Assembly: GCF_900105075.1 (NCBI RefSeq)
Contig: NZ_FNSK01000005.1
Coordinates: forward strand, 1-64,000
Reading direction: 5' to 3'
Source of the DNA: Rhodobacter sp. 24-YEA-8
GTDB lineage: Bacteria > Pseudomonadota > Alphaproteobacteria > Rhodobacterales > Rhodobacteraceae
Length of the DNA: 64,000 bases
Both the position numbers and the translations under genes were made by a program. Each line of letters opens with the position of its first letter. The first letter of the stretch is position 1. Below, piece after piece: positions 1-64,000 of this stretch. Under the pieces are notes generated by a model. That model did not search any database and had not been told where the DNA came from. It worked only from the letters and a program-made list of their open reading frames with translations.

Positions 1-674
1 GTGAGCCGGGTCACATAACTCACGCTGCCGCCGGAGACCGTCCACCACTGATGTTGCCCGCCCTTTGACATCAGCGCGTGATTGCCCAGAAACCGCAACA
101 GGGGCCCCGCCGGAAAGGCACCGATATCGCGCGCCGGCGTCGACCAGATCGCGCCGCAGATGGGATAAAGGTAATGGTCCCGGAAGCGGGTTCCGAGGCC
201 GAGCTCCGTGATCAGAGCTTCGATGGTGAGGTCAGCCCGCCCCGCTGCCGTCTCCGTTGCCCGCGCGTTAAAGCGCAGAATATCGCGGATCATGCGGTGA
301 AAGCCCGGCCGCAGCAGGTTTGAGCGCTGCGCGAACAGCGCATTGGCCGAACGCAGCGCAAATTCAACCGCGCCATTCCCCAGCGAGACGCCAAAGCTCA
401 TATCGCTGCGCTGCACCGGCACATCAAGATCACGAAACAGCGCGGTCAGATGCGGATAATTGGCATAGTTGAAAACGATGAACCCGGTATCCACCGCCAC
501 ATCGCCCCGCTTGCCCGCCATCACCGTACGGGCATGCCCGCCAAAGCGCGGTGCGGCCTCGAACAGGGTGACCTGATGATGCCCCGACAGCAGCCAGGCG
601 GCTGCAAGGCCAGAAATCCCGCCGCCGATGATGGCGATCTTCTGTGGTGCGTTGCGTGTCAGGTCAAAAGGCAC
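1..674 (-). CDS. FAD-dependent NAD/FAD-binding (amine oxidase-like) protein, 3' end outside window
   Basis: This is the N-terminal ~224 residues of a flavoprotein that runs off the left edge. Right after the start there is a dinucleotide-binding glycine motif (IAIIGGGISGLAAAWLL), then a FAD-contacting FEAAPRFGGHARTV segment and a DTGFIVFN stretch. These are typical of the 'predicted NAD/FAD-binding protein' group found in RpoE-ChrR regulons of Rhodobacterales. I chose the GTG at 674 because a GGGGG-type ribosome-binding site lies about 6 nt upstream and no ATG in that frame precedes the glycine motif. It is divergent from rpoE and has its own sigma-E-like promoter (701-730). The family and the link to photo-oxidative stress come from established knowledge; the substrate is unknown. 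Confidence 0.78.
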   Translation of the reverse strand, partial: MPFDLTRNAPQKIAIIGGGISGLAAAWLLSGHHQVTLFEAAPRFGGHARTVMAGKRGDVAVDTGFIVFNYANYPHLTALFRDLDVPVQRSDMSFGVSLGNGAVEFALRSANALFAQRSNLLRPGFHRMIRDILRFNARATETAAGRADLTIEALITELGLGTRFRDHYLYPICGAIWSTPARDIGAFPAGPLLRFLGNHALMSKGGQHQWWTVSGGSVSYVTRL

Positions 675-700
675 ATCCGCCCCCTCAGCTTGTCTGTCTG

Positions 701-730
701 TGATTACGCAGCCGTGCTGGTCCCGGATCA
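701..730 (-). promoter_or_regulatory. Candidate sigma-E (RpoE) promoter for the FAD gene
   Basis: On the minus strand a TGATCC hexamer (725-730) lies 18 bp upstream of TAATCA (701-706). TGATCC is the -35 core known for Rhodobacter RpoE promoters, and the -10 is of the TAA type. It sits 27 bp upstream of the GTG start of the FAD gene. Inference from consensus only. Confidence 0.5.
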
Positions 731-766
731 CCAGGCCCGGCCGGAATTGCATTTTTCACTGCACGG

Positions 767-796
767 TGATCTGTTGCACCGGCGCGGGCGTATCCA
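767..796 (+). promoter_or_regulatory. Candidate sigma-E promoter for rpoE-chrR
   Basis: TGATCT (767-772), an 18-bp spacer and TATCCA (791-796) have the same geometry as the divergent promoter at 701-730. Auto-activation of rpoE-chrR through such a promoter is established in Rhodobacter sphaeroides. Here it would leave a leader of about 100 nt before the TTG start at 906. Confidence 0.45.
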
Positions 797-905
797 ACCC
801 ATGATGTCAGAGAGCCGCAGCACGCTGAATGTGATCACCGCGCCCGATCCGGGCGTTGCACTGCCGTATGGAGGCGCCCGGACGACCGCGAAGGAGAGCG
901 GGCTT

Positions 906-1493
906 TTGTCATCAGACACAGCACCAGACGCTGCGCCAGACATGGGGGGCGAGACCAATCCGACCCTGTGGTTGCTTGCGGTGCGCGACCAGCGCGACCG
1001 TGCCTCCTTTTTGTTGTTGTTCCAGCATTTTGCCCCCCGGCTGAAAGCCATGCTGATGCGTGGCGGCCTGCGCGATGGCAGCGCCGAGGATGTGGTGCAG
1101 GATGTGATGCTGGCGGTCTGGCACAAGGCGGCGCAGTTCGATCCGCACCGGGCCGAGGCCAGCGCCTGGATCTACCGCATCGCGCGCAACCGCCATATCG
1201 ACCTGATCCGTCGCAAGCCGCCACCCGAACCCGATGCGCTGATCGAACCCGAAGGCTCTGAGCCCGATGCCGCACAGATCCTCGCCCTCGGGCAGGAGGC
1301 TGCGCTTTTGCGCCGGGCTCTTGATGCGATGTCACCGGATCAGGCCCGGGTGCTGGAACAGGCCTATTTCGAGGATATGCCCCATAGCCGGATCAGCGAA
1401 ATGACCGGGCTGCCCCTTGGCACCATAAAATCGCGGATCCGGCTGGGGCTGGACCGCCTGCGGCGCGACCTGAACGATCTGAGGCAGCCATGA
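906..1493 (+). CDS. rpoE: ECF RNA polymerase sigma factor RpoE (ECF11 type)
   Basis: Group IV (ECF) sigma factor that in related bacteria drives the response to singlet oxygen. Region 2 is visible as ASAEDVVQDVMLAVWHKAAQF followed by AWIYRIARNRHIDLIRR. Region 4 ends the protein with YFEDMPHSRISEMTGLPLGTIKSRI, the helix-turn-helix that reads the TGATC -35 box. The frame stays open upstream to 450, but I prefer the TTG at 906: AGGAG at 892-896 is well spaced, and it gives a protein of ~195 residues, close to the family length. An ATG at 942 is the alternative. The 3' end overlaps chrR by 4 nt (ATGA), indicating coupled translation with its anti-sigma factor. Confidence 0.9.
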   Translation: MSSDTAPDAAPDMGGETNPTLWLLAVRDQRDRASFLLLFQHFAPRLKAMLMRGGLRDGSAEDVVQDVMLAVWHKAAQFDPHRAEASAWIYRIARNRHIDLIRRKPPPEPDALIEPEGSEPDAAQILALGQEAALLRRALDAMSPDQARVLEQAYFEDMPHSRISEMTGLPLGTIKSRIRLGLDRLRRDLNDLRQP

Positions 1494-2125
1494 CCGCCAT
1501 CACGCATCATATTTCAGACGCATTGCTCGACGCCTATGTGACCGGCAGTCTTGGCCACCCGTTTGCCGTGGTTGTGGCGGCGCATCTCTCGCTCTGCGAT
1601 GCCTGCCGGGCGCGGGCAGAGGCAGCCGAGATGCTGGGGGGCAGCCTGCTTGACCGCCTTGCCCCCGCCCCCCTCAGTGCGGGGGCGCAGGATCGCCTGC
1701 TGGCCGCGCTGGACGATGCGTCGCCGCCGCCACTGCAGTCGACGGCCTCAGGTATTTTTCCCGCTGCTGTCATGCAGGCGCTTGGTGGCCAGCCGCCAAA
1801 ATGGCGAATGCTGGGCGGTGGGATCCGCCAGCAGATCCTGTCGGCCGACAGCCAGGGCTCGCTCCGGCTGCTTTATATCCCGCCGGGGCGGGCGGTGCCC
1901 GCACACAGCCATGGCGGGCTGGAACTGACCCTGGTGCTGCAGGGTGATTTTTCCGACAGTGAGGGCCGTTTCGGCCCCGGTGATGTGGAAATTGCGCATG
2001 ATGAAATCGACCATCAGCCGGTCGCCGGGCCGGACGGGCCCTGCATCTGTCTGGCCGCGACCGATGCGCCTTTGCGGTTTCGCGCGATGATCCCGCGTCT
2101 GTTGCAACCGCTGTTCAGGATCTGA
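1490..2125 (+). CDS. chrR: ChrR-type zinc-binding anti-sigma factor with cupin domain
   Basis: Anti-sigma factor that holds RpoE inactive until singlet oxygen or organic hydroperoxides trigger its loss. The N-terminal ~85 residues form the zinc anti-sigma domain: a His at residue 6, then an H-x3-C-x2-C cluster (AAHLSLCDAC, residues 31-39), matching the His/Cys set known in R. sphaeroides ChrR. The C-terminal cupin-like domain carries the PAHSHGGLELTLVLQG metal-site motif and an E/H pair further on. Length is 211 aa, normal for the family. It overlaps rpoE by 4 nt and is followed after 4 nt by an SDR gene, so all three are likely co-transcribed. Confidence 0.9.
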   Translation: MTAITHHISDALLDAYVTGSLGHPFAVVVAAHLSLCDACRARAEAAEMLGGSLLDRLAPAPLSAGAQDRLLAALDDASPPPLQSTASGIFPAAVMQALGGQPPKWRMLGGGIRQQILSADSQGSLRLLYIPPGRAVPAHSHGGLELTLVLQGDFSDSEGRFGPGDVEIAHDEIDHQPVAGPDGPCICLAATDAPLRFRAMIPRLLQPLFRI

Positions 2126-2129
2126 TCCG

Positions 2130-2873
2130 ATGGGCTTTGCCGGCAAGACGGTCTGGATCATCGGCGCGAGCGAGGGCATCGGCGCGGCCCTTGCCCGGGC
2201 GCTCTCGCAAGAGGGCGCGCGACTGATCCTGTCGGCGCGCAATCAGGCCGCGCTGGAATTCCTGGCAGCCGGTTGCCATGAGGCCAAGGTTCTCCCCCTC
2301 GACCTGGCCACACCGGGGGCGCTCGCGGATGTGGCGGCCGGTCTTACACCCGGCAGCCTCGATGCGGTGATCTGCACCGCCGCGCTTTATGATCCGGGCC
2401 GGGTTTCCGATCTGGACCCGGAGGCCACGGCGCGGCTGGTGGCGGTCAATCTGCTGGGGAGTTTCGAGATCGCCCGCCTCGCACCACCATTGTTGCGCGA
2501 TGGCGGGCAACTGGTCCTCTTCGGCTCGGTCGCGGGATATTTCGGCCTGCCGGGCGGGCAGCCCTATAGTGCGACCAAGGCTGCGGTAAACAACCTGGCC
2601 GAGACCCTGCGAACCGAACTGGCGCCGCGTGTCGACGTGCGGCTTGTCTGCCCCGGGTTCGTCGCGACCCGGCTGACCGCGAAGAACAGCTTCCCTATGC
2701 CCGCGATGCTCACAGCGGAAGAGGCGGCGCAGGAGGTGATCCGTGGTCTGAAGGGGCGTGCCTTTGAGATCCATTTTCCCAAAAGGTTCACCCGGACGAT
2801 CAAATGTCTGAGGGCACTGCCCTATGCGCTCTCGCTGCGGTTGACCGGGCGGCTCAGGCCAGGCGACCGCTGA
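2130..2873 (+). CDS. Short-chain dehydrogenase/reductase in the RpoE-ChrR cluster
   Basis: SDR of 247 aa with the TGxxxGxG-type cofactor loop near the N-terminus (IIGASEGIGAALA), the catalytic Ser region (LFGSVAGYFG) and the YSATKAA catalytic Tyr-x3-Lys. It starts 4 nt after chrR, so it is part of the sigma-E operon; an SDR at this place is usual in rhodobacterial RpoE regulons. The substrate is unknown. The 3' end overlaps the convergent DUF2177 gene by 20 bp. Confidence 0.85.
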   Translation: MGFAGKTVWIIGASEGIGAALARALSQEGARLILSARNQAALEFLAAGCHEAKVLPLDLATPGALADVAAGLTPGSLDAVICTAALYDPGRVSDLDPEATARLVAVNLLGSFEIARLAPPLLRDGGQLVLFGSVAGYFGLPGGQPYSATKAAVNNLAETLRTELAPRVDVRLVCPGFVATRLTAKNSFPMPAMLTAEEAAQEVIRGLKGRAFEIHFPKRFTRTIKCLRALPYALSLRLTGRLRPGDR

Positions 2874-3258
2874 GCGCCGCCACCCCGGCCCAGGCCGCAA
2901 AGCCGGTCAGAACCGTGCCCCAGAGCCCATCGGCCAGCACCTGTTGCCAGGACCAGTCTGCCAGCGTGGCGTAATTCGTCATTTCATAAGTGCCATAGCA
3001 CATCGCCCCGAGCAGCGCCCCGAATGCCAGGGCCTGCAACGGTGCCCCGGCTTTCAGCGCGGGCAAAGACACGAAGAACAACAGCCCCGCTATATAGAAC
3101 AGGTAGAAAACCACCGCAGGCCCCAGCCGGAGCGGCGCGGCCAGCAGATGCCCGATATGGGTCTCGAATATCGGACGGATAATGTAGCGGATGCCAGCCA
3201 TATCGAGGCCCAGAAAGACCACTGCCGTCACCGCGTAAAGAAGAATGGCCTGGCCCAT
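2854..3258 (-). CDS. DUF2177 family membrane protein
   Basis: Small integral membrane protein of about 134 aa with four predicted transmembrane helices. It opens with MGQAILLYAVTAVVFLGLD and carries the YEMTNYATL segment typical of DUF2177. The reading frame is open 120 nt further upstream, but the ATG at 3258 places the first membrane helix at the N-terminus as in the family. DUF2177 genes recur in RpoE-ChrR clusters. Molecular function unknown. It converges on and slightly overlaps the SDR gene. Confidence 0.78.
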   Translation of the reverse strand: MGQAILLYAVTAVVFLGLDMAGIRYIIRPIFETHIGHLLAAPLRLGPAVVFYLFYIAGLLFFVSLPALKAGAPLQALAFGALLGAMCYGTYEMTNYATLADWSWQQVLADGLWGTVLTGFAAWAGVAALSGRLA

Positions 3259-3444
3259 GGTCTGCCCCGTGCTGTCAACCGCATCCATCGGAATACGCGA
3301 CGCGGGCAGAGTTGGATCACGTCGCATTCTTGCTTTGAGTGCGATCCCTGCCCCGAAGACCGCGCCGGGGGCCTGCATCCTGCGACAGATGCCAGATACT
3401 GCGTGCGAAAGGCGGATCCCGGCAGGGAAGATATGCCGCTGGCG

Positions 3445-4113
3445 TCAGATCTGAGCGGATTGCGGTTCTGCCGCCCCGATTTCGGCAAGATGCGCCAGAA
3501 GAACCGGCAAAGCGGTGGTCTTCCAGGCCAGCCAGGCCTCTTCCAGTTCTGCCGCGCTGCGGGTCTTTTTCAGGGTCGCCAGACCGCGCAGGAAAATCGC
3601 AAAAGTCCCGTCGAGGAGAAGCAGGATGCGCTTGTCCTGCAAGGCCGCCGCGCCGAAGGCCAGTTCATACATCCGTTTTTGCAAAGCGCGCTGCGAGATC
3701 GCATAGTGATGCATCCGTGTGCCGAGCTCGGGATTGGTGCGCGCGGCCAGCAACAATTCCCCCACCACTTCGAAAATGCGCCCCATGGCGACAAGGCGCA
3801 GCTGCTCCAGTGCGGCATCGGCACGGGCGGGCATATCACGCGGCAGTTCCGCCATGCGCACCTCATATTCCGCGACACTGCGCTGGAACAGGGCATCAAC
3901 CGACGCGGCCAGCAGATCCTCGCGCGTGCCGAAATGATGCAGATGGGCGCCATGGGTCACCCCGGCCCGGGCCGAGATCGCGGCAATGGTGACTTTCTGA
4001 TAGCCGCTTTCCCAAAGCTGCTCGATGGCGGCATCGATCAGCTTTTGCCGGGTCATCAGGCTTCGCAGCTGGGGCGGGCGGGCCTTTTCGATCTTTCGCG
4101 GTGCCATACTCAC
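3445..4113 (-). CDS. TetR/AcrR family transcriptional regulator
   Basis: Protein of 222 aa with an N-terminal TetR helix-turn-helix: LIDAAIEQLWESGYQKVT followed by IAAISARAGVTHGAHLHHFG and TREDLLAA. The ligand-binding half is helical and not recognisable as to effector. It sits just upstream (10 nt) of the thioesterase/BKACE genes' 3' end on the same strand, so it may be the last gene of the 6262-3445 operon and its local repressor. The ligand might be a CoA thioester or beta-keto acid from that pathway; that is inference. Confidence 0.85.
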   Translation of the reverse strand: MSMAPRKIEKARPPQLRSLMTRQKLIDAAIEQLWESGYQKVTIAAISARAGVTHGAHLHHFGTREDLLAASVDALFQRSVAEYEVRMAELPRDMPARADAALEQLRLVAMGRIFEVVGELLLAARTNPELGTRMHHYAISQRALQKRMYELAFGAAALQDKRILLLLDGTFAIFLRGLATLKKTRSAAELEEAWLAWKTTALPVLLAHLAEIGAAEPQSAQI

Positions 4114-4122
4114 TTCCGGGTG

Positions 4123-4503
4123 TCAGGTCAGACAGGATTTTTGTGCCCCTAGCAGGGCTGATGAAACACCTTTGCGCGGATCGACCTGCACCAGAACCGA
4201 CAGACCCGAGGCGACCAGAAGGTCATCTTCGAAGATCTCATGCGACATGTCAAAAGAGCTGTTGCCGATCCGGCTGACCACGGAACGGGTGACAAGGCGG
4301 CGCGCTGCGACCGGCTGGGCGTGAAAATCGACGCGCAAAGAGACCAGGCGCCATTCGACATCCGGGGCCTGCGGAATGCCGGCCAGAAAATCCAGCCGTG
4401 CATCCTCGATCAGCTCTGCCAGTTTCAGACTGTTGACATGGCCCATCGCATCGCGGTCGGCAAAGCGCAGTAACGCCTCGCGGCTATGGCGGGCCGCGGT
4501 CAT
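4123..4503 (-). CDS. Hot-dog fold acyl-CoA thioesterase (CdhB-like)
   Basis: Thioesterase of 126 aa. The segment RFADRDAMGHVNSLKLAELIEDARLDFL has the D-x-x-G-H-V-N pattern of 4-hydroxybenzoyl-CoA thioesterase-like enzymes, with the catalytic acid region in the following helix. The start overlaps the stop of the BKACE gene by 4 nt (ATGA), indicating translational coupling. In carnitine degradation a hot-dog thioesterase (betainyl-CoA thioesterase, CdhB) acts directly after the BKACE enzyme, which fits this pair; the actual substrate is not shown by the sequence. Confidence 0.82.
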   Translation of the reverse strand: MTAARHSREALLRFADRDAMGHVNSLKLAELIEDARLDFLAGIPQAPDVEWRLVSLRVDFHAQPVAARRLVTRSVVSRIGNSSFDMSHEIFEDDLLVASGLSVLVQVDPRKGVSSALLGAQKSCLT

Positions 4504-5429
4504 GCCACCACGCCGATCCGGGGCCGCATATTGAAGGCCTCGCGCACATCCGTCGAACTGGCCAGTTTGATGTTCAGCTTGTCGAGGATCTCGGCGATCA
4601 GATTGACCTGTTCGGCATTGGATTTCGCGAGCTCTCCTTTGCGGATATAGAGCGCATCCTCCAGCCCGACCCGGACACCACCGCCGCGACAGGCCGAGGC
4701 CGTGCCGAAGGCCATCTGCTGACGGCCGGCGGCCAGCACCGACATATAGTAATCATCCCCGAACAACCGCTCGGCTGTTTCGTAGAAATGCTCAAGATGG
4801 CTCGGATGGACGCCGACACCGCCAAGGAAGCCGAAGATGAACTGCACCATCATCGGGCCGCGGATAATGCCCTGATCGCGCAGATATTTCAGGTTGTAGA
4901 GATGCCCGATATCATAGCATTCACATTCAAAGACCACACCCTCGGCTCCGAGTTCAGTCACGATATCTTCCAGCACCTGGAAGGAATTGACCGAATATTT
5001 CGACTTGGATTCAAGCAGGAACTGCTCTTCCCAGTCATATTGCCAGTCTTTTTTCTTGCCCGCCATCAGGTGAAAGCCGAAATTGATCGAGCCCATATTG
5101 AGCGAGACCATATCGGGTGACATCGCACGCGCGGCGGCGAGCCTTTCGTCCATGGTCATGCCGGGTGCGCCGCCGGTGGTGATATTGACGACCGCATCAC
5201 AACGCGCCCGGATCCCCGGCACGAACTGGCCATAAACCGCCGGGTCGGCGGTTGGGCGGCCATCATCCAGACGGGCGTGAAGATGCACGACAGCGGCGCC
5301 TGCGGCATGGGCCTCGACAGCGGAATCCTCAATCTGTTTCGGAGTGATCGGCAGATAGGGCGACATGCTCGGGGTATGAACACCCCCCGTCACCGCGCAG
5401 CTGATGATGGTCTTATTGAACTTGAACAT
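4500..5429 (-). CDS. BKACE family beta-keto acid cleavage enzyme (DUF849)
   Basis: TIM-barrel enzyme of 309 aa that condenses a beta-keto acid with acetyl-CoA, giving acetoacetate and a new CoA ester. Family marks are the N-terminal KTIISCAVTGGVHTPSMSP, the metal-binding VVHLHAR (His-x-His), NITTGGAPGMTMDERL and the late HPSHLEHFYE segment. BKACE members include 3-keto-5-aminohexanoate cleavage enzyme and dehydrocarnitine cleavage enzyme (CdhC). A coupled thioesterase downstream and an SDR upstream favour the second type of pathway (hydroxy acid, keto acid, acyl-CoA, free acid). Substrate remains an inference. Confidence 0.88.
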   Translation of the reverse strand: MFKFNKTIISCAVTGGVHTPSMSPYLPITPKQIEDSAVEAHAAGAAVVHLHARLDDGRPTADPAVYGQFVPGIRARCDAVVNITTGGAPGMTMDERLAAARAMSPDMVSLNMGSINFGFHLMAGKKKDWQYDWEEQFLLESKSKYSVNSFQVLEDIVTELGAEGVVFECECYDIGHLYNLKYLRDQGIIRGPMMVQFIFGFLGGVGVHPSHLEHFYETAERLFGDDYYMSVLAAGRQQMAFGTASACRGGGVRVGLEDALYIRKGELAKSNAEQVNLIAEILDKLNIKLASSTDVREAFNMRPRIGVVA

Positions 5430-5476
5430 TCGGCATTCCTTGTTGCGGCGAAGCGCGGGATCAGACGTTTTACCGC

Positions 5477-6262
5477 TCAGACGCGGGCGAAGGGGGCGAC
5501 CATTTCGCTGGAATAGCCCTCAAAATTACCGCAGACGGCCAGTTTCTGGCCGCTGACATGACGCGCCTCGTCCGACAGAAGAAAACGCACGCTTTTCGCG
5601 ATGTCCTCGCCGCTGACCATGGCTTTCAGCGAGGTGCGCGCGGTGAATTCCGCGATGGCCTCGTCAAAGCTGATGCCACGGGTATCGGCCTGGGCCTGGG
5701 CCACGGCTTCGATCCTGACGCCCTCGACGATACCGGGCACCACCACGTTCGAGCGGATGCCCCAGGGGCCAAGCTCCATCGCCATGGTCTCGGACAGCAT
5801 TTCCAGCGCGGCCTTCGACACGACATAGGGCGCGCGCTGCGGAAAACCGTTGCGGGTACAGGCCGAGGAAATCGACACAATCGCCCCGCGCCGTTGCTTC
5901 TTCATTACGGATGAAACGTTCTTGATCAGAATCGCGGCGGAAATCACGTTGATCCCGAGCACGCGTTCCCAGTCTTCGGCAGAGATGGAATCGATCAGAC
6001 CGGTCGGCCCTGCGATCCCGGCGCAATTTACCAGCCCCTCGATCGGCACAGGGCCAGAGGAGAGCTCGGCAACAAGCGCCTCGACCTGCCCGGAATCGCT
6101 TACATCGCAGGGGTAATGCAGGATCCCTGCCCCCGTTTCGGCAGGCGCGTTGAAAGGGTCCAGCGCCACGGCCGTCCCACCCTGAGCCGCGATTTCACGA
6201 CAGATTGCAAGACCGATCCCTGCGCCACCTGCCGAGACGATGTAGTAGCCCTGACGAAGCAT
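5477..6262 (-). CDS. SDR family oxidoreductase, likely beta-hydroxy acid dehydrogenase
   Basis: SDR of 261 aa. Cofactor loop VSAGGAGIGLAIC at the N-terminus, NAG-type motif LVNCAGIAG, catalytic Ser in IVSISSACTRNG, and PYVVSKAA as the Tyr-x3-Lys. It is the first gene of the minus-strand operon SDR-BKACE-thioesterase-TetR; the gap to BKACE is 47 nt. Oxidising a beta-hydroxy acid to the beta-keto acid used by BKACE would be its logical role. Its start is divergent from an amino-acid ABC transporter, and the 93-bp gap between them must hold both promoters. Confidence 0.82.
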   Translation of the reverse strand: MLRQGYYIVSAGGAGIGLAICREIAAQGGTAVALDPFNAPAETGAGILHYPCDVSDSGQVEALVAELSSGPVPIEGLVNCAGIAGPTGLIDSISAEDWERVLGINVISAAILIKNVSSVMKKQRRGAIVSISSACTRNGFPQRAPYVVSKAALEMLSETMAMELGPWGIRSNVVVPGIVEGVRIEAVAQAQADTRGISFDEAIAEFTARTSLKAMVSGEDIAKSVRFLLSDEARHVSGQKLAVCGNFEGYSSEMVAPFARV

Positions 6263-6355
6263 CTTCCCGTCCTAAAAATTATTCTTGTAATGTTTTGCTT
6301 GACTAGATCATGCACGTCAACAATTCTGTTTCAAAAAATGAACCGGGAGGTGACG

Positions 6356-7036
6356 GTGGAATTTGGTGTGGTCATCGACCATTTGCCGCTGCTTGTCGGC
6401 GGGGCCCTGCGCGGCGTGCTCTACGCGGTGGGGGGCTTTGTCATCGGCATCGCCTGTGCGGCGCTGATCATCCTTGGCCGCATGGCCTGGGGGCGTTGGG
6501 TGACCATCCCCAGCCAGATCTTTGTCGAGATTGTCCGCAATACGCCCTTTTTGCTGCAGGCCTTTTTCCTGTATTTCGGCCTCGCGAAACTTGGAGTGAC
6601 GATGCCGGGCTATGTCGCGGCTATCATCATCGTGACCTTCAATTCCGCGGCCTATGCGACCGAGATCCTGCGCTCGGGGATGCTCGGCATTCCGAAAGGC
6701 CTGCTTGAGGCCGGCGACTCACTTGGCTTCACCGCCCTGCAGCAATTCCGCCATGTCGTAGCGCGGCCGATGCTGCGCGCGGCACTTCCGGCGCTGAGCG
6801 GCCAGTTCATCATCATCATGCTGAACACCTCGCTCCTGTCGGCCATTGCCATTCCCGAGCTGAATTACGAAGCCTCGAACCTCGCCTCGACCAGTTTTCG
6901 TCCGTTCGAGGTCTATGTTGTCGTGGCCGTGATCTATCTGGCGCTCTCTTCGGTCTTTGCCGGGCTCTTTGCCCTGATCAGCCGGCGTGTCAGCGGCAGC
7001 TGGGGCAGCGAGCGCCGCATGCAGGATGTTGTCTGA
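6356..7036 (+). CDS. Polar amino-acid-type ABC transporter permease 1
   Basis: HisMQ/GlnP-type inner-membrane permease of about 226 aa with five or six hydrophobic segments. The EAA coupling loop is clear: GMLGIPKGLLEAGDSLG. The transport signature FVEIVRNTPFLLQAFFLYF is the usual R-N/G-T-P motif. I chose the GTG at 6356 because GGAGG lies 5 nt upstream; an in-frame ATG at 6338 lacks such a site. It overlaps the second permease by TGATG. First gene of the cassette permease-permease-ATPase-binding protein. Confidence 0.85.
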   Translation: MEFGVVIDHLPLLVGGALRGVLYAVGGFVIGIACAALIILGRMAWGRWVTIPSQIFVEIVRNTPFLLQAFFLYFGLAKLGVTMPGYVAAIIIVTFNSAAYATEILRSGMLGIPKGLLEAGDSLGFTALQQFRHVVARPMLRAALPALSGQFIIIMLNTSLLSAIAIPELNYEASNLASTSFRPFEVYVVVAVIYLALSSVFAGLFALISRRVSGSWGSERRMQDVV

Positions 7037-7674
7037 TGCGTGAATTCAGCCAGAATCATATGATCCTGATCCTTCAGGGCCTGGGCTGGACGATGGCCCT
7101 GACCCTCGCCGCGATGGTCTTTGGCGGCATTCTGGGACTGCTGGTCGCGGTCCTGCGCAGCTCTCCCAATCGCTGGATCTCCCTGCCCTCGGCTGTCCTG
7201 ATCCGGCTGTTCCAGGGCATCCCGCTGGTTGTCGTGATCTTCATGATCTATTTCGGCATCGCCCGGACCGGCTATAATGTCTCACCCTTCGTTGCCTGCA
7301 CCGTGGGGCTGTCGCTTTTTGCTGCGGCCTTTCTGGGAGAGATCTGGCGCGGGGCGCTGCTTGCCATTCCGCGCGCGCAGTGGGAATCCGCCGACAGCCT
7401 CGGCATGACCAGCTTTCAGATGCTGCGCATTGCCATCCTGCCGCAGGCGCTCAGGCTTTCGGCCCCGGCAACGGTGGGCTTTCTGGTGCAGCTGGTAAAG
7501 GCCACCTCGGTCTGTTCGATGGTCGGCTTTGTCGAGCTGATGCGGGCCGGCCAGATGGTCAATGGCACCACCTTCGACAGTTTCCGCGTCTTTGGCATCG
7601 TCGCGGCGCTTTATCTGCTGATCAACCTGCCCATGTCCTTCGCGGCGAAGCGCCTCGAAAAGCTGAAGCTCTGA
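7036..7674 (+). CDS. Polar amino-acid-type ABC transporter permease 2
   Basis: Second HisMQ-type permease, 212 aa. It shows LIRLFQGIPLVVVIFMIYFG (the R-x-x-P-L signature) and the EAA loop LAIPRAQWESADSLGMT. It starts inside the TGATG overlap with permease 1 and ends 10 nt before the ATPase gene, so the translocation pore is probably a heterodimer of these two proteins. Substrate class (amino acid, betaine-like or opine-like) comes from family knowledge only. Confidence 0.88.
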   Translation: MREFSQNHMILILQGLGWTMALTLAAMVFGGILGLLVAVLRSSPNRWISLPSAVLIRLFQGIPLVVVIFMIYFGIARTGYNVSPFVACTVGLSLFAAAFLGEIWRGALLAIPRAQWESADSLGMTSFQMLRIAILPQALRLSAPATVGFLVQLVKATSVCSMVGFVELMRAGQMVNGTTFDSFRVFGIVAALYLLINLPMSFAAKRLEKLKL

Positions 7675-7684
7675 GAGAGGGCCC

Positions 7685-8413
7685 ATGTCACTCATCGAAC
7701 TGAACGCCGTCACGAAATCCTACGGCACCCATCAGGTGATCTATGATGCCACGCTGTCCATTGCTGCGGGCGAGGTGATTGCGCTGATCGGCAAAAGCGG
7801 CTCTGGCAAGAGCACGCTGCTGCGCTGTCTGAACGGGCTGGAGCAGATTTCGGGCGGCAGCCTGACAATTGCCGGCACACCGATCAGCTATGAAAAGGCA
7901 AAGCTGCGCGCTTTGCGCCGCAAGGTCGCCATCGTTTTTCAGGGCTATAATCTCTTTCCGCATATGACGGTAGAAGACAATGTGGCGCTTGCGCCGCGCG
8001 TCACCGGCAAGGCGAGCGGAGCAGAGGCGCTGAAGCTTGCCCATCGCTATCTGGAACGCGTCGGTCTGGCCGACAAATTCCGCGCCCATCCGCGCGATCT
8101 CTCGGGCGGCCAGCAGCAGCGCGTCGCCATCGCGCGCGCCCTTGCCGTGCAGCCCGAGATCCTGCTGCTTGACGAGGTGACGGCGGCGCTTGACCCCGAA
8201 CTGGTGGGCGAGGTGCTCACGGTGCTGGGCGAGCTGGCGGAACAGGGCCTGACCATGGTTCTGGTGACCCATGAGATCGCCTTTGCCCGCAGGGCCGCCA
8301 ACCGCATTGCCTTCATGCATCAGGGGCGGTTGCACGAGGTCGGCCCGGCAGAGGCAACGATCAGTCAGCCACGGACCGCCGAGCTGCAGAAGTTTCTTTC
8401 TGCTGTCCGCTGA
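7685..8413 (+). CDS. Polar amino-acid-type ABC transporter ATP-binding protein
   Basis: ATPase of 242 aa that energises the preceding permeases. Walker [12 protein letters not shown]-loop [10 protein letters not shown], signature [15 protein letters not shown], Walker [16 protein letters not shown] and switch His LVTHEIAFA are all present. The GlnQ/HisP type is supported by LLRCLNGLE after Walker A. It lacks any C-terminal regulatory domain. A GAGAGGGCCC ribosome-binding region precedes the ATG. Confidence 0.92.
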
Positions 8414-8443
8414 CAACCAATAACAGGGAAGATGGAGACTAAG

Positions 8444-9256
8444 ATGATCAGACAATTCAGCAAGGTTGCAGCCGGTGCCATGGTCAGTCTGGGCCTGGTT
8501 CTCGGGGCGGGAATGGCTGTGGCAGAAGATCTGCCGGCCATTCTGGAAAAGAAAAAGATCGTGATCGGCGTGCAGAATGACCTGCCGCCCTATAGCCTGA
8601 TCGGCGATGCGAACCAGCCCGTCGGCCTTGATATCGATGTGGCCCAGGAAATCGGCAAGCGCCTCGGGGTCGAGGTCGAGCTGGTGGTCCTGACCGGCGC
8701 CAACCGTGTGCCCTATCTGATCTCGAACCGGGTTGACGCCGTGGTCGCAACCATTGGCATCACGCCCGAACGCCGCGAGGCCATTGGCTTCACCCGCCCC
8801 TATCTGGTGTTCCGCACTGTCATGGTGGCGCCGAAGGATCTTGATGTCACCAGTAATGAAACCATCGGCGACAGGGTTGTGGGCGTGACCCGCGGCACCA
8901 TGATGGATCCGCTGATCACCAATGGCGCGCCCGCCGGCACCAATATCCAGCGCTTTGACGATGATGCGACGACCTCGGTCGCCCTTGTCACCGGCCAGGT
9001 CGACATGATCCCCACCGGCGAAGCCATCGTGATGGAAGTGATCCGCCAGAACCCCGCACGCAATCTGGAAATCAAATATGTCATGGCCAGCACCTATGCC
9101 GGCATTGGCGTGAACAAGGACAATACCGCGCTGGTGGAAAAGCTGGACGAGGTGATCACCGGGATGGAGGCCGATGGCAGCCTCGGCGCGATCTATCTGA
9201 AATGGATCGGCAACGAGATGCCCGACCTGCCCAAATCGCTGGATGAGCTGAACTGA
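8444..9256 (+). CDS. Periplasmic solute-binding protein of amino-acid ABC transporter
   Basis: Family 3 solute-binding protein of about 270 aa. A Sec signal peptide (AGAMVSLGLVLGAGMAVAED) is followed by VIGVQNDLPPYSLIGD and VGLDIDVAQEIGKRLGVEVELV, the usual opening of this fold. Further on come VDAVVATIGITPERREAIGFTRPY and, late, DGSLGAIYLKWIG. I start at ATG 8444 with GGAG 6 nt upstream; an ATG at 8432 is possible but its ribosome site would be too close. The ligand is not evident, but the shared region with BKACE/SDR suggests a quaternary-amine or N-acyl compound. Confidence 0.88.
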   Translation: MIRQFSKVAAGAMVSLGLVLGAGMAVAEDLPAILEKKKIVIGVQNDLPPYSLIGDANQPVGLDIDVAQEIGKRLGVEVELVVLTGANRVPYLISNRVDAVVATIGITPERREAIGFTRPYLVFRTVMVAPKDLDVTSNETIGDRVVGVTRGTMMDPLITNGAPAGTNIQRFDDDATTSVALVTGQVDMIPTGEAIVMEVIRQNPARNLEIKYVMASTYAGIGVNKDNTALVEKLDEVITGMEADGSLGAIYLKWIGNEMPDLPKSLDELN

Positions 9257-9374
9257 GCCGCAAACGGCCGCCTGCGGCGCGCCTGTGCGCCCTCGCCCCG
9301 TCGCAGTTGCCCCGTCGCAGATGCGATGCCGCACCTCTGGCGGGGCACTTGTTTTCCTGCCGGAGACCTCACCG

Positions 9375-10538
9375 ATGACCGTTGCCCTGCCCGCCTCCCT
9401 TGCCGATGGCGCTGCCGAAATGCGCACCTGGCTGCGTGCGCTGCATCAGATGCCGGAGCTTGGCTATGAGGAGCATAAAAGCGCGGCCTTCGTGGCGGCG
9501 CGGCTTGGCGAGATGGGCCTGGAGCCGGTCACCGGCATCGGCGGCACCGGCGTTGTTGCGGTGCTGAAAGGCCAGGGGCTGGCGCCTCCGATCGGATTGC
9601 GGGCCGATATGGATGCGCTGCCAATTGAGGAAGCGAGCGGCCTTGACTGGGCCTCGCGCGTGCCGGGCGTCATGCATGCCTGCGGGCATGACGGCCATAT
9701 GGCGATGCTGCTGGGTGCGGCGCGGCATCTGACAAAGGCCCCGCCCCCGCCCGGAGATGTCGTCTTCATCTTTCAGCCCGCCGAGGAAACCGGCGCCGGG
9801 GCGGCCGCAATGATCCGCGACGGCTTGCTTGAGCGGTTTGATATCCCGGAGATTTACGGGCTGCACAACTGGCCGGGGCTGGAATTTGGCCGCTTTCTCG
9901 CCTGTGACGGCGCGCAGATGGCGGCTGTCGATCGTTTTGACATCACCCTGACCGGCACGGGTTGCCATGCCGCAATGCCGCATCTGGGGCGCGATGCCCT
10001 GCTGGGGGCAAGCCAGCTGCATCAGCTCTTGCAGGGGATCGTGGCACGCAATGCTGATCCTCTGGACAGCGCGGTGGTCTCGGTCACCCAGGTCCATGGC
10101 GGCGAGGCCTATAATGTTCTGCCGGAAACCGTGGTGATGCGTGGCTGCACCCGCAGTCTCAGCGCCGAAATGCGTGACCTGATTGAGACGAGGATGCGGG
10201 GCATCAGCACCGGGCTGGCCGCGAGCCTCGATCTGAAGATCACGCTCGACTATCACCGCGGCTATCCCGTCACCCAAAACAGCGCAAAGGAAGCCGGTCT
10301 CGCGCGCGAGACTGCGCTCCGGATGCTTGGGCCCGCTTCTGTCGATCCCGCGCCGAAACCCTCGCTGGCCTCCGAGGATTTCGCCTATTTCCTGGAGAAA
10401 CGCCCGGGCTGCTACGGCTTTCTCGGTGCGGGCCCCGGGCCGGCACTGCACAGCCCGCGCTACCGCTTTAACGAAGACCTCCTGCCGGTCGGCGCGGCCT
10501 GGTGGGTGGGGCTGGCGCAGCGGGTGGCGCTGATCTGA
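9375..10538 (+). CDS. M20 family metallo-amidohydrolase
   Basis: Amidohydrolase of 387 aa of the hippurate/IAA-amino-acid hydrolase group (M20D). The metal-site and catalytic motifs GLRADMDALPI, MHACGHDGHMAMLLGAA and FIFQPAEETGAGAAAMI are all visible, and a late SEDFAYF gives the last ligand region. The frame is open 90 nt upstream, but the ATG at 9375 matches the family N-terminus (LRALHQMPELGYEE). It lies 118 nt after the binding-protein gene. It would remove an acyl group from the imported compound; which one is inference. Confidence 0.88.
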   Translation: MTVALPASLADGAAEMRTWLRALHQMPELGYEEHKSAAFVAARLGEMGLEPVTGIGGTGVVAVLKGQGLAPPIGLRADMDALPIEEASGLDWASRVPGVMHACGHDGHMAMLLGAARHLTKAPPPPGDVVFIFQPAEETGAGAAAMIRDGLLERFDIPEIYGLHNWPGLEFGRFLACDGAQMAAVDRFDITLTGTGCHAAMPHLGRDALLGASQLHQLLQGIVARNADPLDSAVVSVTQVHGGEAYNVLPETVVMRGCTRSLSAEMRDLIETRMRGISTGLAASLDLKITLDYHRGYPVTQNSAKEAGLARETALRMLGPASVDPAPKPSLASEDFAYFLEKRPGCYGFLGAGPGPALHSPRYRFNEDLLPVGAAWWVGLAQRVALI

Positions 10539-10610
10539 CCCGCTGGTCCCGAAATCTACGCCGGGGCGTCGTTTAAGACCTCCGCCGCGCCATGGCATTT
10601 CCGAGGATCG

Positions 10611-11288
10611 TTACGGTCGGTCCTTGCGGCGATATTGCGGATCATCCAGCCCGATCACTGTGATGAACCCCGGCAGGGCGCGGATCCTGCTGATCCAGGC
10701 GCGGATCGCCGGATAGGGCTCCAGCGGGATATCCCCCATCGGGGCCAGGGCGACATAGGGAAAGACCGAGATATCGGCAATGGTCGGGCGGCCCAGCACC
10801 AGCCAGTCCTGCCCGGTCAGCGCGGTCTCGAGGATCTCAAGCGATTTCAGACCCCGGATGCGGGCCTCGTTCAGGGTGACCGCCTCTTGCTGGAAGCCGA
10901 CGCCGTTATAGGTGCCTCTGAACGAGACAATGGCGCGGGCGGTAAAGACACCATATTGGATCCAGCTGGCCGAGAAGGCGAGCCAGTCGATGATCCCGGC
11001 CTGCTCGCCCGTATCCCTGCCACCCCAGCCTTCGGGCGCATAGGTGCCGGCAAGCCAGGTCAGGATCGCGGCGGAATCGCGGAAGATGCGGTCGCCATCG
11101 ACCAGAACCGGCACCTCGCCCCGCGGATTGATCGCAAGAAACGCCGGGCCATGATGTTCATCCCCCGGCAGATCGACCTCATATTCCTCAAGCGTGATCC
11201 CGGCGAGTGCGGCGAACAGCCGGATCTTATAGCTGTTGCCGGATTCGAAATTTGTATAGAGTTTCGGCACATTGGCCTCCCGTTTCAT
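10611..11288 (-). CDS. Glutathione S-transferase family protein
   Basis: GST of 225 aa. The thioredoxin-like N-domain opens with KLYTNFESGNSYKIRLFAALAG and carries the cis-Pro/glutathione segment NPRGEVPVLVDGDRIFRDSAAIL. The all-helical C-domain has the N-capping box region RPTIADISVFPYVALA. It is translationally coupled (ATGA overlap) to the upstream permease, making it the last gene of the rhodanese-ABC operon. Such a coupling to a sugar-type transporter suggests it processes the imported compound, perhaps a thioether or epoxide; that is inference. Confidence 0.85.
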   Translation of the reverse strand: MKREANVPKLYTNFESGNSYKIRLFAALAGITLEEYEVDLPGDEHHGPAFLAINPRGEVPVLVDGDRIFRDSAAILTWLAGTYAPEGWGGRDTGEQAGIIDWLAFSASWIQYGVFTARAIVSFRGTYNGVGFQQEAVTLNEARIRGLKSLEILETALTGQDWLVLGRPTIADISVFPYVALAPMGDIPLEPYPAIRAWISRIRALPGFITVIGLDDPQYRRKDRP

Positions 11289-12289
11289 TTGAGGGTCAGG
11301 CCGCGTTGCGAGGCCATGGTGAAGATCGCGGCCAGCACGATAACGGCGCCTTTGATCATGGTCTGGGCGAAATCCTGGACGCCCATCTGGTTCAGCCCAT
11401 TGACCAGAACGGTGATGATCAGGACGCCGAGAAAGGTGCGCCCGACCCCGCCGACGCCCCCCGAAAGCGCGGTGCCGCCGACCACAATCGCTGCGAGGGA
11501 ATCAAGCAGGGCCGTCGAGCCGAGCGAGGGCCCGCTGGAGCCAAGCTGCGACGAGATCAGCAGCCCCGCCAGCGCCGCCGTCACCCCCGAGGTGACAAAG
11601 GCCAGGATCTTCACCCGCCTGAGCGCGATCCCGGACAGCCGCACCACCCGCTCATTGCCGCCGATCGCATAGATATAAAGACCGAACCGCGTCCGGTTGG
11701 TGATCAGGGCCACCAGGGTCAGCGCGATCAGCCCGATCATTGCCGAATTCTGCACGCCCGGAATCCATTGCCCGATGGAAAGCGACAGCACCCCCGGCGC
11801 GTCGAAATAGATCGAGCGCCCGCCGATCACCGTCAGCCCCAGCCCGGCAAAGAAGGAAAGCGTGCCAAGCGTGGCAATAAACGAGGGCACTTTGCCGAAG
11901 GTGAAGATCAGCCCGTTCACCAGCCCCGCCAGCGCGCCGACAAGGATCACGACGAGGATGATGAGGATCGGCGCAGTGACCCCGAAATTCACCACCCGGG
12001 ACAGGATCGCCGCTGTCAGCAGGATGATCGAGCCGACCGAGAGGTCGATGCTGCCCATAAGAATGACCAGCGTCGCGCCAAGCGCCACCAGCAAAAGGAT
12101 CCCGGCCTGCCCGCTCATGATCAGGAGATTGGCCGGGCTGAGAAAGGAGTCCGCCCGCAGCGCGAAGAAAAGGATCAGCGCCGCCAGCACAGCAACCGGC
12201 AAGAGATCCCCCGGCCGCAGCTGCCTCAGCCAAAGGCGGGCAGGCTGCAGGGTAAGACTATGGTCAGACATGGAGTTTTCCTGAAACAC
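11285..12289 (-). CDS. Ribose/xylose-type ABC transporter permease
   Basis: RbsC-like permease of 334 aa with about ten membrane helices. Typical motifs are LVILMGSIDLSVGSIILL, the VNGLIFTFGKVPSFIATLGT segment, AIGGNERVVRLSGIALRRVK and the ALSGGVGGVGRTFLG loop. Its start lies inside the 3' end of the ATPase gene (26-nt overlap) and its stop overlaps the GST start. Together with the upstream ATPase and binding protein it forms a complete CUT2-type importer. Confidence 0.88.
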   Translation of the reverse strand: MFQENSMSDHSLTLQPARLWLRQLRPGDLLPVAVLAALILFFALRADSFLSPANLLIMSGQAGILLLVALGATLVILMGSIDLSVGSIILLTAAILSRVVNFGVTAPILIILVVILVGALAGLVNGLIFTFGKVPSFIATLGTLSFFAGLGLTVIGGRSIYFDAPGVLSLSIGQWIPGVQNSAMIGLIALTLVALITNRTRFGLYIYAIGGNERVVRLSGIALRRVKILAFVTSGVTAALAGLLISSQLGSSGPSLGSTALLDSLAAIVVGGTALSGGVGGVGRTFLGVLIITVLVNGLNQMGVQDFAQTMIKGAVIVLAAIFTMASQRGLTLK

Positions 12290-13892
12290 TGGCCAGCGCC
12301 GCCAGCGGTGCTGGCGGGGTCACTGACGGAATTGCGGTTGGTGACAGACCCGCCGGGATCATATCGGCGACGATATCGGCCTCTGCCGGTTTCGCCTGCG
12401 GCGGCGCGGCGATATCGCGGGTGATCCTGCCTTCGACCATCACGAGGATCCGGTCCGAGAGGCCGATCAGCTCGGGCAGGTCATCACTGACGATCAATAC
12501 GGCAATGCCCGCCGCCGCCGCCTCGCGAATGGTGCGGTAGATCGCCTCGCGCGCGCCGCTGTCGACGCCCTGGGTCGGGTTTTCCAGCACCAGAACCTGC
12601 GGCGCCCGTTCGAGCCATTTTGCCAGCAGGACCTTTTGCTGATTGCCGCCCGACAGCGCCGAAACCGGGCTGTCGATGCCTTCGGGTGCCTTCACCTCCA
12701 GCGCCTGGAAACGGCGTTCTGCGGCCGCGCGGGCTGTTGCCTGCCGCCAGACCCCCAGCCTCGTTGCGAAAAGATCGCGCAGCGACGGCAGCTGGAAATT
12801 CGCGATCAGGCTGGCGCCGGTGATCAGCCCCTCGGCCTGACGGTCGCCCGGAACAAAGGCGATCCCGGCGCTGACAGCCGCATCACTGCCGGCCCCGATC
12901 CGCCTGCCATTGACCCGGATCTCGCCCTCATCGGGTTCAAGGTCACCGCCCAGCACCTGGGCCACCCGCCGTTTCCCCGATCCGTCCGTCCCGGCGATGC
13001 CGACGACTTCCCCCGGCCTGATGCTGAAGCCAAGCGGCCCGACCCCCGATGCCAGCCGCAGACCATCCACCTCCAGCCGGGCGGCCCGGGCAAGGCCGCC
13101 GTTTTGCAGATCGCCGAGATAATAATTCGCGCCGCGCTCGCGCCCGACCATCAGCCGGTGCAGGTCAGGCTCTGTCAGGCCCTGAACCGGCTGATCCGTC
13201 ACCAGATCGCCGTCTTTCAGCACCACGACCCGGTCGCAGCTGCGCAGAACCTCGCCCAGACGATGCGAGACGAAGACCACCCCTGCCCGGCCACGCAGCC
13301 GGTCCAGCAGATGCAGGAAATTCTCTTCATGGCTCTGGTCAAGCGCGGTGGTCGGCTCATCGAAGAGGATCACCGGATCGGGAATATCCAGCCGGTCCGC
13401 CAGCGCCACAGCCCGCGCGATATCGAGGCTCTGGCGCAGGCCGGGGGGCAGATCGCCCACCCGTTTCGTCACCGGGACAGAGGCCAGATTGCCCGAGGCC
13501 AGCACCTCGCGCGCCGCCTCTTCCATGGCGCGCCTGTCAAGAAGGCCCGCCGCATTGCGAAACAGGCTCTCCCAGCCGAACCAGAGGTTCTGCGCCACCG
13601 TCAGAGTGCCGATCAGCGCCGGATCCTGGAAGACACGGAAGATGCCGCGCTGATTGGCCTCGCGATAGCTGCGCGGCACAATGGGTTTCCCATTCCTGCG
13701 GATCTCTCCGGCGTCTTTGGTCACAACGCCGGAGAGGATATTGAGAAGCGTGCTTTTCCCCGCACCATTCTCGCCGAGAAGGCCGATGATCTCACCGCGC
13801 CTGAGGGAAAGTGACACATTGGTCAGCACCCTGTGGCCGTCATAGCTTTTGGCGATGCCGGTCAGTTCCAGCAAAGGGGATGCGGGGGCCAT
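12264..13892 (-). CDS. Ribose-type ABC transporter, duplicated ATPase (RbsA-like)
   Basis: Tandem-ATPase protein of about 542 aa. The first half has Walker A GLLGENGAGKST and VILFDEPTTALD; the second half has a degenerate Walker A (GIAGTDGSGKRR), signature LSGGNQQKVLLAKWL and LVLENPTQGVD, where Walker B Asp is replaced by Glu. A weaker second site is common in RbsA/MglA proteins. I start at ATG 13892, which is 4 nt after the binding-protein stop; upstream residues in the frame look non-coding. Part of operon 16149-10611. Confidence 0.88.
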   Translation of the reverse strand: MAPASPLLELTGIAKSYDGHRVLTNVSLSLRRGEIIGLLGENGAGKSTLLNILSGVVTKDAGEIRRNGKPIVPRSYREANQRGIFRVFQDPALIGTLTVAQNLWFGWESLFRNAAGLLDRRAMEEAAREVLASGNLASVPVTKRVGDLPPGLRQSLDIARAVALADRLDIPDPVILFDEPTTALDQSHEENFLHLLDRLRGRAGVVFVSHRLGEVLRSCDRVVVLKDGDLVTDQPVQGLTEPDLHRLMVGRERGANYYLGDLQNGGLARAARLEVDGLRLASGVGPLGFSIRPGEVVGIAGTDGSGKRRVAQVLGGDLEPDEGEIRVNGRRIGAGSDAAVSAGIAFVPGDRQAEGLITGASLIANFQLPSLRDLFATRLGVWRQATARAAAERRFQALEVKAPEGIDSPVSALSGGNQQKVLLAKWLERAPQVLVLENPTQGVDSGAREAIYRTIREAAAAGIAVLIVSDDLPELIGLSDRILVMVEGRITRDIAAPPQAKPAEADIVADMIPAGLSPTAIPSVTPPAPLAALASVSGKLHV

Positions 13893-13896
13893 CGGC

Positions 13897-15156
13897 TCAG
13901 CCCGCCAGCGGGGATTTGTCGAGCAGCTTGATCTTGTAGTGATCTTTGAACTGCTGGACGATCCGCTCATAAGAGCCGTCTTCGCGGCCCTTCACATAGG
14001 CCTCGGGATAGGTATAGCCCTCCGGCTTCGGCTGATTGATCCATTGCTCGTCGATATCGCTCGGGATCAGTTCATATTGCGGATCCCAGTCTTCGGGGCT
14101 TTTCACCCGCGAGATTTTGGTCGCATCGAAATGGGTCTCGACCGGCGCGTCGATATAACGTTCGATATAGGCATCGATATTGTCTTTGGTCAGGATCTCG
14201 GCGCGGAAGGTCAGAGCCCGTTCCAGGGGCTCGGGCGTCCAGCCGTTCAGCCGGTCATAGAGGTTCGCGGCCAGCGTATAGCCGATGAAGGACGGATTAT
14301 TCGCAGCCGAGGCCAGCTGCGTGCCCTCTTTGATCCGGCGCGCCCCGTCAAGCGTGCCATTGGTGCCGACGACCAGGATATCCTTGCCCGGAACCTTGCC
14401 GATCGCCCGGATCGCCGCAATCACGCCGGTCGCGGTATCGTCATTCTGCGCGATGATGCCACGGGTATCGGGGAAGCGCGACAGGAGCGCAGCCGCCGCC
14501 TTCTGCGATTGCTCCGGCGTCCAGTCGCCGGGCAGTTCACCGGCAAAGGTGATACCGGGATATTCTGCGATGACCTTATCGGCACCGGCGCTGCGCACCA
14601 CATCCGAACTGTCATTCAGCAACCCGCCGACCCGCACGATGGTGCCCTCGCCGCCAAGCGCCTCGATCAGGACACGGGTCACCTGGCCCAGGCCTTCATA
14701 TTCGTTCGGCTGGATATGCAGGCTGTAATATTCGCTGGCATCCCAGGGCGTGAACCAGGGCGCATTGCCCCAGACATGGCTCAGCCAGACCTTGTTTTCT
14801 TCCGCCACCCGCGCAAGACCCCGGATCGAGCCGCCATCGACCGCCTCCAGCGCGATGCCGCCAAAGCCGCGCCCGATCTGCTGGTTCAGCCCATTGACCT
14901 GGATCGACGGATCAGACTGGCCGTCAAAGCTTTCGCCTTCGATGCCAAGCTGTTTCGCGGCGGCATTGAAGGCCTCGGCGATCTGCACCGAAAGCGTTGC
15001 GGCATAGCTGAAAGGGGTGAACCCGATCCGCTGCACCGTCTGGGCGCGCAACGCGCCGGCACCAAGCGCCGGTAGCAGGGCCGCGGCGGCCCCCGTCTGC
15101 AACAGCGCACGTCTGGAGAGCCCACGCACAGTGGGACGAGAAACTCTGGTCATCAT
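13897..15156 (-). CDS. Periplasmic sugar-type solute-binding protein, Tat-exported
   Basis: Type 1 periplasmic binding protein of 419 aa. The N-terminus carries a twin-arginine signal (LSRRALLQTGAAAALLPALG). The mature part begins IGFTPFSYAATLSVQIAEAF, and the hinge/ligand segments IIAQNDDTATGVIAAIRA and LVVGTNGTLDGARRI follow the ribose-binding fold. Tat export hints at a cofactor or early folding. The C-terminal ~80 residues (YELIPSDIDEQWINQP...) are longer than in RbsB, and the ligand is unknown. Operon partner of RbsA/RbsC-like genes and rhodanese. Confidence 0.85.
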   Translation of the reverse strand: MMTRVSRPTVRGLSRRALLQTGAAAALLPALGAGALRAQTVQRIGFTPFSYAATLSVQIAEAFNAAAKQLGIEGESFDGQSDPSIQVNGLNQQIGRGFGGIALEAVDGGSIRGLARVAEENKVWLSHVWGNAPWFTPWDASEYYSLHIQPNEYEGLGQVTRVLIEALGGEGTIVRVGGLLNDSSDVVRSAGADKVIAEYPGITFAGELPGDWTPEQSQKAAAALLSRFPDTRGIIAQNDDTATGVIAAIRAIGKVPGKDILVVGTNGTLDGARRIKEGTQLASAANNPSFIGYTLAANLYDRLNGWTPEPLERALTFRAEILTKDNIDAYIERYIDAPVETHFDATKISRVKSPEDWDPQYELIPSDIDEQWINQPKPEGYTYPEAYVKGREDGSYERIVQQFKDHYKIKLLDKSPLAG

Positions 15157-15201
15157 TTTACCTTTGGTTTGATGGTTGTCTGGAAAGGGGCGTCAGGGAT
15201 T

Positions 15202-15237
15202 GGCCCCTGTCTGTGCTCCGGCCCCTGTCTGTGGTCA
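15202..15237 (+). repeat. Tandem 18-bp duplication between rhodanese and binding-protein genes
   Basis: Two adjacent copies (15202-15219 and 15220-15237) share GGCCCCTGTCTGTG exactly and differ in the last few bases. They lie in the 90-nt gap between the rhodanese stop and the binding-protein start. Probably replication slippage; a role in mRNA processing is possible but unsupported. Confidence 0.6.
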
Positions 15238-15246
15238 GGCCCGGAC

Positions 15247-16149
15247 CTATGCGCCGGTCTCAAGCGGCAGATCAGGATCCGCCGTCCATTCGGTCAGCGA
15301 TCCGTCATAGACCGCCACATCATCCCGCCCGAGCGTGGCCAGCGCCAGCGCTTCGACCGAGGCCGCGATGCCGCTGCCGCAATAGGTGATGGTGCGCTTT
15401 GACGGGTCGAGCGCGCCCACCCGGCTGAAATGCGCCCGGAGCGCGTCAGGAGATTTCAGCTTGCCGGTCGCTGCGTCAAAAATATCCTCATACCAGACAT
15501 TGCGGCTGTTCGGGATATGACCGGGGCGCGAAAAGGTGGTGCGCCCGCCCGCATGGGTCACCGGATCAACCGTGTTCAGCAGCAGGATATCATCGCGCGT
15601 GATCGCCTCGCGCACCTGCGCCTTGTCGGCGATCAGCTCGGGGCGGCGGCGGGCGGTGAACGTCGCGGGCGGATAATGGGTTTCACCCGATTCAACCGGC
15701 CGCCCCTCGCGCCGCCATTGCGCAAGGCCGCCGTCAAGCACCGCCACATTGTCAAAGCCTTCCAGCCGCAGCTGCCACCAGAGCCGCCCCGCCCAATGCT
15801 GATAGAAGGCGCCGGGATTGCGGGCCGGATCGAACTGGTCATAGACCACCACGACACTGTCATCCCCGACCCCGAGCGCACCGATCCGCCCGGCAAATGT
15901 CGCGGATGGCAATACGGTGAAGGCATGTTGCGCCTGCTGATCGGTCAGCTCCAGCAGGAGATCGGCAAAAGCGGCACCGCTGATATGTTCCTCAATATAG
16001 GCATCGCGCCCCGAAGACAGCGTGTAATAGCCATCCTGCCCGTCTTCGGGGAAGGCGAGAACCGTGGTCGCATCGAAGATCCTGAGAGAGGGATCACCGA
16101 GCCTGGCCTCAAGCCAGTCACCATCGACAAGGGGGGGAATCGCCGCCAT
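15247..16149 (-). CDS. Two-domain rhodanese (thiosulfate/mercaptopyruvate sulfurtransferase)
   Basis: Sulfurtransferase of 300 aa with two rhodanese domains. The first, inactive domain carries VVVYDQFDPARNPGAFYQHWAGRLWWQL; the second has the catalytic Cys in ITYCGSGIAASVEALAL. The CGSG loop is close to the CG[ST]GVT pattern of mercaptopyruvate sulfurtransferase but not identical. It is the first gene of the operon with a sugar-type ABC importer and GST, and is divergent from an Rrf2 regulator. The context suggests sulfur release from an imported organosulfur compound; that is inference. Confidence 0.87.
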   Translation of the reverse strand: MAAIPPLVDGDWLEARLGDPSLRIFDATTVLAFPEDGQDGYYTLSSGRDAYIEEHISGAAFADLLLELTDQQAQHAFTVLPSATFAGRIGALGVGDDSVVVVYDQFDPARNPGAFYQHWAGRLWWQLRLEGFDNVAVLDGGLAQWRREGRPVESGETHYPPATFTARRRPELIADKAQVREAITRDDILLLNTVDPVTHAGGRTTFSRPGHIPNSRNVWYEDIFDAATGKLKSPDALRAHFSRVGALDPSKRTITYCGSGIAASVEALALATLGRDDVAVYDGSLTEWTADPDLPLETGA

Positions 16150-16229
16150 TTTCGCTCCTTATATCCGGCACCGGGGGTTCAAACCGGCCTGATCCGGACT
16201 GCTGCGGGCAAAGTCATCTTCATAACAAT

Positions 16230-16243
16230 ACTTGTCAACAAGG
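16230..16243. promoter_or_regulatory. Imperfect inverted repeat, possible Rrf2 operator
   Basis: ACTTGT-CA-ACAAGG lies in the 286-bp gap between the rhodanese start (16149) and the Rrf2 start (16436). It is AT-richer than its surroundings and close to the rhodanese promoter region. Assignment as an Rrf2 site is inference from position. Confidence 0.35.
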
Positions 16244-16435
16244 TGAGTGAAGATTGGAACAGACCATGTTTCTGGCATGGGTGTTTTGGAAAATTTCAGT
16301 CAGAAACACGGCCCGCAACAGAAAGCCTGTTAAGCTTTACATCATCAGCTCACTGTGGAATCATGAGGTGATCCGGTCGCGACACCCGCGAAGTGTCCAA
16401 TATAACCGATCTTATCAGGAAGGGCGTCTCGGCCG

Positions 16436-16888
16436 ATGCATATCTCCGCGAGGACCGATTACGCTTTGCGTGCGATGATCGAACTGGCCGCATATGGCGA
16501 GGAGCCGCTGAAATGCGAAACCATCGCCCGTGCGCAGGCGATGCCGCTGAACTTCCTCGTCAATATCCTCAATGAGCTGAAACGGGCCGGGCTGGTGCAC
16601 AGCCAGCGCGGCACCGAGGGCGGCTACTGGCTGGCCCGTCCGGCGCGCACGATCTCGGTCGGTGAAATCATCCGCGCCATCGAGGGCGAGATCGCCCTGG
16701 TGCGCGGCACGCCGCCCCAGTCGGTCGATTACAATGCCCGCAGCCGCCCGCTCCAGGATGTCTGGATCGCCTTTCGCGCCGCGATCCGCGAGGTGCTGGA
16801 TGAAACCAGCCTTGCAAGCCTGGCCGACGGAAACCTGCCAGACATCGTGCGCCGCCTCAGCGAAGGCCCGCAGCACTGGAAATCCTGA
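16436..16888 (+). CDS. Rrf2 family transcriptional regulator without Fe-S cysteines
   Basis: Regulator of 150 aa with the Rrf2 winged helix: MHISARTDYALRAMIELA, then CETIARAQAMPLNFLVNIL and LVHSQRGTEGGYWLARP. The usual C-x6-C-x5-C iron-sulfur ligand set after the wing is absent; the only cysteine is near residue 27. It therefore resembles cysteine-metabolism regulators of the CymR type rather than IscR/NsrR/RirA. It is divergent from the rhodanese-ABC-GST operon and is the natural candidate for its control. Confidence 0.88.
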   Translation: MHISARTDYALRAMIELAAYGEEPLKCETIARAQAMPLNFLVNILNELKRAGLVHSQRGTEGGYWLARPARTISVGEIIRAIEGEIALVRGTPPQSVDYNARSRPLQDVWIAFRAAIREVLDETSLASLADGNLPDIVRRLSEGPQHWKS

Positions 16889-17036
16889 ACGCTGCAAGCC
16901 TGACGTCCCGGCGTGCCGGGGCCGGGTGAAAGAAAGAGCAATCCACGGGGTCCGGGGGCCTGGCAGCCTGCCCGAAAACCAGGCGCCGCAGCCGGAAACC
17001 CAGCAAAAAACTCCCTCCCGCCGAAATTTGCGTTGC

Positions 17037-17052
17037 TGATTGTTAACAATCA
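17037..17052. promoter_or_regulatory. Perfect palindrome, probable GntR/FCD operator
   Basis: TGATTGTTAACAATCA is a perfect 16-bp palindrome 30 bp upstream of the GntR gene, overlapping the likely promoter (TATCCT at 17055-17060 as -10). FCD-type GntR regulators are known to bind short palindromes of the TTGT-n-ACAA kind, so this is probably the autoregulatory site and may control the downstream genes too. Confidence 0.65.
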
Positions 17053-17082
17053 TCTATCCTCTGGGGAATCGGGAGGACTTTC

Positions 17083-17739
17083 ATGCTGTTCGAGAAAGTA
17101 AGTCTTACGGACCGGGCGATTTCGCACCTGCGCAACATGATTGTTGCGGGCGAGCTGGCGGCCGGGCAGCGCCTGACCGAACAGGAAATCGCGAATTCTC
17201 TCCAGGTGGCGCGCGGCACGGTCCGGGCGGCTTTCGCGGCTCTGGAAACCGAAAACCTGCTGGTCCGACGCCCCTATGCCGGCTGGTCGGTGAAAGAGGT
17301 CAATCCGGAAGTTCTGCGCGAAAGCTATCAGCTTCGCGGCGCATTGGAGGAACTGGCGGTCCGCTTGCTTGCCAGTTCCATAGATCAGGACAAATCCGAC
17401 AGGCTGACCGAACTGGGCCAGCAGCTCAGAGCCGCAGAGATATCCGGGATCGCCGGGGATCGGGTCAAGGCCGATCTCGGCTTTCACAGTGGCATCGTCG
17501 CGCTTTGCGGGAACGGGCTTCTCAAACGGCAATATGAGGCGATCTCGGGCCATACCGAATGGCTCTATCGCTGGTCAGAGCTGAACTGGCCATCCCGGAT
17601 CAATCTGATCGAATGGCATCAGCCGATGATCGACGCGATCCTCGCAGGCGATGCCGGGGCCGCTGTCAAAGCGGCGCAGGAGCATACCGAACGCAGCCTG
17701 AGCGACGATGAACGCGATCTGAACAATCAAAACAAATGA
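17083..17739 (+). CDS. GntR family regulator with FCD ligand-binding domain
   Basis: Regulator of 218 aa. The N-terminal GntR winged helix reads GELAAGQRLTEQEIANSLQVARGTVRAAF. The helical FCD domain follows from about residue 80, with the metal-ligand His/Asp set visible as KADLGFHSGIV, ISGHTEWL and EHTERS. FCD proteins usually sense small carboxylates or amino acids. It starts directly after a perfect palindromic operator and precedes a binding-protein gene by 16 nt, so it is probably the first gene and local regulator of the 17083-21500 operon. Confidence 0.88.
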   Translation: MLFEKVSLTDRAISHLRNMIVAGELAAGQRLTEQEIANSLQVARGTVRAAFAALETENLLVRRPYAGWSVKEVNPEVLRESYQLRGALEELAVRLLASSIDQDKSDRLTELGQQLRAAEISGIAGDRVKADLGFHSGIVALCGNGLLKRQYEAISGHTEWLYRWSELNWPSRINLIEWHQPMIDAILAGDAGAAVKAAQEHTERSLSDDERDLNNQNK

Positions 17740-17755
17740 CAACAGGGACAATCAG

Positions 17756-19315
17756 ATGACATCTTTCCCTCTCACCGGCCCGCGCTCTGGCCTGAACCGT
17801 CGCGGCTTTCTGGCGGCGGGTTCTGCACTTGGTCTATTGCTGCCGCTTGGCATGGCCCGCGCCGAAAGCGGGGCGCCGGTCAAAGGCGGCGTGTTCAATC
17901 TGGGGATGGCCGGGGGCAGCACCGACAACTCACTCGACCCACGCGCTTTTACCCAGCAGGTCCAGCGGGTGATCGGGGTTGCGGTCTGCAACCAGCTGGT
18001 CGAGGTGCTGCCCGATGGCACGCTGGCGCCCGAACTGGCCGAAAGCTGGGACAGCACCGATGCCATCACCTGGGTTCTGAAGATCCGCAGCGGCGTCACC
18101 TTCCACAACGGCAAAACACTTGATGCCACTGATGTGGTCTATTCGGTCAATCTGCATCGCGGCGAAGACACGACCTCGGGCGCGAAATCGTTGTTCAACA
18201 CGATCAGCGACATTCAGGTGACCGCGCCGGATGAGGTGACGGTGGTGCTTGACAGCGCCAATGCTGAATTCATGCGCGTCTTCGCCGATTATCACGCGAT
18301 GATTGTGCCCGATGGCTTTACCGACTGGCCGAACCTGACCGGCAGCGGCGGCTACCGGCTTGTCAGTTTTGACCCTGGCGTGCGGGCGGTGCTGGAACGC
18401 AACCCGGATTATTGGAAATCTGATCGCGCGCATGTCGATCAGGTGGTGATCCATGTGATCAATGACGGCACCTCGCGGCTGGCGGCGTTGCAGAGCGGCA
18501 TGATCGACGTGATAAATCAGGTCGACCGTAAGGTCGTGCCTTTCATCCGCGACAATCCGAAACTGGAACTGGTGCGCTCTCCCGGGGCAGTCCACTGGAC
18601 CTTTATCTGCGCCGCCGACAAGGAACCGACCAGCAACAATCATATCCGCCAGGCGCTGATGTATGGCTGCGACCGCCAGGCGATGCTGGATCTGGTGATG
18701 GGCGGGCTGGGCTCGCTGGGGAATGATCACCCGATCTCGCCCGACAGCCCCTATTACAATGCAGACCTGCCGCAGCGCCTGTTCGACCCGGAACGCGCGC
18801 AATTCCATCTCAAAGCCGCCGGGATGGAGGATTTCAGCATCGACCTCTATACATCTGAGGCGGCGCTGCCCGAGGCGATTGACCTCTCGATGGTCTATGC
18901 CGCCAAGGCGGGGCCAGCGGGGCTGAAGATAAATGTGCAACGCCGCCCGGCGGATGGCTATTGGAACGACGCCTGGATGAAGCAGCCTTTCGCGGTTTCA
19001 AGCTGGCTGAACCGCCCGATCGACCAGACCTTCTCGCTGATCTATGGCACCGGATCGTCCTGGAATGAAAGCTACTGGTCGAATGAGCGCTTTGACGCCC
19101 TGCTGGCCGAGGGCAAGGCCGCGCTTGATTTCGACCGCCGCAAAGAGATCTATGGCGAGATGCAGGCGATCCTGCACAATGAGGGGCCAAGCGCGATCCC
19201 GGTCTTTGCCGATTTCCTCGATGCAAAATCGGTGCGGGTCAAAGGGTTTGAGCCAAGCAATGTTGCAGACCTCTCGGGCGACCGCATCATCGAGCGGATC
19301 TGGCTGGAGGGCTGA
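17756..19315 (+). CDS. Peptide/opine-type ABC solute-binding protein (family 5), Tat-exported
   Basis: Family 5 binding protein of 519 aa, periplasmic. A twin-arginine signal (LNRRGFLAAGSALGLLLPLG) is followed by GGVFNLGMAGGSTDNSLDPRAF, LPDGTLAPELAESWD and the family signature region WVLKIRSGVTFHNGKTLDATDVVYSV. A late GPSAIPVFADFLDA is also typical. No dppBCDF-type permease or ATPase genes lie nearby, so it is an orphan binding protein that must use a transporter encoded elsewhere. It follows the GntR gene and precedes a deacylase, which fits an N-acyl amino acid or short peptide ligand. Confidence 0.88.
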   Translation: MTSFPLTGPRSGLNRRGFLAAGSALGLLLPLGMARAESGAPVKGGVFNLGMAGGSTDNSLDPRAFTQQVQRVIGVAVCNQLVEVLPDGTLAPELAESWDSTDAITWVLKIRSGVTFHNGKTLDATDVVYSVNLHRGEDTTSGAKSLFNTISDIQVTAPDEVTVVLDSANAEFMRVFADYHAMIVPDGFTDWPNLTGSGGYRLVSFDPGVRAVLERNPDYWKSDRAHVDQVVIHVINDGTSRLAALQSGMIDVINQVDRKVVPFIRDNPKLELVRSPGAVHWTFICAADKEPTSNNHIRQALMYGCDRQAMLDLVMGGLGSLGNDHPISPDSPYYNADLPQRLFDPERAQFHLKAAGMEDFSIDLYTSEAALPEAIDLSMVYAAKAGPAGLKINVQRRPADGYWNDAWMKQPFAVSSWLNRPIDQTFSLIYGTGSSWNESYWSNERFDALLAEGKAALDFDRRKEIYGEMQAILHNEGPSAIPVFADFLDAKSVRVKGFEPSNVADLSGDRIIERIWLEG

Positions 19316-19407
19316 CCGCCGCGCCAGGGCTCCGGGCGCATCGCGTGCCGCCCGGACCGTTCCGGTGACCGGAAACCCGGTCACCGTCCTCATAACCGGA
19401 GAACTGC

Positions 19408-20442
19408 ATGTCCCTCACCTCCGTCTGGTGTGAGCCGGACCTGACCGCCCAGGGGCGCCAGGTCGGCTGGATCCGTGTCGAGCATTCTGTCCATCGTTCC
19501 GCCTATGGCACAATCGCTATTCCTTTCGCGGTTTTCGCCAATGGCGAGGGGCCGACGATCCTTCTGATGGCGGGCTCGCATGGGGATGAATATGAGGGGC
19601 AGCTTGCTCTGACGCGGCTGGTCCGCAGCCTCGATGTCAGCCGCATCAGGGGCCGGATCCTCGTGCTGCCGGCGGCAAATCTGCCAGCTGTTGTCGCGGG
19701 CCAGCGCACCTCTCCGCTTGATGGTGGCAATCTCAACCGCAGCTTTGGGGATCACTATACCGACACCCCAACCGGGCAGATCGCGGCTTTCATCGCTGAA
19801 GAGCTGCTGCCGCTGTGCGATGTGATGCTGGATCTGCATTCGGGGGGCAGTTCGCTGCGCCATCTTTCCTGTTCCTATGCCGATCTGAGCTGTGATCCCG
19901 TGATGGCGGCCAGAACCTTCGCCGCGCTTGAGGCGATGAACGCGCCCCTGTCCTGGGCGCAGGCGGGGATCCCTGCCGCGCCCGTCGCCGGACGGGCGGC
20001 TTTGCGCAAGGGGGTCATGCATCTCTCGGGCGAATTTGGCGGCGGCGGGGCGCTGAATGCCGCCGATCTGAATGTGGCCGAGCGCTGTATCTACCGCCTC
20101 CTCGATCATCTCGGCATCCTCGAAATGGCTGCGGAATGGCGGGCGGAAATCGCAACCCGCTTCGTCTTCAACACGCAAGCCCATTTCACCTATGCCCCGG
20201 GCGAAGGCGTATTCGAGCCCCTGGCAGCGCCGGGCGATGTGGTGGAAAAGGGCCAGGCTGCCGGCTGGATCCACCGGCCGGAACGCCCGGAAGACGCCCC
20301 GGTCGCCTTGCATTTCGCCAGCGACGGGATCGTTGCGGTGACGCGCGCGATGGGGCGCTGCCTGCCTGGCGACTGCCTGTTCCATTTGCTGGAGGAGACA
20401 CCGCGCGCGGCTGTCCTTGCGGGAATCAAGGCACTGAAATGA
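19408..20442 (+). CDS. Succinylglutamate desuccinylase/aspartoacylase family deacylase (DoeB-like)
   Basis: Zinc deacylase of 344 aa. Metal and substrate motifs are MAGSHGDEYEGQLALTRLV (His-x2-Glu), LPAANLPAVVAGQRTSPLDGGNLNR and MLDLHSGGSSL (third His). This pattern is that of N-acetyl-diaminobutyrate deacetylase DoeB of ectoine degradation, but no other ectoine genes (doeA, doeC, doeD) are here, so I do not assign the symbol. It probably removes an acyl group from an imported amino-acid derivative. Its stop overlaps the start of the aldolase gene. Confidence 0.82.
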   Translation: MSLTSVWCEPDLTAQGRQVGWIRVEHSVHRSAYGTIAIPFAVFANGEGPTILLMAGSHGDEYEGQLALTRLVRSLDVSRIRGRILVLPAANLPAVVAGQRTSPLDGGNLNRSFGDHYTDTPTGQIAAFIAEELLPLCDVMLDLHSGGSSLRHLSCSYADLSCDPVMAARTFAALEAMNAPLSWAQAGIPAAPVAGRAALRKGVMHLSGEFGGGGALNAADLNVAERCIYRLLDHLGILEMAAEWRAEIATRFVFNTQAHFTYAPGEGVFEPLAAPGDVVEKGQAAGWIHRPERPEDAPVALHFASDGIVAVTRAMGRCLPGDCLFHLLEETPRAAVLAGIKALK

Positions 20443-21500
20443 TTGACTTCCGGTCTGATAACAGTTGCCCGCCATCGCCGGAACTGCTCGATGCCCTCGC
20501 GCCGGTCCTGCGCCATGGTCATTCGCCCTATGCCACGGATGAGATCACCCAAAGGGTCGAACGCCGCTTTTGCGAGATCTTTGATCGCGATCTGCGCTTT
20601 TTTCCGCTGTTTTCCGGCACGGCGGCGAATGCGCTGGCCCTGACACAGCTCGCGCCACGTTTTGCCGAAGTGATCTGTCATCGCGACTCTCATATCAATC
20701 TCGACGAATGCGGCGCGGTTGAATTCCAGTCGGGGACCCGGCTGCTGCCTGTCGGGGGTACGGGTGGAAGGATCACACCCGACACGCTGCCGCCCCTTCA
20801 TGACAGCCGGGATCCACACCGGATGCGCCCGGCCGTGCTGTCGCTCAGCCAGTGCACGGAACTGGGCACCGCCTACCGCACCGCCGACATCCGGGTGCTG
20901 ACCGATCCGGCACGGGCGGCCGGGCTGGGCGTCCATATGGATGGCACCCGTTTCGCCAATGCCCTGGCGACAACCGGCAGCACGCCGGCGGATCTGAGCT
21001 GGCGCGCGGGTGTCGACATCCTCTGTCTTGGCGCGACAAAAAGCGGCGCGACAGGAGCCGAAGCGGTTCTGATCTTCAACCCAGACCAGGCGACCGGGTT
21101 TGACCGGCTGATGAAACGCGCCGGCCATCTGGCATCGCGGCTCTGGTTCCTTTCGGCCCAGATCGACGCCTGGCTGGAAAATGACCTCTGGCTGCGGCTG
21201 GCCGCGCATAGCAATGCCATGGCGAGCCAGCTTGCCGGTCTTATGAGGGCCGCAGGTCACACCCCGCTTTATCCGGTCGAGGCGAATATGCTGTTTTTTG
21301 CCGCCAGCGCCGGGCAGAGCGAGGCCCTGAGCCAGGCCGGTTTTGCGCATTATCTGATTGCCCGGTCAGACGGACAGACCGCGATCCGGCTGGTCACTTC
21401 ACATGCCACAACCGGCGCGGATATCGAGCGGCTGGCGGCGGTGCTGCCCGGCATCCTCGGGCATGACGACAAAGCCTTACAGACCGCCGCCGCCATCTGA
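20439..21500 (+). CDS. Threonine aldolase-type PLP enzyme (beta-eliminating lyase family)
   Basis: PLP enzyme of 353 aa that cleaves beta-hydroxy amino acids to glycine (or another amino acid) and an aldehyde. It starts MIDFRSDNSCPPSPELL, contains LFSGTAANALALTQ (phosphate-binding loop) and the PLP-lysine segment ILCLGATKSGATGAEAVL. The frame is open far upstream, but the ATG at 20439 overlaps the deacylase stop (ATGA) and starts with the family's DFRSD motif. Deacylase plus aldolase suggests breakdown of an N-acyl beta-hydroxy amino acid; this is inference. The 3' end overlaps the convergent AraC gene by 24 bp. Confidence 0.87.
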   Translation: MIDFRSDNSCPPSPELLDALAPVLRHGHSPYATDEITQRVERRFCEIFDRDLRFFPLFSGTAANALALTQLAPRFAEVICHRDSHINLDECGAVEFQSGTRLLPVGGTGGRITPDTLPPLHDSRDPHRMRPAVLSLSQCTELGTAYRTADIRVLTDPARAAGLGVHMDGTRFANALATTGSTPADLSWRAGVDILCLGATKSGATGAEAVLIFNPDQATGFDRLMKRAGHLASRLWFLSAQIDAWLENDLWLRLAAHSNAMASQLAGLMRAAGHTPLYPVEANMLFFAASAGQSEALSQAGFAHYLIARSDGQTAIRLVTSHATTGADIERLAAVLPGILGHDDKALQTAAAI

Positions 21501-22370
21501 CTGACGCCAGGCGGTCGGTGACAGGCCGACCACCCGGCGGAATTCGCGGCTGAAATGGTAGATGTCGCTGAAGCCGCAGGCATCGGCCACCGCCGAGACC
21601 GTAACCCCCTGGCGCAAAAGCAGATCCTGCGCACGCTGGATCCGCTGCCGCCGCAGCCAGTCGCGCGGTGTCGTCTGAAGATGCGCGCTGAACAGCCGGC
21701 GCAGCTGTGCCGCGCTCATCCGGGCGGTTGCGACCATGTCTTCCGCCGTCCAGCGCAGCTCGGGGCGGGCACCCATCGCGGCGATCAGGCGCATCAGCGC
21801 GGGCGGCAGGCGGTCGCTTTCAAGTGCCAGCCGTTCGGCGTTCAGCAGCGACCAGAGTTCGGCGATCTGCCGGTTGATCAGCAGGTCCTGGTTCTTGCTC
21901 CGCTCGCGCATCAGATCAAAGAGACGGGAAAACCAGTCGGCAACCGCCGCTCCGCGCGCAATCGGGATCCGCCCTCCGGGGCCGAACAGCAGGCGCACCA
22001 TCTCTGTCGCCTCGGCCCCGGTGATGCGCAGCCAGTACAGCACCCAGGGGTCCTGTCGGTCAGCGAAATGGCCATGCGGCTGATCACCCGCAATCACCGC
22101 ACAGGTCGAGGGACCGATCCGGCGCAGCTCCTCGCCGATGCGGATCGTCCCCTGCCCTTCCCGGCAGTAAAGCAGATCGAAACCCGGCGAAGACATCCGG
22201 CTGATCGCATAATCCGGGCCGCAGATCACATGGCCCGCCCGGGCCACTCGGGCAAGCGCGCCGTCCCAGCGGGGATCCGGCAGCGTATGCAGGTTTTCGA
22301 CAAAAACCGTTCGTTTTTCGTGGGGCGGAATCATGCGCGTTTTATACAAATAATTGATCTGAGAGTCCAT
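21477..22370 (-). CDS. AraC family transcriptional regulator
   Basis: Regulator of 297 aa. An N-terminal cupin-type sensing domain (GFDLLYCREGQGTIRIGEEL, DQPHGHF) is followed by two helix-turn-helix motifs at the C-terminus: MSAAQLRRLFSAHLQTTPRDWL and ACGFSDIYHFSREFRRVVGLSP. It is divergent from the PhyH/ribose-type operon, with only ~110 bp between the starts, so it most likely controls that operon in response to its sugar-like ligand. The start may instead be the ATG at 22334. Confidence 0.9.
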   Translation of the reverse strand: MDSQINYLYKTRMIPPHEKRTVFVENLHTLPDPRWDGALARVARAGHVICGPDYAISRMSSPGFDLLYCREGQGTIRIGEELRRIGPSTCAVIAGDQPHGHFADRQDPWVLYWLRITGAEATEMVRLLFGPGGRIPIARGAAVADWFSRLFDLMRERSKNQDLLINRQIAELWSLLNAERLALESDRLPPALMRLIAAMGARPELRWTAEDMVATARMSAAQLRRLFSAHLQTTPRDWLRRQRIQRAQDLLLRQGVTVSAVADACGFSDIYHFSREFRRVVGLSPTAWRQSDGGGGL

Positions 22371-22480
22371 TTTAGAATGACGCGCGACAGGTCATAACCG
22401 CCACAGGAGGGGCCGCTGCAGCCATGGCGCGCGGTTCGGAGGATCGGATTTCATTTCGAAGACAGAGGGAGGGCCGGGTC

Positions 22481-23242
22481 ATGCTCATGCCGACCAGGGA
22501 CCAGCAGAACCGCTATGCGGAAGATGGCTTCTATATCGTCAAAGGGCTGCTTTCAGCCGAAGAAGTCACCAATTTCCGCGACCACGCCCGCAAGCAGCTT
22601 GAAGAAGAAGCCCGCGAAGGCAGTGTCATGGCCAAGGGTGACCGCGATGGCAAAAGCACGCTTCTGAAAATGTGGAACACCGCCGGCGATGACAAATACG
22701 GGCTTCTGGCCCGTGACCAGCGCATGGTGTTGCAGGCCGAGGCACTTCTGGGCGAAGAGGCCTACCTTTACAGCCATAAGATGACCATGAAACAGCCGCG
22801 CGAGGGCGGTGCCTGGGAATGGCACCAGGACTTTGGCTACTGGTACAATAATGGCTGCCTGCGCCCCGATATGCTGTCGATCTATATCTCGCTCGACAAA
22901 GCAACCAAAGAAAACGGCTGCCTCCAGGTGCTGAGCGGCACGCATAAGCTCGGTCGTCTCGACCACGTCCGCGAAGACGGCCAGACCAATGTGGCGCGCA
23001 CCCATCTCGAGGCCGCCATCGAGCGTTACGAGCATCTTTATGTCGAGATGGAAGCCGGTGACGCGCTGGTGTTCCACGGCAATCTGCTGCACCGCTCGGA
23101 TGCAAATAACAGCGACACCTATCGCTGGGGTTACATTTGCTCTTATAACGCCGTCTCGAATGCGCCCTTCGCCCGTCTGCGCGAATATGGCAATTACGAA
23201 GAGATGAAGCCGGTTCCTGCCGGCAGCTTCATGGCTGCCTGA
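22481..23242 (+). CDS. Phytanoyl-CoA dioxygenase (PhyH) family Fe(II)/2-oxoglutarate oxygenase
   Basis: Non-heme iron dioxygenase of 253 aa. It begins like PhyH proteins (RYAEDGFYIVKGLLSAEEV); the iron ligands appear as WEWHQDFGYW (His-x-Asp) and, distally, LVFHGNLLHRSDANNS with the 2-oxoglutarate-binding Arg following. I chose ATG 22481, which has a GAGGGAGGG ribosome site; an open frame starts at 22424. It heads an operon with a ribose-type importer, so it may hydroxylate or oxidatively demethylate the imported compound. PhyH enzymes act on very diverse substrates, so this is open. Confidence 0.88.
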   Translation: MLMPTRDQQNRYAEDGFYIVKGLLSAEEVTNFRDHARKQLEEEAREGSVMAKGDRDGKSTLLKMWNTAGDDKYGLLARDQRMVLQAEALLGEEAYLYSHKMTMKQPREGGAWEWHQDFGYWYNNGCLRPDMLSIYISLDKATKENGCLQVLSGTHKLGRLDHVREDGQTNVARTHLEAAIERYEHLYVEMEAGDALVFHGNLLHRSDANNSDTYRWGYICSYNAVSNAPFARLREYGNYEEMKPVPAGSFMAA

Positions 23243-23264
23243 CTTCGGTTCTCCTGAGCCATTG

Positions 23265-23284
23265 TGGCCCGCGACGGCGGGCCA
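23265..23284 (+). terminator. Strong hairpin between PhyH and permease genes
   Basis: TGGCCCGC-GACG-GCGGGCCA is an 8-bp perfect stem with a 4-nt loop, without a T run. It lies in the 92-nt gap after the PhyH gene. It may act as a partial terminator or protect the 3' end of the PhyH message. Confidence 0.45.
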
Positions 23285-23334
23285 TTCGCCATCCCAGAAA
23301 GGCCCTGATTGCGGCCATCCCGGAAAGGAAGCTG

Positions 23335-24348
23335 ATGACAGGGTCTCTGGCACAGCCTGCCGCAAAAGCGGCAAAAAAGCGGTTCCTGCGGTTCGGCGGG
23401 CGCGAAACCGGCGTCGCGCTGGCCCTTCTGGTCATGTGTATTGCGCTGACGCTGCTCAATGACCGCTTTCTCACAACCAACAATCTGCTGAATATCGGGC
23501 GTCAGGTCTCGCTTCTGGGGATCATGGCGGTCGGCATGACTTTCGTGCTCGCCTCGGGCGAAGTCGACCTCTCGGTGGGGTCGATTTATGCGTTTTGCGG
23601 CCTCGTGACCGGCATGGTGATCGTCGCCGGCTACGGGCTTTTCGCGGCCCTGGTGCTGGGCATCCTGGCCGGGATTGTGATCGGCATCATCAACGGGCTT
23701 TTGTCGACCTATGGGCGGCTGCCTTCGCTGATCGCGACGCTGGGCATGTTGTCGATGGTGCGCGGCGCGGCGCTGATCCTGACGGATGGTCGCCCGGTGA
23801 CCGTCAATGCCAAAAATGGCGCCGCGCCGGATGTGCTGGCGCAGTTCACCTTCCTTGGTCAGGGCTCGGCTGCCGGCATTCCGATGCAGCTTGTGTTCTT
23901 TGCCCTGATCGCGCTGGCGGGCTGGTTCCTGCTGGCGCGGACCTCATTTGGGTTCCGCGTGCTGGCGGTGGGCGGTTCAACAAAGGCGGCACGCGTCTCC
24001 GGGATCTCGGTCGAGCGTGTCAAGATCGCAGCCTTCGCGCTGATGGGTGGCCTTGCCGCCTTCGCCGGCATCCTGTCGATTGCCTTCCTGCCTTCGGGCC
24101 AGGCCGGGCGCACCGGACTGGGGCTGGAGCTGGATGTGATCGCGGCCACCATTGTCGGCGGCACATCGCTTGCGGGCGGCGAAGGCACCATCATCGGCAC
24201 CATCCTTGGTGTGCTGATCATCGGCGTGTTGCGCAACGGGCTGGTGCTGACCGGGGTTTCCCCATTTGCCCAGGAGTTCCTGATCGGCCTCGTCATCGTG
24301 GTCGCGGTCGCCATTGATAAATGGACCATCCGGGAACGCCGGATCTGA
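23335..24348 (+). CDS. Ribose-type ABC transporter permease (RbsC-like)
   Basis: Permease of 337 aa with about ten membrane helices. Family motifs: MTFVLASGEVDLSVGSIYAF, GLLSTYGRLPSLIATLGMLS, AVGGSTKAARVSGISVERVK and TSLAGGEGTIIGTILG. The first ~25 residues are polar and cytosolic. It belongs to the operon PhyH-permease-binding protein-ATPase-kinase-RbsD-PanB-like. Confidence 0.9.
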   Translation: MTGSLAQPAAKAAKKRFLRFGGRETGVALALLVMCIALTLLNDRFLTTNNLLNIGRQVSLLGIMAVGMTFVLASGEVDLSVGSIYAFCGLVTGMVIVAGYGLFAALVLGILAGIVIGIINGLLSTYGRLPSLIATLGMLSMVRGAALILTDGRPVTVNAKNGAAPDVLAQFTFLGQGSAAGIPMQLVFFALIALAGWFLLARTSFGFRVLAVGGSTKAARVSGISVERVKIAAFALMGGLAAFAGILSIAFLPSGQAGRTGLGLELDVIAATIVGGTSLAGGEGTIIGTILGVLIIGVLRNGLVLTGVSPFAQEFLIGLVIVVAVAIDKWTIRERRI

Positions 24349-24363
24349 AGACCCCGAACGGGG

Positions 24364-24387
24364 CGATCATGCGGGAGGGCATGATCG
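24364..24387 (+). promoter_or_regulatory. Hairpin in the leader of the binding-protein gene
   Basis: CGATCATGC and GCATGATCG form a perfect 9-bp stem whose loop is GGGAGG, resembling a ribosome-binding site. It lies 27 nt upstream of the binding-protein ATG, in the 65-nt gap after the permease gene. It may stabilise the downstream message or tune translation; inference only. Confidence 0.45.
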
Positions 24388-24413
24388 AAAACAACAAAGA
24401 GGGAGGACCTAGG

Positions 24414-25379
24414 ATGAAAAAACTGCTTGGAACCGCGCTGGTCGCGGGGCTTTCCTGGCCGATGCTGGCCGGGGCTGACCCAATCAATGTCAAGGATTTC
24501 GCACTGGCGCCGCGGATCGCTGAAAAGGTGGCTGCGGGCGAAGAACTGAACATCTTTGTCTCGTATCACGATGTCTCGAATGAATTCGCGCCGCAGATCC
24601 GCGCGGGCGTCGAGCGCGGCGATGCGCTGGACAAGGTCAAAGCGAAATTCATCGGCCCGGTCGGCGCCAATGCCGATGGCCAGATCAATGAGATCGAGGC
24701 GCTGCTCGACACGATGGACGGGCTGGCGATTTCCTCGGTCTCGACCGATGCGCTGGCACCGATCATCGACCGCGTGGTCGAGGCCGGGATCCCGGTCATC
24801 ACCTACAACACCGACAATCCCGACAGCAAACGCATCGCATTCGCCGGCCAGGATCTGATCCAGTCGGGCCGCGAAGCCGGCAAGCTGATGTGCGAAGTTC
24901 ATCCCGAAGGCAAGCTGCTGATCCTGACGCTGGACGCAGCAGCGCAATGGTCGCTCGACCGCGAAAGCGGCGCGCGCGAGGCGATGGCGGCCGATTGCCC
25001 CGCAGCCGAGGTGGTGCAGACCGTCAATACCGGCACTGACCCGCAGGAAATGTATGCCGCGATTGAAAACGCCATGCTCGGCAACCCGGAAATCTCGGGG
25101 CTTCTGAGCCTTGAATGCTGCACCACTCCGGCAGCCGGTTCCTGGGTGGATCGCAATGGTCGCGCGGGCGAGGTCAAGATCGTCGGTTTCGACCTGCTTG
25201 ATCAGACGGTCGAGTTTGTCGAGAACGGGGTAATCCAGGCGACCATCGACCAGGCTCCGGAAGCCCAGGGCTTTGCCGCCGTTGATCTGCTGGCGAAGTT
25301 TCTCAACGGCGAGACCATTGACGATCTCGACACCGGCGTCGGCATCTTCACCTCTGCAAATATCGCAGACCTGAACTGA
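24414..25379 (+). CDS. Periplasmic sugar-binding protein (RbsB-like)
   Basis: Type 1 periplasmic binding protein of 321 aa. A short Sec signal peptide (LLGTALVAGLSWPMLAGADP) precedes the mature domain. Typical segments are LDTMDGLAISSVSTDALAPII, GIPVITYNTDNPD and the hinge region KIVGFDLLDQTVEFVENGVIQATIDQ. The ATG at 24414 is chosen because of GGGAGG about 9 nt upstream. It is flanked by a leader hairpin (24364-24387) and a strong terminator-like hairpin (25386-25413), an arrangement known to raise binding-protein levels relative to the pore and ATPase. Confidence 0.9.
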   Translation: MKKLLGTALVAGLSWPMLAGADPINVKDFALAPRIAEKVAAGEELNIFVSYHDVSNEFAPQIRAGVERGDALDKVKAKFIGPVGANADGQINEIEALLDTMDGLAISSVSTDALAPIIDRVVEAGIPVITYNTDNPDSKRIAFAGQDLIQSGREAGKLMCEVHPEGKLLILTLDAAAQWSLDRESGAREAMAADCPAAEVVQTVNTGTDPQEMYAAIENAMLGNPEISGLLSLECCTTPAAGSWVDRNGRAGEVKIVGFDLLDQTVEFVENGVIQATIDQAPEAQGFAAVDLLAKFLNGETIDDLDTGVGIFTSANIADLN

Positions 25380-25385
25380 TCAAAG

Positions 25386-25413
25386 CGTCCCGGGCCCGTC
25401 AGGGCCCGGGACG
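25386..25413 (+). terminator. Intra-operon terminator/attenuator hairpin
   Basis: CGTCCCGGGCCC and GGGCCCGGGACG form a perfect 12-bp stem with loop GTCA, followed by TTTC. It lies between the binding-protein stop and the ATPase start, so it probably stops part of the transcripts and favours binding-protein synthesis. Confidence 0.75.
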
Positions 25414-25447
25414 TTTCCCGGACAGTTTCTGAACAGATCGGCACGGA

Positions 25448-26989
25448 ATGCAGATGGACACGTCCCCCGTCGTCAGTTTTCAGCGGATCGGCAAATCTTT
25501 CCCCGGTGTGCGCGCGCTCTCGAATGTGTCGCTGTCGCTGAACCCGGGCGAGATCCATGCCGTCATCGGTGAGAATGGCGCGGGAAAATCGACGCTTATG
25601 AATATTCTCGCGGGCGTTCTGGCGCCAAGCGAGGGCACGCTTATGCTGGATGGCAAACCCCTGCGGCTGTCCTCGCCGCTGGACGCGCGGCGGCGCGGGA
25701 TCGCCGTGGTGTTCCAGGAACTGTCTTTGTGCCGTAATCTCTCGGTCGGCGAGAATGTAATGCTGCCGGCGCTCGCAGAGATCCCGTCCTGGCAGCTGAT
25801 CCGGCGGGCGCGCGCCCAAGGACAATCCCGTGCAATCCTCGCCCGGCTGGGGATGGATATCGACCCCGCGACACCTTTGCGCGATCTGTCAGTGGCCCAG
25901 ATGCAACTGGTCGAGATCGCCCGCGCGCTGGCCCGCAAAGTGCGGGTCCTGGTGCTGGATGAGCCGAATTCGGCACTCTCGCCGCATGAATCCGAACATC
26001 TGTTCAATATCATGCGCCAGCTGCGCGCGGATGGTGTGGCGATTGTCTATATCTCGCATCACCTGAGCGAGGTTCTCGCACTTTCCGACCGGATCAGCGT
26101 CATGCGTGACGGCGAACTGGTCGAAAGCCTCACCGATCTGACCGGGGTCGAAGTGCCGCATCTTGTCGCCGCGATGGTCGGGCGCGATCTGGGGGATGCC
26201 GCGCCTTACGGGCTGACCCACCCACCGCGCGACACGGCACCTGTTCTGTCCCTGCGCGACTTCCGGGTACCGGGCGAGATCAACGGCATCTCGCTTGATC
26301 TGCGGCCCGGCGAGATCCTCGGGATCGGCGGTCTTCCCGGCAGCGGCAAGGATATCCTGGCCGAAGCGATTTTCGGCCTCTGCCCGCGTTCCGGCACGGT
26401 GACGATTTCCGGCCAGTCACTGCCGGCGCAGAAGCCGATGGCTGCCATTCGCACCGGTATCGCGCTGATCCCGGCGGATCGCCGCAATGGCGGCGCGCTT
26501 TTGTCGATGTCGGTCGCGCAGAATGTGGTCTCCTCGACGCTCGACCACCATTCCAGGATCGGCGTATTGCTGAATGCCCTGATCGGCGAAACCGCAGGTC
26601 AGCAGATCCGCGCCTTTGACGCCCGCGTATCCGGGCCGGGCCAGGTGATGGGCACGCTTTCGGGCGGCAACCAGCAAAAGATCATCCTCTCGCGCGGCAT
26701 TGTGTCAGAGCCGAAGGTCCTGATCCTGCATGAGCCGACCCGCGGCATCGATGTCGGCGCGAAGGCTGAAATCTACGCGATCCTCAAGCGCCTCGCCGAA
26801 GAGGGGCTCGCGGTTCTGATGATCTCATCGGAACTGCCGGAGCTGGTGCTGCACGCGAACCGGGTGGTGATGATGGCGCATGGCGAGGTCTCGCGCGATT
26901 TCACCGGAGCAGAGATTTCCGAGCAAAATCTGATGATGGCGGCAAGTGTGCAGCCCGCGCATCTGTCCGAAGTGGAGGGGGCAGCATGA
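25448..26989 (+). CDS. Ribose-type ABC transporter, duplicated ATPase (RbsA-like)
   Basis: Tandem ATPase of 513 aa. N-half: Walker A VIGENGAGKST, VFQELSLCRNLSV, VLVLDEPNSALSP. C-half: GGLPGSGKDILAEA, signature LSGGNQQKIILSRGI, and VLILHEPTRGIDVG. In the C-half the Walker B Asp is a His (codon CAT), an unusual change in the half that is normally the hydrolytic one. The N-half also has a weak signature (LSVAQMQLVEIARAL). An in-frame ATG at 25454 is an alternative start. The stop overlaps the kinase start (ATGA). Confidence 0.9.
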   Translation: MQMDTSPVVSFQRIGKSFPGVRALSNVSLSLNPGEIHAVIGENGAGKSTLMNILAGVLAPSEGTLMLDGKPLRLSSPLDARRRGIAVVFQELSLCRNLSVGENVMLPALAEIPSWQLIRRARAQGQSRAILARLGMDIDPATPLRDLSVAQMQLVEIARALARKVRVLVLDEPNSALSPHESEHLFNIMRQLRADGVAIVYISHHLSEVLALSDRISVMRDGELVESLTDLTGVEVPHLVAAMVGRDLGDAAPYGLTHPPRDTAPVLSLRDFRVPGEINGISLDLRPGEILGIGGLPGSGKDILAEAIFGLCPRSGTVTISGQSLPAQKPMAAIRTGIALIPADRRNGGALLSMSVAQNVVSSTLDHHSRIGVLLNALIGETAGQQIRAFDARVSGPGQVMGTLSGGNQQKIILSRGIVSEPKVLILHEPTRGIDVGAKAEIYAILKRLAEEGLAVLMISSELPELVLHANRVVMMAHGEVSRDFTGAEISEQNLMMAASVQPAHLSEVEGAA

Positions 26990-27912
26990 AGAAACCGGTT
27001 ATTACCGTTGTCGGCAGTTTTGCGGTTGGGATGACGATCAGAACCCCCACCCTGCCGATTTTTGGCCAGACAATTCTGGGGTCTGATTTTGATATGGGGC
27101 CTGGGGGCAAAGGGTCGAACCAGGCGGTCGCCACCGCGCGGCTTGGGGCGGATTCCGCGCTGGTCGCCTGTGTGGGAAATGACGCACTGGCCAAGATCGC
27201 CACCGATATGTACCGCGCCGAAGGGGTGAACGCCCGCCATGTGACCGAGTTGCCGGACCGCGCAACCGGGGTGGGGTTCATCATCCTCAACACCGAGGGC
27301 AACAATTTCATCATCCTCGATATGGGCGCGAATAATGCGATGGATGCCGCCCAGGTCGATAAATCCGCCGACCGGCTGGCCATGTCGGATGTGGTGATGA
27401 CCGTGCTGGAAATCCCCGATGCCGCCGCCTCGCGCGCGATGGAACTGGGCAAAGCCTCGGGGGCGCGGACGGTGCTGAACCCGGCCCCGGCCCGTGCGCT
27501 GCACCCGTCGATCTTCAAACATGTCGATGTGCTGATCCCGAATGAAAGCGAGCTGCGGATTCTGCTGGGCCTGAAACCTGACGACCCGACCCCTTCGCGC
27601 GACCTTGCGATCCGTCTGCGCCGTCTGGGCGTTGGCACCGTGGTGGTGACGCTTGGCCGCGAGGGCGTTCTGATCCTCTCGGACGAGCATGACCTGCATA
27701 TCCGCGCCCCCGAGGTCGCCGTGGTCGATACCACGGGCGCGGGCGATGCGTTCTGTTCGGGCTTTGCCGTGGCGCTGGCCGAGGGGAAATCCATCCCCGA
27801 TGCCGCGCGCTATGGCACGCTTTGCGGCTCCTGGGCCTGCACGAAACTCGGCGTGGTGCCATCCCTTGGGCGGCGCCATGAAATCGAAACCTTTGCCAGG
27901 GAACTCCAATGA
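26986..27912 (+). CDS. PfkB family sugar kinase (ribokinase-like)
   Basis: Kinase of 308 aa. PfkB motif 1 region is MGPGGKGSNQAVATARLG; motif 2 with the catalytic Asp is VVDTTGAGDAFCSGFAVALA. It overlaps the ATPase and rbsD-like genes by ATGA on both sides. RbsK-type phosphorylation of the imported sugar is the family role. The N-terminus (VVGSFAVGMTIRTPTLP) has GSF-V-M where ribokinase has GS-N-D, so the sugar-contacting Asn/Asp is replaced and a substrate other than ribose is likely. Confidence 0.88.
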   Translation: MKKPVITVVGSFAVGMTIRTPTLPIFGQTILGSDFDMGPGGKGSNQAVATARLGADSALVACVGNDALAKIATDMYRAEGVNARHVTELPDRATGVGFIILNTEGNNFIILDMGANNAMDAAQVDKSADRLAMSDVVMTVLEIPDAAASRAMELGKASGARTVLNPAPARALHPSIFKHVDVLIPNESELRILLGLKPDDPTPSRDLAIRLRRLGVGTVVVTLGREGVLILSDEHDLHIRAPEVAVVDTTGAGDAFCSGFAVALAEGKSIPDAARYGTLCGSWACTKLGVVPSLGRRHEIETFARELQ

Positions 27913-28370
27913 AACGCGGTCGTATCCTCAATGCCGAACTGAACCACGCCATTGCCTCGATGGGGCATGGCGATCTGATGATCGTCTGTGATGCAGGCTT
28001 TCCGATCCCAGATACCACCTGGCGGGTCGATCTCGCGATTGAGAAAGACCTGCCAGACCTCGGACAGATTCTGTCGCTGATCGCCTCGGATTTCGTGGCG
28101 GAAAAAGTGGGCTATGCCGACAATCTGCCGACCAATAACCCGGTGCTGCTGGACAAGGTGAAGACCCTTTTCCCGGATGCCGATCACGAGATGACCACCC
28201 ATGCCAATATCCTGGGTGCTATGGCGGCACAGGCCAAAGTGATCGTGCGCACCGGCGCTTTTGACCCCTGGGGCAATATTCTCTTGTGGTCGGGCGTAGA
28301 TGTGCCGAAATGGTTCGACAAGCCGGGCGTGATCGCACCGCCGGAATATGCGCGGAAGCTGAAAGCCTGA
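27909..28370 (+). CDS. RbsD-type D-ribose pyranase/mutarotase
   Basis: Protein of 153 aa of the RbsD/FucU family, which interconverts sugar ring forms. The catalytic His is visible in IASMGHGDLMIVCDAGFPIP, and the C-terminal VRTGAFDPWGNILLWSGVDV matches the family's last sugar-binding strand (usually with E-A-TPYAN). Starts in an ATGA overlap with the kinase and ends in a TGATG overlap with the PanB-like gene. With the kinase it fits handling of a pentose or pentose derivative. Confidence 0.85.
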   Translation: MKRGRILNAELNHAIASMGHGDLMIVCDAGFPIPDTTWRVDLAIEKDLPDLGQILSLIASDFVAEKVGYADNLPTNNPVLLDKVKTLFPDADHEMTTHANILGAMAAQAKVIVRTGAFDPWGNILLWSGVDVPKWFDKPGVIAPPEYARKLKA

Positions 28371-29200
28371 TGCCGAAGATCTTTGACTGGGCCGCGCAAC
28401 CGGCCGAGCGCATGGTAACGGTCGGCTCGCTCCGGGCGGGGAAAGGCACCCCCGCCCGCCACGCCCAGGTCACCGCCGATACCGCCGAAGAGGCCGCAGC
28501 CGCCGAGGCCGCCGGGATCGAGATGGTCGTCTGCCGTGCCGCCAATGTGACAACGGTACGGCGCGGATCGAAGCGGGTCTTTGTGACGGCGGCGCTTGGC
28601 TTCGCCGAAGCGATTACCGAAGATGAGATCCTGCGCACCGCCTTTCGCGCGCTGACCGATGGTGCCGATGCGGTGATCACCGCGCGGCGTCTTTCCATCG
28701 TCAGCCTGCTGGCGGCCGAAGATATCCCCGTCATGGGCCATCTGGGCTTTGTGCCACGCAAAAGCACCTGGACCGGCCGCACCCGTGGCGTCGGGCGCGA
28801 GCCTGGCGAGGCAGAGGAGCTCTGGCATCGCTTCCGTCGTCTCGAAGAGGCCGGTGCCTTCGCGGTCGAGGCCGAGCTGGTCGCAGCACCTTTGCTCGCG
28901 GCGATCACCCGCAAATCGGGACTGGTCACCGTCTCGCTTGGCTCTGGCCCGGGCGGTGATGTCGCGTTCCTGTTTACCTCGGATATCATCGGCGACAGCC
29001 CGCGCCTGCCACGCCATGCCCGGTCATGGGGGGATGTGGCCAGCCTGCGCCAGCAGATCGTCACCGAACGGCAAAGGGCGCTGACCGCCTTTCGCAGCGA
29101 GGTCGCCGGCGGCAGCTACCCGGCGCCTGGTGAACTGATCCACCCCGAGAGCGACCCGGAGCTCGACGTGCTGCTCGACCGGCTCAGCAACGCACGCTGA
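28370..29200 (+). CDS. PanB-like (ketopantoate hydroxymethyltransferase family) protein without metal ligands
   Basis: TIM-barrel protein of 276 aa related to 3-methyl-2-oxobutanoate hydroxymethyltransferase. Conserved pieces are EDIPVMGHLGFVPRKST, LEEAGAFAVEAELVAAPL and FTSDIIG. However, by my alignment with E. coli PanB the three Mg-binding positions are changed: the VGDS Asp is in VCRA here, the ADLPF Asp is in TAALGF, and the KIEGG Glu is in ITARR. The catalytic Glu (AELVA) remains. It is therefore unlikely to be a normal PanB. Starts in a TGATG overlap after rbsD; last gene of the operon. Confidence 0.75.
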   Translation: MPKIFDWAAQPAERMVTVGSLRAGKGTPARHAQVTADTAEEAAAAEAAGIEMVVCRAANVTTVRRGSKRVFVTAALGFAEAITEDEILRTAFRALTDGADAVITARRLSIVSLLAAEDIPVMGHLGFVPRKSTWTGRTRGVGREPGEAEELWHRFRRLEEAGAFAVEAELVAAPLLAAITRKSGLVTVSLGSGPGGDVAFLFTSDIIGDSPRLPRHARSWGDVASLRQQIVTERQRALTAFRSEVAGGSYPAPGELIHPESDPELDVLLDRLSNAR

Positions 29201-29215
29201 TCTGCCGGCCGCGCG

Positions 29216-29413
29216 ACAGGACAAAGGCCCGCGCAGGGCCTTCACCATCAGACAAAACCGGACAGCCGCATTGCTGAACACCGGCGGCTGGCGATTGGTT
29301 CCGAGTTTCGGCGCGACCCACACCATTTCCTCGTCCAGCCAGATCAGCAGGGCACGGCGCCACTTCAGCGCGTGGTTGTGACTTTCCCGGATCAGCGTAT
29401 TGGCCCGATCCCA
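29216..29413 (-). pseudogene. IS5-family transposase N-terminal remnant
   Basis: About 65 codons read as an IS5-type transposase start: NHALKWRRALLIWLDEEMVW, then APKLGTNRQPPVFSNAA and FCLMVKAL. The catalytic DDE domain and inverted ends are missing, and the fragment stops 16 bp from the PanB-like stop codon. Transposition scar between the 22.5-29.2 kb operon and the LysR gene. The rest of the gap (29414-29673) holds nothing I recognise. Confidence 0.6.
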
Positions 29414-29673
29414 GGCAACCCGCCAGCGCACCGGATCATCGGCCTGGCGCGCGGCCGGATCTGCCGTTTCGCCTTCTTGCTGCCGGGCGAAGATAACCAC
29501 CGCCGCGGCATTGTCGAAAATCCTTTCGCCGATGCCGCACAGGCTTTGACTTCGAAGGCATCCGGGTCACGCCGCCAGGGGTGAGCGCGGGTTACCTCGC
29601 AAGAGGAGTTTGCCTTTGGTTTTGCCGGCGGACAAGCCTGTCACAGTCACGCGGATGCCACGCCGATACGGTA

Positions 29674-30597
29674 TCAGCTGCTGCGATAACCCGGCGCCTG
29701 TTCCAGAAACGCGCGCAGGCGGGGCGTCATGAAATCGAGAAACGCGCGGACACGGCGCGGCATGTGATCGCCGCCCGGGAAGACGGCATGCACATCTTCA
29801 TTGTCACCGTCGACGGCCCCGGCAAGCACCTCGACCAGGGTGCCGCGCGCGAGATCCTTGCGGATATGAAACTCCCCCATCCGCGCAAGGCCCATTCCGG
29901 CCAGCGCCATCTGACGCACCGTCTCGCCATTATTTGCCAGAAGCGGGCCATTCACGCGGTTGTCGATGATCCGCGCGCCCTCCTTCAGCTGCCAGACAGG
30001 CGATGAACGGCGGAAATTAAGGCCAAGGCAGGCATGATCCGCCAGGTCGGCACCGCTTTGCGGCACACCGCGCCGGCGCAGATAGTCGGGCGAGGCCACG
30101 ATTTTGCGCGCCGCATGGCCCAGACGGATCGCGGTCAGACCCGAGCTTGCCAGCCGCCCCACCCGAAACGCCACATCCGTGCGGTCGAGATAAAGATCCA
30201 CGACCTCATCCGAGATCGAAAGATCCAGGGTGATATTCGGATATGCCTGCCAGAACTCCGGCAGCAATGGCTGTATCGCCACCACCCCCAGCCCGACCGA
30301 GGCCGAGACCCGTACTTTGCCGGTGATGCTGGCCGCGCCCTGGCGCAGATCGGCCTCGATCGCGTCCATCTCCGCCAGCAGGTTCAGGCTGCGTTCATAA
30401 TAGACCTGCCCCTCGCCGGTGAGCGAAAGCCGCCGGGTCGAGCGTTCAAGCAGCCGCACGCCAAGCCGCGTCTCGATCCGCCCGACCAGTTTCGAGACCG
30501 TGGAAGGGGTCATGAACAACTGCCGGGCCGCCTCGGAGAAACTGCCGGATTCAACCACCCGCAAAAACACCTGCATCTCGCCTGCGCGGTTGTCCAT
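29674..30597 (-). CDS. LysR family transcriptional regulator
   Basis: Regulator of 307 aa. The N-terminal winged helix reads FLRVVESGSFSEAARQLFMT followed by PSTVSKLVGRIETRLGVRLL and STRRLSLTGEG. The rest is the two-lobed effector domain (VRVSASVGLGVVAIQPLLPEF). It belongs to the CrgA/AaeR-like subgroup by the DRTDVAFRVGRL motif. It is divergent from the aldo/keto reductase-MFS pair with ~140 bp between, so it most likely controls those genes. Confidence 0.92.
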   Translation of the reverse strand: MDNRAGEMQVFLRVVESGSFSEAARQLFMTPSTVSKLVGRIETRLGVRLLERSTRRLSLTGEGQVYYERSLNLLAEMDAIEADLRQGAASITGKVRVSASVGLGVVAIQPLLPEFWQAYPNITLDLSISDEVVDLYLDRTDVAFRVGRLASSGLTAIRLGHAARKIVASPDYLRRRGVPQSGADLADHACLGLNFRRSSPVWQLKEGARIIDNRVNGPLLANNGETVRQMALAGMGLARMGEFHIRKDLARGTLVEVLAGAVDGDNEDVHAVFPGGDHMPRRVRAFLDFMTPRLRAFLEQAPGYRSS

Positions 30598-30737
30598 CCC
30601 CGTCCCCTGCCCCTCTCAGCGCATCCAGGAAATAATTTCACAGATGATGCGAAGATCGAAGGAATTATCAAGCCCTCGCAGCAGGTCTATCTGGGGGCAA
30701 CGCCAGCCGCCCGATGGATCTGGCAAAGGAGAACAGG

Positions 30738-31562
30738 ATGCAATTTGTAAAGACCCATGGGGCTGTGATCCCGGCGCTTGGCTTTGGCGTGTTCCGCATG
30801 TCTGACCCCGAGGTGCAGGCCATCATCCCGGCTGCGATCGCGGCCGGATTTCGCCATTTCGACACGGCGCAGATCTATGAGAACGAGGCATCGCTGGGCC
30901 AGGCGCTGAAGACGTCGGGCCTGCCGCGCAGCGAGCTGTTTCTGACCACCAAGGTCTGTGTGGCGAATTACACAGCAGATCATTTTGCGGCTTCGGTCGA
31001 TGAAAGTCTCGACAAGCTCGGAGTCGATCAGGTTGATCTTTTGCTGGCGCACTGGCCCGGCGATCAGGTGCCGGTTGCGCAACAGATCGACTGGTTGAAC
31101 GAGGCCCTGGCAGCGGGCAAGACCCGCCATATCGGCGTCAGCAATTACAACCGCAGCCAGCTGCGCAGGGCAACCGAAGCCAGCGCAGCCCCCATCGTGA
31201 CCAATCAGATCGAGATCCACCCCTGGCTCGATCAGTCAGAGATGGCCACTCTGGCGCGGGAAACCAGCACATCCCTGACCGCCTATTTTGGCATGGCCGA
31301 CGGCGCGGTGCCAAAGGATCCGCTGATCGCCGGGATCGGCGCGGGGTATGGCAAGACCGCCGCCCAGGTCGGGCTGCGCTGGCTGATCCAGCAAGGCTTT
31401 GTCGCCCTGTCGAAAACCGCCAACCCCGCGCGTGTGACCGAGAATTTCGACATCTTTGACTTTGAGCTGACCGGGTCCGAGATGGCAGCGATCAGCGGCC
31501 TTGCCCGCGCCGATGGCCGCATCGTCTCGCCCGCAGGTCTGGCACCTGACTGGACCGCCTGA
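30738..31562 (+). CDS. Aldo/keto reductase
   Basis: AKR of 274 aa, NADPH-dependent carbonyl reductase of the 2,5-diketo-gluconate reductase type. The catalytic tetrad is complete: Asp and Tyr in GFRHFDTAQIYENE, Lys in LFLTTKV, His in VDLLLAHWPG. The cofactor pocket appears as FVALSKTANPARVTEN, where the usual PKS is LSK. I start at ATG 30738, preceded by AAGGAGAA. It is followed after 9 nt by an MFS exporter, as in some stress and detoxification pairs. Confidence 0.9.
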   Translation: MQFVKTHGAVIPALGFGVFRMSDPEVQAIIPAAIAAGFRHFDTAQIYENEASLGQALKTSGLPRSELFLTTKVCVANYTADHFAASVDESLDKLGVDQVDLLLAHWPGDQVPVAQQIDWLNEALAAGKTRHIGVSNYNRSQLRRATEASAAPIVTNQIEIHPWLDQSEMATLARETSTSLTAYFGMADGAVPKDPLIAGIGAGYGKTAAQVGLRWLIQQGFVALSKTANPARVTENFDIFDFELTGSEMAAISGLARADGRIVSPAGLAPDWTA

Positions 31563-31571
31563 GGATAGCCC

Positions 31572-32744
31572 ATGGAAAACCGCAAACTGAACTGGCCGTT
31601 GCTGGCCCTCGCCGTGGGGGCCTTTGCCATCGGCGTGACCGAATTCTCGCCGATGGGGATGCTGCCGGTGATCGCGCGGGGGGTCGGGGTCTCGATCCCT
31701 TCCGCCGGGATGCTGGTCAGCGCCTATGCCCTCGGGGTGATGATCGGGGCACCGGTCATGACGCTGCTTTTCGCGCGCTTTGGCAAACGCACGGCGCTGA
31801 TGGTGCTGATGGCGATTTTCACGCTTGGCAATCTGATGTCGGCGCTGTCGCCTGATTACTGGACGCTGCTGGCCGCGCGCGTGGTGACCAGCCTGAACCA
31901 TGGCGCCTTCTTCGGGCTGGGTTCGGTCGTGGCCGCAAGCCTCGTTCCGAAAGAGAAACAGGCCAGCGCGGTCGCGACCATGTTCATGGGTCTCACAATC
32001 GCCAATATCGGCGGCGTGCCGGTGGCAACATGGATCGGACAGGTGACCGGATGGCGCGAGGCCTTTGCCGGGACGGCGGCCCTTGGCCTTTTGACCATCG
32101 CCGCCCTGTGGCTGGCTTTGCCGCAGGGCAGCGCCGGCGCACGCCCCGAAATCGCGCGTGAACTGCGCGTCCTGACACGGCCGCCGGTGCTGGTGGCGCT
32201 GGCCACGACGGTGCTTGGGGCCAGCGCGATGTTCGTGCTTTACACCTATGTCGCGCCGGTGCTGGCGACCCTGGCAGGCGCGTCGGACGGGTTTGTGACG
32301 CTGGCGCTGGTGCTGATCGGGCTGGGCTTCACCTTCGGGAACTGGCTGGGCGGCCGAATGGCCGACTGGTCGCTGGAAGGAGCAACGGCGACATTCCTCG
32401 CGACGCTTTCGCTGATCATGCTGGTCGCGCCCTTTGCCCTTGGAACGCTTCCCGGTGCCGCGATCACACTGTTTCTCTGGGGGGCAGCCGCTTTTGCCAT
32501 CGTGCCGCCGGTGCAGATGCGGGTGATGCAGGCCGCAGCGGATGCGCCGGGCCTTGCCTCTTCGGTGAATATCGGGGCCTTCAACCTCGGCAATGCAATC
32601 GGAGCGGCGCTTGGCGGCGCGGTGATCGCGCTGGATCTGGGCTATAGCGCAGTGCCGGTCGCGGGCGGGTTGACCGCGGCGGCGGGGCTGGCTCTGGTCT
32701 GGTTAAGCCGCCGGAACCCGGCAGGAATGCCCTGCAAGGCATAA
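31572..32744 (+). CDS. MFS transporter (AraJ/YdhP-like)
   Basis: Integral membrane protein of 390 aa with 12 predicted helices. It begins LALAVGAFAIGVTEFSPMGM followed by LPVIARGVGVSIPSAGML, the opening of the arabinose-efflux-like MFS group, and has the loop 2-3 motif FARFGKRTALM. Likely an efflux pump for a small organic molecule. Co-transcribed with the aldo/keto reductase and presumably LysR-controlled. Confidence 0.9.
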   Translation: MENRKLNWPLLALAVGAFAIGVTEFSPMGMLPVIARGVGVSIPSAGMLVSAYALGVMIGAPVMTLLFARFGKRTALMVLMAIFTLGNLMSALSPDYWTLLAARVVTSLNHGAFFGLGSVVAASLVPKEKQASAVATMFMGLTIANIGGVPVATWIGQVTGWREAFAGTAALGLLTIAALWLALPQGSAGARPEIARELRVLTRPPVLVALATTVLGASAMFVLYTYVAPVLATLAGASDGFVTLALVLIGLGFTFGNWLGGRMADWSLEGATATFLATLSLIMLVAPFALGTLPGAAITLFLWGAAAFAIVPPVQMRVMQAAADAPGLASSVNIGAFNLGNAIGAALGGAVIALDLGYSAVPVAGGLTAAAGLALVWLSRRNPAGMPCKA

Positions 32745-32750
32745 GGTAAA

Positions 32751-32776
32751 GGCGCGCGGACTCTGGCCCCCGCGCC
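32751..32776. terminator. Bidirectional terminator-like hairpin
   Basis: GGCGCG (32751-32756) pairs with CGCGCC (32771-32776), with CGG/CCC extension, in the 55-bp gap between two convergent genes. There is no good T run. Position rather than strength supports it. Confidence 0.4.
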
Positions 32777-32799
32777 CTGCTATTTCAAACAGCGCCCGA

Positions 32800-33891
32800 T
32801 CAGGTCAGGCGGGCGCGCAACCCTTCGGTGATGGCGGCACTGCCGCTGTCGCCGCCCAGATCACGGCTGATCAGCCCATCGGCAATTGCCGCGCTGACGG
32901 CAGTACGGATCCGGGTTGCGGCCGCCGAGAGGCGGCTGTCTTCATGCCGCGCCGCCAGCCATTCCAGCATCGACGCCGCCGAAAGCACGGTGCCATAGGG
33001 GTTCGCGACCCCCTTGCCCGCAATATCCGGGGCCGAGCCATGTGCCGCCTGGAAAAGCCCCTGCCCCTCGCCAACCTCGGCCGAAGGGGCAAGCCCCATG
33101 CCGCCAATCGTCGCGGCTGCGAGATCTGACAAGATGTCCCCGAACATATTCTCGGTCACGATCACATTGTAATGGCCCGGCTTTGTGACCAGATACATCG
33201 CCATCGCGTCGATCAGACCATGCTCGGTCTGAATATCCGGATACTCCACCGCCACCTCGTCAAAGATCGCGCGGAAAAACGCATAGCTGCGCAGCACATT
33301 GGCCTTGTCGACACAGGTGACACGCTTCACGCCATCTGCAGGCGCGCCGTTCGAGGCCCGTGCCAGCTCGAACGCCTTGCGCACGATGCGTTCGACCCCT
33401 TTGCGGGTCTGAACCAGGGTATCCACCGCCATCTCGCCGCGCAGCTGCGCGCCGGCGCCCCGGGCGGCGTAAAGCCCTTCGCTGTTCTCGCGCAGGATGA
33501 TGTAATCGATATCTCCGGGCTTCACGTCCGCCAGCGGCGAGCGGATGCCGGGATAAAGCCGGATCGGGCGGATATTGGCGTAAAGATCCAGCTCGAACCG
33601 GAGACGCAGCGTGAAATCCAGCCCGGCTTCGGTCCCGTCAGGATGGACGACGCCCGGAATTCCCGCCGCGCCATGTAAGACCGCGTCCGCCCCCGCACAG
33701 GCGCGGAAGGTGGTTTCCGGAAAGCTCTCGCCGGTTCGGCGATAAAGCTCGGCCCCCGCCGGATGATCGGCAAAGCGCAGCGGGCAGTCATTCCCGAAGG
33801 CCGCGCGCAGCACCTCGACGCTGGCGGCCGCCACTTCGGGGCCGATGCCGTCACCGGGGACGACCGCAATATCATAGGTCTCTTTCATCAT
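32800..33891 (-). CDS. Isocitrate/isopropylmalate/tartrate dehydrogenase family protein
   Basis: Beta-decarboxylating dehydrogenase of 363 aa. It opens IAVVPGDGIGPEVAAASVEVL, has the substrate segment LDLYANIRPIRLYPGI and RENSEGLY, the catalytic VKRVTCVDKANVLR, and the metal/cofactor region VTENMFGDILSDLAA with HGSAPDIAGKGVANP. NAD binding is suggested by this class. The NSEGLY motif and neighbours (SDR, ALDH) favour tartrate/D-malate dehydrogenase-like activity over leucine biosynthesis. 6 nt downstream of the SDR gene in a two-gene operon. Confidence 0.87.
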   Translation of the reverse strand: MMKETYDIAVVPGDGIGPEVAAASVEVLRAAFGNDCPLRFADHPAGAELYRRTGESFPETTFRACAGADAVLHGAAGIPGVVHPDGTEAGLDFTLRLRFELDLYANIRPIRLYPGIRSPLADVKPGDIDYIILRENSEGLYAARGAGAQLRGEMAVDTLVQTRKGVERIVRKAFELARASNGAPADGVKRVTCVDKANVLRSYAFFRAIFDEVAVEYPDIQTEHGLIDAMAMYLVTKPGHYNVIVTENMFGDILSDLAAATIGGMGLAPSAEVGEGQGLFQAAHGSAPDIAGKGVANPYGTVLSAASMLEWLAARHEDSRLSAAATRIRTAVSAAIADGLISRDLGGDSGSAAITEGLRARLT

Positions 33892-33897
33892 CAGACC

Positions 33898-34647
33898 TCA
33901 AATACAGCGCCCGCCATCGACTTCCATCGCGACGCCGGTGATCATCGAAGCTTCTTCGGAACACAGGAACGCGGCCGCATTGCCCATATCCTCGGGCGTC
34001 GAGAACCGGCCAAGCGGGATCGAAGCGAGGAATTTCGCGCGGATCTCGGGCGTGTCAGACCCCATGAAGGTGGAGAGAAGCGGCGTATCGCCCGCCACCG
34101 GGTTGATCGCATTGACGCGGATCCCGAACGGGGCAAGCTCCACCGCCATGGCGCGGGTCGCAGTGATCACCCAGCCCTTGGAGGCATTGTACCAAGTCAG
34201 ATTGGGGCGCGGCGAGACCCCGCCGGTCGAGGCCACATTCAGGATCGCACCGGCTTTCTGCGCTTTGAAATGCGGCACCATCGCCCGGGCACCGTGATAG
34301 ATCGAGCGCATGTTCACATTGGCGATCCGGTCGAAATTCGCCTCGCCCAGCTCATCAAGCGGGGTTGGCAGATGGCCCACGCCGGCATTGTTGACCAGCA
34401 CATTCAGCCCGCCAAAGACCGAAAGCGCCAGATCGCGTGCGCCCGTCATGCCTTCGGCGCTTGCCACATCGCCGATGAAGGGGCGGCAATCAGCGCCAAG
34501 GCTTTCCGCCACCCGTTCAGCATTGGCCTGATCGCGGTCCATCAGCACGACTTTCGCGCCCTCGGCCACGAATTTCCGCACGATCCCTTCGCCAAAGCCC
34601 GAACCGCCGCCGGTGACGACAGCAATCTTACCACTCAGTCGCATCAT
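33898..34647 (-). CDS. SDR family oxidoreductase
   Basis: SDR of 249 aa with a classical set of motifs: VVTGGGSGFGEGIVRKF, LVNNAGVGH, catalytic Ser in LNVASTGGVS, WYNASKGW as Tyr-x3-Lys, and the C-terminal VAMEVDGGRC. The closest group is 3-oxoacyl-ACP-reductase-like/glucose dehydrogenase-like. It starts divergent from the aldehyde dehydrogenase and is followed by the tartrate-dehydrogenase-like gene. Together with ALDH these may oxidise a polyol or hydroxy acid; substrate unknown. Confidence 0.88.
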   Translation of the reverse strand: MMRLSGKIAVVTGGGSGFGEGIVRKFVAEGAKVVLMDRDQANAERVAESLGADCRPFIGDVASAEGMTGARDLALSVFGGLNVLVNNAGVGHLPTPLDELGEANFDRIANVNMRSIYHGARAMVPHFKAQKAGAILNVASTGGVSPRPNLTWYNASKGWVITATRAMAVELAPFGIRVNAINPVAGDTPLLSTFMGSDTPEIRAKFLASIPLGRFSTPEDMGNAAAFLCSEEASMITGVAMEVDGGRCI

Positions 34648-34823
34648 ATCTCCTTCGCGGGGCTTTGCCCCCCCGCCAAACGCCGGCAGAATGGGGGAAA
34701 GCCGGCGCCGGTGACAGCCGCATTATCTGAACGCGCGATCAGGTTTCCTTCCTTGAGCGCAGCCGCGCGCCGGGTATTTTGTGCCGCAGAGACCCGGCGA
34801 TCTGACCGGCCGGAGGGAATGAC

Positions 34824-36311
34824 ATGACTGACTGGACCAGCCGCGCGCGCGCGCTTTACGATGGCGGCTTCCGCCCGATGTTCCTTGATGGCCAATGGGT
34901 CGGCGCCGTCTCGGGCGAGGTGATGGAAGCCCGCAATCCCGCCACCGGCGCCCTGCTCGCCACCGTCCCGAAAGGCGGCGCTGCCGATATCGACGCCGCC
35001 GTCCGGGCCGCACGCCGCGCTTTTGAGGGGCCGTGGTCGAAATTCACCCCCTTTGAACGCCAGGCGCTTCTGTTGCGTATTGCCGAGCGGTTCGAAGCGG
35101 AATGGGAAGATCTGTGCCTTTCGGACACGCTGGATATGGGGATGCCGATTGCCCGCACCCTGGGCAATTCACGGCGCGTCCTGGGAATGCTGCGGTTCTA
35201 CGCAGGTCAGGCCGTGGCGATCCATGGTCAGACCATCCCGAATTCCTTTCCCGGCGAGATCCTGTCACAGACGGTGAAAGAGCCCATCGGCGTCGTCGGC
35301 GCGATCATCCCCTGGAATGCCCCGATTGCGGGATCGGTCTGGAAGATCGCACCGGCGCTGGCAACCGGCTGCACGGTGGTACTGAAACCGTCAGAGGAAG
35401 CCTCGCTGACCGTGCTGATGATCGCACGGCTGATGGCAGAGGCGGGCCTGCCTGAAGGCGTGTTGAATGTGGTGACAGGAACCGGAGCCGATGCCGGCGC
35501 GGCGCTGGCGGCACATCCCGATGTCGACAAGATCGTCTTTACCGGCTCGACCGCCACCGGTCAGGCCATTGCCCGCGCCGCCACCGGCACGCTGAAACAT
35601 GTCTCACTGGAGCTGGGCGGCAAATCACCGGTCATCATCTGCCGCGACGCGGATATCGACAAGGCGGTCCCCGTGGCCGCGATGGCGGTCTTTGCCAATT
35701 CCGGCCAGATCTGCATCGCCGGATCGCGCCTGTTTGTCGCGCGCGAGATCCATGACGATTTCGTCACACGCGTCGCGGATTATGCCGCGAAGCTCAGGAT
35801 CGGCGACGGGATCGCCCCGGAAACCGACATCGGCCCGATCATCTCGGCCCGGCAGAGCCAGCGGATCGAAGGGTTCCTTCACACCGGCCTGGAAGAGGGC
35901 GCCGAGGCCTATACCGGCGGCAACAGGCTTGAGCTTCCGGGGCTTGAGGGCGGCAATTTCATCGCGCCTACCGTCTTTGGTGGCGTCACCGATGAGATGA
36001 CCATCGCCCGCGAAGAGATCTTCGGCCCGGTGATTTCCGCCATGCCCTTTGACACGCTGGACGAGGTGGTGCAGCGCGCCAATGCCACGCCCTACGGCCT
36101 CGCGGCGGGAATTTTCACGACGCATCTGGGCACCGCGCATAAACTTTCGCGGCGCATCCGTGCCGGATCGGTCTGGGTGAATATGTATCACGCCATCGAC
36201 CCCGCCGTGCCGTTTGGCGGCATGAAAATGTCGGGCTATGGCCGCGAGGGCGGGCTGGAGCACCTGAGCGAATATCTTGAGACCAAGGCGATCTGGATCA
36301 ATACCGACTAG
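34824..36311 (+). CDS. NAD(P)-dependent aldehyde dehydrogenase
   Basis: ALDH of 495 aa, normal length. The catalytic Glu is in HVSLELGGKSPVI and the catalytic Cys in ANSGQICIAGSRLFV; GAIIPWNAPI, TGSTATGQAIA and EEIFGPVISAM complete the family signature. It resembles betaine aldehyde/vanillin-type ALDHs; the last part AVPFGGMKMSGYGREGG is standard. Divergent from SDR, convergent with a LysR gene (4-bp overlap of stops). Confidence 0.93.
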   Translation: MTDWTSRARALYDGGFRPMFLDGQWVGAVSGEVMEARNPATGALLATVPKGGAADIDAAVRAARRAFEGPWSKFTPFERQALLLRIAERFEAEWEDLCLSDTLDMGMPIARTLGNSRRVLGMLRFYAGQAVAIHGQTIPNSFPGEILSQTVKEPIGVVGAIIPWNAPIAGSVWKIAPALATGCTVVLKPSEEASLTVLMIARLMAEAGLPEGVLNVVTGTGADAGAALAAHPDVDKIVFTGSTATGQAIARAATGTLKHVSLELGGKSPVIICRDADIDKAVPVAAMAVFANSGQICIAGSRLFVAREIHDDFVTRVADYAAKLRIGDGIAPETDIGPIISARQSQRIEGFLHTGLEEGAEAYTGGNRLELPGLEGGNFIAPTVFGGVTDEMTIAREEIFGPVISAMPFDTLDEVVQRANATPYGLAAGIFTTHLGTAHKLSRRIRAGSVWVNMYHAIDPAVPFGGMKMSGYGREGGLEHLSEYLETKAIWINTD

Positions 36312-37207
36312 ATGCGGCCCAGTTCGGTGCGGATCAGTTCGATCAGCTGTTCGGAATAGCTGTGCTGGACATAGCCCTTCGCGGTCAGGATCCCGACCGC
36401 GCGGGTCGAGCCCGGATCCGAGATCCGCACCACCCGGAATTCGGCCGTCGGCATCATCGGCACCGCAATTTCCGGCACCAGCGCCACACCAAGCCCGGCC
36501 GAAGCCAGCGCAATCGCAGTATAGGCGTTCTGAACCTCATATTGCAGGTTCAGCGAGATGTCCTGATCTGCAGCCAGCCGGTCGATCTGTGCCCGGATCG
36601 CGGTCTGGCGGTCCAGCAGGATCAGCGGGAAACGCGCCACCTCTGACAGCATGAAACGCTGCGCGCCCTCGTCGAAATCGGCGGGGATACAGGCGACGAG
36701 ATGGTCTTCGAGGATCGGCTCGAACTGGAAATCGCTGAGCCCGGGCACTTCCGGCCCGATATAAAGCTCGACCTCCTGCTCCTGTAAAAGCGCAAGCGCG
36801 CCATTGGGCGGCGTTTCCTTCAGATCCACCAGGCTGCGCGGATAACGCAGCTTGAAGGTCGCAAGGATACGCCCGAGCCGGGTCGAGGCGAGGGTGGGCG
36901 CACAGGCTATCCGCACATGGCCACGCCGCTGCGCCGCGACCTCAGACAGGCGCGCCAGGCCGGCCTGCACCTCGGCCATCGCATGGCTGACCTGTTCATA
37001 AAGCACCCGCCCTTCCGAGGTCAGATTGGCGCGTTGCGGCGTACGGATGAAAAGGCTCATCCCCACCTGCGCCTCGAGATCGCGGATCTGCATCGACACG
37101 GCCGAGGGCGAGCGGTTGCTTTCTTCGGCCGCGCGGCGGAAACTGCCATGCTCTGCCGCCAACAGAAAGGTCTGCAGCAATTTAAGATTGATATTGCTTG
37201 CAGCCAT
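36308..37207 (-). CDS. LysR family transcriptional regulator
   Basis: Regulator of 299 aa. The N-terminal HTH reads LLQTFLLAAEHGSFRRAAEE followed by SNRSPSAVSMQIRDLEAQVG. The effector domain contains VRIACAPTLASTRLGRILATF and ALASAGLGVALVPEIAV. It faces the ALDH gene tail to tail and is likely the regulator of the SDR/tartrate-dehydrogenase-like/ALDH group, though control of the sugar operon on the other side cannot be excluded. Confidence 0.92.
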   Translation of the reverse strand: MAASNINLKLLQTFLLAAEHGSFRRAAEESNRSPSAVSMQIRDLEAQVGMSLFIRTPQRANLTSEGRVLYEQVSHAMAEVQAGLARLSEVAAQRRGHVRIACAPTLASTRLGRILATFKLRYPRSLVDLKETPPNGALALLQEQEVELYIGPEVPGLSDFQFEPILEDHLVACIPADFDEGAQRFMLSEVARFPLILLDRQTAIRAQIDRLAADQDISLNLQYEVQNAYTAIALASAGLGVALVPEIAVPMMPTAEFRVVRISDPGSTRAVGILTAKGYVQHSYSEQLIELIRTELGRI

Positions 37208-37359
37208 GACGGCCCCCCTGTGACAAGATCGTAGCCCCGGGGCGGGCTGCTGTCAGCCTTTCCCGAAAACCCCTGTCTCTGAGCCTGGCCGCCGCTTCGT
37301 CTATCCGGATGCCTATGCGCCGCCGGCGGGGGCTGATACGCGCCCCGCGCCAGGGCGGC

Positions 37360-38871
37360 TCAGTGAACGGCCGCGAACATGATCTTTTCTTCATCCGCGT
37401 CAAGGGCCATCATCTCTTCGACGATCTTGCCGCGTTTGGCCACCAGGATACGGTCGGAAACCGCCATGATTTCAGGAAGATAGGACGATATCACCACCAC
37501 CGCGAGCCCCTGATCGGCAAGATCATGGATCAGTTGATGGATCTCGACAATCGCGCCGACATCGACGCCGCGGGTCGGCTCATCGAAAATGATCAGCTTC
37601 GGCTCCTGGATCAGCGATTTCGCGATCACCACTTTTTGCTGATTGCCGCCAGACAGTTCGATCATCCGCGCCCGGTCCGAGATCTGCTTCAGCCGGAGCC
37701 GCTCGCCCCATTCCTTTGCCAGCTCCAGCGCACGGCGCGGCGAGACAACGGAAAGCGGGTTCGATTGTTTCGACAATTCCCCCAGCAGGAGGTTCTGCCC
37801 CGCCGTCATGGTTTCGAAAAACCCGTCATGTTTGCGGTCTTCGGTGACGTAGACGATGCCATCGCGCATCGCCGGACGTGGCACGCGGTAGCGCACCGGT
37901 TTGCCGTTCAGCCGCACCTCGCCGCCATGCATGAAATCGCGTTTCAGGACGCCCGCAACGACCTTGGCCATCTCTGACCGGCCCGCGCCGACAAGGCCGA
38001 AAATCCCCGTCACCTGGCCACCAAAGACCGAGAAGGACGAGTTCCGGACCATGGCGCCGCAGGACAGGTTCTCGACGCTGAGAACCTTTTCGCCATAAGG
38101 CCGGGGCTTGCGTTTCACGCTGCCATGCAGGCTTTCCGACAGGGTCCGCCCGACCATCGCCTGGACGATGCTTTCGCGGGTGAAGTCGTGTGCCGCGCCG
38201 GTCGCAGCCAGCTGGCCGTCGCGCAGGATCGTGATGCGGTCCGAGACCTCCAGCGCCTCTTCCAGCGCATGGGTGATGAAAACAATGGCCACACCCTTTG
38301 CCTTCAGCCGCTCGATCAGCATGAAGAAATGGCGCTTTTCCTCGGGTGTCAGCGTCGCGGTCGGCTCATCAAAGATGATGACACGGGCATTGTGATGCAC
38401 CGCGCGGGCGATCTCGACCATCTGCTTTTGCGCCGCCCCCAGCGTCGAGACCTGGGCGGTCGGATCAACCTGAAACCCCATGCCGACAAGGAATTGCCGC
38501 GCCTCGATATAGAGACCGCGCAGGCGGTTGAACATCTTTTCGTCGCCCAGATAGATGTTCTGTGCGACGGTCATGGCGGGAACCAGATTGGTCTCCTGGA
38601 ACACCATGACGACGCCGTTTTTCAGCGCTTCAGCGGGCGAGGCAAAGCTGACCTCGCGCCCGTCCAGCAGCATGCGGCCCTGGCTCAGCCGGTAGACACC
38701 GGCAATCACCTTGGTCAGCGTCGATTTCCCGGCGCCGTTTTCCCCCAGAAGCGCATGGACCTCGCCCTTGCGCAAAGTGAAATCCATGTCGCGAAACGCC
38801 GCAATGCCGCCGAAGCTTTTGGTGGCATTTTGCAGTTCAACCACGGTTTCCATCTTCAGATCCCCCGCCAT
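37360..38871 (-). CDS. Sugar ABC transporter, duplicated ATPase (RbsA/MglA-like)
   Basis: Tandem ATPase of 503 aa. First half: LLGENGAGKSTLTKVIAG, VFQETNLVPAMTV, VIIFDEPTATLTPEE. Second half: FGLVGAGRSEMAKVVAG (degenerate Walker A), LSGGNQQKVVIAKSL, LIIFDEPTRGVDVGA. It overlaps the stop of the propeller gene by TGATG; an ATG at 38853 with GGGGGA upstream is an alternative start. Last gene of the operon 44114-37360 (permease, binding protein, permease-propeller fusion, propeller, ATPase). Confidence 0.92.
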   Translation of the reverse strand: MAGDLKMETVVELQNATKSFGGIAAFRDMDFTLRKGEVHALLGENGAGKSTLTKVIAGVYRLSQGRMLLDGREVSFASPAEALKNGVVMVFQETNLVPAMTVAQNIYLGDEKMFNRLRGLYIEARQFLVGMGFQVDPTAQVSTLGAAQKQMVEIARAVHHNARVIIFDEPTATLTPEEKRHFFMLIERLKAKGVAIVFITHALEEALEVSDRITILRDGQLAATGAAHDFTRESIVQAMVGRTLSESLHGSVKRKPRPYGEKVLSVENLSCGAMVRNSSFSVFGGQVTGIFGLVGAGRSEMAKVVAGVLKRDFMHGGEVRLNGKPVRYRVPRPAMRDGIVYVTEDRKHDGFFETMTAGQNLLLGELSKQSNPLSVVSPRRALELAKEWGERLRLKQISDRARMIELSGGNQQKVVIAKSLIQEPKLIIFDEPTRGVDVGAIVEIHQLIHDLADQGLAVVVISSYLPEIMAVSDRILVAKRGKIVEEMMALDADEEKIMFAAVH

Positions 38872-39935
38872 CAGATCCCCCGGGCGGCGCCGTCAAGGCG
38901 CAGGATTTTGCCATGGCCTTTCGAGGCGACACAGAGATCATCGCCCTGTTCCGCAACCGAAACACAGCCATGCGCCTGACCATCGGCCCGCGAATGGAAA
39001 CTGCGCAGCGGTTTCATCTGCGGCGAACATTGCAGCACCAGCCCATAAGACCGCGTCTCGGCAAAAGGTTTCGTTACGCCCATCCGTCTGAGCTGGCTGC
39101 CCTGCATCGGTTCGGAGAAGGACAGCCCCGAGGCGAAGGCGGGCGCCATCCAGAACGGCTCCGGCACCTCGGCCAGCATGCGTTTGCAATAGGCCGGTTC
39201 GCGCAGGATGAATTCAACCAGCTGATTGCGCACCGAAAAGAAGCTGAGCCAGAACCCCGCCTCGACCGCAGGGGCGATCCGGGCCGGATAGGCGGGCAGA
39301 TGTTCCAGAACGGGTTCGGCTTTGCCGGTGCTCAGATCGACCGCCAGCACACGGTGCCGCCAGCTTTCCGAAAGCCAGACCTTTTGCGACCCCGTCGCGG
39401 CAACGCCCCCCGCCCAGGCCAGACCGCCCAGCACCCTGACCGCCTCGCCCGTGGCGAGGTTCAGCCGCCAGAGCGCACCGGACTGGCCCCGCTCCATCAG
39501 ATCACGGCGCCAGTCTGCGGCGCGGCGCTGGCTTGCGCCTTCCGTCACCAGCAGCGTATCGGCATCAAGGAAGGCAAGCGCGCTCGGGCTCTTCGGCGTG
39601 GCAAAGCTTTTGCCGTCATGGGTGCCGCCGCGCAGGGTCACGCCCTTGCCGTCAAGCCCCACGGCAAGCATGCCCTTGCCATAAGCCAGCGCCGAAACAT
39701 CGGTGTCGAAAGCGGCGATCTCTTCGCCGGTCTCAACCCGGATCACGCGCGGGCCTGAAGACGCCACCAGCCCCTTGCCGGTCACGACGAGATTGTCGGC
39801 ATCCCTAAGCAAGGCGATCTCGGCCGCCTCATCGAGGCCCGCATTCGGCAGCAAAGGGCCATCCAGCACCGGTACCGTGATCGCGGCCTCGCCCCGGCCA
39901 AGGCGGCGGTCGATAAAGCGGCGGATCGCGCTCAT
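38871..39935 (-). CDS. Six-bladed beta-propeller protein (SMP-30/strictosidine synthase-like)
   Basis: Protein of about 354 aa, no signal peptide. The strictosidine synthase-like pattern is visible as VWLSESWRHRVLAVDLSTGK and LPAYPARIAPAVEAGFWLSFF. These correspond to the FAESWACRINRYYY and LPGYPDNINRASDGTYWLAL segments of the fusion protein next to it, so the two are paralogues. The start ATG at 39935 overlaps the fusion gene's stop (ATGA). Family members are lactonases or C-O/C-N hydrolases with a central metal; the usual metal ligands are less obvious here. Confidence 0.75.
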   Translation of the reverse strand: MSAIRRFIDRRLGRGEAAITVPVLDGPLLPNAGLDEAAEIALLRDADNLVVTGKGLVASSGPRVIRVETGEEIAAFDTDVSALAYGKGMLAVGLDGKGVTLRGGTHDGKSFATPKSPSALAFLDADTLLVTEGASQRRAADWRRDLMERGQSGALWRLNLATGEAVRVLGGLAWAGGVAATGSQKVWLSESWRHRVLAVDLSTGKAEPVLEHLPAYPARIAPAVEAGFWLSFFSVRNQLVEFILREPAYCKRMLAEVPEPFWMAPAFASGLSFSEPMQGSQLRRMGVTKPFAETRSYGLVLQCSPQMKPLRSFHSRADGQAHGCVSVAEQGDDLCVASKGHGKILRLDGAARGI

Positions 39936-42046
39936 TTCGGTTTCCCCCAATAGCTGTCGACGCCGCACCAGTCCTGATCCGCCCCGGGCAGTTTCAGGGC
40001 GCCCATGCGGTTGTTGAAAATGCCGCACAGATACAGCGTGCCTTTATGCTCGCGCATCGAGGTGATCATCGGATGGCGGGTGCCGCCAAGATCCCAGAAG
40101 CTTTCCAGGATCTCGCCTTTTTCATTGAATTTCAGCACGCAGCCGGTGTTGAGGTTCGGCATCAGCCAGGCGTCCTGCGACACACGGCGCGCCATGCGGC
40201 GGCGGAAAGACGGCATCTCAAGCGAAAGATCCAGCGCCGGGGTGCGCGAGCCCATCAGGGCCAGCCAGTAGGTGCCGTCGGAGGCGCGGTTGATATTGTC
40301 CGGATAGCCCGGCAATCCCTCGATCACGCGTTCCAGCCTGCCCTTTTTCGGCCCTGCATAGTAATAGCGGTTGATCCGGCAGGCCCAGCTTTCGGCAAAC
40401 AGCACGGATTCCCCGTCATAAGAGGTGCAGACCCCGTTCGGGAAGATCAGGTTCGACAACACGGTGCGGGTGGTTCTGGTTTTGGGATCGTAGACGATCA
40501 GCCGCCCATTGCCGCGGCTTTCCAGCGCATCAGCATACCAGTCATGCATCTCGAACCGGACGGTGGCCTCGGAAAAGATGATCCGGCCATCGGGAAGGAT
40601 GTCGCAGTCATCGGCCAGTTTCATCACGGAATCGTCCGCGATCGAGGTCCAGCTGCGGTTGGTTTCCGCTGTCAGAAGCGTGACTTCGCCCTGGGGCGAG
40701 ACCTGGTAAAGCCCCATGCCGCCGACACAGACCGCAAGATTGCCCTCGGCGTCGAACGCCATGCCCTGAGGCGCGCCGCCGGTATGGGCGAAGATCTCGT
40801 AACGGGTATAATCCGGCCCGAACCAGCGCATGATGTCGCCATGGCGCGAGCCGGTGTAAAGATTGCCCTCGCGGTCGAAAATCGCATCTTCCGCGCCATC
40901 CATGATGCCAAGGCCGATGGGCTCTGACGCGCGCAGCCGGTCATTCGGCACCAGCGGCCCCTCGGTCGTGGAAATCGCCGGCGGCAGCTTGTTGAAGGTG
41001 GGCGAGATATAGACCGCGCGCAGCAGTTTATGGCGGTTCTTCACCCAGCGAACGTCGAGGAAGACAGCGGTGACCAGCACAAGGCCAAGGATCAGCGCAT
41101 TGACCGGGCCCGGAATGGCCAGCGCCAGCAAGGACGTCGACAGGATCAGCACGAACAGCGCGCCCATCAGCGCTTTCGCGACCGATCCACGCCCGCCGCC
41201 CAGCGAAATGCCGCCCAATACCGTCGCGGTCAGCGCCTGAAGTTCCATCCCCGCGCCGATGTCGGATGCAGCCGACCCGATCCGCGCCGCGAAATGGAAC
41301 CCGCCAAGCGCCACCAGAACCGAGCAGATCACATAGGCGGAAAACACCGTCCAGCGCACATTGATCCCGGCATTATGCGCCGAGCGCCGCGCACCACCAA
41401 CCGCCAGCAGCCGCCAGCCATAACGGCCACGCGACAGCACGATATGCAGGATCAGCGCAATCGCGGCCAGCACCCAGAAGGGGGTCGGCAGGCCCAGAAC
41501 ATGCCCCATGCCAAGGAAATCCCAGGCCGGGGAATCCGGGTAGTTCATCACGATATCGGTCGAGATCTGCGGGAAGACGATATCGAAAACCGACCGGAAG
41601 ATGATCAGCGTCACCAGTGTCGTCAGAAAGGCCCGCATCCTGAGGATACCGACCATGAAGCCGTTGATCGCGCCGCAAACCGCGCCGACCCCCAGGGTGG
41701 CGGCCAGCCCTCCGCCAAGGCTCAGCCCCATGACATTCATGGTGTAAAGCGCGGTGGTGACCGCAAGCGCAAACGTGGACCCGACCGAGAGGTCAATCCC
41801 CCCCGAGATCATCACGATGGTCAGGCCCAGAACAACGAGCCCCAGCTCGGCCATCTCGCCGGAAAGAAGTGAGATCGTCCCGAACTCGAAGAAGCGCGGC
41901 ACGATCGGTGCGAAAATCGCAATCACAAGCACAAGGGCTGTGAAGGGAATTGCGCTGTCCACCCATTTCTTGGTGAGAAGCTCGCCCAGAACGTGATCGG
42001 GCAGAACCCGGTACCGCAACCGGACAAGGCTTTCGCTGAGGCTCAT
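39932..42046 (-). CDS. Sugar ABC permease fused to a C-terminal SMP-30/strictosidine synthase-like propeller
   Basis: A 704-aa fusion. Residues ~1-335 are an RbsC-type permease: VMISGGIDLSVGSTFALAV, ILRMRAFLTTLVTLIIFRSV, AVGGARRSAHNAGINV and GGISLGGGRGSVAKALMG. After a short linker, residues ~350-704 form a six-bladed propeller: GAEDAIFDREGNLYTGSRHG, GAPQGMAFDAEGNLAVC, IFPNGVCTSYDGESVLFAES and LPGYPDNINRASDGTYWL. By the usual RbsC topology the propeller would face the cytosol. There is no frameshift or stop at the joint, so the fusion is real in this sequence. It would couple uptake to lactone hydrolysis or sensing; inference. Confidence 0.88.
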   Translation of the reverse strand: MSLSESLVRLRYRVLPDHVLGELLTKKWVDSAIPFTALVLVIAIFAPIVPRFFEFGTISLLSGEMAELGLVVLGLTIVMISGGIDLSVGSTFALAVTTALYTMNVMGLSLGGGLAATLGVGAVCGAINGFMVGILRMRAFLTTLVTLIIFRSVFDIVFPQISTDIVMNYPDSPAWDFLGMGHVLGLPTPFWVLAAIALILHIVLSRGRYGWRLLAVGGARRSAHNAGINVRWTVFSAYVICSVLVALGGFHFAARIGSAASDIGAGMELQALTATVLGGISLGGGRGSVAKALMGALFVLILSTSLLALAIPGPVNALILGLVLVTAVFLDVRWVKNRHKLLRAVYISPTFNKLPPAISTTEGPLVPNDRLRASEPIGLGIMDGAEDAIFDREGNLYTGSRHGDIMRWFGPDYTRYEIFAHTGGAPQGMAFDAEGNLAVCVGGMGLYQVSPQGEVTLLTAETNRSWTSIADDSVMKLADDCDILPDGRIIFSEATVRFEMHDWYADALESRGNGRLIVYDPKTRTTRTVLSNLIFPNGVCTSYDGESVLFAESWACRINRYYYAGPKKGRLERVIEGLPGYPDNINRASDGTYWLALMGSRTPALDLSLEMPSFRRRMARRVSQDAWLMPNLNTGCVLKFNEKGEILESFWDLGGTRHPMITSMREHKGTLYLCGIFNNRMGALKLPGADQDWCGVDSYWGKPK

Positions 42047-42059
42047 TGCAGACAGGTCC

Positions 42060-43073
42060 TTACTTCAGCTCGTCAATTTTCCAGCAGTTGCGACCGCTGG
42101 CATTGTTCTTGTCGACACGGGTGATCGGCCCGAAGAAGACGGTTTTCTCGGATCCGGCCGGGCGGTCGGGATTTTGCAGGAATTCAGAAATCTGTTGCGC
42201 GGCAATCTCGGCCTGGATCGGCGCGTTGAAATTATAGACCACGTCCAGCAGACCCTTTTCAATGCTCTCGCATGCGGTATGGGCGCCCGCGCCATTTGTG
42301 ACGATGGTCACCTGATCCTGTTTGCCTGCGGCCAGAACGGCGGCACCGGCGCCGACTTCGGCATTGTCCCAGATGCCCATGATCCCGCAGAGATCGGGAT
42401 GCTGTTGCAGCACGGTCTCGGTGATCTGACGGGCTTTCTCGCTGTCGTAATCAGCGGGCTGATCCGAGACCAGTTCGAGGCCGGGATTTTCCGCAAGGAT
42501 CTGGTTGAGACCTTCACGCATATAGATATTTGCGGCACCGGTCTGCACGCCCGCCAGCCAGACGATCTTGCCCGAAGGCGCGCCGGGGGCAAGGCAGGTC
42601 CGGGCCAGCTCGCCTGCTTCCAGGCGGCCCATTTCGATCCAGTCATTGCCGACATAGCTGTCGGTCTGTGTGATCGACTGCATATTGATCTGCAGGATCT
42701 TGATCCCGGCATCCTGCGCCTGTTTCAGCGCACGGGCATAGGTCTGCACATCGGGGTTCTGCACGATCAGCACATCAGGCTTTTCGGCAATCGCACCCTG
42801 CAGTGCGCGGATGCCGGCGGCGGTGTCCATATTGGGGTCACGCACTTCGAAGGTGAACCCATAGCGCGCGGCATGGCGCTGCCAGACGGCGGTCCAGGCC
42901 TGGTTGAGATCCATCCCCTGCGAAAGCGGCACGAAAATCACCTTCTTGCCGGTCACGGCCTCCAGATAGGCGGCACGACCAACCTGTTCGATATCATCGG
43001 CCTGCGCCGGAACCGCTGCCAGCAGCGCAGAAGCCGCCAGTGCCGCGAAGGTGGTATTCTTCAGAACTTTCAT
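42060..43073 (-). CDS. Periplasmic sugar-binding protein
   Basis: Type 1 periplasmic binding protein of 337 aa. Sec signal peptide (NTTFAALAASALLAAVPAQA) then VIFVPLSQGMDLNQAWTAVW; hinge segments IVWLAGVQTGAANIYMREGL and LCGIMGIWDNAEVGAGAAVL. Two late cysteines (ACESIE, RNCWKID) could form a disulfide. It lies between the two permease genes of the operon; ligand unknown but probably a sugar or sugar lactone given the propeller proteins. Confidence 0.88.
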   Translation of the reverse strand: MKVLKNTTFAALAASALLAAVPAQADDIEQVGRAAYLEAVTGKKVIFVPLSQGMDLNQAWTAVWQRHAARYGFTFEVRDPNMDTAAGIRALQGAIAEKPDVLIVQNPDVQTYARALKQAQDAGIKILQINMQSITQTDSYVGNDWIEMGRLEAGELARTCLAPGAPSGKIVWLAGVQTGAANIYMREGLNQILAENPGLELVSDQPADYDSEKARQITETVLQQHPDLCGIMGIWDNAEVGAGAAVLAAGKQDQVTIVTNGAGAHTACESIEKGLLDVVYNFNAPIQAEIAAQQISEFLQNPDRPAGSEKTVFFGPITRVDKNNASGRNCWKIDELK

Positions 43074-43112
43074 AGTGTCTCCTCCCTGAAACTTTCTTGT
43101 CTGCGTGATGGG

Positions 43113-44114
43113 TCAGATATCGCCGCTTTGCGAGGTCTGCTCGTCGCGGGGGTTGATCACCGCATCCAGCGCCAGCGCGACCAACAGGATCACGCTCTTG
43201 ATCAGGTTCTGGCTGGTATAGCTGAAATTCATGATCGTCATGCCGTTGATCAGAATGCCGACCAGAACCGTGCCAACAAGAACGTTGCGCACGCCGCCCT
43301 GACCACCGGAAAGGCTGATCCCGCCCAGCACCACGACCAGCAGCACATCATAGATCAGCGTGGAATTATAAAGCCTTGTGTTGATCCCGGACACGAGGCC
43401 GGTCATCAGGATTCCCGCGGCATAGGCGATCAGCGCGGCCAGCACATATTGGCTGATCTGCACCGGCCGGGTCGGAAGACCCATGGTCCGCGCCGCATGC
43501 GGATTGTCGCCCGTCGCATAGATGAAGCGGCCAAACCGCGTCAGGCTGAGGAACAGTGCTACCAGCGCCGCGATGCCTGCAAGGATCAGAATGGAATAGG
43601 GCACGCCCAGGAAGGTGCCCGAGCCGATGGCCACCAGCCAGCCGATCCCCGCCGGGGCATAAAGCACATCCGAACTGAAGGCGACGCGGCCCCCGCCATA
43701 GACGATAGACGCCATGGCAAGGGTGGCAAAGATCGGCGGCACTTCGGCAATGGCGATCAGAATGCCGGTGATCAGCCCGCAAAACGCCACCAGGGCCGCG
43801 CCGATCAGCACCGCTTCACCAAAGGCAAAGCCCTGCGATGACAGCCAGATGGCAAAAGCCACGCCCACCACCATGACCGCAACCATGGTCAGGTCAATGC
43901 CGCGCCCGACAACGATCATCCCCATCCCCACCGCAAGCGTGCCAAGGATGGCCACGTTTTTCAGCAAGGTGAGCAGATTGCCCTGGGTCAGGAAGTTGTT
44001 CAGAAACAGGGCGAAAGCCAGAAACAGCGTCAGCGCGATCAGTGAGACCACGCCCTCCTGGGTCAGCCGGAAACGGCGGTGACGTCCGGCCTGTGCCGGT
44101 TCTCTCAAGGACAT
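43113..44114 (-). CDS. Sugar ABC transporter permease (RbsC-like)
   Basis: Permease of 333 aa with about ten helices. Motifs: MGMIVVGRGIDLTMVAVMVV (the DLS motif reads DLT), AIAEVPPIFATLAMASIVYG, ATGDNPHAARTMGLPTRPVQ, GGISLSGGQGGVRNVLVG. Start at ATG 44114; the open frame upstream looks non-coding. It is the first gene of the operon, so the promoter lies in 44115-44290. With the permease-propeller fusion it would make a heterodimeric pore. Confidence 0.88.
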   Translation of the reverse strand: MSLREPAQAGRHRRFRLTQEGVVSLIALTLFLAFALFLNNFLTQGNLLTLLKNVAILGTLAVGMGMIVVGRGIDLTMVAVMVVGVAFAIWLSSQGFAFGEAVLIGAALVAFCGLITGILIAIAEVPPIFATLAMASIVYGGGRVAFSSDVLYAPAGIGWLVAIGSGTFLGVPYSILILAGIAALVALFLSLTRFGRFIYATGDNPHAARTMGLPTRPVQISQYVLAALIAYAAGILMTGLVSGINTRLYNSTLIYDVLLVVVLGGISLSGGQGGVRNVLVGTVLVGILINGMTIMNFSYTSQNLIKSVILLVALALDAVINPRDEQTSQSGDI

Positions 44115-44296
44115 GTCTTTTCTCCCCCTCCCCGGCATCGCAGGTCTCATCACAGGCCTGCAACACAAACTGGCCCGACGGATGCGGGTCATACCTCTCC
44201 CAAGGCAAGCGCAATCTCCAGCTTGTTTTCCGCACAGGCAATTTCATTTTCCTGACCGCGCGTGCTGAAAATCCCGCCAGCATCCGAAAAGCGGCC

Positions 44297-44315
44297 CCCC
44301 GGCGGTTAGCCGGGG
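44297..44315 (-). terminator. Terminator-like hairpin after the HAD gene
   Basis: On the minus strand CCCCGGC-TAACC-GCCGGGG forms a 7-bp stem with a 5-nt loop, with CTTTTC a few bases downstream. It would end the deoC/ALDH/HAD transcript before the sugar operon's promoter region. Apart from this, 44115-44432 shows no coding sequence. Confidence 0.5.
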
Positions 44316-44432
44316 CCTGGGGTCAGCGTGAGGGCAGTGATGTGCAATGGGCCGGATCCGACCCGTAAACTGCGGCCCGGAGCTTTCGCCGCTTCGGTCA
44401 GGGTGCTGCCGGAGGCCCGCAAGCGCGCCGGG

Positions 44433-45083
44433 TCAAAGCGCCCGTAACGCAGCCTCGGTCAACTCGGATGTGCGGGTGAAGATCCGCGCCGCCCCCGCCG
44501 CCAGAAGCTGGTCACCATGTCCCGGCCAGGAATGACGCCCTGCGGTCAGGCCAGCCACCCGCATCCCGGCCGCCAGCGCCGCTTTCACCCCGGCGGCGCT
44601 GTCCTCGACAACCACGCAATCCGCCGGATCGACACCGCACTGGCTGGCGGCGAACAGAAACACATCCGGAAAGGGCTTACCCCGTGCCACCTGGCTTGCG
44701 GAATAGATATGCGGCGCGAAAAAATCGCTCAGCCCGCAGATCTCAAGCGAGCGGCGCAGTTTCGGCAGCGCCGAAGACGAGGCTACAGCTTTACGCCCCG
44801 GCAGGCGCTCCAGCGCGGCCCGAATGCCTTCGACCGGCTGCAATTCGGTCTCCATCCGCGCGAGGAGCAACGCATCGGCCTCTTGTATCAGACCCTCAGG
44901 CCAGGGCGCGCCCCGCAGCGCGGCGATCTGATCCCAGATCACCGCTTTTGGCTGGCCGATATGGCCGCGGATGATCTCTGCCGCCGTGATCGGCCAGCCA
45001 GCCGTCGTCATCAGTTCTGCGTCAATCGCATTCGAGAGGATCTCGCTGTCGACCAGCACACCGTCACAATCAAAGATAATCAT
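44433..45083 (-). CDS. HAD superfamily phosphatase (beta-phosphoglucomutase-like)
   Basis: HAD hydrolase of 216 aa. Motif I IFDCDGVLVDSE with the two catalytic Asp, motif II AVASSSALPKLRRSLE, motif III Lys in ARGKPFPDVFLFAA, motif IV CVVVEDSAAGVKAAL. The cap is the helical type of sugar-phosphate phosphatases. Its ATG overlaps the stop codon of the decayed ALDH gene (ATGA), showing that it was the third gene of a deoC-ALDH-HAD operon; it is still intact. Confidence 0.9.
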   Translation of the reverse strand: MIIFDCDGVLVDSEILSNAIDAELMTTAGWPITAAEIIRGHIGQPKAVIWDQIAALRGAPWPEGLIQEADALLLARMETELQPVEGIRAALERLPGRKAVASSSALPKLRRSLEICGLSDFFAPHIYSASQVARGKPFPDVFLFAASQCGVDPADCVVVEDSAAGVKAALAAGMRVAGLTAGRHSWPGHGDQLLAAGAARIFTRTSELTEAALRAL

Positions 45084-45592
45084 TCGCCGTAAGGAACCCA
45101 GATGTTTTTGACCAGTGTGGCGCGGGTCAGGAACTGCCGGCCCTGACCCTCGGATGAAAGCCAGTTGCGGGCCGCGCCATCCTCGGTCCAGGTCTGTTTC
45201 AGATTGCCGGCAGAAGCGATTTCGACTGCCTTAGCCCCTTCTCCGGTGCCGAAGTACCAGAGTCCATCGACATCGTCATGCTCCGCCAGCGAAACAAGGC
45301 CCAGAAGCGGCAGGGCTGTCGGGCAGACCAGCCCGACCACGCCGAGCGGACCGAGAGGTTTTCTGCCAGATAATACAGCACCTGGGCGCGATTATGCCCG
45401 GTCTGCCCACCCCTGCCCCTGGCAGCATGGGCCGCATTACGGATATCCTTGCGGCTGCCAAGCGGCGCAAGGCCAACCGTGCCTTTCGGCCCCTCGACAC
45501 GGTAAGAATAGCCACTGTCGGGGCGCGTCTGTTTACCACCGACATAGAGCTTTGCCATGCGGTCGATGGCAGATCCCGGCAGGGCTTTCGCC
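45080..45592 (-). pseudogene. Aldehyde dehydrogenase remnant (internally deleted, frameshifted)
   Basis: Two pieces of one ALDH in different frames. The upstream part reads MAKLYVGGKQTRPDSGYSYR...GSRKDIRNAAHAARGRGG and then HNRAQVLYYLAENLSVR. The downstream part, in another frame, gives VCPTALPLLGLVSLAEHDDV...AEHDDVDGLWYFGTGEGAKA and the normal C-terminus TLVKNIWVPYGE. The catalytic core of several hundred residues is missing. The original was likely the long ALDH that accompanies deoC in rhizobia. It runs directly into the HAD gene. Confidence 0.75.
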
Positions 45593-45599
45593 GACCATG

Positions 45600-45970
45600 G
45601 TCGGATAAACGCAGACCGCGCCGGTCGTAAGCCCGGGATCCCCGATCCCCAGCCCCTTGGTGATATGCGCGGCCAGCGGCTGGCGCGCCTTGGCGCAAAG
45701 ACGGCGGACCCGCGCAGCAGTATCGTCGCCCACGAGCGTCGTCAGATCAGTGCGGCGGATCGCATTGATCAGCCAGGCGGCCTGACACTCTTTCTTGACC
45801 GTGCGGCGCGCCCCCAGCGAAGCGGCCCGGCGCTCTGTGGCAGAGCGATTGACCGCATGGCCATAGAACATCGCAGTCTCAAGCGGCATGCCCGGATTGC
45901 GCGGGTCATTCGCCAGATCCTGCGGTCGCAGGGCGCAGAGAGACCTGCGGCGGGTAATGGTCATAGGCAT
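45600..45970 (-). pseudogene. deoC: Deoxyribose-phosphate aldolase (deoC) N-terminal remnant
   Basis: About 120 codons match the start of the long DeoC type: ALRPQDLANDPRNPGMPLE, VNRSATERRAASLGARRTVK, AAWLINAIRRTDLTTLVGDD, LTTGAVCVYPTMV. The reading then changes into the upstream edge of the ALDH remnant; the Schiff-base Lys half of the enzyme is gone. A single deletion joining deoC to the neighbouring ALDH would explain it. The enzyme would have cleaved deoxyribose 5-phosphate to glyceraldehyde 3-phosphate and acetaldehyde, the latter oxidised by ALDH. Confidence 0.75.
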
Positions 45971-46048
45971 GCTCCAATACCCTGGTCGCGCCGGCCCCAA
46001 CGCCACCGCACCCATATTGCCATAAAGCGTGAGATGGCGCCCGGCGGG

Positions 46049-46438
46049 TCAGGCGCTTTGCACCTCTGAAAGCCCCGCCTCCTGCGCCAGTTTGACAAGC
46101 CTGCGGTCAAAACTCACGAAACCATCACATTGCGCCGATTTTCCCAGATGCAGTGCATCGGCGAAATCCATGCCCTGTTCGGCCCGGTCCAGCGCATCCG
46201 CGACGATCACCGCATCCTCGATGGTCACGGTCGCAAGCCCGCCGAAGGCGCGAAGCGCGCGCGCCACTTCCGCCGGTTTATAGCCGTAAGCGCTGCGCAG
46301 CACCCATTCGGTTTCCAAAATGACCGTCACCGCGACAAAGACCGCCTGAGCGTTAACCAGGGTGCGGGCGCGCGGCGACTGGTCGGGGTGATCGCCGGTC
46401 AGGTAGCGCACCACCACATTCGTATCAATCGCGATCAT
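46049..46438 (-). CDS. vapC: VapC-type PIN domain toxin
   Basis: PIN-domain ribonuclease of 129 aa. Acidic active-site residues: first Asp in MIAIDTNVVVRYL, Glu in VTVILETEWVL, Asp in QGMDFADALHLG and FVSFDRRLVKLA. Start at ATG 46438, which overlaps the antitoxin's 3' end by 14 bp. In VapBC systems the toxin cleaves RNA and is held by VapB; here it sits beside the replication module and would serve plasmid maintenance. Confidence 0.9.
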   Translation of the reverse strand: MIAIDTNVVVRYLTGDHPDQSPRARTLVNAQAVFVAVTVILETEWVLRSAYGYKPAEVARALRAFGGLATVTIEDAVIVADALDRAEQGMDFADALHLGKSAQCDGFVSFDRRLVKLAQEAGLSEVQSA

Positions 46439-46700
46439 GACGCCGCCGCGCTTCGGCCAGCACGGCCGCGTCCATCTCTTCAACCGATTTCGGATCGCCG
46501 CGATGGGGCAGCAGGGCGAAAACGTCTTCGGGCTTTGTTGCGGCAAAGGCCGGCGCGCGTTTCAGAAGTACCCCCTCTGCCGTCTCTTCGACGATCAGCC
46601 GGGTGCCGACCTCCCAGTCCCGCCGCTGCCGGATGGCCTTGGGCAGAATGATCTGGCCTTTGGTCGAAAGAGTGGTGGTCGTGGCAGGTGGCCGCGGCAT
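46425..46700 (-). CDS. vapB: AbrB/MazE-type antitoxin (VapB)
   Basis: Antitoxin of 91 aa with a swapped-hairpin AbrB DNA-binding domain: TTTTLSTKGQIILPKAIRQR, then GTRLIVEETAEGVLLKRAP. The C-terminal tail (DPKSVEEMDAAVLAEARRRH) is the toxin-binding helix type. ATG 46700 chosen since the SpoVT-AbrB domain starts right after; the frame is open to 46757. It precedes and overlaps vapC, and such antitoxins usually repress their own promoter (46701-46760 region). Confidence 0.88.
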   Translation of the reverse strand: MPRPPATTTTLSTKGQIILPKAIRQRRDWEVGTRLIVEETAEGVLLKRAPAFAATKPEDVFALLPHRGDPKSVEEMDAAVLAEARRRHDRD

Positions 46701-47028
46701 GAGCAAAGCTCCAATGTAAGACAAAGGTAAGATAACAGTTCCCCCCCTTCCTTTCAAGCATGCCGGACAGGGCCAGTTCCACCCTCCGGAGCGCGGGCGA
46801 AGGGGATATCACTGCTCTCGAAACCCCGGGCGAGACCCGGCGATTGAGCGCGTGCCGACCAAAGCAGGTACCGGCCGGGCAGCGAGCGCTCTCGCCCGCC
46901 TTACGAATCGCGGCTTTGACCCGACAGCCAGCGGCTGCGGCAATGCTACAAGATATTGATACAGGTCGGGATGACGAACCGGGCTGTTTTCGTTACATTT
47001 CGGCCACATGACTGCCGGGCGGCGCAAT

Positions 47029-47037
47029 TTATCCACA
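47029..47037 (+). promoter_or_regulatory. Perfect DnaA box upstream of repA
   Basis: TTATCCACA is an exact match to the strict DnaA box. It lies ~190 bp upstream of the chosen repA start in the 46701-47221 non-coding gap, which otherwise holds only the vapB promoter region and the inverted repeat at 47108-47150. Confidence 0.5.
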
Positions 47038-47107
47038 AGCTGGCCCGGGAAGGCGCTACCAGGTGTAGAATTTTCTTGCGCGACGCCCGTTCCTGGCGCA
47101 TTTCTTT

Positions 47108-47150
47108 CTGTAGCGCAGAAATGCAAGAATTTCGGTTTTTTGCGCTACAG
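47108..47150. repeat. Inverted repeat upstream of repA (probable RepA/RepB operator)
   Basis: CTGTAGCGCA (47108-47117) and TGCGCTACAG (47141-47150) are perfect 10-bp arms with a 23-bp spacer. A third GCGCTAC lies at 47053-47059. In repABC plasmids repA is autoregulated by RepA-RepB at sites near its promoter, and this is the obvious candidate. The second arm ends 5 bp before the upstream possible repA ATG (47156). Confidence 0.6.
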
Positions 47151-47221
47151 ACATTATGAGCATCCCTGTAGAAGGGGCAGAGCGCAGAGAAACTGCGCCG
47201 CACAGGACAAATGAGGGCTGC

Positions 47222-48397
47222 ATGACAGCAGAGCGTGTATTCGCAGAGCTCCAGGGCGATGCAGCAACCTTGCACGATTCCATCCGCCAGCATCTGGAGC
47301 GCAATTTTGCGCCGGATGCACGGAAATATCTGCGCAGCTTTTCTTCGGGGGAAGCCGCCGATTTTCTTGGCCTCGCGCCCGGACATCTGCGCAAGCTGCA
47401 TGCCGAAGACAAGATCCCCGATGTGGCACAGGACGAACGCGGCCGCAGGCTTTACACCGCCGAAGATCTCGGGCTGATCCGCCTGGCTCTGGCGCGCACC
47501 ACCCGCGACCCCTCGCTTTACCTGCGCGGCCGGGTCGGGCAGGAGCCCTTGCAGATCCTGTCCTGCGTGTCCTTCAAGGGCGGGTCGGCCAAGACGACTT
47601 CGGCTGCCTATCTCAGCCAGTGGTTCGCACTGCATGGCTACCGGGTGCTGGTGATCGACATGGACCCCCAGGCCTCGCTGTCCTCGATGACCGGCCTGCG
47701 CCCCGAGATCGATTTCTCGCATCAGGGCACGATCTATGACGCGATCCGCTATACCGACCCACTGCCGATGGAAGAGGTCATTCGCAAAACCTATTTCCAC
47801 GGGCTCGACATCGCGGCGGGCGGGCTGATCCTGTCGGAATATGAGACCGAGACCCCCTATGCGCTGCGCCAGGGTTCCGAGCCGCCGTTCTATCTGCGGC
47901 TGCGGGAGGCGATCCGGTCGGTCGAGGCGAATTACGACATCGTCTTCATTGACTGCCCGCCGCAGCTGGGCTTTCTGACGCTTTCATCGCTGGTGGCCTC
48001 GTCTTCGATCCTGATCCCGGTGGTGCCGAATTTCATCGATGTGGCCTCGCTCGCGCAGTTCCTGACCATGGCGGCATCGCTCCTGGACACGATCCGGGAC
48101 GCGGGCATGACGCTGGATTACGATTTCCTGCGCTACCTGGTGTCGCGGTTCGAACCCTCGGACGGGCCGCAGGCCCAGGTCGCCGGGCTTTTGCGCGCGA
48201 ATTTCGGGAAACGGGTGATGACCGAGACTTTCCTGAAATCCACCGCCATCTCTGATGCCGGGCTGACGCATCAGACCCTGTTCGAGGTCGGGCGCGGCAG
48301 CATGAACCGCAATACCTATGACCGCGCGATGGAATCCGTGAATGCGGTCGCGCGCGAGCTGGAGCAAGACATCCACAGAGCCTGGGGAAGGAACTGA
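47222..48397 (+). CDS. repA: Plasmid partitioning ATPase RepA (ParA family)
   Basis: ParA-type ATPase of about 391 aa that segregates the replicon together with RepB and parS. N-terminal winged HTH segment SFSSGEAADFLGLAPGHLRK, deviant Walker A CVSFKGGSAKTTSAAYLSQW, Walker A' region VLVIDMDPQASLSSMTG, Walker B IVFIDCPPQLGFLTL. Length and layout match RepABC RepA. ATG 47222 has GAGGG upstream; an ATG at 47156 in frame is the alternative and would add 22 residues. First gene of the repABC operon. Confidence 0.93.
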   Translation: MTAERVFAELQGDAATLHDSIRQHLERNFAPDARKYLRSFSSGEAADFLGLAPGHLRKLHAEDKIPDVAQDERGRRLYTAEDLGLIRLALARTTRDPSLYLRGRVGQEPLQILSCVSFKGGSAKTTSAAYLSQWFALHGYRVLVIDMDPQASLSSMTGLRPEIDFSHQGTIYDAIRYTDPLPMEEVIRKTYFHGLDIAAGGLILSEYETETPYALRQGSEPPFYLRLREAIRSVEANYDIVFIDCPPQLGFLTLSSLVASSSILIPVVPNFIDVASLAQFLTMAASLLDTIRDAGMTLDYDFLRYLVSRFEPSDGPQAQVAGLLRANFGKRVMTETFLKSTAISDAGLTHQTLFEVGRGSMNRNTYDRAMESVNAVARELEQDIHRAWGRN

Positions 48398-48398
48398 C

Positions 48399-49367
48399 AT
48401 GGCCCGCAAAAACATGTTCGAAGGCATCTCCCCTGCCCCGCGCCCAGCCGGCGTGGCTGAGCCCGCGAAGATGCCCGAGGTCTTTCAGGCCAGCGGCCCG
48501 ATTGCAGCGATCCGCAATGATCTGCGCAGCATCGGCAGCCGCTCGGTCCAGGAGATTGATCCGGCCCAGATCGAAGATACCGGCCTCAGGGACCGGCTTG
48601 GCGATCTGGGCGACGACATCGCCGAGCTGCGCGAGAGCATTGCGAAACACGGGCAGCAGGTGCCGATCCTGCTGCGTCCGCATCCAAAGCTCAGCGGGCG
48701 CTATCAGGTGGTCTATGGCCGGCGCCGTCTGGCGGCGATCCGCGGTCTTGACCTGCCGGTCAAGGCGCTGATCCGCACGCTGTCGGATGAAGAGGCGGTG
48801 CTGGCTCAGGGCCAGGAAAACAATCTCCGCAAAGACCCGTCTTTCATCGAAAAGGCGCTGTTTGCCGGCGATCTTGAAGAGGCCGGCTATGAGGCCCGCG
48901 TGATCCAGGACGCGCTGAATGTCAGTCGCAGCCATACCTCGCATATGCGCAAAGTGCGCGAGGCGCTGCCGCGTGAGGTGATCGAACGGATTGGCGCGGC
49001 CCCCTCGGTCGGCTGGAAACGCTGGTATGATCTGGCCTTGCGGGTCATCGAAGGACAGATCGCGGCAGATTCGGTCCACCCTGCCCCGTTTGCCCCGGAA
49101 CTGACCTCGGATCAGCGCTTCGAGGCGTGGGTCAGGGCGATCCCGACGACAGCGCGACCGGAAAAAGCAGCCGCTGCCGACAGCGCCGCCACGATCCTCG
49201 CCCGTGACGGGACAGAGCTGGGCTCGGTCCGGCTGCAAAAGGCCCGGATGAGCTTTGAGGCAACGGCCGGCAATGCCGGTTTCGCGGCCTGGCTGCATGA
49301 CGAGGCCCAGGATCTGCTGCCGCGCCTTTATGAAGAATTTCTGGCGGCGCGCGCGAAACGCAGCTGA
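48399..49367 (+). CDS. repB: Plasmid partitioning protein RepB (ParB family)
   Basis: ParB-type centromere-binding protein of 322 aa. Starts MARKNMFEGISP, 1 nt after repA's stop. ParB N-domain: DIAELRESIAKHGQQVPILL, RYQVVYGRRRLAAIRGLDLP and LAQGQENNLRKDPSFIEKAL; HTH region ALNVSRSHTSHMRKVREALP. It would bind the parS-like pair at 50755-50807. The small 'ENNLRKD' variant of the usual ENxxRxD box is within family range. Confidence 0.93.
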   Translation: MARKNMFEGISPAPRPAGVAEPAKMPEVFQASGPIAAIRNDLRSIGSRSVQEIDPAQIEDTGLRDRLGDLGDDIAELRESIAKHGQQVPILLRPHPKLSGRYQVVYGRRRLAAIRGLDLPVKALIRTLSDEEAVLAQGQENNLRKDPSFIEKALFAGDLEEAGYEARVIQDALNVSRSHTSHMRKVREALPREVIERIGAAPSVGWKRWYDLALRVIEGQIAADSVHPAPFAPELTSDQRFEAWVRAIPTTARPEKAAAADSAATILARDGTELGSVRLQKARMSFEATAGNAGFAAWLHDEAQDLLPRLYEEFLAARAKRS

Positions 49368-49410
49368 CCGGACACACCAAACCCCAACGATAACAACAAA
49401 GGAGCAGTGT

Positions 49411-49499
49411 CGGAAAAAGAAAGACCTTCCGAATGGAAACCACCCGGAAGGCCCGTGCAAACCACAGGGCGCCAACCCTGAGAATGCTTAACGTCTAGC
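49411..49499 (-). ncRNA. Counter-transcribed RNA (ctRNA, incA-type) between repB and repC
   Basis: The 269-bp repB-repC gap carries, on the minus strand, TTGCAT (49529-49534), a 17-bp spacer and TAGAGT (49506-49511), then an intrinsic terminator: CCTTCCG (49425-49431 as read on plus) pairing with CGGAAGG (49445-49451), followed on the minus strand by TCTTTCTTTTT. This is the standard layout of the small antisense RNA that limits repC expression and causes incompatibility in repABC plasmids. Expected length ~90 nt. Ends are estimated. Confidence 0.8.
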
Positions 49500-49636
49500 A
49501 AGAGCACTCTAGCGCAGGCCCGAATCACATGCAACATCGCTGAGGCGGTGATTGGAAAACTGTTGTCGTTTTCCCGGTGTGCCAGCCGGCATGCGGCCCA
49601 TAATCGGACCGTCTTCTCGTTCCGCCCGATGACATC

Positions 49637-50770
49637 ATGGAACAGATCCCTTACTCGCCCCTGCCCCGCCGGGACGGGCGCCGGTCCTTTGCACCTTCTC
49701 TCCATGCCCTGCCGCAGAGGACAGGCAAAGTAAGCCCCGACCTGCGCTGGCACCTGCTGGATCTGGTAAGGATCTGCCGCGAGCGGCTTCAGCTGCGCGA
49801 CCGCGATATTGCGGTTCTGCGCGGGCTCCTGAGCCTTTTGCCGCAGGATCCGCAGCCGGATCAGAGGATGGTCTTCGCCTCGAACCGGGTTCTGAGCGCG
49901 CGCTGTGACGGCATAGATGAGCGCACCCTGCGCCGCCGGCTGAACCATCTCCGGTCGGTCGGGCTGGTGAGCAAGAGGCCGAGCCCCAATGGCAAACGCT
50001 ATCAGATCCGCAATTCCGAGGCCGATGTGCAGCTGAGCTATGGTATCAGCCTCACGCCGTTGTTCGACCTGCATCCCCATCTGGAAGCCCTTGCTGAAAC
50101 CTGCCATCAGGAAGCTGCAGAAGTGAAGGCCCTGCGCGCTGTGATCCGCGACCGGCTGTTTCACTGCACCAGCGCTTTGGCCGAGACACTCCTGGAAACG
50201 GCCCGCCTCGCGCTGCGCCGAAAGCTCGGGCCAGATGAGCTGCGGGCCATCGTGGCGTCCCTGCCCCTGCGGGAGGACAGCGCGCCTGACCACTCGCCGC
50301 ACGACGTGACAAAGCCCGATATTGCATCTGAAAAATCCGGTGAAATGACCGCCAGAAACGGCCAGAATGACCGGCACATTCAGAGATCAGGAAAAGATAC
50401 CTTTGATTCTGACTCTGCTCAGAAACCACAGGATATCAGCATTGATGAATGCCTGGAGATGGCAGCTGCGGTGAAAGATTACGCTCCAGGCCCACCGCGA
50501 AGCTGGTCTGATCTTATCCGGCTTTCTGATTCACTGGCGCCGGCAATCGGTTTGTCGCATCCCGTGCTGGGCCTTGCAAAAGAACGGTTTGGGCTGCAAG
50601 GCTGCGCGCTGGTTGTTCTCGGCCTTGTGCAGGCCTTTGGTCGTATCCGCAGCCCCGGAGCCTATCTCACCGCGGTACTGCGAAAGACAGAGTCGCGGAT
50701 TTCAGACCCCGTTCGGGTGTTCCATTCCCTTGTGAGACCCGCGCCTTCGGCCAGATGTATACCGGGGTAA
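49637..50770 (+). CDS. repC: Replication initiator RepC
   Basis: Initiator of 377 aa. The RepC N-terminal winged domain is clear: LLDLVRICRERLQLRDRDIA, VLRGLLSLLP, MVFASNRVLSARCDGIDERT, LRRRLNHLRSVGLVSKRPSP and NGKRYQ. The C-domain ends with FGLQGCALVVLGLVQAFGRI followed by RSPGAYLTAVLR. A less GC-rich stretch inside the gene (about 50290-50450) is where repABC origins usually lie. Expression should be limited by the antisense RNA just upstream. Confidence 0.92.
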   Translation: MEQIPYSPLPRRDGRRSFAPSLHALPQRTGKVSPDLRWHLLDLVRICRERLQLRDRDIAVLRGLLSLLPQDPQPDQRMVFASNRVLSARCDGIDERTLRRRLNHLRSVGLVSKRPSPNGKRYQIRNSEADVQLSYGISLTPLFDLHPHLEALAETCHQEAAEVKALRAVIRDRLFHCTSALAETLLETARLALRRKLGPDELRAIVASLPLREDSAPDHSPHDVTKPDIASEKSGEMTARNGQNDRHIQRSGKDTFDSDSAQKPQDISIDECLEMAAAVKDYAPGPPRSWSDLIRLSDSLAPAIGLSHPVLGLAKERFGLQGCALVVLGLVQAFGRIRSPGAYLTAVLRKTESRISDPVRVFHSLVRPAPSARCIPG

Positions 50771-50807
50771 ACACTTGGGGTGCGGGCTATGTATACCTGG
50801 GTAAACA
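50755..50807. repeat. parS: Pair of parS-like centromere sites downstream of repC
   Basis: Two 19-bp direct repeats, 50755-50773 and 50789-50807, read ATGTATACC-G/T-GGGTAAACA with one mismatch. The core GTATACCTGGGTAAAC is a 16-bp imperfect palindrome (GTnTACC..GGTAnAC). A 16-bp palindrome right after repC is the established parS position in repABC plasmids such as Rhizobium etli p42d. The first copy overlaps the repC stop codon. Confidence 0.75.
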
Positions 50808-50826
50808 TGCTTCATGTGCCGAAGCG

Positions 50827-51600
50827 TCAGACCGGCCTGAAATCCGCCGTCTGCGCGGATCTCAGATCCTCTGGCACCGCATCTGACGCTGCGAGGTCCA
50901 CAATCAACAGCGCCTCTCCCCGGGCTCCGGCAGTCGCAAGCGGCTGGCCGTCCGGCCCTGCAATCACGGAAAGCCCGCCGAAGGCCAGATCCCCTTCAGG
51001 CCCGGTCAGATTGGCATAGGCCACGGTGCAATTGCCTTCATGCGCGCGGGCCGGAACAAGGATGCGCTGAACATGTTCAAAGCCGACAGGATTGGCCGTG
51101 GGCACCAGGATCAGCCCGGCGCCATTGCGGGCAAGGGCAGCCGCATGGGCCGGAAATTCAATGTCATAGCAAACCAGCATGGCGAACTTTCGCCCTTCCA
51201 GCTCAAATACCGGACACAGTTGGCCGCCGGGGCGAAAAGATCTGCGCTCCATCGGGCCGAAAAGCTGGACCTTGCGGTAATGCGCCAGCACCGCACCATC
51301 GGGGCTGATCGTCGTGGCAGCGTTGTAGACGGTATCGCCGTCTCGCTCGGCCCAGCCCAGGCAGATGCCGCACCCCGCACGCGCGGCCATCTCACGCAGC
51401 CGGGTGATCCATGTGCCGTCCAGCGGCTGAGACAGACTTTCATGCAGATCCGGCCGGTTATACCCCGGGAGCAGCAGCTCTGGCGCCAGCAGGAGTTTGG
51501 CCCCTGCCGCTGCCGCCGCCTGCAACTGCGTGCAAATCGCCGAAAATGCCGCCTCAATGTTCCCATTGGTCGGCTTCGCCTGCCAGAGTGCCACCTTCAT
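50827..51600 (-). CDS. davA: Nitrilase-superfamily amidase, probable 5-aminopentanamidase
   Basis: Carbon-nitrogen hydrolase of 257 aa with the complete Glu-Lys-Cys triad: E41 in LLLAPELLLPGY, K110 in AHYRKVQLFG, C144 in MLVCYDIEFP. The sequence FGPMERRSFRPGG and LILVPTANPVGF are those of DavA, which converts 5-aminopentanamide to 5-aminovalerate. It is divergent from a DavB-type monooxygenase that makes this amide from lysine, which is the main reason for the call. An indole-acetamide hydrolase role is the alternative if the partner prefers tryptophan. Confidence 0.82.
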   Translation of the reverse strand: MKVALWQAKPTNGNIEAAFSAICTQLQAAAAAGAKLLLAPELLLPGYNRPDLHESLSQPLDGTWITRLREMAARAGCGICLGWAERDGDTVYNAATTISPDGAVLAHYRKVQLFGPMERRSFRPGGQLCPVFELEGRKFAMLVCYDIEFPAHAAALARNGAGLILVPTANPVGFEHVQRILVPARAHEGNCTVAYANLTGPEGDLAFGGLSVIAGPDGQPLATAGARGEALLIVDLAASDAVPEDLRSAQTADFRPV

Positions 51601-51686
51601 CCGAACCCCACTTCCGCTACTGTCTTTACAAATCTGCCCTGGTTTCCCTCAATCTGCAAAGCATCTGCCCGGAAGTCCCTGATATC

Positions 51687-53354
51687 ATGACCCTGAAAAA
51701 GCCTGTAACCGCCTTCGGCCCAGATTTTCCCTTTGCCTATGATGACTGGCTGACGCATCCGGCCGGGCTTGGAAGCGTGCCGCAGGCGCGCTTTGGTGAA
51801 AAGCTCGCTGTGATCGGGGCAGGGGCTGCGGGCATCATCGCGGGCTATGAACTGATGAAGCTGGGCCTCCATCCCGAAATCTACGAATCCGGCAAATTTG
51901 GCGGCCGGCTGCGCTCTGAGCTGTTCGAGGGCACCGAAGATATCATCGCGGAACTTGGCGGCATGCGCTTTCCGGTTTCGTCGCGCGCCTTCTACCACTA
52001 TGTCGATCTCCTCGGGGTCGAAAGCCGCCCCTTCCCCAATCCGCTGACCGAGGCCGCCGGATCGACGGTGATTGACCTTGAGGGCGAGACGCATTTCGCC
52101 CGCGGCCCCGAGGATCTGCCGCAGCTTTATCACGAAGTCGCCGCTGCCTACCGCGCCGCGCTTGAGGAACATGCCGATTTCGCAGCCCTGACAGAAGCCG
52201 TGCGCGACCGCGATGTGGTCCGGCTCAAGGCGATCTGGGATCCGCTGGTCGCGAAATGGGATGAGCGCACATTCTACGATTTCGTCACCTCGTCCAGCGC
52301 GTTCCAGAGCCTTGGCTTCCGGCATCGTGAGGTCTTTGGCCAGGTTGGGTTTGGCACTGGAGGCTGGGACAGTGACTTTCCGAATTCGATGCTCGAGATC
52401 CTGCGGGTGAACCTGCTCGAACTGGATGACCATCAGCGCTATATCGTCGGCGGGGTCGAAGGGGTGCTGCACCGGCTCTGGCGTCTGCCTGCGCGCGCGG
52501 CGCATTGGCCCGAGGGCACCTCGCTGGCGGATCTGAACGGAGGCGCGACGCTGGGGCGCGCGACGCATATCGCGCGAAGCGGGCAGGGTGGCTTCACCGT
52601 CACCGACCAATGGGGTGTTGCGCGCGATTACAGTGCGGTGCTGGTGACCTGTCAGAGCCATCTTCTGACCACTTCGGTTGCGGTGGATGAGGCGCTTTTC
52701 GATCAGAAACTCTGGATGGCGCTGGACCGCACCCGCTATATGCAGGCCGCGAAAACCTTTGTCATGGTTGACCGGCCGTTCTGGAAAGAAACCGGTCCCG
52801 ACGGGCGGCCGCTACTGTCGATGACCCTGACCGACCGGAACACACGCGGAACCTATTTCTTTGACAACGGGCCCGACAGGCCTGCCGTCATCTGCCTGTC
52901 CTACAGCTGGATGACCGATGCGCTGAAGGTGCTGCCTTACGGGCCGGAAAAGCGGGTCGAACTGGCGCTTGCGGCGCTGGAGCGGATCTATCCCGGCGTT
53001 GATATCTGCAGCCATATCCGCGGCAATCCGATCTGCGTCAGCTGGGAGGCGGATGACAATTTCCTCGGGGCCTTCAAAGGCGCGCTGCCCGGGCATTACC
53101 GCTATAATCTGCGGATGTACCGGCATTTCATGCAGGCCGATATGCCGGCGGATCAGCGCGGCATTTTCCTTGCCGGGGACGGCATCAGCTGGACCCCGGC
53201 CTGGGTCGAGGGGGCGGTCCAGACCGCATTGAACGCAGTCTGGGGCATCATGACCCATTTCGGCGGCAGCTCTGACCGGGCCAATCCCGGTCCTGGAGAT
53301 CTCTGGCCAACTCTCGGCCCCGTCTCGCTCGAGGGGCCGGAGCCGTCAGTCTGA
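51687..53354 (+). CDS. davB: FAD-dependent L-lysine 2-monooxygenase (bacterial L-amino acid monooxygenase)
   Basis: Flavoenzyme of 555 aa that oxidatively decarboxylates an L-amino acid to the amide. It starts with the DavB pattern FGPDFPFAYDDWLTHPAGLG, then the Rossmann loop LAVIGAGAAGIIAGYELMKL, IIAELGGMRFPVSSRAFYHY, REVFGQVGFGTGGWDSDFPN and the C-terminal FLGAFKGALPGHYRYN, with GIFLAGDGISWTPAWVEGAV. From memory this closely follows Pseudomonas DavB along its whole length. Tryptophan 2-monooxygenases are relatives, so substrate is probable, not proven. First two steps of the aminovalerate lysine pathway with davA; no davT/davD in the window. Confidence 0.85.
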   Translation: MTLKKPVTAFGPDFPFAYDDWLTHPAGLGSVPQARFGEKLAVIGAGAAGIIAGYELMKLGLHPEIYESGKFGGRLRSELFEGTEDIIAELGGMRFPVSSRAFYHYVDLLGVESRPFPNPLTEAAGSTVIDLEGETHFARGPEDLPQLYHEVAAAYRAALEEHADFAALTEAVRDRDVVRLKAIWDPLVAKWDERTFYDFVTSSSAFQSLGFRHREVFGQVGFGTGGWDSDFPNSMLEILRVNLLELDDHQRYIVGGVEGVLHRLWRLPARAAHWPEGTSLADLNGGATLGRATHIARSGQGGFTVTDQWGVARDYSAVLVTCQSHLLTTSVAVDEALFDQKLWMALDRTRYMQAAKTFVMVDRPFWKETGPDGRPLLSMTLTDRNTRGTYFFDNGPDRPAVICLSYSWMTDALKVLPYGPEKRVELALAALERIYPGVDICSHIRGNPICVSWEADDNFLGAFKGALPGHYRYNLRMYRHFMQADMPADQRGIFLAGDGISWTPAWVEGAVQTALNAVWGIMTHFGGSSDRANPGPGDLWPTLGPVSLEGPEPSV

Positions 53355-53381
53355 CAGCTGTGCTTTCAAGCGCCACCCGAT

Positions 53382-53404
53382 GGCCGGGGCATAAAACCCC
53401 GGCC
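53382..53404 (+). terminator. Hairpin after davB
   Basis: GGCCGGGG-CATAAAA-CCCCGGCC is an 8-bp perfect stem with a 7-nt loop, 28 nt after the davB stop; no T run follows. The next ~270 bases (53405-53675) show no recognisable gene and mark the start of the decayed region. Confidence 0.5.
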
Positions 53405-53675
53405 TGTGTCTGGTTTGCAAATGCGCCACCATCGCGCGCAAGGGCAGGGCGCGTGACCGACCAAAAGACGCCTTAAGGGGAATTCCGGCAACCGAAGCCG
53501 AAACAGCAACCATTTCCTTGTAGTGTATTGAATTATAATGGGTTTGTCGGTATTTTCCGAGGGCAGGGGTGCAAAGGCCTGCCATCGCGCCCGATCTATG
53601 CGCAAAGACCTCAAATCTGGTCCTGCCGGCGGGCGCGGCTGGGCGCTCCAGGACGTATCGGGTTAAGATGCTATG

Positions 53676-54080
53676 AATGGGTCAGGGTTCTCTCGCAGAT
53701 CGTTGGCCAGCATCTGCAAGGGCCCGTTGCGGAGATGGCCAATTTCCACTGGATGATCAGTCCGCCGAACGTTGCGCCGATCGGGATGTTGCGGCGCTGT
53801 CAGGCACGGCTCATCGGCACGGCGAAGCACACGGCACAGCTGCAGGATCATGGGCTTGCGTCAGATCTGGGGGGCGGGCTCGAAGGATGTGGTCGGCACT
53901 CTCTGGCGGGGCGAGCACCTGACTTCTGAGGCGCAGGCCGGGGATTATGTCGGCGCCCGCATCCTGCTGAACAGCCATCTGCCGCAGCGGGTGACGCGGG
54001 GCTTCATGAGCGACCGCTGCTATGATGCGCTGGCCAGCGGGGCGCTTGTTGTCTCCGACGGGGGAAGCCGGTTTCCATGA
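53676..54080 (+). pseudogene. Glycosyltransferase remnant (CgeB/group 1-like), frameshifted
   Basis: Two reading frames together give parts of a glycosyltransferase: first MANFHWMISPPNVAPIGMLR...LIGTAKHTAQLQDHGL, then after a shift LWRGEHLTSEAQAGDYVGAR, ILLNSHLPQRVTRGFMSDRC and YDALASGALVVSDGG, which resembles the nucleotide-sugar-binding end of CgeB-type enzymes. N-terminus and C-terminal tail are missing. Probably a leftover of a surface polysaccharide cluster. Confidence 0.55.
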
Positions 54081-54188
54081 TCCGGATTGTCCCGCATGAT
54101 CGTGTGGCCTCCCGATACCGTTTTGACAAGGCTGCGGGTGTGGTCCTTGACCGGGCGCGTGCGCTGATCAGCAATTCTTTCATCGCCG

Positions 54189-54400
54189 TTGCGGCCTACG
54201 CTCCGGGGCGATCCGAATGTGCAGTTCGGCCCCGGTACGATCACCATGCCCTGGACCCGGCTCTGGTCGGCAGTGCGGATCGGCAAAAATGTGAATATTG
54301 CTCCGAGGGGTGCGATCATGAATGGCAGCCACCGCCGGGTGATGGCGATCGGCGACGACGCTGGTGTTGATCAGCGCGGCCGTGCCCTGCGCCAGCGCTG
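54189..54400 (+). pseudogene. Possible hexapeptide-repeat acyltransferase remnant
   Basis: A short stretch reads VQFGPGTITMPWTRLWSAVR then IGKNVNIAPRGAIMNGS, which resembles left-handed beta-helix repeats of sugar O-acetyltransferases. The opposite strand also shows a repeat-like phrase (ALINTSVVADRHH), so the coding strand is not certain. It follows the glycosyltransferase remnant, which fits a decayed polysaccharide locus. From 54401 to 54562 I see nothing. Confidence 0.3.
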
Positions 54401-54562
54401 AGTCCAGCCCGGTCGATCCCATTCCCCTGCCAGGATGAAAACGGGGCCAAGCGCACGAAACCTGTCCAGCAAAGGCCTGGCATTGCCCATCAGGAAACGG
54501 GCGCCGCAGTGCGAAGCCGGTCAAGGCTTCATTGCAGAGAGGGCGAAATCGCCCTAGGGGAT

Positions 54563-54988
54563 TTATGACTTACGGTCACGCCACGGAACAAACGGACGAG
54601 AGCCGCCACCGCCAGCTTTGCTGGTGGTATCGTCAGGACGAGATTTGCACGTTAAGCGATCATCTGGACGCTTGAGAACAGCGTCATGACGAATAGACGT
54701 ATTCGATGCAGGCGGCTTCCTCAGGAAGGGGGGAGCCGTGAGGCCAGTCGGTATCACGCCAGAATTGGCCTGAGCGGCCCTCTGACGCGCAGAGGTGGAA
54801 GATCCCCATCTTTTGAGTTGTTCGTCTGTGGCAGCCGAGAGGCACGCATAGCATGGAGCAGCAGCGATCATCGAAGACATGGGCGTGGGGGCGCTCAGCG
54901 GCGCTCCACGCGGCGCGCTTGCGGGCGTTGCCGACCGGGCATTCATAGTCGGGGTTTTCTGGGTTTTCCGTTTCGTCGATTTTGCCAT
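54563..54988 (-). CDS. Basic protein overlapping the phage VP4-like gene in another frame
   Basis: Open frame of 141 codons from ATG 54988, out of frame with and overlapping the last third of the VP4-like gene. The N-terminus is very basic (MAKSTKRKTQKTPTMNARS), like the small DNA-binding proteins (J/VP5-type) of Microviridae, which often overlap the replication gene. The second half contains TDEQLKRWGSSTSARQRAAQ and ends GSRPFVPWRDRKS. No family is certain; it could be a fortuitous frame. Confidence 0.45.
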   Translation of the reverse strand: MAKSTKRKTQKTPTMNARSATPASAPRGAPLSAPTPMSSMIAAAPCYACLSAATDEQLKRWGSSTSARQRAAQANSGVIPTGLTAPPFLRKPPASNTSIRHDAVLKRPDDRLTCKSRPDDTTSKAGGGGSRPFVPWRDRKS

Positions 54989-56033
54989 GGAGAATGTCCA
55001 AATCTGGTTGGTTATCTTCGCAGCTGCGAAGGAGAGAGGACCACTGGGCAGCATCGCAGCCAGTCGCCCAACGGGCGCGGGTGTTGAGAGCGAGAAGGCA
55101 CCAAAGGACTTTCTTCCGCCAAAGGCCGGAGGGGTGCCAATAGCCCTTCAGACCCGGGATCCTGATATTGAGAGAGGGAAGCACCGAGCCGGAGGCTTCG
55201 AGAGCTTCGAATTTGCGCATGAGGAAGTTTTCCCCGATCCCGGGCCGTTTGCTCATGCGGAAGAGACCAGTAGCGAAGTTTTCTGACTTGCTTTCCCGCA
55301 TAGTCCCTTCGGACTTTTCAGCGGTGAACTGGTCTTTATTTACATACGAGAGCACATAGGACGCCCCGCCCTGCTCTACCTCGTGGAGGCAGGAGAACCC
55401 GGCAGGCCAGAGTGACCAGTTGAGGCGGATTTTTCGACCGCCGAAGACAGTGAGCATGTCTTTACGGTCAGTGACGATCTGGCGCTTTCCGTCGCGGAGA
55501 GCTTGAAATTCGCCGATCTTGAGGACGTCAAAGTTTGTGTAGAGGATGCAATGCCAATGGCAACGCCCCTCTTGGTCGCCTTGTTCGCCAGCGACAAGGA
55601 AGTGGACATAAGGAACGATGTTGAGCTTGTGGCGCTTGGCATAGCGCCGAGCAGCAGACCGCAGCCGGTCAACGAACATCTTGACGTCATAGTAACAGAA
55701 CATCTGGGCCGCATCGCGGCCTTCCTGCGTATCTTCGGAATAGGTCAGGTCGACCCATAGGGTACGCTTGGCCCACGCATCCGCAAGGATCATACCTGCG
55801 TCAGCGATAGCATTGCCCATGTAGTTAGGGTCAGCGCCACTGGGGGCAACAGTGCCACAGGTAGCGCCAAGGACGGTCAGGGGATTGAACCCAAAGCGTT
55901 CACCAGCCTCGCGGGCAGTGCCGACTTGGTCCAAGATCACGTGGCGCGTGTAGCGCCCCGGATTGGCTTTCATGCCCATCATGCCGCCAAGAAGGCCAAA
56001 GCCGCCTTGTACGAGTGCAGCCCCAATGGACAT
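54684..56033 (-). CDS. Microviridae chimera: pilot protein VP2 N-terminus fused to replication initiator VP4
   Basis: A 449-codon frame. Residues 1-~90 look like the microvirus DNA pilot protein: SIGAALVQGGFGLLGGMMGM (glycine-rich helix), FGFNPLTVLGATCG and YMGNAIADAGMILADAWAKR. From ~residue 91 the frame is the ssDNA-phage replication initiator: LWVDLTYSEDT, HFLVAGEQGDQEGRCHWHCI (HUH metal site HWH), YVLSYVNKDQ (catalytic Tyr/Lys region) and LFRMSKRPGIGENF. The Cys-rich N-terminal ~60-70 residues of VP4 and the rest of VP2 are missing, as after an in-frame deletion across these neighbouring genes. No major capsid gene is present, so the element is defective. Confidence 0.72.
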   Translation of the reverse strand: MSIGAALVQGGFGLLGGMMGMKANPGRYTRHVILDQVGTAREAGERFGFNPLTVLGATCGTVAPSGADPNYMGNAIADAGMILADAWAKRTLWVDLTYSEDTQEGRDAAQMFCYYDVKMFVDRLRSAARRYAKRHKLNIVPYVHFLVAGEQGDQEGRCHWHCILYTNFDVLKIGEFQALRDGKRQIVTDRKDMLTVFGGRKIRLNWSLWPAGFSCLHEVEQGGASYVLSYVNKDQFTAEKSEGTMRESKSENFATGLFRMSKRPGIGENFLMRKFEALEASGSVLPSLNIRIPGLKGYWHPSGLWRKKVLWCLLALNTRARWATGCDAAQWSSLLRSCEDNQPDLDILHGKIDETENPENPDYECPVGNARKRAAWSAAERPHAHVFDDRCCSMLCVPLGCHRRTTQKMGIFHLCASEGRSGQFWRDTDWPHGSPLPEEAACIEYVYSS

Positions 56034-56275
56034 CAGGAAACCTGCGCCATCTTGATCAGATCGGCGCGGACCTTCCGGGGTTCGACCCAGAAGTTATCAG
56101 CGACAAGCTGAATGGCCCAAGGCATGGGCGTTTTCTGATAGTCGATACCGGTCTCACGCTGGTATTAGAACAGACGCCAGAGCGCGTCCCGATAGGACGA
56201 GACAGGCTCTTGAAGCTCCGAGAGGACTTGGAGGCGGGCGGGAAGAGCGCCCGCTATAGCGGGAACCTGTCGCAT
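56033..56275 (-). pseudogene. Small phage-like gene with an in-frame stop, upstream of the VP2/VP4 fusion
   Basis: From ATG 56275 the frame reads MRQVPAIAGALPARLQVLSE...YRDALWRLF, hits TAA at 56165-56167, and continues in the same frame YQRETGIDYQKTPMPWAIQL...VRADLIKMAQVS until a TGA that overlaps the VP2 ATG (TGATG). Coding-like text on both sides of the stop and the coupled junction suggest a real gene inactivated by a nonsense change. Family not recognised; its place fits a small microvirus structural protein. Confidence 0.45.
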
Positions 56276-56304
56276 CACAGAGCCCCCGCGCAGAAGGCCT
56301 GAAA

Positions 56305-56397
56305 CTACGCCGGGAAGAGGGTCGAGACCGTCCCGCCGAGGAAGCCAAGCACCAGAGGCACGATTGCCGCGAGCGCTTTGCTAAGTGGTTGTTTTAC
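56305..56397 (-). other. Possible tiny hydrophobic protein, start unclear
   Basis: About 30 codons read KQPLSKALAAIVPLVLGFLG then GTVSTLFPA and a stop; this is a single membrane helix with a basic front, as in small lysis or coat-like phage proteins. AGGAG lies just upstream (56406-56410, minus strand), but no in-frame ATG/GTG/TTG sits at the right distance, so it may be broken or chance. Confidence 0.3.
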
Positions 56398-56426
56398 ACG
56401 TGTTTCTCCTGTTAAGGCGAAGAAAT

Positions 56427-56451
56427 ATCCGATAATGCAAGATTATTGGAT
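56427..56451. repeat. dif-like imperfect palindrome at the edge of the phage remnant
   Basis: ATCCGATAAT-GCAAG-ATTATTGGAT: 10-bp arms with one mismatch around a 5-bp centre, AT-rich in GC-rich surroundings, just upstream of the phage genes. The CGATAA...TTAT layout is reminiscent of XerC/XerD half sites used by integrating microviruses. No second copy was found on the other side. It could equally be a promoter operator. Confidence 0.3.
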
Positions 56452-56530
56452 GTTATACTATGATGACAGATGCGGCGGATAAAGTTGACATATATAGGAT
56501 AAAACGCCGAAAATATGCTAATGTTTCGAC

Positions 56531-57420
56531 ATGGCCTGTGCCCCGAAACCCCCTCAGCTCGTCCGAAGCCCTCCGCCGCTGCCGAGTTGGATCCGGCAAG
56601 CAGTGGGTGGTGATGATATTGAGACAGCGATGTTTTCCGCCGGCGCAGCGCTCGCCGTTCTGGACCCGGTCGGCATCCTGTTGCGCAAGCGCCGGCGCTG
56701 TCGAGCGCAGCGACGACTTCGCGTTTGGAAGGGCGCCGGGAAGTCGAAGCGCAACTCCGAGATACCCTCGCGCTGCGCAAACCCGGCGATGATCCTGGTC
56801 CCGCCGGACGGATGCTCGTCGGTTGGCGCGCCCTTGGCGAGGCGCGGGCGCTGAGATCTTCCGACTGGCCCGCGCGACTGCCCGCCTTCTTCGATCTTGT
56901 GCCTGAACCGAGCGCTGAGATCTTAGGCGATCTCGGCACGGGCTTTGTCGGCCGCACCCCGCCTCTGCGCTCGGCCGCAGAGGCGGGGTGCACGGTTCTC
57001 GCTCTCGGTCCAACCATCGCGGTTTCGCGCTTTGGCTGACTGACGCGCTTCTGGCCCGCGCATTCGGCTGGGATCGGCCGGTGCCGCTGCTTGCAGTCCA
57101 TCCGCCGCGGGCGGCTTTCTGGCTGGAGGGCGAAGCATGGCTGACGGCCTGTGCTGCGGTTTGGGGCCGGGCGGCGGTTGCCGCCTTTGATCGTCACGTC
57201 GATCTGACCCGCCGCGCTGCTCTGCGCGCGGTAAATCTGCGGCGGCCCGGAAAGGATGCTGCCACCATCGTCGCTATGCTGCTGACGGAGGACGCGCTGG
57301 CAGCACAGGCGGGGGCCGAGGCCAGCGATCGCGCCGCGCGATGGCTCTTCGACCGACTGACATCACTCGGCCTGGTGCGTGAGCTGACCGGACGACCGAC
57401 CTTTCGGCTTTACGGGTTGT
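56531..57420 (+). pseudogene. DUF1403 family gene, two frameshifts
   Basis: Three frames in succession spell one DUF1403 protein. First PPLPSWIRQAVGGDDIETAM and FSAGAALAVLDPV; next SRLEGRREVEAQLRDTLALR, KPGDDPGPAGRMLVGWRALG and EARALRSSDWPARLPAF; then LWLTDALLARAFGWDRPVPL, LTEDALAAQAGAEASDRAAR and LGLVRELTGRPTFRLYGL. Shifts fall near 56670 and 57015. DUF1403 genes occur next to scpB on alphaproteobacterial plasmids, as here. Function of the family unknown. Confidence 0.75.
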
Positions 57421-57424
57421 TACA

Positions 57425-57712
57425 ATGGCTCCGAAATCCGCCGAACGGCTGGACGCCGGACTCACCGAGTTGCCGCAGGCCCCGCGTTGGCGCGAATGGA
57501 TGGCGCGGGTCGAGGCGGTGGGTCGGGATGTGCCGGCCCGGGAGGTCGGCCGGGATTGTGCGCTCGATCTGTTGATCAAGGACATTTCTGCCGAACTGGC
57601 GGGGCGTCCTTACGAGATTGCGCGCATCGCAGGCGTGTCAATCGGCGTGGAAAGCTGCCCCCTATCGGCGCGCAATATTGACCCCACCCGGCGGTCGGAG
57701 ATCAGGGCCTGA
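57425..57712 (+). pseudogene. Truncated scpB-like gene (SMC-Scp complex subunit B)
   Basis: The first ~70 codons match ScpB-like proteins that accompany DUF1403: LTELPQAPRWREWMARVEAV, then VGRDCALDLLIKDISAEL and RPYEIARIAGV. A few codons after EAV seem deleted. After residue ~71 the sequence changes into insertion-element DNA and the frame ends by chance in RRSEIRA. ScpB takes part in chromosome condensation; this copy is almost certainly dead. Confidence 0.65.
57636..57690. mobile_element. Probable IS21-type end fragment
   Basis: Read on the minus strand, the segment carries GTCAATATTGCGCGCCGAT and, farther on, CGCCGATTGACAC, resembling the multiple terminal repeats of IS21-family elements. 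No istA/istB genes remain. It breaks the scpB-like gene. Confidence 0.4.
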
Positions 57713-57758
57713 GCCGACGGGACTGATCATGTTGTAAGGGCGAGTCAGGCCCTGATCT
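57699..57758. repeat. 14-bp inverted repeat joining two truncated genes
   Basis: AGATCAGGGCCTGA (57699-57712) and TCAGGCCCTGATCT (57745-57758) are exact inverse copies 32 bp apart. They supply the last codons of both the scpB remnant (EIRA) and the convergent transposase remnant (KIRA). Likely an insertion or rearrangement joint; it could also form a hairpin. Confidence 0.6.
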
Positions 57759-58098
57759 TCAGGCGCGGTTCTTGAAGCGCCAGGACCTTCAGCGTCTTCT
57801 GGCGCCGCGACAGCGTGCTGAAGTCCGGCACAGTCCAATCCAGGCCGACCAGCCGCAGCAGGCTCTCGACAGAGCCGGTCGTCTGTCTGAGCGCCATTCC
57901 GAACAACACTTTCATCGTCAGGCAGGTCTGGATCGCGGCATCGCTATAGTCACGCTGTCGCCCGCGCTTGGCGGTGGGCGCGGCCTCCCACGTTATGGCG
58001 GGGTCGAACCAGATCGCCAGTGAACCGCGGCGCTTGAGCGCCTTGTTGTCGCTTGGCCAGTTCCCGGTCTTGTACGACGGTGGTGTGGGTCTGCTCAT
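57745..58098 (-). pseudogene. IS5-family transposase, N-terminal part only
   Basis: A 117-codon frame with an intact IS5 start: MSRPTPPSYKTGNWPSDNKA, LKRRGSLAIWFDPAITWEAA and the region DAAIQTCLTMKVLFGMALRQ. It continues TTGSVESLLRLVGLDWTVPD and FSTLSRRQKTL, then leaves the family. The DDE catalytic domain is missing, so it is inactive. The sequence upstream of its start (about 58099-58140, with ATCTCGCTGGATT) looks like the element's terminal region, and it lies against an aminotransferase stub. Confidence 0.75.
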
Positions 58099-58184
58099 GC
58101 AGAGCAGCTATCTCGCTGGATTCCCGAGATGAATCCACTCAGCCGATTTGCGCAACAGAGCAGGCGATTGGCACAAGGTCGGGA

Positions 58185-58424
58185 ATGCAGCTTAGCGATC
58201 CCGATGGCGGTTTCATGTGCTGGCTGCAAACCGCGCGGCAAGATGACCTCGCCGTCCTGTCGCATCTGGCGGAAGATATCAGTTTCCTGCCCGGAGATTT
58301 TTGCCGGGTCCGTCAGGATCCGGATGCCGGCAAAAACCTGTGCCTCGCGCTCAACTTCTCATTCCGCTGGTCCTCAGAGGCGCAAGCAAAGCTGCTCCGG
58401 CTGCTCAGCGCATTATCGGGATAG
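58185..58424 (+). pseudogene. PLP-dependent aminotransferase, C-terminal remnant
   Basis: About 79 codons read LSDPDGGFMCWLQTARQDDL, EDISFLPGDFCRVR and LCLALNFSFRWSSEAQAKLL, the end of a class I/II aminotransferase (the arginine that binds the substrate carboxylate would be in the CRVR/ALNFSF region). The large N-terminal domain with the PLP lysine was lost next to the IS5 fragment. Convergent with the Rieske oxygenase gene. Confidence 0.6.
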
Positions 58425-58457
58425 GGCGCTGAGCAGCCGCGCTAAACAAAGCCGATC

Positions 58458-59627
58458 TCACCCCCGAGCGGCCTCGAGGCGGCTGATGACATATTGGCGG
58501 ATGTCGAGATTCCAATCCTCCATCGGGGCATAATAGCCATGATCATGTACCCGGTTGCGGATGCCGCGCTGCACCCGCTCACAGACCGACCAGTCCTGAC
58601 GGTTCACCAGATCCCAGAATTCCACCGCATCCGCCGGGTCAAAACCGGGCCGTGCCATCTCGTCTTGTGCGAAGAGAAAGAGGCATCGAATTGTCGTGGC
58701 TGTGGGGCCCTTTGGCGTCAGCAGGAAACAGGCGACATGATCGCGCGCGAGGCTTACGAAAAGATTGGGATAGATCAGCTCTCCCTTGTGGTTTTGCTGC
58801 TCTGCCGCATCAAGGCCCGGGAAAGACGAGCGCGGCGTGGTGCCGGTTGCGGTGAAAGTATCGGCACCCTCGCGATGCGGCACACCATTTTCCCAGTCCA
58901 GCCCGGAACCGCCATTGGCGCGAAACGCAGGAACGATGGCACAAAGCTCGGGATGCACGCCGCCGCAATGATAGCATTCGTTGTAATTCTCGGCGAGGAT
59001 CTTCCAGTTCGCCTCGATCTCATAGGTGATCTCTGCCCCGATCCGCAGATTGGCCAGCGGGTAACGCGCAACGCGTTCGGGCGCGCCGCCCAGCTGTTCG
59101 GCCAGGGTGCCGGCTCCCTCAGGTGAGAGATGGACGAACAGAAAGCCGCCCCAGCTGTCAACGCCCACCTTATGCAGTGAGAAATCCGCCTTGCGGATAT
59201 GTTCGCCCTCCACCAGATGCGGAGCGGCAACGAGGCGGCCATCCAGATCATAGGCCCAGGAATGATAGGCGCAGCGGATCATACTGCCGGCAACGCCGCC
59301 TTTCAGCGGCGCGCGCCCTGCCCGCTCTTCCAGATGGCGCGCGGTGCAAAGCTCTGCCCCTCGATGGCGGCAGACATTGTAAAAGGCACGCAGCGCCCCG
59401 TCCGGTTTGCGCAGGATCAGGATGCTCTGCCCCATGACATCGACGACCATATGGCCCCCGGCGGCGTCGAGTTCCTCGACCCGTCCGGTGCAATACCATT
59501 CGCGCATGAAGATCGCCCTGCATTCCTCCGCGTGATGGTCCGGATCGCTGTACCAGTTGCTGGGCAGCGTTTTTTCCATCGGCTGACCCTCTGCTTCAGC
59601 GGCAGTTATCTGACGGCCTTGTGTCAT
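58458..59627 (-). CDS. Rieske non-heme iron oxygenase alpha subunit
   Basis: Oxygenase of 389 aa. Rieske [2Fe-2S] ligands are YNVCRHRGAELC and IRCAYHSWAYDLDG; the gap between the two pairs is 30 residues, longer than the usual ~17. Mononuclear iron ligands are in YNECYHCGGVHPELC (two His) with an Asp near EFWDLVNRQDW. The type resembles choline/glycine-betaine or aromatic-acid monooxygenases; no reductase or ferredoxin gene is nearby. M17 (59579) could be the start. Intact despite the decayed neighbourhood. Confidence 0.86.
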   Translation of the reverse strand: MTQGRQITAAEAEGQPMEKTLPSNWYSDPDHHAEECRAIFMREWYCTGRVEELDAAGGHMVVDVMGQSILILRKPDGALRAFYNVCRHRGAELCTARHLEERAGRAPLKGGVAGSMIRCAYHSWAYDLDGRLVAAPHLVEGEHIRKADFSLHKVGVDSWGGFLFVHLSPEGAGTLAEQLGGAPERVARYPLANLRIGAEITYEIEANWKILAENYNECYHCGGVHPELCAIVPAFRANGGSGLDWENGVPHREGADTFTATGTTPRSSFPGLDAAEQQNHKGELIYPNLFVSLARDHVACFLLTPKGPTATTIRCLFLFAQDEMARPGFDPADAVEFWDLVNRQDWSVCERVQRGIRNRVHDHGYYAPMEDWNLDIRQYVISRLEAARG

Positions 59628-59639
59628 TGATTGTCCTTT

Positions 59640-60380
59640 TCAGCTGTCTTCAGTTTAGCGGGGACGCAGCGACTTCGGGACCAGCCTCAGGGCCGGGGGT
59701 CCTTGTCGGAATACCAGTTACCTCAACTCAACTCCTGCAATCCCATGAGGACGCCTGCCATGGTCCGGAACTGCGCCGCTTTATTGCCGGGGCACTGCGG
59801 CCATCGGCGGCTTGCGCTTCTCGTTCAGGCTGGGCCGCCAGGGGTATCTCCATTTCCGCGCGGCGAGACGGGTCGGAGACGATGCCAAATAGCTTCGGCA
59901 CATACGCCCCGAGGCCGCCCGCCGCAGCCATAGGTGGTAGTTCCATCGGGGCTGGTTTCCGGACTTCGGCCTCGCCCTTTCGGACGTTTCAGGCGCCTTC
60001 CTGGGTCTATGCCCGGTGGCATCTGCCTGAACTCTGGACCGCTACCGTTGCGGGGGCAGCGCCGGACTCTGACCGGCTTCCCAATTCTCCCTCCGGCATC
60101 GCTGTCGCAGGGCACCCTGATCGCCCCAGTGGGACGCATGCCCTTCCCTTCGTCTGTCCCTGGAGCGAAGCGTGGATGTCGCGAACAGACCAGCCAGCGG
60201 CAATTCTCCCGTGTCGCATTGCGTCTCGCTGGGGCTGTGACGTGGTGAAAGGTTAACGACATGGTTTTTGCGATAAGGCCGGCACGCCGATGAAACGGAA
60301 TGCCGGCCTGCTGGGTCACCCCACCGGGCCTGGTGTCATCGCGCAGAAAGGCTGTCCACCGGGAGGGGACGGGGCAACTC
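59640..60380. other. No recognisable gene; decayed DNA
   Basis: Several open frames cross this stretch on both strands but none matches a family I know, and all have atypical, Arg/Gly/Pro-rich composition expected of shadow frames. One minus-strand phrase (GAYVPKLFGIVSDPSRRAEM, 59728-59946) looks protein-like but unassigned. Likely degraded or rearranged sequence. Confidence 0.5.
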
Positions 60381-60388
60381 TCCGCCAC

Positions 60389-60802
60389 TCAGCCCCGCAT
60401 CTTGCGCACGATATCCATGAATTCACGCGCGCGTTTGGGATCGACCGCATTCCAAGTATGGCCATCCACTTTGAGCGAGGAGCCAACCACACAGCCATCC
60501 GCGATTTTCAGTACATCTTCGACCGTGCCATGTTTCACGCCGCTATTGGCGAGAACCGGAGTGTCAGGCAGCGTCTTCTTCACGTTTTCCGGATCCACTA
60601 TCTGGGCAGATTCCCCGGTGATCGCGCCCGAGACCAGCACGGCATCCCGGATCGAGGAAAACACTGCCGACCGCGCGCGATCCGCCAGTGGGCGACTGTC
60701 AGGCGAGACGGCGAATTCGGCTGAAACGTTGTTCAGGATCACCAGATCCTTGCGGTCCAGCTGACGTGCGCGCACATCGCGCGACCGGCATTCGGCGTCC
60801 AA
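60389..60802 (-). pseudogene. BtpA/SgcQ family protein, C-terminal remnant
   Basis: The last ~100 codons are clear BtpA: PLADRARSAVFSSIRDAVLV, SGAITGESAQIVDPENVKKT and LPDTPVLANSGVKHGTVEDV, then DGCVVGSSLKVDG. The family protein is ~270 aa; here the N-terminal half of the TIM barrel is missing and the first ~20 codons look unrelated. BtpA/SgcQ proteins often accompany sugar uptake operons. Most likely non-functional. Confidence 0.6.
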
Positions 60803-60895
60803 ACACGCCAGCCAAACCAGATGAACAAACCGGCGTCCTCGAACATCAAAGGAAAATGTCTTCAGTGCCGGGCTAAATCAGCACCCTTTTAAAGG

Positions 60896-61066
60896 GATGG
60901 TTTCGTGAACCGGTCCATCTATGCCGTAGTGCCCCCGCGTCGAATATGTGTTGACCGATCCTGGCCGCTCGCTTCTGGAGCTGATGAAAGGTTTTGTCGC
61001 CTCGGCCGATGAGAACCACGCTGCGATCCGCAGTGCGCCGGGCTTTCAGGACGTGAGAGACCGCTG
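60896..61066 (+). pseudogene. HxlR-type regulator, C-terminal remnant
   Basis: 57 codons read DGFVNRSIYAVVPPRVEYVL then TDPGRSLLELMKGFVASADE, matching the wing and last helix of HxlR regulators (Y-x-x-VPPRVEY-LT-GRSLL). A TAA stands in frame directly before, so the DNA-binding front is gone. A convergent open frame (60873-61223, minus) overlaps it and is probably its shadow. Confidence 0.6.
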
Positions 61067-61214
61067 ACGTCAGCGCGGCGTCCCCTCCTTCAGAAATCGC
61101 CTGCGAGGAAATCGCAGGCCCGACCTGAACAAGCCTTGCCGGCGTGACAGTGACCGACCGGATCCCTGATTGCCGCAGGCGCAACGTGGGTTTCCCGGAG
61201 ATTGCGTTAATCAT

Positions 61215-61251
61215 GACACGCATGATGTTTCAGGGCGTTACGCTGCATTTC
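61215..61251. repeat. 37-bp imperfect direct repeat, copy 1
   Basis: Starts GACACGCAT and contains GGGCGTTACG; 30 of 37 positions match copy 2 at 63859-63895. The two copies bracket the autotransporter gene and may mark the borders of a cassette or a conserved upstream element shared with a following gene. Confidence 0.5.
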
Positions 61252-61271
61252 CTGAGGTTTCATCTGAAGAA

Positions 61272-61300
61272 TTGCTGCATTTCTTCGTGATCGGTATCGC
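61272..61300 (+). promoter_or_regulatory. Candidate promoter of the autotransporter gene
   Basis: TTGCTG (61272-61277), a 17-bp spacer and TATCGC (61295-61300) about 100 bp upstream of the start codon. Consensus-based guess. Confidence 0.35.
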
Positions 61301-61330
61301 CTTTAAAGTGTAACCAGGTCGTCGCAATGC

Positions 61331-61346
61331 CACCTGATATCAGGTG
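61331..61346. promoter_or_regulatory. Perfect 16-bp palindrome upstream of the autotransporter gene
   Basis: CACCTGATATCAGGTG is perfectly self-complementary and lies 53 bp upstream of the ATG, just downstream of the candidate promoter, a usual place for a repressor operator. No regulator gene is linked to it in the window. Confidence 0.5.
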
Positions 61347-61399
61347 CCTTTCGGGACCTGGCAGGAGCAGCGGGCCGGCCCAATCCGAAGGGAAGACCG

Positions 61400-63691
61400 A
61401 TGCGGCTGAGCAGTGCCAGCAGAACTCCATCTCCAGATTTCCGCGCCTTCCGACCCCTGGTCTGGCTTGCCGGCCTGATCGCGGCGCTGTGCGTTGCGCT
61501 GGTCTCGCCCGCCCTTGCGCAGGAACGCCAGCAGATCGCCAGCGTCGATCTGTCGAATATCTCGGTCTGGGGCAACGCGCCCAGCAGCCGTACCTTTACG
61601 GTCCCGGCCGGGAGCCGTGTGACCGAGATCGAGACGGCAATCGGTGTCTCCCATCGCGGCAGCAGCTGGGGCAGCGAGACAGTTCTGACCCTCATTGCGC
61701 CGGGTGGTCAGCGGTTCGTTTTCACCGGGGACGAAATGAATTTCGCCGGGCAATCCGGCTATTATCGCGCCACCAGCAGGTTGCAGGTCGACCCGCCTGT
61801 GCTGAATGCCGGCGGCACCTGGACTGTCGAGCTGAGTGATACATACGATGATCGCGCTAACCCGGATTACATCACCGACAACAATTCCGGCATCGTCCTC
61901 TACGACCTGCCCAATCCCGAGCTGAGCCTTTCGGCCTCCTCGGCCGTTCTGGTTATGGGCACTGCCATTGACCCGATCCAGGCCAGTGCAACCGGCGGCG
62001 TCGGGGCTTATACCTATTCCATCAGCCCGGCCCTGCCGGCAGGTCTGACGCTGAACGCCAGCACCGGCGCGCTGACCGGCACGCCGGAAGCCGGCAGCCC
62101 GGAGACCACCTATACCATCACCGCCGTCGACAGCCGCAATCTGGGCGATGAGGCGACGCTGACCCTGACGGTGGAGGACCGGTCGCTGGTCCTGACTTTG
62201 TCGGAGAGCAGCATCTCGGCGATCCGGGGCACCGCAATCACTCCCGTCACCGCCAGCGCGAGCGGCGGAGATGAGAATTTCAGCTTCTCCATCTCGCCCG
62301 CCTTGCCCTCCGGTCTGTCGATTGACGCAGGGACCGGAACGATCAGCGGCACGCCGACGGTTGCCAGCCCGGTCACCGGCTACACGGTCACCCTGACTGA
62401 TGGCAACGGCTATACCGAGACCGCCGCTATCAGCATCGGGGTCGAACACCCGCCGCTGGGCCTCAGCCTGTCGCAAAGCTATCTGCACCTGACCCGTGGT
62501 GTGGCGATTGACCCGGCGGTCACCGCGACGATCACCGGCGGCTCGGGCACGGTCAGCTTCTCGGTCAGCCCGATGCTGCCCGCGGGGATTGAACTTGACC
62601 CCGTCACCGGCACGATCAGCGGCACGCCGGGCGCCATACTGGCCGCCACCGCCTATACCGTCACCGCCACCGACCAGACCGGCCCCGCTCTCAGCGCGAT
62701 CCTGACCATCAGCGTCGAGAATGATGATGAGCGCGTCGCTGAGGCTTTCGAGCAGGCCACCACCCGCTTCATGGCGGCGCGGATCGACCGCATGCTCGCT
62801 TCCGAGCCGCGCGGATACCGGCTGGAGAACCGGGGCGACACCTCCGGCAATGGCATCACCTCACGCTCCACCCAGAACGGCGCCGATCTCAGCTTTGCCG
62901 CCGGCCGGCTCAGCGCGGACGGGCTGTGGTTCCTCTGGATTGAGGGCGAATATGCCGAATACCGCTACAGCCACAGCGGCGAAGCGACGCGCAAGGGCGA
63001 TTTCGGACTGGTCTCGGCAGGGTTCGACTATCTGCTGAACCCTGATCTGACGCTCGGGATGATGGTCCAGGTCGACCACATGTCCGAGACGGCAAAGGAT
63101 GCCAGCGACATTTCCGGCAATGGCTGGATGGTCGGGCCTTATATCGCCGGCCGCTTCAGCAGCGATCTCTATTATACCGCCCGCATCGCCTATGGCCGGT
63201 CCGACAATGACGCCGCGCTCGACGTGTTCGGCGGCGGTGCGGAGTGGTTCCGGGGCGGTTTCGCCACCGAGCGCAGCCTTGCCCGCGCCAGTGTCTACGG
63301 CATCCGCGATCTGTCGTCGGGCGTCACGGTTTCGCCGAAGCTCGACCTCGCCTGGATGCGCGAAAGCCAGCAGGATTACAGCGTTACCGATGGCGTCAGC
63401 AGTGTAGCAGTTGACGGGCTGGCGGTTGAGGTCTGGCGCCTGAAGCTGTCGTCGCGCTTCGAGGGGCATGTGGGGCAGAACCTGCGCGCCTTTGTCGAGC
63501 CCTCGCTTGCCTGGGACTTCGCGGGCAGCGGTTATCAGGAGAGAGACGATCTGATCGGCGCACTGGAGCTGGGCCTGCGCTCGGACGCGGCCAGCGCCTG
63601 GCAGAGCCTTGTCGCGCTGCGCTATGAGGGGATCGGGGCTGACGACCGGGAGGCGGTCGCGGTGCGGCTCAACCTCAATCGCAGCTTCTGA
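61400..63691 (+). CDS. Autotransporter with three Ig-like He_PIG repeats
   Basis: Outer-membrane type V secretion protein of 763 aa. Sec signal peptide ending near residue 41 (LIAALCVALVSPALAQE). Residues ~42-170 form a beta-rich N-domain (TFTVPAGSRVTEIETAIGV, VLTLIAPGGQRFVFTGD). Three putative Ig repeats follow at ~171-258, 259-348 and 349-438, each with a phrase like SPALPAGLTLNASTGALTGT. Residues ~470-763 are the 12-strand barrel, ending in the aromatic LNLNRSF. The passenger is short and non-enzymatic, so adhesion or a surface role is likely. The neighbourhood to the left is decayed, to the right nothing is identified. Confidence 0.87.
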   Translation: MRLSSASRTPSPDFRAFRPLVWLAGLIAALCVALVSPALAQERQQIASVDLSNISVWGNAPSSRTFTVPAGSRVTEIETAIGVSHRGSSWGSETVLTLIAPGGQRFVFTGDEMNFAGQSGYYRATSRLQVDPPVLNAGGTWTVELSDTYDDRANPDYITDNNSGIVLYDLPNPELSLSASSAVLVMGTAIDPIQASATGGVGAYTYSISPALPAGLTLNASTGALTGTPEAGSPETTYTITAVDSRNLGDEATLTLTVEDRSLVLTLSESSISAIRGTAITPVTASASGGDENFSFSISPALPSGLSIDAGTGTISGTPTVASPVTGYTVTLTDGNGYTETAAISIGVEHPPLGLSLSQSYLHLTRGVAIDPAVTATITGGSGTVSFSVSPMLPAGIELDPVTGTISGTPGAILAATAYTVTATDQTGPALSAILTISVENDDERVAEAFEQATTRFMAARIDRMLASEPRGYRLENRGDTSGNGITSRSTQNGADLSFAAGRLSADGLWFLWIEGEYAEYRYSHSGEATRKGDFGLVSAGFDYLLNPDLTLGMMVQVDHMSETAKDASDISGNGWMVGPYIAGRFSSDLYYTARIAYGRSDNDAALDVFGGGAEWFRGGFATERSLARASVYGIRDLSSGVTVSPKLDLAWMRESQQDYSVTDGVSSVAVDGLAVEVWRLKLSSRFEGHVGQNLRAFVEPSLAWDFAGSGYQERDDLIGALELGLRSDAASAWQSLVALRYEGIGADDREAVAVRLNLNRSF

Positions 63692-64000
63692 TCTGCCAAG
63701 CTTTGACCGGGTTTCCGGCTGTGGCCCCTCGCCGCAGACCGGGCCTGGTCAGGTGCTTCCGCGCGGGCCAGGCCGAAAGGTCAGAACGCGTTAACGGGGG
63801 TGCCGGTGGAATCCCCGAAGCAAACCGGAGACGTTTCTGCAACAAATGCGTCGCCAGTGACACGCATTATGTTCCGGGGCGTTACGTTCTGTTTCAGACG
63901 GTTGCCTCTGCCCGCTTGATCGCGCGGCCCGCTCCCTGCGAAAGATACCTGCTGCCTTCGCGCAGACGTTAACGCGGCTTCGGCCAGCGGGTTCCAGTGC
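63692..64000. other. No gene recognised; contains repeat copy 2
   Basis: Three hundred bases with no supported coding sequence on either strand. Copy 2 of the 37-bp repeat lies at 63859-63895. If copy 1 marks the front of the autotransporter gene, this may be the upstream region of a similar gene beyond the window edge. Confidence 0.45.

Follow-up and report, generated by a model that had tools for sequence, protein, structure and literature searches.

The window analysed in the present study, a stretch of 64,000 nucleotides from Rhodobacter sp. 24-YEA-8, contains a frame of 449 codons on the minus strand (54684..56033) that begins as one microvirus protein and continues as another without an internal stop; the plus strand of this span contains 7 stops. 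This locus raises the question of how such a hybrid came into being and whether it is kept for a function. We consider it very probable that the frame belongs to an inherited, decaying microvirus remnant, that its two parts were joined in frame by chance, and that the hybrid is most probably without a selected function.

Composition of the hybrid frame

Regarding the two halves of the frame, which the first-pass annotation had read as an in-frame fusion of VP2 and VP4, the proposal was confirmed by matches to both proteins in Rhodobacter phage Ebor (PP754850) and in a provirus of Rhodovulum sulfidophilum. Residues 6-90 matched the VP2 of the R. sulfidophilum provirus (45%, E 6e-14) and residues 14-85 that of Ebor (42%, E 9e-9); the homology to the VP2 of this group was confined to the N-terminal ~90 residues. 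Residues 82-358 matched the VP4 of Ebor (50%, E 8e-88), and residues 91-357 that of the R. sulfidophilum provirus (56%, E 4e-94). The frame is thereby divided approximately into the start of VP2, the DNA pilot protein (residues 1 to ~90; 55764..56033, minus strand, also by a nucleotide match to the VP2 region of the provirus of strain IB05 described below), and microvirus VP4 (residues 91 to ~385). VP4, the HUH replication initiator, is present from its first HUH strand onwards (54684..55763, minus strand) and lacks its first ~42 residues, as assigned by homology, the comparison with IB05 and a structure model. A normal single-domain replication protein was ruled out because the full-length relatives have two separate genes.

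The replication-initiator motifs singled out in the first reading were present in the frame, namely GRCHWH at residues 156-161 and SYVLSYVNKDQF at residues 225-236, and H159, H161, Y226, Y230 and K233 were unchanged in both fused copies, that of the window and that of the environmental protein P0001. Profile searches bore out the VP4 half and not the VP2 half: Pfam PF23343 matched residues 92-234 with 38.9 bits, above its curated cut-off of 27.8, and PHROG 942, 'replication initiation protein', matched residues 89-285 (E 1.5e-18), and two VP2s of the Ebor-like group scanned against Pfam and PHROG matched no model, so that the identity of the VP2 part rests on pairwise matches and gene position. 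In the structure prediction, the HUH core was confidently modelled from residue ~90 onward, which is right at the joint, and a fold search of the PDB returned nothing at E <= 0.001.

The aligned unfused relatives possess a VP4 N-terminus of ~42 residues with a cysteine-rich motif, which is lost in the hybrid, and this loss is expected to damage VP4. A simple loss of the VP4 C-terminus was rejected at the other end: the tail is that of the relative with a short out-of-frame stretch, the frame of IB05 being left at residues ~394-411 and then regained.

Origin of the joint

The best comparator was the provirus of 'Paracoccus sp. IB05' (NZ_JAEFCF010000005.1), a strain that the genome set assigns to the genus of the window. 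Its contig of 190,393 bases is probably circular because its ends overlap by 55 bases, and its provirus is the complete copy for which relatives had been searched, with open genes, VP2 and VP4 separate and, unlike the window, a dif-type site of the shared type at each end. Window positions 54673-55763 correspond to IB05 3852-4942, over VP4, and positions 55762-55849 to IB05 1-88, in both cases with 93% nucleotide identity, against 79% over the left end. At the joint (55762..55764, minus strand), which was located by this comparison and where AC is common to the VP2 and VP4 of IB05, ~3,765 bases (~3.77 kb), a multiple of three, are absent relative to IB05. The missing span begins at codon ~90 of VP2, ends at codon ~43 of VP4 and includes VP1, gp5, gp6 and gp7. 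The suggestion that the fusion was made by a deletion was therefore upheld, with two common bases at the joint.

The accompanying assumption that VP2 and VP4 are neighbours in these phages fails for this group, in which the genes are ordered gp1-gp2-VP2-VP1-gp5-gp6-gp7-(gp8)-VP4-gp10. VP1 intervened between VP2 and VP4 in 24 of the 25 non-window rows compared (22 of 23 distinct loci), where two rows are second copies of a locus and four are contigs that start at VP4 and were taken as circular; gp5, gp6 and gp7 were detected in many of the 25 rows, not in all. The order in the window, gp1-gp2-VP2-[gap]-VP4-gp10, is the Ebor order minus its middle. A small deletion between an adjacent VP2 and VP4 was thus rejected by the gene order across the 25 rows, and the deletion therefore took out the capsid block. 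Mechanistically, one deletion between two copies of the 2-base repeat would have removed this block, and both break points would have fallen in the same frame by chance (1 in 3). Since they did so, the 449-codon hybrid frame is opened by the VP2 start, and the hybrid would be started from the signals of VP2.

No VP4 was seen in the 25th row, that of Rhodovulum MB263. This strain was considered for the same fusion on account of a tblastn row that extended over both halves, and the idea was rejected: its VP2 is full-length and ordinary and matches another VP2 nearly end to end, and the match beyond residue ~90 was taken as spurious. The plasmid concerned (pRSMBA of Rhodovulum sp. MB263, locus L006, 7545-10078) carries a truncated copy with gp1, gp2, VP2 and a broken VP1, with no VP4 in the stretch examined. 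In the plasmid provirus of R. sulfidophilum (locus L004, 3474-9113), genes bear apparent misannotations, for example 'patched family protein' and 'MATE efflux family protein'.

The same fusion was encountered in P0001, an environmental protein of 426 aa from a contig of 7,761 bases, known here from the protein alone. Its joint is identical to that of the window, and the two proteins are 97% identical over residues 1-412. The database search gave 284 hits, of which 120 were listed. P0001 was one of these 120, those listed after it covering at most 79% of the query, and no third fused copy was found among them or in 394 genomes of the family. The identical joint means that the deletion was inherited or has spread, and is therefore old enough for two lineages. 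Both copies go out of frame near residue 394; only the window regains the frame of the relative, and the tail of P0001 ends in a different frame.

The remnant and its replicon

The first reading had also placed the frame in an integrated microvirus remnant, and this was borne out by homologues of gp1, gp2, VP2, VP4 and gp10 on the same strand, with a dif-type site at the left. Judged from these likenesses, the element is what is left of a provirus akin to phage Ebor, and its VP4 homology (50% to Ebor, 56% to the R. sulfidophilum provirus and 93% of nucleotides to IB05) makes it Tainavirinae-like by VP4. The authors who described Ebor assign this phage to the proposed 'Tainavirinae', report dif motifs on either side of its integration site and detected the g10 product in virions (PMC11980548). 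The remnant has in common with Ebor the VP2 start, the VP4 core, the gp10 end, a dif-type attachment site and the left-end order gp1-gp2-VP2. Unlike Ebor, a complete, plaque-forming temperate phage, it is without VP1, gp5-gp7, most of VP2, the VP4 start and any counterpart of gp8 that we could find. Neither the provirus region nor the window as a whole gave a significant match to VP1, and the genome gave none in a search run without a positive control; the element is therefore a remnant and no virus. The genome of the window contained a single VP4 match, and no second or helper copy was found in it, the VP1 part of this search being again that without a positive control.

Other lesions surround the hybrid. 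The gp2 homologue (56032..56260, minus strand) has an in-frame stop and a diverged 5' part, and the gp1 homologue (56275..56398, minus strand) an altered start and an in-frame stop, the limits of both being approximate and set by eye. At the opposite end, an overlapping gp10-like ORF of 163 aa (54563..55054, minus strand) matched Ebor gp10 at its C-terminal end (65% over 29 aa, E 4e-8). The lesions in gp1, gp2, the VP4 tail and the right end suggest that decay would have continued beside the deletion. Two further cut-down Ebor-like copies occur in IB05 (locus L065, 8062-8317, and locus L019, 14146-14902). One cut-down copy lies at the flank orthologous to that of the window and consists only of the VP2 start and gp2 before the contig ends, and the third IB05 copy is interrupted within VP2 by other DNA, which is transposase-like as labelled from reading the sequence. 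The decay of such proviruses is therefore not unique to the window.

The left attachment site, a palindromic dif-type site at 56424..56454, was identified by pattern search and comparison. No right attachment site came to light in the window: searching with a half-site pattern and allowing up to three mismatches recovered the left site only; by comparison with IB05, the provirus meets the host flank in the interval 54498..54562. An Ebor-like microvirus would thus have inserted itself into a plasmid-like replicon at a dif-type site, and the nature of the site suggests that the host XerC/XerD carried this out. The contig of 246,222 bases is probably a plasmid, and the host is taken as Pseudogemmobacter-like. 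Elsewhere in this genome, contigs C7 and C3 carry similar dif-type sites. On the replicons of several congeners, homology to the window starts at or near its left dif-type site and runs into a DUF1403-family gene, which in the window adjoins dif and, by homology, is split over three frames (56531..57419, plus strand). DUF1403 may therefore mark dif on these replicons.

On the other side of the remnant, a colinear comparison showed that the host flank (53000..54497) is without six stretches present in two congeners (G012:C4 and G010:C43, mutually 93.8% identical over 7.8 kb). The missing stretches measure 95-2,684 bases with overlaps of 5-25 bases at the joints, and such short overlaps can arise by chance extension; a local hot spot of short-repeat deletions is possible.

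Microvirus prophages had been called rare, but in this genus such proviruses are not especially so: VP4 matches were found in 4 of its 13 genomes, that of the window included, and a fifth has a VP2 fragment at a contig end. In the family-wide sample, 8 of 394 genomes had any match, again including that of the window, and a single frame extending over both halves was seen in the window alone. Microviridae prophages are described from other Rhodobacteraceae (PMC8224337), and microvirus proviruses at dif sites are known (PMC3091885), including in Rhodobacter (PMC11980548). The proviruses of Bacteroidetes lie at dif-like sites, which is attributed to XerC/D (Krupovic and Forterre 2011, PMC3091885). 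They form another group, in which the pilot gene is transcriptionally downstream of the capsid gene, unlike the group of the window, and the text of that article uses neither the word 'fusion' nor the word 'remnant'. A limited search of the open-licence literature found no paper on a fusion of pilot protein and replication initiator in microviruses. The remnant is a further, broken case of a known kind of provirus, and the fusion is a curiosity with a minor chance of function.

Selection on the hybrid and alternative explanations

The dN/dS between the window and IB05 over residues 91-385 was 0.12 (23.5 synonymous and 10.5 nonsynonymous), a value that mixes the time before and after the deletion, and much of this path may predate it; the VP2 part (88 codons) gave 0.22, and a value of 0.43 was obtained for the last 38 codons. 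Between the window and P0001, there were nine differences in residues 91-384, eight of which changed in P0001 and one in the window with IB05 as the outgroup. Seven of the nine lay in columns that had sufficient sequences for scoring; the other two were dropped for lack of letters. These seven had a mean column conservation of 0.842 against 0.713 at random sites (92% of random draws were at or below 0.842), whereas the 46 differences between P0002 and IB05, which are unfused, had a mean of 0.564, below every random draw, and none of 20,000 draws of seven from these 46 reached 0.842. This contrast rests on a small number (n=7), P0002 is among the sequences that define conservation, a small bias towards it, and eight of the nine changes are on the side of P0001, in which assembly or sequencing errors would look alike; read in this way, changes at conserved VP4 positions after the split would be the pattern of an unconstrained frame, arguing against retained function. 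The seven changes that both fused copies have in common relative to IB05 look constrained, as in functional evolution (mean conservation 0.55); most of them may predate the joint and part may postdate it.

An improbable alternative is that the hybrid is a reused protein in which the VP2 N-terminus replaces the cysteine-rich N-terminus of VP4 and the HUH domain serves the plasmid in nicking, dimer handling or the blocking of superinfecting microviruses. The modelled start of the HUH core at the joint would suit such a swap, and the HUH and tyrosine motifs are intact in both the window and P0001 with its identical joint. Moreover, the ~125 codons of gp1 and gp2 contain two stops and the 449-codon hybrid none, for which the chance is ~5% if stops are random (n = 2), and P0001 has no stop in 426 codons, leaving the frame open in two lineages. 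Against this, the changes after the split do not avoid conserved columns, the tails of the two fused copies end in different frames, the VP4 N-terminus of the unfused relatives is lost, decay is seen all around, and no third fused copy was met in the hits and genomes covered. Reuse of the HUH protein by the plasmid, as raised in the first-pass annotation, was accordingly unsupported, with gp1 and gp2 broken, the right attachment site not found and conserved VP4 positions not spared. The more specific form, a retained pilot-Rep hybrid in which the hydrophobic N-terminus of VP2 was swapped in at the HUH start to give a membrane-directed HUH nuclease, inherited at least into the P0001 lineage as a plasmid or anti-microvirus factor, is equally improbable. 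In the preferred reading of a decaying remnant, the deletion would be fairly recent in mutational terms, and the 449-codon frame would for this reason still be open.

Likewise improbable is a defective mini-provirus that is still mobile, having kept a dif-type site and Rep, lost its capsid genes and come to be packaged by a complete relative. One dif-type site, the Rep core and gp10 are indeed retained, complete relatives exist within the same genus, and no link was seen between the P0001 contig and the flank of the window when the neighbouring amine oxidase was used to look for that contig: of 3,610 clusters, the 120 listed included none with a longest contig of 7,761, although clusters hide members. 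However, the window gave no right attachment site, both gp1 and gp2 are broken, and the genome yielded no VP1 in the search mentioned above. An assembly artefact joining two provirus copies is scarcely credible: the congener IB05 has several copies, which can confuse assembly, but in the genome of the window VP4 was matched only once and VP1 not at all, and the same joint in the separate environmental sequence of P0001 speaks against such an error and nearly refutes it.

The remnant exemplifies the erosion of tiny dif-integrated ssDNA phages on plasmid-like replicons, which leaves long chimeric frames that annotation may take for new genes. If the hybrid were functional, it would represent unusual domain swapping in microviruses, and the joint common to P0001 makes its function testable. 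The results also extend the range of Ebor-like phages to Pseudogemmobacter replicons, whose dif-type sites harbour both complete and broken copies. In P. humi (locus L020, G005:C136, 1550-5598 and 6908-12413), a very divergent second microvirus lies back to back beside the Ebor-like provirus of the same contig, on the minus strand, with VP4-like and VP1-like identities of 26-29% and 21-27%, respectively.
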